A stretch of 34,627 nucleotides of DNA from Alphaproteobacteria bacterium (GTDB taxonomy: Bacteria > Pseudomonadota > Alphaproteobacteria > TMED109). Positions 1 to 34,627 of the stretch are shown piece after piece. The stretch covers positions 1 through 34,627 of the forward strand of contig DQLC01000094.1 of assembly GCA_015660425.1 (NCBI GenBank), written 5' to 3'. The notes under the pieces were generated by a model that did no database searches, was not told where the DNA came from, and saw nothing but the letters and a program-made list of their open reading frames with translations. How positions within the stretch are numbered: position 1 is the first letter of the stretch; every line of letters starts with the position of its first letter. The position numbers were made by a program, and so were the translations under genes.

Positions 1-117
1 TATTATACATTTTCCTATATTAATATTAGTATATCTATTATCTATAGTATAGATTTAGAAATCTTTATAAATTGGTACTTAGTTAAAATAAAACATTAAA
101 ATTATATGGAGTAAAAC
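1..117. other. AT-rich leader upstream of mmsA
   Basis: No coding sequence is seen before the mmsA start codon. The stretch is almost entirely A and T. It holds a weak dyad (ATCTAT at 33-38, ATAGAT at 49-54) and ends in a short GGAG ribosome binding site at about 108-111. A promoter for mmsA is expected here, but in such AT-rich DNA many hexamers resemble a -10 box, so no specific promoter is called. Confidence 0.4.
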
Positions 118-1611
118 ATGACAACTATTGGGCATAGAATAAATGGAGAATTAGTTATTGAAGATAATTCAAGATTAGGAGATGTTTTTAATCCTGCTAC
201 AGGAGAAGTAGAGCGCCAAGTTGCCCTTGCTTCTATATCTCAAGTAGATAAAGCAGTTTCTGCAGCGAAAGATGCCTTAGAAAGTTGGAGTGCAACTCCT
301 CCAATTAAAAGAGCTAGAGTTATGTTTAAGTATAAACAATTGATCGAAGAAAATATTGATGAATTAGCTGATATGGTTGGAAGAGAGCACGGTAAAGTGT
401 TAAGCGATGCTAAGGGTTCCGTTATTAGAGGTTTAGAAGTAGTTGAGTTTGCATGCGGTATTCCTCATCTCCTTAAAGGAGAATATACAGAACAAGTAGG
501 AACAGGAGTTGATAGTTATTCTATGCGTCAGCCAGTAGGTATTGCAGCAGGTATAACACCTTTTAATTTCCCTGCTATGGTACCTTTATGGATGTTCCCT
601 ATTGCAATTGCTTGTGGAAATACTTTTATATTAAAGCCTAGTGAGAGAGATCCTTCTTGTCCTATGAGATTAGCAGAATTATTAGAAGAGGCTGGAGCCC
701 CTCCAGGAGTATTAAATGTAGTAAATGGAGATAAAGAGGCAGTTAATGCGATTTTAGACCATCCAGATATATCAGCAGTATCTTTTGTAGGCTCTACACC
801 AATAGCCAAGCATGTATATTCAAGAGGATCTTTAGCAGGTAAAAGAGTTCAGGCTTTAGGCGGTGCAAAAAATCATATGGTAATTATGCCTGATGCAGAC
901 TTAGATCAAACAGTAGATGCTTTAATGGGAGCAGCATATGGTTCAGCTGGAGAACGCTGTATGGCAATTAGTGTAGCAGTAGCAGTAGGTGATATTGGAG
1001 ATAAATTAATTGAAAAAATGGTGCCTAAGGTCAGTAGCCTTAAAATAGGACCATGGGATGATCCAGATGCTGAAATGGGTCCAATAATTACAAGAGAATC
1101 CTTTGATAAAATTACAAATTTGATCAATGAAGGAGAAAAAGATGGAGCAAAGCTTGTTGTGGATGGACGAAATCTAACTCTTCAGGGTTACGAGAAAGGT
1201 AACTTCATGGGAGGCACATTGTTTGATAATGTTAAGCCAGGCATGTCAATATATGATCAAGAAATATTTGGACCTGTTCTTTCTACGGTTAGGACATCAA
1301 ATTATGATGAAGCTCTTAATTTAGTAAAGTCTAACCCTTACGGAAATGGGGTGTCTATATTTACGAGAGATGGTGATACTGCTAGAGATTTTGCCTCTAA
1401 GGCAAACATAGGCATGGTAGGAATTAATATTCCTATTCCTGTCCCTGTAGCTTATCATAGTTTTGGGGGTTGGAAAGATTCTTTATTTGGATCTAATAAT
1501 ACGTACGGTATGGAAGGAGTGAGATTTTATACTAAAGTTAAAACGGTTTCTTCTAGTTGGCCTTCTGGGATTAAAGATGGTGCATTATTCTCTATGCCTG
1601 TAATGAAGTAA
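118..1611 (+). CDS. mmsA: CoA-acylating methylmalonate-semialdehyde dehydrogenase
   Basis: The 497-residue product is a full-length member of the aldehyde dehydrogenase superfamily, of the CoA-acylating MmsA/IolA type. This family oxidises (methyl)malonate semialdehyde to propionyl- or acetyl-CoA with NAD and CoA, at the end of valine, thymine, inositol or beta-alanine breakdown in the cytosol. The catalytic cysteine is C281 in GERCMA. The EIFGPVL motif follows at about E382, and the TPFNFPAM and LKPSERDP segments of the cofactor fold are present. The ATG start has a GGAG site about six bases upstream. The usual partner mmsB (3-hydroxyisobutyrate dehydrogenase) is not next to it; zapE follows after 21 bases. 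The family assignment is secure. The in vivo substrate is not shown by the sequence. Confidence 0.94.
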   Translation: MTTIGHRINGELVIEDNSRLGDVFNPATGEVERQVALASISQVDKAVSAAKDALESWSATPPIKRARVMFKYKQLIEENIDELADMVGREHGKVLSDAKGSVIRGLEVVEFACGIPHLLKGEYTEQVGTGVDSYSMRQPVGIAAGITPFNFPAMVPLWMFPIAIACGNTFILKPSERDPSCPMRLAELLEEAGAPPGVLNVVNGDKEAVNAILDHPDISAVSFVGSTPIAKHVYSRGSLAGKRVQALGGAKNHMVIMPDADLDQTVDALMGAAYGSAGERCMAISVAVAVGDIGDKLIEKMVPKVSSLKIGPWDDPDAEMGPIITRESFDKITNLINEGEKDGAKLVVDGRNLTLQGYEKGNFMGGTLFDNVKPGMSIYDQEIFGPVLSTVRTSNYDEALNLVKSNPYGNGVSIFTRDGDTARDFASKANIGMVGINIPIPVPVAYHSFGGWKDSLFGSNNTYGMEGVRFYTKVKTVSSSWPSGIKDGALFSMPVMK

Positions 1612-1620
1612 CCAGCATGT

Positions 1621-1625
1621 AGGAG
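1621..1625 (+). promoter_or_regulatory. Shine-Dalgarno site that selects the TTG start of zapE
   Basis: AGGAG lies seven bases before the TTG codon at 1633. No ATG or GTG in the same frame has a comparable site, so this supports the TTG start. Confidence 0.6.
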
Positions 1626-1632
1626 TACTTTT

Positions 1633-2748
1633 TTGGGTGAGTTCAATATTATATCTGCATTATATGATAAATTAGTATATGCAGGTATAGTACTTGATGA
1701 TCCTGGTCAAACAGGTGCTATTAAAGCATTAGATGCTTTATATGTTGAAGTTAACTCTTCATTTAATCTTAAAAATATTTTTTCAGAAAATAAAAATATG
1801 GGAGTGTATATCTATGGAAGGGTAGGTAGAGGTAAATCTTACTTAATGGATATATTTTTTAAATTATTACAAGATAAAAGATGCATGAGGGTTCATCAGT
1901 ATGATTTTATGCAAAATATTTATAAATATATGACGGAAGCTAGATCTTTAAAAAATCAAAACCCTTTAAAATATGCCGTTAAAAAATTAACTAAAAATAT
2001 AAGTTTATTATGTATTGATGAGTTTGAAGTTTTAGATGTAGCAGATGCTATGATTTTAGAGCGAATGTATTCTATGTTTTATAAAAATAATATTAAAGTT
2101 GTTTTGACATCTAATACATCTCCTTCAGAATTATATAAAAATGGTTTACAGCGCGAACGTTTTTTACCTTTTATAGAATTAGTTGATAAATTTATGATAA
2201 TAGAAGAAGTTTTGGATGGAAAAGATTATAGAATTAAACCTAAAACTAAGAATGGAAAACATGAATTTCAAGACTTTTATTTTTTACCAACTAACATAGA
2301 GCATACTAAAAATTTATTTAACATCTTACGCAATAATCTTCCTATTAATGCTACTACTATAGAATACAATGGAAGAATATTAACCATAGATAATATATCA
2401 AATCGTGTAGGTAGTTTTTCTTTTAAACAACTTTGTGGATCAAATTTTTCTTCATTGGATTATATCCAGCTTTGTAATAAATGTGATTGGGTAATATTAT
2501 CTCAGGTACCTAAATTAGATGCAGAAGACAGAAACTTAGCTAAAAGATTTCAAACCCTTGTAGATATTTTATATGATAAAAATATTGGGTTAGCATTATC
2601 TTCCGATGTTAAACCTGAGGATATATACATAGATGGAGATGGTAATAAAGAGTTTAGAAGAACGGTTTCGCGAATATATGAAATGACTCATAAAGAATGG
2701 TTAAATAAAATAAAAAATAAAGGTTTTAAAAAATTATTGAATTTATGA
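1633..2748 (+). CDS. zapE: Cell division protein ZapE / AFG1-family ATPase
   Basis: The 371-residue AAA-type P-loop ATPase belongs to the AFG1/ZapE family. The Escherichia coli member acts on the FtsZ ring, and mitochondrial AFG1 assists respiratory-complex turnover. The Walker A motif GRVGRGKS is at residues 62-69, and Walker B (LLCIDEFEV) has D129 and E130. The C-terminal family block is present, with RTVSRIYEM near residues 339-347 carrying the conserved arginine. The start is TTG, backed by AGGAG. In rhizobia such as Sinorhizobium an AFG1-like gene sits directly before mdh-sucC. Here two unrelated genes separate zapE from mdh. The family call is firm; the division role is inferred from E. 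coli. Confidence 0.92.
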   Translation: MGEFNIISALYDKLVYAGIVLDDPGQTGAIKALDALYVEVNSSFNLKNIFSENKNMGVYIYGRVGRGKSYLMDIFFKLLQDKRCMRVHQYDFMQNIYKYMTEARSLKNQNPLKYAVKKLTKNISLLCIDEFEVLDVADAMILERMYSMFYKNNIKVVLTSNTSPSELYKNGLQRERFLPFIELVDKFMIIEEVLDGKDYRIKPKTKNGKHEFQDFYFLPTNIEHTKNLFNILRNNLPINATTIEYNGRILTIDNISNRVGSFSFKQLCGSNFSSLDYIQLCNKCDWVILSQVPKLDAEDRNLAKRFQTLVDILYDKNIGLALSSDVKPEDIYIDGDGNKEFRRTVSRIYEMTHKEWLNKIKNKGFKKLLNL

Positions 2749-2790
2749 TATTCATCATGAAGTTTATTTATTTTAATAATTTGAGATTTT

Positions 2791-2795
2791 GGAGG
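2791..2795 (+). promoter_or_regulatory. Shine-Dalgarno site for the GTG start of the alcohol dehydrogenase
   Basis: GGAGG is followed after only four bases by the GTG start at 2800. The spacing is short, but this is one of the strongest sites in the window, and no in-frame ATG is available before the conserved N-terminus. Confidence 0.55.
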
Positions 2796-2799
2796 TATT

Positions 2800-3957
2800 G
2801 TGTCTAATCAAATAATTTTACCAAGTATTATGCAAATTGGAGCTAAGGCTAGTCAAGAAGTAGGTTCTATTCTAAATAGTTTAGATTATAAAAAACCTTT
2901 GATTATTACTGATCAAATGATGGTTGAACTTGGCTATGCAAGTAAAATTCAAGAAAGCCTTAATTCTATAAATATTCATGCAGATATATTTGCAGATACT
3001 ATTCCTGAGCCGACTGTTGCTTCTATTCAGGCAGGAGTAAATAAAATAAAAAGTGCAGATTACGATTGTATTATTGCTTTAGGAGGAGGCAGTCCGATTG
3101 ATAGTGCTAAAGCAATTGGTATTTTAGGAAAATTTGGAGGTGTGATGCGTGATTATAAGTTTCCTCGTATGGTCTCGGAATCTGGTGTTCCCATTGTTGC
3201 TATTCCTACTACCGCTGGAACTGGTTCGGAAGTTACACGTTTTACTATAATAGCAGATGAAACTACCGATGAAAAAATGTTATGCGTGGGAAGAGGTTTC
3301 ATGCCATCTGTTGCTTTAATAGACTATGAGTTAACACTTAGTTTGCCGCAAAGAGCAACAGCTGATACGGGAATAGATGCTTTAACTCATGCAATGGAAG
3401 CCTATGTAGGTAAAAAAGCTAACCCTTATAGTAATGCACAGGCTATAGCAGCTATGAGATTAATTGGCCCTAATTTAAGGAGAGTTTATCATGATGGAAA
3501 TGATATAGAAGCTAGGGAAAAAATGATGCTTGGAGCAACATTAGCTGGTACTGCTTTCTCAAATGCTTCTGTTGCTTTAGTGCATGGAATGAGTAGACCT
3601 ATAGGAGCATTTTATCATGTTCCACATGGTTTATCGAATGCAATGTTGCTTCCTGCAGTTACAGAATTTTCCCTACCTTCTGCAATAAAACGATATGCTG
3701 ATTGTTCTAGAGCAATGGGCGTTGCTTTATCAGAAGATAATGATGAGATTGCAAATCAAAAATTATTATCAGAGCTTGTTGCCATTAATGAAGAGCTTAA
3801 TGTACCTACTCCTAGAGAGTTTGGCATAAATGAAACAGATTTTATGAATAACTTAGAGGTAATGGCGAAACAGGCAATTGCGTCTGGTTCTCCAGGAAAC
3901 AATCCACGGGTACCCGAAGTTCATGAAATTATAGATATATATAAACTTTTATGGTAG
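2800..3957 (+). CDS. Iron-containing alcohol dehydrogenase
   Basis: The 385-residue product is a group III (iron-dependent) alcohol dehydrogenase, the usual length for FucO/EutG/YiaY-type enzymes. These interconvert alcohols and aldehydes with NAD(P). The dinucleotide-binding GGGSPID is at residues 95-101. The four expected metal ligands are all present: D193, H197, H262 and H276, in DALTHAMEA and HGMSRP...HVPHG. The start is GTG. The next gene is a PhyH-type oxygenase 50 bases downstream, so the two may be cotranscribed. A role in oxidising an alcohol released by the oxygenase, or in feeding an aldehyde toward mmsA, is only a guess from proximity. The substrate cannot be read from the sequence. 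Confidence 0.92.
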   Translation: MSNQIILPSIMQIGAKASQEVGSILNSLDYKKPLIITDQMMVELGYASKIQESLNSINIHADIFADTIPEPTVASIQAGVNKIKSADYDCIIALGGGSPIDSAKAIGILGKFGGVMRDYKFPRMVSESGVPIVAIPTTAGTGSEVTRFTIIADETTDEKMLCVGRGFMPSVALIDYELTLSLPQRATADTGIDALTHAMEAYVGKKANPYSNAQAIAAMRLIGPNLRRVYHDGNDIEAREKMMLGATLAGTAFSNASVALVHGMSRPIGAFYHVPHGLSNAMLLPAVTEFSLPSAIKRYADCSRAMGVALSEDNDEIANQKLLSELVAINEELNVPTPREFGINETDFMNNLEVMAKQAIASGSPGNNPRVPEVHEIIDIYKLLW

Positions 3958-4007
3958 AAAGAATAGTTATTTTTAATAAATGAAATATACTTTATTAGGA
4001 GTAGTTA

Positions 4008-4892
4008 ATGTTTAGAGATGAAGTACTATCTTATCCGGCAAATAAAATTACGGAAGAACAAAGAAAATTTTATTTTAATAATGGTTATTTAGAACTTAAA
4101 AATTTTGTACCTAAACGTACTTTAAAAGAACTTAATACAGTTACTAAACAATTTATAAATAAAAGTAGAGAAATAACAAAATCAGATAGTCTATTTGATT
4201 TGGCTCCAGAGCATACTAACAAAAAACCTGTAGTAAGGAGAATTAAGAGACCTGATGAACAACATACAGTTTATTGGGATTTTGCATCCGGATTAATGGC
4301 TGATTTGGCCGCTGATTTGGCTGGGCCAGATGTGGTGTTTCATCATTCAAAACTAAATTTTAAATGGTTTGATTCTAGTGATAAAGTTAAGTGGCATCAA
4401 GATATTCAGTTTTTTCCTCACACAAATTACAATGTTTTTACTATCGGATGTTATTTGGAAGATACAGATATGGATAATGGACCATTAGGTGTGTTACCAA
4501 AAAGCCATGAAGGTAAATTGTATAATCAATATGATGCTTCTGGTAATTGGGTGGGAGGTTTAAGTCGAGAAGATGCAGGTTCTATAGATCTTTTGAAAGT
4601 TCAGTATCTTATGGGAAATGCTGGATCAATAACTATTCATAATTGTAGAACTTTGCATTCATCTCCTCCAAGCAGGTCGCAAAGTCCTAGACCCTTATTA
4701 TTAAATTGTTATTCATCAGCAGATGCTAAAGCATATACCCCACATCCTGACAAATCTAAAAATGCATATCGAGTTGTGAGGGGTATACAATCTCTTTGGG
4801 CTCAGCATGATCCTAGACCATGTTTAATTCCTCCAGATTGGTCTGGAGGCTATACTTCAATATATGCTGCACAGGCTGGAGAAGATAAATAA
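4008..4892 (+). CDS. Phytanoyl-CoA dioxygenase (PhyH) family oxygenase
   Basis: The 294-residue protein carries the double-stranded beta-helix signature of Fe(II)/2-oxoglutarate-dependent PhyH-type oxygenases. The HxD motif is H130-Q-D132 (WHQD), the distal iron ligand is probably H217 (TLHSS), and R228 in SPRP is placed to bind the 2-oxoglutarate carboxylate. PLGVLPKSH matches the family's conserved mid-region. PhyH relatives hydroxylate many substrates (fatty acyl-CoA, ectoine, 2-aminoethylphosphonate, methylphosphonate), so the substrate is open. The ATG is preceded by AGGAG at 3997-4001. It follows the iron alcohol dehydrogenase and precedes mdh. Its need for 2-oxoglutarate is notable next to the TCA operon, but that is circumstantial. 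Confidence 0.88.
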   Translation: MFRDEVLSYPANKITEEQRKFYFNNGYLELKNFVPKRTLKELNTVTKQFINKSREITKSDSLFDLAPEHTNKKPVVRRIKRPDEQHTVYWDFASGLMADLAADLAGPDVVFHHSKLNFKWFDSSDKVKWHQDIQFFPHTNYNVFTIGCYLEDTDMDNGPLGVLPKSHEGKLYNQYDASGNWVGGLSREDAGSIDLLKVQYLMGNAGSITIHNCRTLHSSPPSRSQSPRPLLLNCYSSADAKAYTPHPDKSKNAYRVVRGIQSLWAQHDPRPCLIPPDWSGGYTSIYAAQAGEDK

Positions 4893-4906
4893 TATAAATA
4901 CTTTAA

Positions 4907-5950
<1,044 letters not shown>

Positions 5951-6057
5951 CATATTATAAAAATATTTTATTTCTTAAGTATTTGTAGTTTAAATTTTTG
6001 TTATTACATGATAAGAAAGTTTAAACAGTAAATAGAAAATATTATTGGTAATTTGTA

Positions 6058-7224
6058 ATGAATATTCATGAATTTCAAGCAAAAAAAATACTAGCCAGAT
6101 ATGGAGTACGTATACCTAAAGGGAAAGAAGCCTATTCTGCTTCTGAAGCAGTTTCTGCTGCATCAGAAATAGGAGGAGAAAAATGGGTTGTAAAAGCACA
6201 AATTCATGCTGGGGGAAGAGGAAAAGGTGGAGGAGTAAAAGTAGCTAATAGTATTCAAGAAGTAGAAAAAATAAGTAATGCATTGTTGGGCATGCAATTA
6301 ATCACTCATCAAACAGGCCCAGAAGGTAAAAAAGTAAATAAAATTTTTATTGAAGAAGGTATAAATATTGTCTCTGAATTATATATAGGAATAGTTCTTG
6401 ATAGGAGTAATGAAAAATATGTAATGATGGCGTCGACTGAAGGTGGAACAGAAATAGAAGTGGTTGCAGCAAAGACTCCTGAGAAAATTTTTAAAGTACA
6501 CATAGATCCCTTAATAGGTATGCAGTCTTATCAAGCAAGGCAATTGGTTTTTAAATTAGGTCTTTCAAAAACTGTTTCCAATAAAGCTGTCGTGTTTATT
6601 TTAGCTTTGGCAAAAGCAGTAGAACAGACTGATGCAAGTTTAGTAGAAATAAATCCTTTAGTTATAACTTATGATGATAATGTGTTGGCATTAGATGCAA
6701 AAATGAATTTTGATGATAATGCTTTATATAGACATAAGGATATAGAAAGTTTAAGGGATGAAGATGAGGAAGATCCAAGAGAACTTGAAGCAGCAAAACA
6801 TGATTTGAATTATATTAGTTTAGATGGAAATATAGGTTGTATGGTAAATGGTGCTGGATTAGCAATGGCCACAATGGATATTATTAAACTAGAAGGAGGT
6901 AGTCCTGCAAATTTTTTAGATGTGGGTGGAGGTGCTACTAAGGAACGAGTAGAGCAAGCATTTAAAATAATTTTATCTGATGAAAAAGTTAAGGCCGTAC
7001 TGATAAATATTTTTGGGGGTATTATGAGGTGTGATGTTCTTGCTGAAGGAGTTGTTGCTGCTGCTAAAAATATAGATATAAGTATTCCTTTAATAGTTCG
7101 ATTGGCTGGTACTAATGTAGATGAGGGAAAATATATTTTAAATAATTCAGGCTTAGATATTATTAGTGCGGATAATATAGGAGATGCAGCAAAAAAAGTT
7201 GTTTCATCAATAAGGGAGCCATAA
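6058..7224 (+). CDS. sucC: Succinyl-CoA synthetase, beta subunit
   Basis: The 388-residue ATP-grasp subunit, with SucD, converts succinyl-CoA to succinate while making ATP or GTP. The N-terminus (MNIHEFQAK) is the family start. The glycine-rich [12 protein letters not shown] is in the nucleotide-binding half, and the CoA-ligase half carries [21 protein letters not shown] and [10 protein letters not shown]. Length matches the family. No clear Shine-Dalgarno sequence precedes the ATG. A 107-base gap separates it from mdh, the largest within this block. sucD begins at the base after its stop codon, so the two subunits are surely coexpressed. Confidence 0.96.
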
Positions 7225-8094
7225 ATGTCTATAATAGTAAATTCAGAGACCAAAGTAATATGTCAAGGTTTTACTGGTGTACAAGGAACATTCCACTCTG
7301 AACAAGCTATAGCATATGGTACAAAGATGGTAGGAGGAGTTTCTCCTGGAAAAGGAGGTACTTCGCACTTAGATTTACCTGTTTTTAATACAGTTGATGA
7401 GGCAGTAAATAAAACAGATGCTAATACTAGTGTAATATATGTGCCTCCTCCGTTTGCAGCGGATGCAATATTAGAGGCAATTGAAGCAAAAATTGAGTTA
7501 ATTGTGTGTATAACGGAAGGTATACCCATATCAGATATGGTAAAGGTTAAAAATGTTTTAAATTCTTCACATAGTAGATTAATTGGGCCTAATTGTCCTG
7601 GTATAATAACTCCAAATCAATGCAAAATAGGAATAATGCCAGGTCATATTTGTATGAATGGAAGTATTGGAATAGTTTCTAGATCTGGTACGCTTACTTA
7701 CGAAGCAGTTGACCAAACTACAGCGTGTAAATTAGGGCAAACTACTTGTGTGGGAATAGGAGGAGATCCTATTCCTGGAACTAATTTTATAGATGTTTTA
7801 GAACTTTTTCTTGCTGATGATGATACTAAAGGTATTATTATGATAGGAGAAATAGGTGGTTCAGCAGAAGAAGAAGCGGCTGATTTTATAAAGCACTCAA
7901 AAATAAAAAAGCCTGTGGTTAGTTTTATTGCTGGTTTAAGTGCTCCAGAAGGAAAAAGGATGGGCCATGCCGGTGCAATTATATCAGGGGGTAGTGGAGG
8001 TGCAGAGGAAAAGATTGAATCATTAAAATCAGCAGGAGTTTCTATAGCATCTTCTCCAGCAAGAATTGGTGAAGAGATGTTAAAAGTTATATGA
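7225..8094 (+). CDS. sucD: Succinyl-CoA synthetase, alpha subunit
   Basis: The 289-residue alpha subunit binds CoA and carries the phosphorylated histidine, here H248 in [11 protein letters not shown]. The N-terminal CoA-binding Rossmann fold shows [14 protein letters not shown], and IGPNCPG and the GIGGDPIPG loop are conserved. The ATG directly abuts the sucC stop (TAAATG), so translational coupling is likely. Length is normal for the family. Confidence 0.96.
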
Positions 8095-8117
8095 GCAAAT
8101 AGAAGGACTTATAAAAT

Positions 8118-10985
8118 TTGTCAACAAAGATTTTAAATAAACAAACTCGTTTCAATGAATTAAAGCAACTATATATTGCTTATACTAAAGACAAAAATTC
8201 CGTAAATTTAGATTGGCAAGAATTATTTGATGACTTGACTCCTAATGCATCTTTATTTTTAAAAGATTTTGTTTTAAAGAATGGTTCTAATTCATTTTAT
8301 ACCCCAAATACAAATACATCTAGAGACAAAGATAGTAGGTCTACTACTTTAGATTCTATAAGAGCCTTAATGTTAATTAGGGCTTATAGAGTTAGAGGTC
8401 ATTTAAAAGCAAACTTAGATCCTTTAAAATTAACAATATCTGAAGAGCACCTTGAGCTTAAGCCGGAAAGTTATGGCTTTGAAGAGAAAGATATGGATAG
8501 GTTAATATTTATAGATAATGTATTAGGCATAGAATCTGCTACGTTAAGAGAAATTATAGCAAATCTTAAAGCAACTTATTGCGGAACAATTGGTGTGCAG
8601 TTTATGCATATACAGGATCCTGAACAAAAAGCGTGGATACAAAAAACATTAGAAAATGTTTTAAATCAGCCTGATTTTACAGATATGGGTAAGAAGGCAA
8701 TATTAGAGAGATTGGTAGCCGCAGAAATTTTTGAGAGGTTTTTAGGTAGAAAATATACTGGCACAAAGAGGTTTGGCCTTGAAGGCGCAGAGTCTATGAT
8801 TCCGGCATTGGAGCAAATATTAAAACGAGGAAGTAAATTAGGTTTAGAAGAAGTTGTTATAGGTACTGCTCATAGAGGAAGATTGAATGTTTTAGCCAAC
8901 TTTATGGGTAAACCCTTTGAGGCTATTTTTTCCGAATTTCAAGGTAACTCTTCTCAACCTGAGAATATTCAAGGGGCGGGGGATGTAAAATATCATTTAG
9001 GTACTTCATCAGATAGAATATTTGATGGTAAAAATGTGCATTTATCTCTTACAGCTAATCCTTCCCATTTAGAAGCTGTAAATCCTGTAGTTGTAGGGAA
9101 GGTAAGAGCAAAACAAGACCAAAAAGAGGATTTGGGACGCCGTAAAGTTGCGGCACTGCTGATACATGGAGATGCGGCATTTTCAGGACAAGGACTAGTT
9201 CCAGAAACTTTAGATTTATCTGAACTCAAAGGTTATAGAATTGGTGGAACTGTTCACTTTATTATAAATAATCAAATTGGCTTTACTACTAATCCTGTAA
9301 ATTCAAGATCAGGGCCTTATTGTTCAGATGTGTCTCTTATGATACAGGCACCTATTTTTCATGTAAACGGAGATGATCCAGAAGCGGTAGTTCATGCAGC
9401 TAGAATAGCTATTGAATTTCGTCAGAAATTTAATAAAGATATAGTTATTGATATGTTTTGTTACAGACGGCACGGTCATAATGAAGGGGATGAACCTGCA
9501 TTTACGCAACCTAATATGTATAAGGCTATTTCAAAGCATCCCTCTACTCGAGAAATTTATAGCAAAAAACTTATAGAACAAAATTTAATATCTAAAAAAG
9601 AAGCTGAAGGTTTGGTAACTGATTGGCATGCTCGATTAGAAAAAGGATATGAAAAAGCGAGTTCTTATAAACCTGATACAGCGGATTGGTTTAGTGGAGT
9701 TTGGAAAGGTTTAGATATAGCGAGAGAGAAGGGTAAAAGAAGAGGCGATACAAGTATAAATATCGATCATTTTAAATTAGTTGCGAGAGGTCTAACTAAT
9801 ATACCCAAAAGTTTTAATGTCCATAGAAAGTTGCAAAAACTATTAGACCAAAGGAAAAGTTCCTATGAAGGTAAAGCATCTATTGATTGGTCTTCTGCGG
9901 AAGCAATGGCTTTAGGAAGTTTATTAGTAGAAGGAGTAAAAATTCGTCTTACGGGGCAAGATTCAGGTAGAGGAACCTTCTCTCAGAGACATGCGGTATT
10001 AGTGGATCAAGATAATGAGAATAAGATAGTTTTGCTTAATAATATTTCTCAGGATCAAGCTATATTTGAAATAGTAGATAGTCCTTTGTCCGAAGCATCT
10101 GTTTTAGGTTTTGAATATGGGTATTCTCTTGCTGAGCCCAATGCATTAGTAATTTGGGAAGCGCAATTTGGAGATTTTGCAAATGGTGCACAAGTTATAA
10201 TTGATCAATTTATTTCATCTGGTGAAAGTAAGTGGTTAAGGATGTCCGGATTAACTTTATTATTACCGCATGGATATGAAGGGCAGGGTCCTGAACATTC
10301 TTCAGCAAGAATGGAAAGGTTTTTACAACTTTGTGCGGAAGATAATTTACAGGTAGTAAATTGTACAACACCGGCAAATTACTTTCATGTTTTAAGACGT
10401 CAGATGCATAGATCTTTCAGAAAACCAGTTATTATATTTACTCCAAAGTCACTATTAAGAAATAAACATGCGGTATCAGAAATATCAGATATGATAGAAG
10501 GTTCATGGTTTCACCGAGTATTATCAGATCCAAAAAAATTATCTAATAATGATAAAGTAGATAGAGTAGTATTATGCTCGGGTAAAATTTTTTATGATTT
10601 GATAAAGACAAGAGAAGAAAAAGGGTTATCAAATATTAGACTAATAAGAATAGAACAACTCTACCCTTTTCCAGAGGATGCAGTAATAAGAGAATTAAAA
10701 AGTTTTAATAATGTTACAATAATTTGGTGTCAGGAAGAACCAAAGAATATGGGGGCTTGGGCTTATATTAATTCGTTAATAGAAGAAGTTATGATTAAAG
10801 TAGGATCGAAACAAAATAGATTGTCTTATGCCGGTAGGGAAGCTCAAGCTTCCACAGCAACCGGCCTGTTTAGCCGTCACGTTCAAGAACAGAATGAGTT
10901 AATATATAAAGCTTTATTAGGAAATAATATTGATATAGTTCATAAGAAAATAACTAAAGGTACAAAAAAGAAAGTATTAAATTAA
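8118..10985 (+). CDS. sucA: 2-Oxoglutarate dehydrogenase E1 component
   Basis: The 955-residue thiamine-diphosphate enzyme decarboxylates 2-oxoglutarate and succinylates the lipoyl group of the E2 protein (next gene). The short N-terminal E1 region, with DWQELFDDL near residues 32-40, is followed by the ThDP domain. The active-site stretch is TAHRGRLNVL. The ThDP/magnesium motif runs from GD (351-352) to NN (384-385). The C-terminal pyrimidine-binding half contains WEAQFGDF and GYEGQGPEHSSAR. The start is TTG with AAGGA (8103-8107) ten bases upstream; no better ATG lies nearby. Only 23 bases separate it from sucD, and odhB follows after 30. Confidence 0.95.
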   Translation: MSTKILNKQTRFNELKQLYIAYTKDKNSVNLDWQELFDDLTPNASLFLKDFVLKNGSNSFYTPNTNTSRDKDSRSTTLDSIRALMLIRAYRVRGHLKANLDPLKLTISEEHLELKPESYGFEEKDMDRLIFIDNVLGIESATLREIIANLKATYCGTIGVQFMHIQDPEQKAWIQKTLENVLNQPDFTDMGKKAILERLVAAEIFERFLGRKYTGTKRFGLEGAESMIPALEQILKRGSKLGLEEVVIGTAHRGRLNVLANFMGKPFEAIFSEFQGNSSQPENIQGAGDVKYHLGTSSDRIFDGKNVHLSLTANPSHLEAVNPVVVGKVRAKQDQKEDLGRRKVAALLIHGDAAFSGQGLVPETLDLSELKGYRIGGTVHFIINNQIGFTTNPVNSRSGPYCSDVSLMIQAPIFHVNGDDPEAVVHAARIAIEFRQKFNKDIVIDMFCYRRHGHNEGDEPAFTQPNMYKAISKHPSTREIYSKKLIEQNLISKKEAEGLVTDWHARLEKGYEKASSYKPDTADWFSGVWKGLDIAREKGKRRGDTSINIDHFKLVARGLTNIPKSFNVHRKLQKLLDQRKSSYEGKASIDWSSAEAMALGSLLVEGVKIRLTGQDSGRGTFSQRHAVLVDQDNENKIVLLNNISQDQAIFEIVDSPLSEASVLGFEYGYSLAEPNALVIWEAQFGDFANGAQVIIDQFISSGESKWLRMSGLTLLLPHGYEGQGPEHSSARMERFLQLCAEDNLQVVNCTTPANYFHVLRRQMHRSFRKPVIIFTPKSLLRNKHAVSEISDMIEGSWFHRVLSDPKKLSNNDKVDRVVLCSGKIFYDLIKTREEKGLSNIRLIRIEQLYPFPEDAVIRELKSFNNVTIIWCQEEPKNMGAWAYINSLIEEVMIKVGSKQNRLSYAGREAQASTATGLFSRHVQEQNELIYKALLGNNIDIVHKKITKGTKKKVLN

Positions 10986-11015
10986 ATGCAATATAAAAAA
11001 GTTAGGGTTATTTAA

Positions 11016-12233
11016 ATGAAAATTCTTGTTCCTTCTTTGGGTGAGTCTATAACTGAAGCTACCGTGGCAAAATGGTTAAAGAAAAAAGGTGCTGTTGTTT
11101 CTAAGGATGAAGTTTTAGTGGAGTTAGAGACTGACAAAGCAACCTTAGAAATCTATGCCCAGTCTGATGGAACATTATCTGAAATATATTTTGAAGTAGG
11201 GCAAGATGTAGAAATTGGTGCAGAATTAGCTGAATTTATACAAGGGAAAAAGAAAGGTATTAATTTAGAAATTAAACAAAAAACTTCTGCAATAGAAGAA
11301 GAAAAAAATAGCAATGTATCTGATCTAGAAATAATTGAAGAGAAAATTATGATTCCAGAAACAGTATCAGCTATAGAGGTTAAAAGGTCAGGCGCGGGCA
11401 ATAAAATTACTAAAAATGATTTACAAGAGTTTATAGGAGGAAAAAATTTATCTCCTAGTCAGAGAAGAAAAGATATTTATGCTAAGCAGGATAATGAGTT
11501 TGATGGATTAAGTAATACAGTGCAATCCAGCACTAATAAATCTACTAGAGTTCCTATGACAAGGCTACAGAGGACGATGGCAAAAAGACTAAAATCAGCT
11601 CAAAATACGGCTGCTATGTTAACAACATTTAATGAAGTTGACATGTCAAAAGTAATTAAAATTAGAACAAGCAATAAGAATAATTTTGAGAAGAAGTTTA
11701 GTGTTAAACTAGGATTTATGTCTTTTTTTTGCACTGCTGTTTCGTTTGCTTTGAAAGAAATGCCTATTATTAATTCAGAAATAGATGGCAATGATATTAT
11801 ATATCATAACCATATTGACCTAGGTATAGCATTAGGGGCTCCCCAAGGTTTATTAGTTCCAGTAATAAGAACAGTAGATTCAAAATCATTTTCAGATATT
11901 GAAAAAGAAATTTATGATTTTGGTGTAGAAGCTAAGAACGGTTCAATAACTACTGCTCAAATGAGTGGTGCTACTTTTACGATTACCAATGGAGGGGTAT
12001 ATGGGTCAATGATGTCTACTCCTATTATAAATCCTCCTCAGGCGGCAATACTTGGCCTACATCAAATTAAAGATAGGGCCATAGTTGAAAACGGTGAAAT
12101 AAAAATAAAATCTATGATGTATATAGCCTTAACTTATGATCATAGAGCTGTTTCTGGAAAAGAAGCTGTATCATTTTTAGTAAAAGTGAAGGAGTTTATA
12201 GAAGAGCCAGCAAGAATGTTAATAGGCTCATAA
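11016..12233 (+). CDS. odhB: Dihydrolipoyl succinyltransferase, E2 of 2-oxoglutarate dehydrogenase
   Basis: The 405-residue E2 core passes the succinyl group from lipoate to CoA. An N-terminal lipoyl domain (about 1-75) has the lipoylated lysine K41 in ETDKAT. A linker follows, then a poorly conserved E1/E3-binding region (about 110-143, ending GAGNKITKNDL) that lacks the usual SPxxR helix. The catalytic domain (about 175-405) has FTITNGGVYGS and STPIINPPQAAILG. The terminal catalytic motif is H376-RAV-S380-G: histidine is kept, but the usual aspartate of HxxxDG is serine. Context between sucA and lpdA makes the role clear. The stop overlaps the lpdA start by one base (TAATG). Gene is also called sucB. 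Confidence 0.93.
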   Translation: MKILVPSLGESITEATVAKWLKKKGAVVSKDEVLVELETDKATLEIYAQSDGTLSEIYFEVGQDVEIGAELAEFIQGKKKGINLEIKQKTSAIEEEKNSNVSDLEIIEEKIMIPETVSAIEVKRSGAGNKITKNDLQEFIGGKNLSPSQRRKDIYAKQDNEFDGLSNTVQSSTNKSTRVPMTRLQRTMAKRLKSAQNTAAMLTTFNEVDMSKVIKIRTSNKNNFEKKFSVKLGFMSFFCTAVSFALKEMPIINSEIDGNDIIYHNHIDLGIALGAPQGLLVPVIRTVDSKSFSDIEKEIYDFGVEAKNGSITTAQMSGATFTITNGGVYGSMMSTPIINPPQAAILGLHQIKDRAIVENGEIKIKSMMYIALTYDHRAVSGKEAVSFLVKVKEFIEEPARMLIGS

Positions 12234-13624
12234 TGGAAACTTATGATTTAATTGTTATAGGCGGAGGACCTGGTGGATATGTTGCTGCTATTGCTGCTGC
12301 ACAATCAGGATTAAAAGTAGCTTGTATTGATAAAAGAAAAAATTTAGGTGGCACCTGTTTAAATGTAGGATGTATTCCTTCTAAAAGATTATTGTATTCT
12401 TCTGAATTATATCAGAACGTTACAGATGAGATGCATCATCATGGTATTGAAATTAATGTGCCAAAGTTTAATCTTTCTAAAATGATGGAAGGGAAAGAAG
12501 AAGCTATTAGTAAGTTAACTAATGGCGTTGAATTTCTATTTAAAAAAAATAAAATCCAACATATCGTTGGTTTGGCATCTCTAGAGAAAGATAAAATAGT
12601 TAAGGTAAATGAAAAAAGATATAAGGCAAAAAATATTATAATTGCTTCAGGTTCTTATCCTACGCAGCTTAAAAATATAGAAATAGATGAAGAGGTAATA
12701 GTATCATCGACTGGTGCTTTAAATTTTAAGAAAATTCCAAAAAAATTAGCGGTTATAGGAGCAGGATATATTGGTTTGGAGTTAGGATCAGTATGGAACC
12801 GATTAGGTTCTGAAGTTACTGTAATTGAATTTGCAAATACTATAGTACCTTCTATGGATTTAGATATAGCAAATACTTTTCATAATGAATTAAAAAAACA
12901 AGGTATTAATTTTTTACTTTCATCAGAGGTTACTAAAGCGGAAATTAGGAGTAATAAAGTACATTTAAATGTTAAATCTATAAAAGATAAGAAAGAAAGC
13001 AAGCTTGTTTTTGACAAAGCTCTTTTGGCTGTAGGTCGTATGCCAAAGACCGATGGTTTGGGGTTAGAAGAAGTAGGTATAAAAATTACTGATAAAGGTC
13101 ATATAGTAGTAAATCATTTTTATAAAACATCTATAGATGGAATATATGCAATTGGAGATGTAATAGAAGGTCCTATGTTAGCCCACAAAGCTAGTATGGA
13201 AGGTCAAGTCGTCATTGACATTATTACAGGTAAAAACGGTCAAGTTAATTATGATGCTATTCCTTCGGTAGTATATACTAGTCCTGAAGTAGCTTGGGTT
13301 GGTAAAACTCAACAGGAGCTTGATAAATATAAAATTAATTATAAAGTTGGAAAGTTTCAGTTTTCTTCTAATTCTAGAAGTAAGGTTTCTGGAAATACAA
13401 CAGGAATGATTAAAGTATATTCTCATTTCGGATCAGATAAAATTCTTGGTGCACATATTATAGGTAATCATGCTGGAGAAATGATTGGTGAATTTGTTGT
13501 TTCTATTGAAATGGGTGCAACGGCTGAAGATTTAGCATTAATTTGCCATGCTCATCCTACGTTGTCAGAATCTATTAAAGAAGCAGCAAGTTTAGCTGCC
13601 TATGGACAAACTATTCATTCATAA
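12233..13624 (+). CDS. lpdA: Dihydrolipoyl dehydrogenase, E3
   Basis: The 463-residue flavoprotein reoxidises dihydrolipoate with NAD for the 2-oxoglutarate dehydrogenase complex, and possibly for pyruvate dehydrogenase and glycine cleavage. The FAD loop GGGPGG is near residues 10-15, the redox disulfide is C42/C47 (GGTCLNVGC), and the NAD loop is GAGYIGLELG. IYAIGDV is conserved, and the catalytic pair H441 and E446 lies in HAHPTLSE. It overlaps odhB by one base. Its stop lies five bases from the stop of convergent xerC. Confidence 0.96.
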   Translation: METYDLIVIGGGPGGYVAAIAAAQSGLKVACIDKRKNLGGTCLNVGCIPSKRLLYSSELYQNVTDEMHHHGIEINVPKFNLSKMMEGKEEAISKLTNGVEFLFKKNKIQHIVGLASLEKDKIVKVNEKRYKAKNIIIASGSYPTQLKNIEIDEEVIVSSTGALNFKKIPKKLAVIGAGYIGLELGSVWNRLGSEVTVIEFANTIVPSMDLDIANTFHNELKKQGINFLLSSEVTKAEIRSNKVHLNVKSIKDKKESKLVFDKALLAVGRMPKTDGLGLEEVGIKITDKGHIVVNHFYKTSIDGIYAIGDVIEGPMLAHKASMEGQVVIDIITGKNGQVNYDAIPSVVYTSPEVAWVGKTQQELDKYKINYKVGKFQFSSNSRSKVSGNTTGMIKVYSHFGSDKILGAHIIGNHAGEMIGEFVVSIEMGATAEDLALICHAHPTLSESIKEAASLAAYGQTIHS

Positions 13625-13629
13625 TAAGA

Positions 13630-14574
13630 TTATTTTCTAGGATGGGCCAATTTATGCACTTTCCTAATGGTTTGCGTGGACACCGCAGTATACCCTTGTG
13701 TAGTAGACAAGCTACTGTGTCCTAGTAACTCTTGAAGAGTTCTAAGGTCAACCCCCTTTTCTAGTAGGTGAGTTGCAAAGCTATGTCTAAGAGCATGAGG
13801 GGTTACAGTTTTTGGCAAAGAAAGTCTATTTCTTATTTTTTCTATAGTTTTTTGTACTTGACGAGAGCTCAGTCTTTTCCCTTTTAAGCCTAAAAATAAT
13901 GGAGAGCTCATTTCTGTATTATCATTTACCTTTAATAATTCTTCAATTGCTAGTTTTGCAGATTCTATTAAAGGAATTTCTCTTATTTTTCCACCTTTTC
14001 CTGTTATTCTTATAACATCCATATTTTTTACATCTATTCTATTAAGCTGAAGAGCTTCACTAATTCTTAATCCTGCTGCATAAATTAAGGTAAAAAGAGT
14101 TTTATCTCTTAATCCTGTCCAATCATTTTTTTCTCCTGATATATTTATTACGTCTATAACTTCCTTAAATGATAAAGGACGAGGAATTTGCTTATTAATT
14201 TTTGCAGGTTGTAGATTAAAAATAGCAGTATTTTTTATATAGTTATTTTTATTTAAAAACTTAAAGAATGATTTCATAGCAGCTTTAGATCTAGCCTGAC
14301 TTTTAGGAGATAAATTATTATTTTTTATTTTTTGAGATGATAACCAAGATCTAAAATCTCTTAATGTTAAGTCTTCTAAATTTTTAATAGAAACTATATT
14401 GCCATAATGGTCATTTAGAAATTTTAAAAAATATTTAAGATCTATGTTATAGGCGTTATAAGTGTTTAAACTAAGTAATTGTTCTTTTTTGATATAAAGT
14501 AACCATTGATTACATAAATAGGAAACTTCTTTATTACTAAATATATTATTATCTATATATTTTTCTTTTTGCAT
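13630..14574 (-). CDS. xerC: Tyrosine site-specific recombinase XerC (XerC/D type)
   Basis: The gene encodes a 314-residue tyrosine recombinase of the kind that resolves chromosome dimers at dif with its partner. An N-terminal core-binding domain (about 12-110) precedes the catalytic domain. All six catalytic residues are present: R170, K193, H260, R263, H286 and nucleophile Y295. The ending LAHPRK is closer to XerC than XerD. I prefer the ATG at 14574, six bases after the tal stop. A TTG at 14610 would add 12 residues and overlap tal by 31 bases, but it has no clear ribosome site. The housekeeping setting, Xer size and absence of att-like repeats argue against a mobile integrase. Confidence 0.88.
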   Translation of the reverse strand: MQKEKYIDNNIFSNKEVSYLCNQWLLYIKKEQLLSLNTYNAYNIDLKYFLKFLNDHYGNIVSIKNLEDLTLRDFRSWLSSQKIKNNNLSPKSQARSKAAMKSFFKFLNKNNYIKNTAIFNLQPAKINKQIPRPLSFKEVIDVINISGEKNDWTGLRDKTLFTLIYAAGLRISEALQLNRIDVKNMDVIRITGKGGKIREIPLIESAKLAIEELLKVNDNTEMSSPLFLGLKGKRLSSRQVQKTIEKIRNRLSLPKTVTPHALRHSFATHLLEKGVDLRTLQELLGHSSLSTTQGYTAVSTQTIRKVHKLAHPRK

Positions 14575-14579
14575 TTGTT

Positions 14580-15236
14580 CTAAGCTATACTTTGCCCCGT
14601 CATTTTCCAATCATCTAAAAATGCTTTTAATCCATTATCAGTTAAAGGATGACTGATTAATTGTTTTAATACATTAGGAGGAAGTGTTACAACGTCAGCA
14701 CCAATTTTTGCTGCATCAATTACATGATTTGGGTTTCTGATACTTGCTACAAGTACTTCAGTATTTAAATTAGGATAGTTTGAATACATTTCACATATAT
14801 CGGAAATAAGATCCATTCCATTTAACCCAATATCATCTAACCGGCCCACAAAAGGAGATATAAATGTGGCTCCTGCTTTTGCAGCTAAAAGAGCTTGGCT
14901 AGCAGAAAAACATAATGTTACATTTACTAAAACGTCATCATTACGTAATGTGCGACAGGCTTTAAGCCCGTCCCAAGTTAATGGAACTTTTATAGTCACA
15001 TTTTTTGCTATCTCCTTTAATACTTCTGCTTCTTTTAGCATTTCTTCATAGGTAGTTGCAGTCACCTCTGCAGATACTGGCCCTGGGACGATATCACAAA
15101 TTTCAGCAATAACTTCATTTATATTTCTACCAGATTTCTTAATCAGAGAAGGGTTAGTTGTTACACCATCTAAAAAACCACTTGATGATAGCTCTTTAAT
15201 TTCAGAAACATCTGCTGTATCAATAAAAAACTTCAA
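14580..15236 (-). CDS. tal: Transaldolase, small TalC/Fsa type
   Basis: The 218-residue class I aldolase belongs to the small transaldolase/fructose-6-phosphate aldolase family. The Schiff-base lysine is K83 in [11 protein letters not shown]129 in SPFVGRLDD replaces the tyrosine that marks true fructose-6-phosphate aldolases (E. coli FsaA Tyr131). This favours transaldolase activity in the pentose phosphate pathway: dihydroxyacetone transfer between sedoheptulose 7-phosphate and glyceraldehyde 3-phosphate. The start is TTG, strongly supported by AGGAGGT four bases upstream, and MKFFIDTAD is the family N-terminus. It is divergent from priA and leads into xerC. Confidence 0.9.
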
Positions 15237-15240
15237 TTTA

Positions 15241-15247
15241 ACCTCCT
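15241..15247 (-). promoter_or_regulatory. Strong Shine-Dalgarno site fixing the TTG start of tal
   Basis: On the minus strand the sequence reads AGGAGGT, four bases before the TTG at 15236. This near-perfect match to the 16S rRNA tail is the best ribosome binding site in the window. Confidence 0.7.
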
Positions 15248-15255
15248 AGTAAATA

Positions 15256-15269
15256 ATATAAATTTATAT
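15256..15269. repeat. 14-bp perfect palindrome in the tal/priA divergent spacer
   Basis: ATATAAATTTATAT is its own reverse complement and lies midway between two divergent start codons, where an operator or overlapping -10 boxes could be. It contains only A and T, so chance is a serious alternative. Confidence 0.25.
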
Positions 15270-15318
15270 AATGTAATATTTATAGTTTAAATATAGTAAA
15301 ATTAAAACCTATGATTTA

Positions 15319-17529
15319 ATGAATTCAAAGGATAAAGCTATTTTTATTAAAAATGCAGATAAACAACTAAAAAATTCGTGTCAGGTAATTATTATTTCTC
15401 CTGGCAAAGGTATTTATGATTACAAAATAAAGGGTAGCATTGATATTGGGCAAGTTGTTTCGGTCCCTTTAAGAAAAAATATATATTTAGGCATAGTAAT
15501 AGCCAAAGGCTCTAATAATTTTCCTCAATATAAATTGAAAGATATAATAGAAATATATAAATTACCTTTAATCTCTATGGAGCTATTAAACTTTTGTTAT
15601 TGGCTATCTGATTGGTATATGTGTGATATATCACAAGTTTTAAAAATGGTAATACCCGCCGTAAATTTTATAAGTCCAGTAAAAGATAGGGCGATTCTTA
15701 AAATTAATAATAAATCTAATATTGCAACAACAGTTTTAGGTAAAAAAGTATTAGAGCATTTAAAAAAGAATCCTAGTTTGACACTAAGCGAATGTAGTAG
15801 AGAAGTAAAAGTTAGTTATGGTGTTATAAAGAAACTTATATTTGATCAAGTTTTGGTAATTGATAGCGATAATGAAATAAAACATAATAAAATTATAAAA
15901 GAAAATACTCCTAAACTAAATCAACACCAGTTAGAAGCTATAAAGAAGATCAAAAGCATAGCTTCTAAAAAGAATAATAATGTTTTTCTTCTTGATGGTG
16001 TTACGGGTTCTGGAAAAACTGAAATATATCTAGAGTTAATTTCAGACGAAATTAAGCGAGGAAGGCAAAGCTTAGTGCTTTTACCAGAAATAGCTTTAAG
16101 CAAACAGTTTATTGATCGTTTCGAGAAACGTTTTAATTTTATGCCAGCTATATGGCATTCAGAAATATCTAATAAAGAGAAGCGTAAAACTTGGCAAAAA
16201 GTTATAAAAGGAGAAATAAAAGTTGTAATTGGTGCAAGAAGCGCGCTTTTTATGCCTTTTTCTAGTTTGTCTTTAATAGTTGTAGATGAAGAACATGATT
16301 CTTCATACAAGCAGGAAGATGGTATTATTTATAATGCTAGAGACATGGCTGTAGTAAGAGGAAATTTATCTAATTCAAAAGTTATTTTAGCTTCAGCTAC
16401 ACCATCTTTAGAATCAGTTCACAATGCAAATATAGGAAAATATAATAGAATTGAATTACCAGAACGTTTTGGTTCTGCAGTAATGCCACGAATAAAAATT
16501 ATAGATATGCGAAAAGAAAAATTATCAACGAATCAATGGATTGCTCATGAATCTAAGGAAGCTATAAAAAAAGCTTTAAACGATAAAGAACAAGTTCTTT
16601 TATATATAAATAGACGAGGATACGCCCCATTAACTTTATGTAGATCATGTGGTTATAGATTTCAGTGTATTAACTGCTCTTCTTGGTTAGTCAATCATAA
16701 AGTAATTAATAAAATGTTATGTCATTATTGTGGATATAAAGAAGATATTGAAGATGAATGCCCTAATTGTAAATCTAAAAAAGAATTTGCTCCATGTGGG
16801 CCAGGAGTGGAAAGGTTAGCAGCAGAAGCAAAAGAACTTTTTCCTAAAGCTAGGCTAGAAATGATAGCTAGTGACACGTTAGATAATTCTTCAAAAACAG
16901 AAAATATTTTTAATACTATAGCTTTAGGTAACGTTGATATAATTGTAGGCACACAATTAGTAGCAAAAGGGCATCATTTTCCTAATTTAACAACGGTTAT
17001 AGCAATTGATGCGGATATAGGTCTGTCAGGAGGAGACTTGAGGGCATCAGAGAGAACATTTCAAATGCTAACACAATTAACAGGAAGAGCTGGACGAGAA
17101 AAGAAAAAAGGTTATGCGTACATTCAAAGTTATGATCCAAAGCATACAGTAATGGAAGCAATGCAAACAGGAAGTATTAAAAATTTTATAAAAGTTGAGG
17201 CAGATGGTAGAAAAGATAGAAGTTTGCCTCCATATGGTCGTTTGGGTTCATTAATAATACAGTCTTCTAATTTAGACATCCTAGAACAATTTGTTAAAAA
17301 TTTATCTTCCAAAGCACCAAAGATTCATAAAGATAAGGATCGAATCGATATATTGGGTCCTGCTCCCGCACCAATAGCTAAATTACGTGGTTTGTATAGA
17401 TATCGCTTTCTTATTAAAGGTAAAGGTGATGTTCGCATCCAGGCTTTTATTAAAGAATGGCTTTTAAATATAAAGATTGATAAGGTTATTAGAATTAAAA
17501 TTGATATAGATCCTTATAATTTCTTATAA
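15319..17529 (+). CDS. priA: Primosomal protein N', replication restart helicase PriA
   Basis: The 736-residue superfamily 2 helicase reloads the replisome at stalled forks. Residues up to about 115 form the 3'-DNA-binding domain, followed by a winged-helix-like stretch. The Walker A motif GVTGSGKT is at 227-234, the helicase box DEEH is at 323-326, and GRAGR is in motif VI. Eight zinc-binding cysteines are intact: C441, C444, C450, C453, C468, C471, C481 and C484. A nearer upstream ATG (15311) runs into a stop, so the ATG at 15319 is used. It precedes atpH by 116 bases, a neighbourhood common in Alphaproteobacteria. Confidence 0.94.
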   Translation: MNSKDKAIFIKNADKQLKNSCQVIIISPGKGIYDYKIKGSIDIGQVVSVPLRKNIYLGIVIAKGSNNFPQYKLKDIIEIYKLPLISMELLNFCYWLSDWYMCDISQVLKMVIPAVNFISPVKDRAILKINNKSNIATTVLGKKVLEHLKKNPSLTLSECSREVKVSYGVIKKLIFDQVLVIDSDNEIKHNKIIKENTPKLNQHQLEAIKKIKSIASKKNNNVFLLDGVTGSGKTEIYLELISDEIKRGRQSLVLLPEIALSKQFIDRFEKRFNFMPAIWHSEISNKEKRKTWQKVIKGEIKVVIGARSALFMPFSSLSLIVVDEEHDSSYKQEDGIIYNARDMAVVRGNLSNSKVILASATPSLESVHNANIGKYNRIELPERFGSAVMPRIKIIDMRKEKLSTNQWIAHESKEAIKKALNDKEQVLLYINRRGYAPLTLCRSCGYRFQCINCSSWLVNHKVINKMLCHYCGYKEDIEDECPNCKSKKEFAPCGPGVERLAAEAKELFPKARLEMIASDTLDNSSKTENIFNTIALGNVDIIVGTQLVAKGHHFPNLTTVIAIDADIGLSGGDLRASERTFQMLTQLTGRAGREKKKGYAYIQSYDPKHTVMEAMQTGSIKNFIKVEADGRKDRSLPPYGRLGSLIIQSSNLDILEQFVKNLSSKAPKIHKDKDRIDILGPAPAPIAKLRGLYRYRFLIKGKGDVRIQAFIKEWLLNIKIDKVIRIKIDIDPYNFL

Positions 17530-17645
17530 TAAATATATTAAACAGTAATCTGCTATTGCACATATTTAAAAGCTGTGTTACCTAAACTCCGCAAGCATTT
17601 TTTATAAATAATTACTAAAGAATTGGTATTTTGGGATCTATATAA

Positions 17646-18206
17646 TTGGCTAATGATTCAAAGAATATTGGAAGTGTAGTAGAGAGATATTCTAAGGCTC
17701 TTCTTGAGCTAGCTATTGAGAATAAATCTTTAGATACGATTCATAATGATGTAGTGAAGATTATAAATATATTAGAGTCTAGTAGTGATTTTAATAGAGT
17801 TATAAAATCTCCTATAATCTCAAGAGATGATCAAAGTCTTGTTATAAATGCAATATTAAAGAAGATTTCTGCAAGTGAGACAGTAATAAAGTTTTTTTCC
17901 GTCGTATCTAGCAATAGAAGATCTTTTATTATTGATAGAATCTGCTTTCGATTCTTAGAAATGGAAGTTAAACATAAAGGAGAGATCAGGGCTGAGTTAT
18001 TAAGTACTGAAACTCCTTCTGAAGATGATTTAAAGAAAATTGAACAAATAATTAAAAAGTCTATGGGTGCTGATGTGAGTTTAATATCTAAAGTGGATCC
18101 TACTATAATTGGAGGATATATTTTAAATATTGGTTCAGTTATGCTGGATGGTTCAGTAAGATCTAAATTACAAGGGCTCAAGGTATCTATGAAAGGGATT
18201 AAATAA
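17646..18206 (+). CDS. atpH: ATP synthase F1 delta subunit
   Basis: The 186-residue delta subunit links the F1 head to the b-subunit stalk of ATP synthase. An N-terminal helical domain (VVERYSKALLELA, about 12-24) and a C-terminal part with DPTIIGGYILNIG match the family. The start is TTG with a weak GGGA nine bases upstream; no in-frame ATG precedes the conserved N-terminus. It heads the atpHAGDC cluster. As usual in Alphaproteobacteria, the F0 genes are not in the same cluster. atpA begins at the base after its stop codon. Confidence 0.92.
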   Translation: MANDSKNIGSVVERYSKALLELAIENKSLDTIHNDVVKIINILESSSDFNRVIKSPIISRDDQSLVINAILKKISASETVIKFFSVVSSNRRSFIIDRICFRFLEMEVKHKGEIRAELLSTETPSEDDLKKIEQIIKKSMGADVSLISKVDPTIIGGYILNIGSVMLDGSVRSKLQGLKVSMKGIK

Positions 18207-19733
18207 ATGAAACTTAACGCTGCAGAAATCTCATCTATTATAAAAGATCAAATAGAAAAATTTGGAACAGAAGCAGAAGTAGCAGAAGTTGGTCAGGTTT
18301 TATCAGTTGGGGACGGTATAGCTAGAGTTTATGGATTAGATAATGTTCAGGCTGGCGAAATGGTTGAGTTTCCAGGGGGTGTTTCTGGAATGGCTTTAAA
18401 TCTTGAAGCGGATAATGTAGGTGTAGTTATCTTTGGAGATGACCGAGGAATTAAAGAAGGCGACACTGTAAAAAGAACAGGAAGTATTGTTGATGCTCCA
18501 GTTGGAAAAGAATTATTAGGAAGAGTAGTAGATGCTCTAGGAAACCCTATTGATGGTAAAGGTGAGATCAAAACTTCTGAAAGAAGTATTGTAGATGTAA
18601 GAGCACCAGGAATTATTCCAAGAAAATCTGTTCATGAACCTGTTCAAACTGGTTTAAAAGCAATTGATTCTCTTGTACCTATAGGAAGAGGTCAGAGAGA
18701 ATTAATAATTGGTGATAGACAAACAGGAAAAACTGCGGTTGCCATTGATACAATTTTAAATCAAAAACCCATTAATGATGGTGATGATGAAAGTAAAAAA
18801 TTATATTGTGTTTATGTAGCTATTGGTCAGAAACGTTCAACTGTTGCCCAAATCGTAAAAGAGTTGGATGAGAGAGGTGCTTTAGATTACACTGTAGTTG
18901 TAGCAGCTACTGCATCAGAACCAGCGCCACTTCAATATTTAGCGCCTTATACAGGTTCTGCAATTGGGGAGTGGTTTAGAGATAATAAGATGCACTCTTT
19001 AATTATATATGATGATTTGTCTAAACAAGCGGTAGCATATAGACAAATGTCCTTATTGTTAAGAAGGCCTCCAGGAAGAGAAGCTTATCCTGGTGATGTA
19101 TTCTATTTACATTCACGTCTATTAGAGCGTTCTGCAAAGTTAAATGATGCAAATGGTTCGGGTTCAATGACAGCCTTACCAATAATTGAGACACAAGGCG
19201 GAGACGTTTCTGCTTATATACCTACAAATGTTATTTCTATTACAGATGGACAAATATTTTTAGAAACTGATCTTTTTTATCAAGGTATTAGGCCTGCGAT
19301 TAATGTAGGACTATCAGTTAGTCGTGTAGGTTCTTCTGCTCAAATTAAAGCTATGAAGCAAGTTGCGGGTTCTATTAAGCTGGAATTAGCTCAATATAGA
19401 GAGATGGCTGCTTTTGCACAGTTTGGTTCAGATCTAGATGCTGCAACTCAGCAGTTATTAGCTAGAGGGGCAAGATTAACAGAATTATTAAAACAAGGAC
19501 AATATGCTCCTCTATCTGTAGAAGAGCAAGTTGTTGTAATTTTTTCAGGAGTTAGAGGATTTTTAGATAAGATAGAAATATCAGATATTGCAAAATTTGA
19601 AGAAGCTTTATTAAATAGTCTTAGAAGTTCTAAAACTCTATTAGCAACAATTAAAGAAAAAGCGGCTTTAGATGAAGATATGGAAAAATCTATAACTGCT
19701 GTAATAGAAGAAGTTATTAAAGATTTTATTTAA
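18207..19733 (+). CDS. atpA: ATP synthase F1 alpha subunit
   Basis: The 508-residue non-catalytic nucleotide-binding subunit of the F1 hexamer has P-loop GDRQTGKT at 169-176. [13 protein letters not shown] and [15 protein letters not shown] are alpha-subunit signatures, and [15 protein letters not shown] near 371-385 carries the arginine that completes the catalytic site on beta. The C-terminal helical domain is complete. The ATG abuts the atpH stop (TAAATG). Length and motifs are normal for the family. Confidence 0.97.
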
Positions 19734-19752
19734 GAGCGATTGATATTAAATT

Positions 19753-20634
19753 ATGAGTAACCTTAAAGAATTAAAAAATAAAATAGATAGTGTAAAGTCT
19801 ACTAGAAAAATAACGCAAGCTATGAAAATGGTGGCGGCATCCAAGTTAAGACGTGCTCAGGAAAGTGCGGAGTCTGCAAGGCCGTATTCAGAAAAAATTT
19901 CTAAAATTATGTCATCATTAGCATTAGGAATGAAAGATAGTGATGTTTCTTTAGATTTATTGTTAGGTAATAAAGATAATACTACTCATATAATTATTGC
20001 AGTTACTTCCGATAGAGGGTTATGTGGAGGATTTAATTCTTCTATTGTTAGAGCTGTTAAAACTAAAGCCAAAGAATTAATTGCTACAAATTCTGAATTT
20101 AAAATAATATGTATAGGTAAAAAAGGAGCTGATGTATTAAAAGGGCTCTTTGCTGATAAGATTATTATCTCATCTAATATTAATGATAAAAACTCTTTCT
20201 TATTAGCTGAAGACATATCTGCTGAGCTTGTAAGTAAATTAGATGCTAATGAATTTGCAACATGTTCCGTAATTTATAATCAATTTAAGTCTGTTATTTC
20301 TCAAATAGTAAGGGAGCAATCATTAATTCCATGTAGTATAGATATGGAAGAGAATGAAAATAAACAAGACGATGATATGATAAGTTTTGAATTTGAGCCT
20401 GATGAAAAGGAAATTTTATCAGACTTGCTACCTAAAAATCTTGCTATCCAAATATATAAAGCAATTTTGGAAAGTGGTGCAGGTGAGCAAGGTGCAAGAA
20501 TGGCAGCGATGGACAGTGCTACAAGAAATGCAGGAGAAATGATTGATAAACTTAATTTATCTTATAATAGACAAAGACAAGCTATTATTACTGGAGAACT
20601 AATAGAAATTATTTCGGGTGCAGAGGCTTTATAA
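19753..20634 (+). CDS. atpG: ATP synthase F1 gamma subunit
   Basis: The 293-residue central-shaft subunit rotates inside the alpha-beta hexamer and couples it to the proton-driven c-ring. The N-terminal coiled-coil signature ITQAMKMVAASKLRRAQ (about 20-36) and the C-terminal helix with ARMAAMDSATRNA pair as expected. SDRGLCGGFN is the conserved loop of the Rossmann-like domain. No clear Shine-Dalgarno sequence precedes the ATG, 19 bases after atpA, so coupling within the operon probably helps translation. Confidence 0.96.
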   Translation: MSNLKELKNKIDSVKSTRKITQAMKMVAASKLRRAQESAESARPYSEKISKIMSSLALGMKDSDVSLDLLLGNKDNTTHIIIAVTSDRGLCGGFNSSIVRAVKTKAKELIATNSEFKIICIGKKGADVLKGLFADKIIISSNINDKNSFLLAEDISAELVSKLDANEFATCSVIYNQFKSVISQIVREQSLIPCSIDMEENENKQDDDMISFEFEPDEKEILSDLLPKNLAIQIYKAILESGAGEQGARMAAMDSATRNAGEMIDKLNLSYNRQRQAIITGELIEIISGAEAL

Positions 20635-22092
<1,458 letters not shown>

Positions 22093-22109
22093 ATTAGAAA
22101 GATAGTAAA

Positions 22110-22520
22110 ATGGCGGAAGAAGAAAAACTTAATTTAGAAGTGGTTTCACCAGAGAAACTAGTTATGTCAAAATCAGTAGATATGGTAACTATTTCTGGAA
22201 CTGAGGGTGATTTTGGTATTCTTCCAGGACATGCAGCAATTATTTCAAGTATTAGACCAGGCTTATTAGAAATAGAAGCTGACAAAGCAATTGAAAAAAT
22301 GTTTATAGGGGGTGGTTTTATAGAAGTATTAAATGACAAAGTTTCAATTTTAGCAACAGAGGTGCTGACCTCTAATGATATAAATATATCTGAATGTGAA
22401 GATAAAATAAATAAATGTAATGATGAAATAGGGAAGTCAAAGAAGGAATTAGATAAAGAATCTATATTGAAAAGCATCGATAAATATCAAGCCATGATAG
22501 AATTTAAAAATATTAACTAA
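22110..22520 (+). CDS. atpC: ATP synthase F1 epsilon subunit
   Basis: The 136-residue epsilon subunit connects gamma to the c-ring and restrains ATP hydrolysis. The N-terminal beta-barrel contains TISGTEGDFGILPGHA and FIGGGFIEV, and two C-terminal helices follow. It lies 17 bases after atpD and ends the F1 operon. Its TAA overlaps the TAG of convergent rppH, leaving no space for an intrinsic terminator between the two transcripts. Confidence 0.94.
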   Translation: MAEEEKLNLEVVSPEKLVMSKSVDMVTISGTEGDFGILPGHAAIISSIRPGLLEIEADKAIEKMFIGGGFIEVLNDKVSILATEVLTSNDINISECEDKINKCNDEIGKSKKELDKESILKSIDKYQAMIEFKNIN

Positions 22521-23002
22521 TTCGTTTCGTTTTTTATATCAGCTTCAAATTTTTCAAAAACAGTTTTATAAACACTTTTTCTAAATTCTGTAACATTGTT
22601 TTCTATATATTTTGTATCTGCCCATTTCCATGCACTAAATTCTGGATTTTTATATGAATTAATATTTACTTCAGAGTCATCACCAAAAAAATAAAATAAA
22701 AACCATTTTTGCATTTGTCCTACAAATTTACCATTCCATTTATTTTTTGCTATATCAATTGGTAATTTATATTTTATCCATTCATTAATTGAGGCAATAT
22801 GTTTAATACTTTTAATACCTGTTTCTTCATAAGTTTCCCTAATAGCAGCTTTTAATGCCGATTCATTTGTATCAATGCCTCCTTGTGGCATTTGCCAAGC
22901 GCACAACTTTTTAATATCAGCTCTTTTCCCAATCCAAATATTAGCATTTTTATTGAATATAACTATACCAACATTTGGTCTATACTGTTCATGGTCAGGC
23001 AT
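22517..23002 (-). CDS. rppH: RNA pyrophosphohydrolase, Nudix family
   Basis: The 161-residue Nudix hydrolase removes pyrophosphate from mRNA 5' ends, which triggers decay (older names nudH, ialA). The N-terminus YRPNVGIVIFN is typical. The Nudix box is complete: G, five residues, E, seven residues, then RETYEETGI (in GGIDTNES...RETYEETGIKS). QMPQGGI and WKWADTKYIEN fit RppH. The ATG lies inside the end of ctpA (8-base overlap), so it is probably the last gene of that minus-strand transcript. Its stop overlaps that of atpC. Confidence 0.93.
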   Translation of the reverse strand: MPDHEQYRPNVGIVIFNKNANIWIGKRADIKKLCAWQMPQGGIDTNESALKAAIRETYEETGIKSIKHIASINEWIKYKLPIDIAKNKWNGKFVGQMQKWFLFYFFGDDSEVNINSYKNPEFSAWKWADTKYIENNVTEFRKSVYKTVFEKFEADIKNETN

Positions 23003-24293
23003 TATTTTTTTTATATAGTGATATGCCCTCTAATAAATCTATTGCTCTATTTAACTGATAGTCAATTTTCTTGTTTTCAACTTCAGTATTGCTGCTTTCC
23101 TTTTTAATTTTTTCTAAATTAGCATTACCTTCAGTAGGGTTTTCTAAATGTCCTTTTAAGTCACTTTCTTTCCTATTAGAAAATGGTTCTAATTCTTCTA
23201 TTTTTGCCTGCTTAACTATAATGTCAGGAACAATACCTTTGGCTTGTATGGATTTGCCAGAAGGAGTATAGTATCTAGCTGTTGTTAGTCTCATAGCCGA
23301 ATTCTTTTGTACAGGTATAATAGTCTGAACTGAACCTTTTCCAAATGAGGTGGTACCCATAATTATTGCGCGTTTATGATCTTGTAGAGCTCCAGCAACA
23401 ATTTCTGATGCTGATGCAGAGCCACCGTTTATAAGAATAACTACCGGAAGTCCATCAGAAATATCTCCAGATATGGCATTAAATTTTTGCTGACCTCTTT
23501 TCTTTCTTCCTCTAGTAGAAACTATTTCACCTCTATTTAAAAAAGCGTCAGATACGGCCACTGCCTGATTTAATAGTCCGCCAGGATTATTTCTTAAGTC
23601 TAGAATAACACCGGTAATATCTTTCCCTATTTCTTCTTTTAACTCTTTCATTTTTTTTAAAAGGCCAGATTCTGTTTTTTCATTAAAAGAAGTAATTCTT
23701 AAATATGCGGCATTGCCTTCTCTTCTTGCCTTAACTGATTGTACTTTTATTTTATCCCTAATAATTTTTATATCAAAGGGTTCTGCGTCACCTCTACTAA
23801 TCTTAATAGTAATTTCTGTATTAATTAAACCACGCATTTTATCTACTGCTTCTCCGAGTGTCATTCCATATACTGACACGCCATCAATCTCTATTATAAA
23901 ATCCCCAGCTTGAACGCCTGCTTCAAAAGCCGGTGTATCATCTATAGGTGACACAACTTTAACAAAACCATCTTCCATAGTGACTTCTATACCTAACCCT
24001 CCAAATTCTCCTTTAGTTTGAACTTGCATATCTTTAAATGATTCTGAATTCATAAAAGATGAGTGGGGGTCTAAAGATTGAAGCATTCCTTCAATTGCAG
24101 CTTCAATTAATTCTTTATCTGATACCTCCTCTACATATTCTCTCCTGACTCTTTCGTATACTTCTCCAAACATATTTAATTGTTGATATATACTAGTTTC
24201 CTTTTCTTCAGCATTAACAGTAAAAATAAATAATATTAAAGTAATTATTGTAAAACCGTATATGTTAATTTTTTTTAAACTTAAATATTTCAT
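22995..24293 (-). CDS. ctpA: Carboxy-terminal processing protease CtpA
   Basis: The 432-residue S41 serine protease acts in the periplasm on envelope proteins and cell-wall enzymes. A signal peptide or anchor is visible (basic MKYLSLKK, a hydrophobic run at about 12-26, then VNAEE). A PDZ domain follows (GGLGIEV through AGDFIIEIDG, about 98-170). The protease core has S294 in GGSASASE, K319 in FGKG and Q323, the Ser-Lys-Gln set with the spacing of B. subtilis CtpB. The start is ATG, six bases after the stop of the broken M23 gene. That order (M23 peptidase, ctpA, rppH) is standard in Alphaproteobacteria, where the pair shapes peptidoglycan turnover. Confidence 0.94.
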   Translation of the reverse strand: MKYLSLKKINIYGFTIITLILFIFTVNAEEKETSIYQQLNMFGEVYERVRREYVEEVSDKELIEAAIEGMLQSLDPHSSFMNSESFKDMQVQTKGEFGGLGIEVTMEDGFVKVVSPIDDTPAFEAGVQAGDFIIEIDGVSVYGMTLGEAVDKMRGLINTEITIKISRGDAEPFDIKIIRDKIKVQSVKARREGNAAYLRITSFNEKTESGLLKKMKELKEEIGKDITGVILDLRNNPGGLLNQAVAVSDAFLNRGEIVSTRGRKKRGQQKFNAISGDISDGLPVVILINGGSASASEIVAGALQDHKRAIIMGTTSFGKGSVQTIIPVQKNSAMRLTTARYYTPSGKSIQAKGIVPDIIVKQAKIEELEPFSNRKESDLKGHLENPTEGNANLEKIKKESSNTEVENKKIDYQLNRAIDLLEGISLYKKNNA

Positions 24294-24299
24294 TATTAT

Positions 24300-24645
24300 T
24301 TACCTTTGTTGTTCTTGTATTAACCATTTTATAGGGTTAACTGGTTTTTCATTTAATTCTACTTCTACGTAAAGCTCAGAAGAATTAGATTTGTTTGTTT
24401 TAATTATATCTAATTTTTTGTTCACAGTTAATCTTAGTTCCTATTTTATAATATATTTCATCTTGTCTTGAAAGTATAACATGAAAAGAAAACCTAGGAT
24501 CAATAATTAATAAATTTTTATATCCTTTAAAATAATTTGCAAATACTATTTTGCCTGATACGGGGGATATAATTTTTTTTCTTTTTGAATTTGTAAATTA
24601 CGTCTTCAGGCTTTTTTGTTTTTAAATGGTAATATTAATTTTTTT
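24300..24645 (-). pseudogene. Broken EnvC-like M23 (LytM) peptidase gene, 3' end only
   Basis: This 352-base space has no intact reading frame, but the minus strand clearly encodes the end of a murein hydrolase activator of the EnvC/M23 type, split over frames. One piece reads ISPVSGKIVFANYFKGYKN and continues to YKIGTK before a stop. After a one-base shift near 24425-24430 another reads NSSELYVEVELNEKPVNP and ends KWLIQEQQR. Upstream, LILPFKNK and KPEDVIYKF lie in other frames, with a shift at an A8 tract near 24570. The N-terminal coiled coil, signal peptide and start codon are absent because rsfS ends directly before it. Conserved alphaproteobacterial order puts rlmH and the full gene here. 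Sequencing error could explain the shifts but not the missing two thirds. Confidence 0.75.
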
Positions 24646-24996
24646 CTATAAATTCTCTTCCATAGATTTATCATTAGGAGCAAGCCACATTTTATCTAAA
24701 TTATAAAAATCTCTAACTTCTGGCCTAAATAAGTGAACTATTACATCACCTGCGTCCACTAACACCCAATCACCATTTCTCTGACCTTCAATAGAAAATA
24801 TATGATAACCTAATGTTTTAATCTTGCTTGTAACTTGACTAGCTAGAGCACTTACATGCCTAGTAGAAGTTCCATTAGCTATAATCATATAATCTGCTAT
24901 AGATGACTTGCCTTTTAATGGGATAGATATTATATCTTCTGCTTTACCATCACTCAATATTTTTTCTATACTATTGTTTAGTTTTTTATTGTTCAT
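24646..24996 (-). CDS. rsfS: Ribosome silencing factor RsfS
   Basis: The 116-residue RsfS/Iojap protein binds ribosomal protein L14 and blocks subunit joining when nutrients are short. ADYMIIANGTSTRHVSALA and GDWVLVDAGDVIVHLF are the family signatures, and length is typical. It follows nadD at five bases, the usual order. rlmH, which normally comes next, is missing, and the EnvC remnant begins at once. Confidence 0.93.
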   Translation of the reverse strand: MNNKKLNNSIEKILSDGKAEDIISIPLKGKSSIADYMIIANGTSTRHVSALASQVTSKIKTLGYHIFSIEGQRNGDWVLVDAGDVIVHLFRPEVRDFYNLDKMWLAPNDKSMEENL

Positions 24997-25001
24997 ACTT
25001 A

Positions 25002-25580
25002 TTAGGTTTCCAACCGATCATTATTATTTAATCTTAACATAGTTGACGATACTGAGTTTTTAGTAATATGTAGAAATTGCCAAACTGGAAGAGGTTTATT
25101 AAAGATAGATTTCGAACCTTTAGTTTTATGTAATTTTAAAAAATAGTGCTTTCCTGCAATAGAATTAATTACGCTATAAGAATAAACACCTCTATTAAAA
25201 ACTGCAACAGGCATTATATTGAAAATTTTTTTCCAATTAAACCAATTATTAATCTCTATAAGGTTATCTTCCCCCATTAACCAAATAAAGTTGCTACCAC
25301 TATATCTTTTGCTTATTAGTTCTAGAGTTTTAGATGTCAAATTTGTTTTAAATTTTGTTTCAAGATCCTCAACTCTAATATTATGGCCTTTCGCAATATT
25401 TCTAGCATTGTTTAGTCTAATTTTTAAGGGTGTACTCATAGACTTTTCTTTTAAAGGATTTTGTGGACTTACTAACCACCAAATTTCATCTAGTTTTAAT
25501 TTTTTTAGTGCTGTATTGGATATATATAAGTGCCCATTGTGAGCAGGATTAAAAGAGCCTCCTAATAAGCCAATTCTCAT
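25002..25580 (-). CDS. nadD: Nicotinate-nucleotide adenylyltransferase
   Basis: The 192-residue nucleotidyltransferase adenylates nicotinate mononucleotide in NAD synthesis. The N-terminus MRIGLLGGSFNPAHNGH holds the HxGH-type ATP motif (HNGH), WWLVSPQNPLK is conserved, and the end has the family's SSTMLR. The frame stays open to a TTG at 25637, two bases after the proA stop, which would add 19 basic residues. I chose the ATG at 25580 because it starts at the conserved strand and has a purine-rich AAGAAG upstream. The longer form cannot be excluded. Confidence 0.9.
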   Translation of the reverse strand: MRIGLLGGSFNPAHNGHLYISNTALKKLKLDEIWWLVSPQNPLKEKSMSTPLKIRLNNARNIAKGHNIRVEDLETKFKTNLTSKTLELISKRYSGSNFIWLMGEDNLIEINNWFNWKKIFNIMPVAVFNRGVYSYSVINSIAGKHYFLKLHKTKGSKSIFNKPLPVWQFLHITKNSVSSTMLRLNNNDRLET

Positions 25581-25639
25581 TTTTCTTCTTTTGGTTAAAC
25601 CAATAGATTTGTAATAGAATGTTTTATTTACAGGCAAAT

Positions 25640-26914
25640 CTAGGGCCTTACCTGTCCATTGCCTCTAAGCTGGTACTTGTATGTAGTTAATTGTTCTAAT
25701 CCAACTGGACCTCTTGCATGTAATTTCCCAGTTGCGATTCCCATTTCTGCGCCCATTCCAAATTCTCCACCGTCTGCATATTGTGTAGAAGCATTATGTA
25801 ACACTATGGCACTATTCACCTCTTTTAAAAATATTTCTGCAGTATTTTTATTATCAGTAATAATTGCATCTGTATGATTAGATCCAAATTTTTCAATGTG
25901 CATAACTGCATCAGAAACATTTTTCACAGTTTTTATTGATAGTATTTTATCTAGGTATTCTGTTTGCCAGTCTTCTATTGTTGCATTTTTAATATTCTTA
26001 TTTAAAGCTTGAATACTTTTATCTCCTCTTATCTCGCAGCCTTGTTCTAAAAGTTTATTTATTATATCAGGAAGAATAGTATTTATTACATCTTTATGAC
26101 ATAGTACTGTTTCAGTAGCGCCGCAAATACCTGTTCTTCTCATTTTTGCATTTAAAACAATATTTAAAGACATATCCTTATTAGCATCAACATCTATGTA
26201 AGTATGACATAAACCATCTAAATGGGATAAAACTGGTATTTTACTTTCTATTTGAACCCTTTCTATTAAGGTCTTGCCTCCGCGCGGAATAATTAGATTA
26301 ACATACTTATGCATATTTAACAGCAATCCCACGGCATCTCTATTGATCGTATTTACCATATGAACGCAATCTTCTGATATTTTTGATTCCTTTAGTCCAT
26401 TTTTAATAGAGGTTACAATTGCTGAACTTGAATAAAAACTTTCTGAGCCACCTCTTAAAATAATTGAGTTGCCTGACTTTAACGCCAATGCACTTGCGTC
26501 TGCCGTTACATTAGGTCTCGATTCATATATTATACCAATAACTCCAATTGGAACTCTTGTTTGACTAATGTCTATTCCATTTGTTGGCTTCCAACGTTTT
26601 ATCTCAGAACCTATTGGGTCTTCTAAACTTATAATATTATGTATACTATCTATCATGTTATCTATGCGATTTTTATCTAAAAAAAGTCTATCTAATAGAG
26701 ATTGTGAAACATTATTTTTTTTTGCCATAGACATATCAATAATGTTGGCTTCTAAAATTTCTTTTTTATCCTTTTTAAGATAAGTTGCTATTATTTCTAA
26801 AGCTTCGTTTTTAGAATGCGTTGAGGCATGAGCTAAAGCTTTTGATGCATTATGGGCTTTAAAGCAAATATTCTCAATATGATTATTAATCTCTTTGTTA
26901 TTTATATTATTCAT
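25640..26914 (-). CDS. proA: Gamma-glutamyl phosphate reductase
   Basis: The 424-residue aldehyde dehydrogenase-fold enzyme reduces gamma-glutamyl phosphate to glutamate semialdehyde, the second step of proline synthesis. The catalytic cysteine is C264 in RRTGICGATE. VPIGVIGIIYESRPNVT and the C-terminal HARGPVGLEQLTTYKY are ProA signatures. It follows proB with an 18-base gap, so the two act together in one transcript. Confidence 0.95.
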   Translation of the reverse strand: MNNINNKEINNHIENICFKAHNASKALAHASTHSKNEALEIIATYLKKDKKEILEANIIDMSMAKKNNVSQSLLDRLFLDKNRIDNMIDSIHNIISLEDPIGSEIKRWKPTNGIDISQTRVPIGVIGIIYESRPNVTADASALALKSGNSIILRGGSESFYSSSAIVTSIKNGLKESKISEDCVHMVNTINRDAVGLLLNMHKYVNLIIPRGGKTLIERVQIESKIPVLSHLDGLCHTYIDVDANKDMSLNIVLNAKMRRTGICGATETVLCHKDVINTILPDIINKLLEQGCEIRGDKSIQALNKNIKNATIEDWQTEYLDKILSIKTVKNVSDAVMHIEKFGSNHTDAIITDNKNTAEIFLKEVNSAIVLHNASTQYADGGEFGMGAEMGIATGKLHARGPVGLEQLTTYKYQLRGNGQVRP

Positions 26915-26932
26915 TTATAAGCACATTCTTTT

Positions 26933-28069
26933 TTAATTTATAACCATATCATTTCTATGTATTGCTTCGTCTCGAAGCTTATAACCTAATAATTTTTTAA
27001 TATCTTTGCTTTGTTTTCCTGTAATCATTTTTATTTCTTTAGAATCGTATGCTATTATTCCGCAGCCTAATAATTTGTCATTAATTGATAAAATATCAAT
27101 AATTTCGCCTCTATTAAAACTTCTTGAACTAGCTTTTATGCCGGCGGCCAACAAACTTTTCCCAGATAGTAAAGCTTTTTCCGCACCTTTATCAATAATA
27201 ATAAATTTTAATTTATTTCTTTTGCTTAATATCCATTTCTTTTTAGCACTAAGGGGTGTTAGGTTAGCTTTAAAAATAGAATGTTTGCCTCCCATTATTA
27301 GCTTTAAAAGACTGTTCTTGTCTTGACCATGGGCAATTATTACATTGCATCCAGCAGCCGTTGCAATTTTTGCAGCTTTTATTTTAGTAATCATGCCGCC
27401 AGAGGCTATATTAGACTTAGTATTTTTTGCCATATCTTCAATATTTTTAGAGATATTATCAATTTCTGCAATAAATTCTACTTTCTTAGTGGATTTAGGG
27501 TCTTCTGAATATAAGCCATCTATATCAGATAGTAGGATTAATACGTCTGCTTCTACTAATTGAGATATTCTTGCTGCTAATTGATCGTTATCTCCGTATC
27601 TAATCTCTAAAGTAGCAACCGTATCATTCTCATTAATAATAGGAATTACTTTTAATTTAAGTAGTGTGTCTAATGTAGTTTTGGTGTTCATAGCATTTCT
27701 TCTAGTTTCTAAGTCGTTATGACTTACTAAAATTTGACCACATTTAACTTGATTTTTTTCAAAAACATTTTTCCAGGATTTTGCTAATACTATTTGTCCA
27801 GCAGCAGCTGCCGCTTGTTTTTCAGAAAGTTTTAAAGATTTATTTTGTAAATTTAACTCAGTTTTTCCTAATGCAACTGCGCCAGAACTTACTATTAGTA
27901 TCTCTTTATTTTTACTTAATAAAAACAATATATCTTGAGCTAAGTTCTCTACCCAAGAATTATTAATATATCCTGTATTAGGATTAACTATTAAAGAAGA
28001 CCCAACTTTTATAACTATCCGGTTAGCTTTATTAATAGATTCTAAATTAATTGACTTTATGGAGACCAT
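26933..28069 (-). CDS. proB: Glutamate 5-kinase
   Basis: The 378-residue enzyme phosphorylates glutamate for proline synthesis and is usually feedback-inhibited by proline. An amino-acid kinase domain (about 15-265) begins VIKVGSSLI and contains VSSGAV, NENDTV and ASGGMITKIKAA. A C-terminal PUA domain (about 285-365) includes AGIKASSRSFNRGEII. Its ATG lies within the end of obgE, a 13-base overlap, which suggests coupled translation. Confidence 0.95.
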   Translation of the reverse strand: MVSIKSINLESINKANRIVIKVGSSLIVNPNTGYINNSWVENLAQDILFLLSKNKEILIVSSGAVALGKTELNLQNKSLKLSEKQAAAAAGQIVLAKSWKNVFEKNQVKCGQILVSHNDLETRRNAMNTKTTLDTLLKLKVIPIINENDTVATLEIRYGDNDQLAARISQLVEADVLILLSDIDGLYSEDPKSTKKVEFIAEIDNISKNIEDMAKNTKSNIASGGMITKIKAAKIATAAGCNVIIAHGQDKNSLLKLIMGGKHSIFKANLTPLSAKKKWILSKRNKLKFIIIDKGAEKALLSGKSLLAAGIKASSRSFNRGEIIDILSINDKLLGCGIIAYDSKEIKMITGKQSKDIKKLLGYKLRDEAIHRNDMVIN

Positions 28070-29097
28070 TTTTTTTCTTTAATTTCTTTATTGTTGTTTT
28101 CTTCTTTATGTTTGTTCATACAAGAATATAAAGTATTTATTATAGTGTCTAACCCTTCTTTATTTAAAGAAGATGATACTATTACACTACTTTTTGTATA
28201 ATTCTCAATTTTTTTAATTATTTTAGTTAACTCTTTTTTTTCTATCAAGTCGGCTTTACTTATTACAAGTATCTGTTTTTTATCTTTTAACTCTTTACCG
28301 TAAGCTTTTATTTCTTTCATTATACTTTGATAAGCCTTAATATGATTTTCTGAATCCGCATCTATCACATGTAAAAGAATTTTACATCTTTCTATATGGC
28401 CTAAGAAACGTGTTCCTATTCCCACTCCTTTATGAGCATCACTTATTAAGCCAGGAATATCTGCTAATACAATTTCTTGATCATAATTCTTTATAATGCC
28501 TAATTGAGGTGTAAGTGTTGTATAAGCATAATTTCCAATCTTTGGTTTTGCATTTGTAATTGCTGAAAGTAAAGAAGATTTTCCTACATTAGGTAATCCT
28601 AATAATCCTACATCAGCTAGTGTTTTCAATCTTAGCCATACCCATATTTCTTCTCCTTCTAAGCCTGGGTTTGCTCTTCTTGGAGCCTGTTCCATTGAGT
28701 TTTTAAAGTGAGTATTGCCAAAGCCGCCATTACCACCTTTTAAAAATAAAACTCTTTCTTCATCTTTTGTTATGTCTTGTAGTATACTTTCTTTATCTAT
28801 ATCAGAAATTATTTGAGTGCCTATAGGAACCTTAATAATTATATCTTCTCCTCTTGCACCTGTACAATTTTTTCCAGAGCCATCAGTTCCTTTTCTGGCT
28901 TTATAATGTTGTTTATAACGAAAATCTATTAGTGTGTTTAAGGAAGAGGAACCTTCAAAAATAATATCTCCACCTTTTCCTCCAGCCCCTCCATCAGGGC
29001 CGCCAAATTCTACATATTTTTCTCTACGGAAGCTTACACAGCCGTTTCCGCCTTTACCAGATTGTAAATAAATTTTTGCTTGATCAAGAAATTGCAT
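28057..29097 (-). CDS. obgE: GTPase ObgE/CgtA
   Basis: The 346-residue Obg GTPase helps 50S ribosome assembly. The glycine-rich Obg domain (about 1-158) has SGKGGNGCVSFRREK and GGPDGGAGGKGG. The G domain has P-loop GLPNVGKS (167-174), ADIPGLI and the SKAD-type base-recognition loop. Switch I reads YAYTTLTPQLG where most homologues have YPFTTL, a mild divergence. A short lysine-rich C-terminus replaces longer tails. It follows rpmA by 65 bases, the standard order after L21 and L27. Confidence 0.95.
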   Translation of the reverse strand: MQFLDQAKIYLQSGKGGNGCVSFRREKYVEFGGPDGGAGGKGGDIIFEGSSSLNTLIDFRYKQHYKARKGTDGSGKNCTGARGEDIIIKVPIGTQIISDIDKESILQDITKDEERVLFLKGGNGGFGNTHFKNSMEQAPRRANPGLEGEEIWVWLRLKTLADVGLLGLPNVGKSSLLSAITNAKPKIGNYAYTTLTPQLGIIKNYDQEIVLADIPGLISDAHKGVGIGTRFLGHIERCKILLHVIDADSENHIKAYQSIMKEIKAYGKELKDKKQILVISKADLIEKKELTKIIKKIENYTKSSVIVSSSLNKEGLDTIINTLYSCMNKHKEENNNKEIKEKKWSP

Positions 29098-29162
29098 TTA
29101 TTAAACCAATTTAATAGAGATATCTAAAATGTAAGGTTCAAAATTGCTTATAATAATTTTAT

Positions 29163-29417
29163 TTAGACGTTCTCAACTCTAATTATTTTTCTTTTATTTA
29201 AGCCGTGCAGGAAAGAAACCTTTCCATCTTTAAGGGCAAATAATGTATGATCCTTGCCCATACCTACGTTTTCTCCAGGATGAAACTTCGTCCCTCTTTG
29301 TCTAACGATTATATTGCCAGCTCTTACAACTTCCCCACCATATTTCTTTACTCCAAGTCTTCGTCCAGCGGAATCTCTTCCGTTATTAGATGATCCACCT
29401 GCTTTTTTATGTGCCAT
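29163..29417 (-). CDS. rpmA: 50S ribosomal protein L27
   Basis: The 84-residue L27 has the full family sequence. [10 protein letters not shown] is the N-terminal arm that reaches the peptidyl-transferase centre, followed by [15 protein letters not shown] and [14 protein letters not shown]. No Firmicute-type N-terminal prosequence is present. It sits six bases after rplU. Confidence 0.97.
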
Positions 29418-29423
29418 GTGTAA

Positions 29424-29858
29424 CTACTCCTTATTTGATGCTTTTTTAGCTACTGTTTTTATAGTTTTTTTTGCACTATCTTTTTTTATAGCAGCTTTAG
29501 TTTCTACTTTTTTCGATGCAGCTGTTTTTGTTGTTGCTACTTTTTTAAGATTTATTGATTTTATTCTAATCGCTGTTAAATCTTGTTTATGTCCTTTTTT
29601 TCTTCTATAATTCTGTCTTCTTTTTTTCTTAAAAATAATAAGTTTAGGACCTCTTGTTTGTTCTATGACTTCACCAGTTACAAAAGCAGATTTTAGTTCA
29701 GCTTCTTCAATATGAATTTGGGCACCTTCGCCCATCATAACTATATCATCAAAAGTTATTTTGCTTCCACTTTCACCTAGTATTTTTTCCACTAGGATTA
29801 CGTCTCCAGCTGAAACTTTATATTGCTTTCCACCACTTTTTAATACTGCGTAATTCAT
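29424..29858 (-). CDS. rplU: 50S ribosomal protein L21 with a lysine/alanine-rich tail
   Basis: Residues 1-103 are a normal L21, which binds 23S rRNA: MNYAVLKSGGKQYKV start, FKKKRRQNYRRKKGHKQ near 77-92. Residues 104-144 add a tail almost wholly of lysine, alanine, threonine and serine (for example TAASKKVETKAA and KKTIKTVAKKAS). The bare protein is about 103 residues in E. coli; C-terminal extensions occur in Alphaproteobacteria, but their sequences vary. It is the first gene of the minus-strand rplU-rpmA-obgE run; its promoter must lie in the 162-base spacer upstream. Confidence 0.95.
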   Translation of the reverse strand: MNYAVLKSGGKQYKVSAGDVILVEKILGESGSKITFDDIVMMGEGAQIHIEEAELKSAFVTGEVIEQTRGPKLIIFKKKRRQNYRRKKGHKQDLTAIRIKSINLKKVATTKTAASKKVETKAAIKKDSAKKTIKTVAKKASNKE

Positions 29859-29991
29859 ATCTTTTCCGAATTTTTGTTATTAAGTTACTTAAATATATTT
29901 TTTGGCATTTTAATATAAAAATTATTTTATCGCTATTAAAATAGTATATTATATTAGAAATGGAATATTATATGTTTGTAAAGGTTCTTAC

Positions 29992-30012
29992 AACAATTAA
30001 TTGTTTTTTTTT
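29992..30012 (+). promoter_or_regulatory. Perfect palindrome followed by a T-run in the rplU/DUF1491 spacer
   Basis: AACAATTAATTGTT (29992-30005) is its own reverse complement. It merges into a run of nine T (30004-30012) on the plus strand, nine bases before the DUF1491 start. The form is that of a weak hairpin plus T-tract (attenuator-like), but the stem has one G:C pair, so it may be only an AT-rich operator or chance. Confidence 0.25.
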
Positions 30013-30020
30013 AATTATTA

Positions 30021-30347
30021 TTGGATAGTCTTTTGACGCTTAATTCTGAAGTAATTATTACTGCTTTTATTAAAACAGCAAGATTAAAGATGCTTGACGC
30101 TTATTTAGTGAGAAGAGGGGATAGTAAATCTGGGGAAATATTTCTAAAATTAAATAATTTAGAGGGTTTCTCTAAAATATTCACTTATAGAAAGGCAAAA
30201 CTTGAAAATTTTTGGGAAATTTACGGGTTGGATAGTTGGATAGAAGATAGTATTATTAATAAAAAATTAGAAAAAATTATTAGTATTGATCCTGACATCT
30301 GGTTATTAGAGCTTGAAGACAAAAAAGGGTGTTCCCCGGATTTTTAA
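30021..30347 (+). CDS. DUF1491 family protein
   Basis: The 108-residue cytosolic protein matches the DUF1491 family, small proteins of unknown function found mainly in Alphaproteobacteria. The family pattern is visible in order: an N-terminal strand-helix (SEVIITAFIKTA), YLVRRGDSKSGEIFLKLN, then DPDIWLLELEDKKG near the end. No membrane segment or catalytic motif is seen. The start must be non-ATG: TTG at 30021, or TTG at 30033, which begins nearer the family start; the first in-frame ATG would remove the conserved N-terminus. It stands alone between rplU (divergent) and the GGT-like gene. Function unknown. Confidence 0.75.
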   Translation: MDSLLTLNSEVIITAFIKTARLKMLDAYLVRRGDSKSGEIFLKLNNLEGFSKIFTYRKAKLENFWEIYGLDSWIEDSIINKKLEKIISIDPDIWLLELEDKKGCSPDF

Positions 30348-30410
30348 GGAAGCATCCAAAATTATATATTTAATTTATAAATTAGATTATACATATTATA
30401 TTATAATAAT

Positions 30411-32015
30411 ATGGGTTTAAAAATGAGAAACATACATTTTCCAGGAAGGTCTCCAGTCTATTCTTTAGATGGAATGGTAGCTACATCTCATCCTTTAGCA
30501 ACAAAAGCAGCTATTGATAAATTATCACAGGGCGGGAATGCTATGGATGCTGCGATTACAGCTGCATCAGTTCTAGCAGTTGTTGAACCTCATTCTACAG
30601 GAGTAGGAGGAGATCTTTTTTGCCTTTATTTTCCAAATGATACAAAAAAAGTTATAGCTATGAATGCATCTGGAAGAGCTCCAGCCGAGATATCTGTAGA
30701 AAAGTTAGAAAGTTTAGGTGTTAAAAATAGTATTCCATTTTTAAGCCCACATTCAGTAAGTATTCCAACGGGTGTAGCTGGATGGGTAAAATTAATAGAG
30801 GATCACGGAACTTTGCCTATAAAAGAAATACTTAAACCAGCTATTCATTTTGCAAGGGAGGGCTATATAGTTGCAGATGTTATAGCAGATGTTTGGAAGA
30901 GAGAGGTTGAAAAGTTAGTAACTGATGAAGATTGTAAAAATTTATTTTTACCAAATAACCAATATTTAAAAGCAGGAGAAATTCACTATCAGCCTAAATT
31001 GGCAGAAACATTTATGAATATTGCTGAAAATGGTAGAAAAGGGTTTTATGAAGGTTTTGTAGCAAAAGATATGGTTAATAAATTAAATTCAATGGGAGGC
31101 TTACATACGTTAGATGATTTTGCAGCAGCAGAAGCAAATTATGTAGAGCCAATATCGGCTACCTACAGAGATGTAGAAGTATTTGAATGTCCTCCAAATG
31201 GACAAGGTGTAATAGCATTGATGATTATGAAACTTCTTGAAGGGTTTAATTTTAATGAGATAGAATATGATTCAGCGCTAAGAATTCATCTTCAGGCTGA
31301 GGCGACAAAAATTGCTTTTAGCCATAGAAGTCATTATCTAGCGGATCCAGAATTTACGGATGTACCGGTTAGTAAATTATTATCTGACAGCTATATAGAA
31401 AATTTAAGAAAATTAATAAAAAAGGATAGTTGTATAGAAAGCACTTATAAATCTGATTTACCTCAACATGATAATACAGTTTATATTTCTGTAGTAGATC
31501 AAAATAATAATGCGGTTTCATTAATAAATTCAATATTCCATTCATTTGGAAGTGGAATTGTGGCACCAGAGTCAGGAGTGTTATTTCAAAATAGGGGAGC
31601 TAGTTTTGTTCTAGAACCTAATCATCCTAATGTAATAGTTGGAGGAAAAAGACCAATGCATACTATTATTCCTGCATTAGCGGTAAAAAATAATAAACCT
31701 TTTTTATCTTTTGGAGTTATGGGTGGCCATTATCAACCTATGGGGCAAGCACATGTGCTTTCTAATATTATTGATTATAATATGGATCCGCAAGCAAGCC
31801 TTGACTGCCCAAGAAGCTTTTATTTTGATGGTGTATTAGAATGTGAAAAAGGTGTTTCAAATGAGGTAAATAAACAACTAGAAGTAATTGGACATAAAGT
31901 TGAAGTTTGTGAATTACCTCATGGCGGTGGACAAGTTATCCAATTTAATCATGAGAATTCTTCATTAATTGGTGGCTCTGATCCTAGAAAAGATGGTTGT
32001 GCCTTAGGATTATAG
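30411..32015 (+). CDS. Gamma-glutamyltranspeptidase-family Ntn hydrolase, no signal peptide
   Basis: The 534-residue protein has the full fold of the gamma-glutamyltransferase family, which cleaves itself to expose a catalytic threonine. That residue is T356 in DNTVYISVVD. The large-subunit start (MVATSHPLA, GGNAMDAAI, HSTGVGGD) and small-subunit GGKRPMHTIIPA and GVMGGHYQPMG are present. No signal peptide is visible, unlike periplasmic GGT, and the TVY rather than TTH motif suggests one of the GGT-like branches that includes oxamate amidohydrolase (HpxW) and other amidases. The ATG at 30411 lacks a clear ribosome site; ATG 30423 is an alternative. The end overlaps the convergent PanE-like gene by six bases. 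Family firm, substrate open. Confidence 0.85.
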   Translation: MGLKMRNIHFPGRSPVYSLDGMVATSHPLATKAAIDKLSQGGNAMDAAITAASVLAVVEPHSTGVGGDLFCLYFPNDTKKVIAMNASGRAPAEISVEKLESLGVKNSIPFLSPHSVSIPTGVAGWVKLIEDHGTLPIKEILKPAIHFAREGYIVADVIADVWKREVEKLVTDEDCKNLFLPNNQYLKAGEIHYQPKLAETFMNIAENGRKGFYEGFVAKDMVNKLNSMGGLHTLDDFAAAEANYVEPISATYRDVEVFECPPNGQGVIALMIMKLLEGFNFNEIEYDSALRIHLQAEATKIAFSHRSHYLADPEFTDVPVSKLLSDSYIENLRKLIKKDSCIESTYKSDLPQHDNTVYISVVDQNNNAVSLINSIFHSFGSGIVAPESGVLFQNRGASFVLEPNHPNVIVGGKRPMHTIIPALAVKNNKPFLSFGVMGGHYQPMGQAHVLSNIIDYNMDPQASLDCPRSFYFDGVLECEKGVSNEVNKQLEVIGHKVEVCELPHGGGQVIQFNHENSSLIGGSDPRKDGCALGL

Positions 32016-33005
32016 GTTTGGATCTATATAACAGCCTGCTTTAATTGCTTTAGCTTTAACTTGCTCATAGATTATATCAATAGTAGGGGTAGGTATATTT
32101 ACTATTTTTCCTGCTTCAGAGACAGATTTTGTTAGAGCATCAATTTCCATAGGTCTTCCCAATTCTAAATCTTGTAAGGTAGATGTTTTATGTGCTCCAA
32201 CATTTCTTGTTCCATCTATACGTTTTTCTAAGCTGATAGGAAAATTTACACCTAATGCTTCAGCAACTGCTTGTCCTTCTAACATCATTTTTCTTACTAT
32301 AGCACAAGACTCTTTATTATTTGCGATATTTTCTAATGTATCTCCTGTTAAGGCACTAATAGGATTAAAGGCTAAATTACCCCAAAGTTTCATCCATATA
32401 TCATCACGTATTTTTTTTCTTACAGGAGATTTTAACCCTGCTTGAATCAATACTTTCGATAAAGTTTTAGCTCTAGCTGATATAGAACCATCTGGCTCTC
32501 CAATAGGAAACCTATTGCCTTCTATATGAAAGACATGGCCAGGAGCTTTAATTTCTGCTGCTGGATATACTACGCATCCTAAACTTCTTTTAGGAGTAAT
32601 ATAATCCCATTGTAGGCTTTTTGGGTCAACGGATTGTAACCTCATATTTTCGTATTGATTATTGCTTTTATAAAAATACCACCAAGGTAAACCATTAACA
32701 GCAGATACTACTGTTGTATTATTTTTTAATAAAGGTGTTAACATATTAGCAGTTAATGCTGCAGAATGTGCTTTCAAAGTAACTATTATAAAGTCTTGCT
32801 TTTCTAAATCATGAGGATTATCAGTTGCTAAAGGTTTGCAAAAATATTCTTTTTCGGATTCAGCGCTTTGCATCAATAGGCCATTACTTTGAATTGCGTT
32901 TAAATGCTCTCCTCTACAAATTAAAGATACATTTATTCCACTTTTTATTAGTAATGAACCTATATAACTTCCAATAGCACCAGAGCCAAATATACAAATA
33001 TTCAT
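32010..33005 (-). CDS. PanE/ApbA-like ketopantoate reductase family protein
   Basis: The 331-residue NAD(P)-dependent reductase has Rossmann loop GSGAIG (7-12), a lysine in TLKAH (K78), and the catalytic K206 and N210 in WMKLWGNLAFN of the helical domain. It is longer than E. coli PanE (303 residues). An NGLPWWYFY segment (104-112) and a following loop to about residue 138 mark a distinct subfamily often annotated as 2-dehydropantoate 2-reductase without proof. Its ATG overlaps the stop of the upstream CoA ligase (ATGA), so the two are translationally coupled. True pantothenate synthesis is possible, but the pairing suggests a catabolic 2-oxo or hydroxy acid reductase. Confidence 0.8.
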   Translation of the reverse strand: MNICIFGSGAIGSYIGSLLIKSGINVSLICRGEHLNAIQSNGLLMQSAESEKEYFCKPLATDNPHDLEKQDFIIVTLKAHSAALTANMLTPLLKNNTTVVSAVNGLPWWYFYKSNNQYENMRLQSVDPKSLQWDYITPKRSLGCVVYPAAEIKAPGHVFHIEGNRFPIGEPDGSISARAKTLSKVLIQAGLKSPVRKKIRDDIWMKLWGNLAFNPISALTGDTLENIANNKESCAIVRKMMLEGQAVAEALGVNFPISLEKRIDGTRNVGAHKTSTLQDLELGRPMEIDALTKSVSEAGKIVNIPTPTIDIIYEQVKAKAIKAGCYIDPNL

Positions 33006-34540
33006 TTTATTTTTACTCCTAGCTTTTCAGCTAGGCCAATACGTTGTAATTTTCCAGTTGCACCCTTAGGTATTTCATCAATAATTAAAATTTTTCTAGG
33101 AATTTTAAATTTTGTTAATCTATTCTTACAATAAGCTTTTAAATCGTCTTCTTTTATCATTTCATTATCCTTAAGAACAACAGCTGCAAAAAGATCTTCT
33201 CCTAGTTTCTCGTGAGGCACAGAAAAAGCAACAGCTTGCTGAACGCTTTTATGCTCCAGTAATATTTCATCAATTTCTTTAGGACTTATTTTTTCCCCAC
33301 CTCTGTTAATAATTTCTTTTAGCCTTCCTGTAATTTTAAGGTGCCCATCTTTGTCAAATGTACCTTCGTCACCAGTTAAAAACCAACCATTTACAAAGCT
33401 TTCAGCATTAGCTTTTAGATTATTTATATAACCATTAGTAACATTTTCACCTTTTATAATTATTTGTCCTGTAATATTTATATTTTCTTTATCATAGTTA
33501 ATAATTTTACCTTTACATAGTAGCGCAACTTTTGGACCGGCGGCTAGACCTACTGAACCAGATTTTCTTTTGTGTGGAGGAAGAGGGTTTGAGGTCATTT
33601 GATGTGCAGCTTCTGTCATGCCATAGGATTCAATAACACAGGTATTAAAGGCTTTTTCTAAATTTTCCATAACAGTAGATGGAAGGGAAGCAGAAGAGGA
33701 TCTAATAAATTTAAGTGGATTATTATTAATAATTTTTATATTCCGTGGAGCTCTACTCAGGATAGCTTGATGCATAGTTGGGACAGCGGTGTACCAAGTA
33801 GGTTTAAATTCTTCTATCCACCTAAAAAATTTTAGAGCATCAAAACCTGAAGGAGTAACAATAGAGCCAGATTGATATATAGGAGCCAAAATAGCAGCTA
33901 TAAGTCCATGGATGTGAAACATAGGCATAATATTTAAACATATATCATCTTTATTTAAGTTTAAAGTGTTTGAAATGTTTCTTGCTGATGCCATTAAATT
34001 TTTATGAGAGAGAGGGACCATTTTAGGTCTAGATGTAGTTCCTGAAGTATGAAGTATCATAGCTATGTCATCTGAATTAGAATCTGAAGAATATGTTTTA
34101 CTACTTTCATCTATTTCGATATCTAGTTTTATAGAATCTAATGCGCCTTTCTTTGTTAAATTAATAATTTTAATATTTAATTCTTTAGCCGCTTCTCGAG
34201 CTTCCATTGATTTATTTTCTTCTATTATTACCGCACTAACTTTTAAATCATCATAATAGAATTTAAATTCTTCCTCTGTAAATGATGGGTTTAACGGGCA
34301 TGAAGTATAATTTGAGGCAACGGCAATAAAAGTAGAAGCCATAGCTGAGCCATTTCCTAAAACTATAGCTATTCTATCTTCTTTTTTTAATTTTAGAAAA
34401 GATAATTGATTAAAAGTTTTATCTATATAATTTAAAAGTTCTCCATAGGTTATTTCAGATTCATCAGGAGACTGAATAAAAATATTATTTTTATTAATAG
34501 AGAGAATTAAATTATATAAAGTGTTTTTTGTTAAGGGCAT
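33002..34540 (-). CDS. AMP-dependent acyl-CoA synthetase, AAE3/Pcs60 (oxalyl-CoA synthetase-like)
   Basis: The 512-residue enzyme belongs to the ANL superfamily: it adenylates a carboxylic acid and transfers it to CoA. The P-loop is HTSGTTSRPKM (164-174), the A5 motif is SYGMTEAAHQM (305-315), GD390-391 binds ribose, GRLKEIINRGGEKI is the hinge, and K497 in GATGK is the adenylation lysine. SSSASLPS (281-288) and TSNPLPP with GSVG closely recall plant AAE3 and yeast Pcs60, which activate oxalate. No signal or membrane segment is visible. The ATG at 34540 starts a two-gene unit with the PanE-like gene. The substrate assignment rests on remembered motif similarity. Confidence 0.85.
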   Translation of the reverse strand: MPLTKNTLYNLILSINKNNIFIQSPDESEITYGELLNYIDKTFNQLSFLKLKKEDRIAIVLGNGSAMASTFIAVASNYTSCPLNPSFTEEEFKFYYDDLKVSAVIIEENKSMEAREAAKELNIKIINLTKKGALDSIKLDIEIDESSKTYSSDSNSDDIAMILHTSGTTSRPKMVPLSHKNLMASARNISNTLNLNKDDICLNIMPMFHIHGLIAAILAPIYQSGSIVTPSGFDALKFFRWIEEFKPTWYTAVPTMHQAILSRAPRNIKIINNNPLKFIRSSSASLPSTVMENLEKAFNTCVIESYGMTEAAHQMTSNPLPPHKRKSGSVGLAAGPKVALLCKGKIINYDKENINITGQIIIKGENVTNGYINNLKANAESFVNGWFLTGDEGTFDKDGHLKITGRLKEIINRGGEKISPKEIDEILLEHKSVQQAVAFSVPHEKLGEDLFAAVVLKDNEMIKEDDLKAYCKNRLTKFKIPRKILIIDEIPKGATGKLQRIGLAEKLGVKIK

Positions 34541-34601
34541 GTTTTACAAATATTGGTTATTAATTTATAATTTTATATTATATTAAGTTAAAGGAAATTC
34601 A

Positions 34602-34627
34602 ATGTTAAAAGAAAACGTTTTAGAACA
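34602..34627 (+). CDS. Start of a gene cut by the window edge
   Basis: An ATG at 34602 is preceded by AAGGA (34591-34595) at good spacing and opens MLKENVLE before the sequence ends. It would be divergent from the acyl-CoA synthetase, with a 61-base spacer. Eight codons are too few to identify a product. Confidence 0.45.

Follow-up and report, generated by a model that had tools for sequence, protein, structure and literature searches.

The gap between rsfS and ctpA in this alphaproteobacterial genome raises two questions: what gene, if any, does it still hold, and does the absence of rlmH from the same place belong to the same event? The window (the whole stretch of DNA that was analysed, 34,627 nucleotides) is contig 88 of a 119-contig genome of 1.12 Mb, about 62% complete (G000). 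Its minus strand carries, in order, obgE, proB, proA, nadD, rsfS, a gap of 352 bases, ctpA and a Nudix hydrolase gene, with names assigned by eye and by place and, for ctpA, additionally by Pfam. A sequence-only reading had seen here the frameshifted end of an EnvC-type gene and a possible snapshot of streamlining in which septal hydrolase activation and rlmH had gone together. We compared the locus across 28 sampled genomes of eight genera, which form one family and make up the whole sampled order. The window's own genus (g1) includes G000, its nearest sister species in the sample (G002), G004 and G005, while G007 and G009 stand for the genera g2 and g4.

The remnant between rsfS and ctpA

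Throughout the gap (24294-24645, minus strand) LytM sequence is found in three successive frames (Table 1). A LytM profile drawn from the end portions of seven full-length relatives gave one frame 37.9 bits and another 11.8; after the gap had been dinucleotide-shuffled 200 times, the two highest scores were 12.6 and 9.0 bits. The stronger block is far above chance; the C-terminal block scores near the best shuffle and owes its credibility solely to its position and to an alignment with G002 that continues unbroken, and Pfam returned no match when that block was searched alone. An envC profile run against the whole of G000 matched 24294-24645 with E = 1.2e-8. The Pfam M23 match of the middle block (25.5 bits) lies below the cut-off of 28.7, two full-length relatives scoring 51.0 and 49.5 bits and the G002 copy 46.5 bits.

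Profiles and translations together confirm that the end of an EnvC-type LytM gene stands between rsfS and ctpA in several frames. What remains are about the last 115 codons, and the start, the signal peptide and the coiled coil are missing from the window copy, in agreement with the earlier view that the N-terminal part is gone. The neighbouring ctpA was rightly read as intact, its open frame starting at 24293, six bases past the stop of the remnant. Two marks of a pseudogene are present: disabling lesions by comparison (three indels and a missing 5' part in the window, a TAG and a frame change in G002) and relaxed constraint, described below. We therefore hold with high confidence that 24294-24645 is a young pseudogene of an envC-type gene, that is, of a degenerate LytM factor adjoining ctpA.

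Table 1. Features of the rsfS-ctpA region in the window
Feature	Position	Strand	Remarks
rsfS (ribosomal silencing factor; name presumed)	24646..24996	-	Open frame; 91% identical in G002; stop 24646-24648
First remnant block (KKLILPFKNKKA)	24609..24644	-	Joined directly behind rsfS, apparently via a deletion
AAAAATTAATATT, single copy at the putative deletion junction	24631..24643	-	Two copies in G002
Lesion 1	near 24616	-	2-base deletion relative to G002
Middle frame (IISPVSGKIVFANYFKGYKNLLIIDPRFSFHVILSRQDEIYYKIG...), degenerate LytM core	24403..24597	-	37.9 bits; M23 E 1.5e-5
Lesion 2, A8 tract	24573..24580	-	2-base net deletion relative to G002
C-terminal frame (...SSELYVEVELNEKPVNPIKWLIQEQQR)	24303..24440	-	11.8 bits; aligned to G002; stop TAA 24300-24302
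Lesion 3, A6 tract	24414..24419	-	1-base insertion relative to G002
ctpA (S41 carboxyl-terminal protease)	22995..24293	-	Open frame with S41 and PDZ domains

The sister copy and the age of the decay

In G002, 504 bases separate rsfS from ctpA and the stump is longer. Its LytM domain stands in one frame with a premature TAG inside and further stops in the last codons; a signal-like stretch, recognised by eye, lies upstream in another frame, about 40 codons before the LytM part, and the coiled coil is absent there too. Inside the LytM part the two copies have no lesion in common. Aligned with G002, the window shows two 2-base deletions and one 1-base insertion, all in or beside A runs. Both shifts that the sequence-only reading had placed, in an A8 tract near 24570 and near 24427, are borne out by this alignment, but a third lesion near 24616 had gone unnamed. 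Among 45 residues invariant in the seven full-length relatives, 19 are kept in the window and 27 in G002 (G002 retains nine that the window has lost and, owing to the stop, lacks one that the window retains); the alignment behind these counts is approximate in the first block and near one of the frame breaks. On these counts, decay seems to be further along in the window lineage than in G002.

The 13-base sequence AAAAATTAATATT occurs twice where the G002 stump begins, 150 bases apart (oriented positions 1850 and 2000 of L002), flanking the part that is missing in the window. A deletion between these two direct repeats would have taken the N-terminal stretch in the window lineage, a route that is likely but not proven because, when the 212-base segment was shuffled 500 times, a repeat of the same length arose in 10 cases.

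Between G000 and G002, the remnant has a dN/dS of 0.336 (dN 0.155, dS 0.462; Nei-Gojobori codon counts from our own script, with the codons at breaks dropped), and of 0.33 with bootstrapping (95% range 0.18-0.61; none of 1000 replicates at or above 1). Constraint is relaxed in comparison with four neighbouring genes in the same pair of genomes (rsfS 0.077, nadD 0.123, proA 0.065 and ctpA 0.100, with dS 0.63-0.78). The LytM part of full-length pairs gave 0.10 (G014/G020), 0.10 (G017/G020) and 0.25 (G013/G022); this last value falls inside the bootstrap range of the stump, and since the excess is indistinguishable against such a yardstick, the ratio sets no date for the decay. Differences at first, second and third codon positions number 21/17/30 in the stump versus 7/4/20 in the LytM part of G014/G020, a pair with similar dS in the flanks. 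After correction of its frame, the window copy has no in-frame stop; in simulations with an AT-rich base mix (300 trials), sequences stayed stop-free in 2% of cases with 20% of the sites redrawn and in 32% with 5%. As dN/dS is below 1 in all bootstraps, selection acted on the LytM domain over much of the period after G000 and G002 split, and, as the corrected frame is also free of stops, the domain has probably been released from it only briefly. The suggestion that the decay is recent is thus upheld.

A different history would start from an ancestor of G000 and G002 that already had a working EnvC without the coiled coil, made of a signal peptide and a LytM domain, which was then broken separately in both. 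It would account for the lack of the coiled coil in both copies, for the selection seen in every bootstrap and for the signal-like stretch of G002, and a deletion between the 13-base repeats would be easiest if these were already close together. However, the two lineages may have parted with the coiled coil independently after the split, the genomes searched yielded no intact short form, and a form without the coiled coil and its inhibitory arm would be unregulated: in the excerpts of PMC10336132 available to us, coiled-coil LytM regulators connect FtsEX with amidases, and a helical arm adjoining LytM inhibits EnvC. We regard such an ancestor as possible but unlikely. That the lineage once ran a secreted LytM-only EnvC, free of FtsEX and of the inhibitory arm and maintained by selection, with the two stumps as its independent remains, is in our judgement improbable; if true, an EnvC of this kind would be a step between a regulated and an absent one. 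Under the preferred reading, that of a young pseudogene, the stump would persist only because little time has passed.

Alternatively, the stump could have been retained because it serves ctpA as a spacer with a regulatory role, a promoter or a ribosome-binding region. The final codons ahead of ctpA include a purine-rich AAAGG, G002 shares without change a 22-base block whose end lies 25 bases short of the ctpA start, and one promoter-like site lies on the right strand (24431-24403, 10/12). Yet promoter-like sites are at the level of shuffles (5 against a mean of 4.2, sd 2.1; scans elsewhere gave 5 against 3.5, sd 2.0, in L003 and 5 against 2.2, sd 1.5, in L004), and the predominance of differences at third codon positions marks the stump as former coding sequence. 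Furthermore, relatives do with 102-180 bases of different sequence: the distance from the last codon of rsfS to the chosen ctpA start is 107 bases in G004, 180 in G005, about 163 in G007 and 102 in G009, compared with 355 in the window. A search of 23900-25100 against Rfam gave one match, of 17.7 bits versus a gathering score of 49. We consider a regulatory role highly unlikely.

It is scarcely credible that the gene is intact and that homopolymer errors of sequencing or assembly broke its frame, even though all three frame changes lie in or beside A runs and correcting them yields a sequence free of in-frame stops. Elsewhere in the window, 120 A/T runs of six or more occur in the 30 open frames that we took to be genes (32,874 nt summed), which run unbroken as far as the frames themselves show. 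Moreover, indels leave unexplained why the start, the signal peptide and the coiled coil are missing and why nine invariant residues that G002 keeps are lost, and G002, a separate genome, is broken in the same gene at a different point.

envC and rlmH across the order

The site from rsfS to ctpA was readable in G000, G002, G004, G005, G007 and G009 and in the genera g5 and g8. In these last two genera, the seven loci read (G013, G014, G016, G017, G019, G020 and G022) carry, directly behind rsfS and with no rlmH in between, an open frame 356-395 codons long from stop to stop; in G013 the profile match spans one TAA, which by comparison is at the N-terminal edge. G041 has envC beside ctpA by profile, and the copy of G024 is cut by a contig end. 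Altogether, envC stands directly upstream of ctpA as the window remnant, in eight full-length relatives and as one contig-cut copy. The gaps of G004, G005, G007 and G009 hold no LytM signal (profile scores of at most 1.3 bits; top scores of shuffles, run for G000, G005 and G007, were 12.6, 6.4 and 5.8), and no envC profile match was found in the seven g7 genomes, which are of 2.5-3.8 Mb. A short intact M23 gene at this place in relatives, which the sequence-only reading had named as a finding that would speak against decay, was looked for and is absent from the genomes with a readable site; the longest remnant, that of G002, is broken as well.

Excluded from this count were G001, G003, G006, G010 and G011, without a match to rsfS or ctpA, and G008, which is without rsfS and proA and has its ctpA cut at a contig start. 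In the former five the region is probably unassembled; proA is also absent from G003, G006, G010 and G011, and G001 has only a piece of it. G042 and G043 stood outside the rsfS search and are counted only in the family-wide searches. One of the five genomes that miss rsfS and ctpA is 97% complete, and in this order assembly or binning of the segment seems to be difficult; no relatives of RsfS were found on viral contigs. In G012, a g7 genome, a gpmI-like gene comes right after rsfS and ctpA is on a different contig (L190, G012:C1:190300-193500; names by eye), an arrangement that differs from that of the small-genome genera.

A tree built from pieces of ProA, NadD, RsfS and CtpA for 30 genomes, not all equally covered, joins g4, g2 and the pairs G004/G005 and G000/G002, in this branching order, in one clade (printed nodes 98-100, with no value printed for the G000/G002 node); g3, g5 and g8 lie beside this clade (77-100 inside) and g7 outside. 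Because g4, g2 and G004/G005 branch outside the G000-G002 pair, their losses would be separate, and the clade would have lost envC at least four times if the ancestor of G000 and G002 had a selected LytM domain, transfer aside. The picture of one streamlining snapshot is contradicted, the gene having been broken or removed separately in several relatives.

RlmH is the 23S m3Psi1915 methyltransferase. Its gene had been said to normally follow rsfS, and among the 14 class relatives from outside the family in which both were located, it stands immediately behind rsfS in 11 (in the other three the two are on different contigs). Its reported absence here also stands, no rlmH being found in the window or in the contigs of the roughly 62% complete G000. 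For G000 taken alone, an rlmH or another envC might still sit in the part missing from the assembly. What does not stand is the tie to the decay of envC. RlmH was found in none of the 28 genomes of the order, ten of them of high quality, including genomes of 2.5-3.8 Mb and species with full-length EnvC, whereas 74 of 94 class genomes outside the order have it (the class search covered 96 genomes, two belonging to the order). This distribution indicates that the loss of rlmH is older than the decay of envC and independent of it, and would date back at least to the ancestor of the order. The 23S loop examined, which we take to be the target loop of RlmH, was recovered from five genomes, in each case free of mismatches; no match within two mismatches was seen in the other 23, G000 included, where the rRNA was probably not assembled. 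A concerted loss of rlmH and envC, together or in one recent process, would suit the lack of both genes here and the size of the sampled genomes of the genus (1.1-1.7 Mb), but we give it virtually no weight and set it aside, as it is contradicted by the absence of rlmH from all 28 genomes, among them large ones and those with full-length envC behind rsfS.

Septal hydrolase control and known systems

The proposal that septal hydrolase activation was lost goes too far. G000 keeps an intact NlpD/DipM-like protein of 298 aa (L055 1486-2379, G000:C110) with LysM (two stretches), M23 and a lipoprotein-like start, near yajC-like and pcm-like genes (by eye), and Amidase_3 is present in 22 of the 28 family genomes, including G002, G004, G005 and G007. 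Amidase_3 was not found in G000, G009, G013, G017, G019 and G041, the last four of which have full-length EnvC; these missing matches are most likely due to incomplete assemblies, and because of them the argument for a back-up by an NlpD/DipM-type protein and an amidase is a loose one. In the excerpts of PMC10336132, DipM of Caulobacter stimulates AmiC, and the EnvC-like LdpF recruits AmiC and links to FtsEX with no activation of AmiC; in those of PMC8416486, an amiC deletion in Agrobacterium resembles an envC deletion. The loss of envC may have been tolerated since the NlpD/DipM-type LysM-LytM protein could still control an AmiC-type amidase. Septal hydrolase control is probably not gone, and by analogy the consequence would most likely be a looser placement of the amidase rather than lost septal cleavage. 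The FtsX model TIGR00439 had matches in 22 of the 28 genomes, none above a cut-off that was attained by just 1 of 14 control genomes; L183, the sole FtsX locus inspected, appears by eye to be a permease of another kind. PF18075 matched in none of the 28, and its control misses Caulobacter as well.

Within one small marine order, a cell-separation factor can be followed through its loss, from the full-length gene through copies freshly broken in two ways to erased ones. The order appears to have dropped EnvC several times and RlmH altogether, and two losses that looked like one event are now separated. Among titles and abstract openings, we found no published account of this envC decay.

The full-length relatives resemble the EnvC/LdpF type (LdpF of Caulobacter, EnvC of Agrobacterium) in their hydrophobic N-terminus, long middle (about 250 residues precede LytM) and C-terminal LytM domain without zinc-binding histidines. 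By eye, NNGINLSV and LYMEFRF stand in them at the place of HYGIDIA and HLHWG in an M23 protein of G004, motifs that we take to be of the kind that supplies the zinc ligands of active M23 enzymes. Their profile finds the E. coli EnvC structures 4bh5 (E 1.7e-4) and 8c0j (E 2.3e-4); its best structure match is 8i6o, a 409-residue "membrane-bound metallopeptidase" chain (E 6.1e-8), and TagE structures score equal to those of EnvC. Against the NCBIfam EnvC model PRK11637 (cut-off 270), two full-length relatives score only 16.2 and 26.3 bits and G002 13.5, and the window block is not among the matches listed. The window differs from this type in keeping only the last ~115 codons, in three frames, with neither signal peptide nor coiled coil. 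Binding of FtsX and recruitment or activation of an amidase belong to the EnvC/LdpF type and would apply to the gene here by analogy.

The NlpD/DipM type, which joins LysM to LytM, is represented in G000 by the 298 aa protein, but as a separate gene on another contig, and it is the likely back-up and not where the remnant came from. Pseudogenes driven by deletion are ordinary in AT-rich bacteria, and the window resembles them in having indels at A runs and, probably, a deletion mediated by short direct repeats. The EnvC remnant is an ordinary kind of gene loss, yet an unusually clear example, in that full-length, two differently broken and erased copies form a series within one order.
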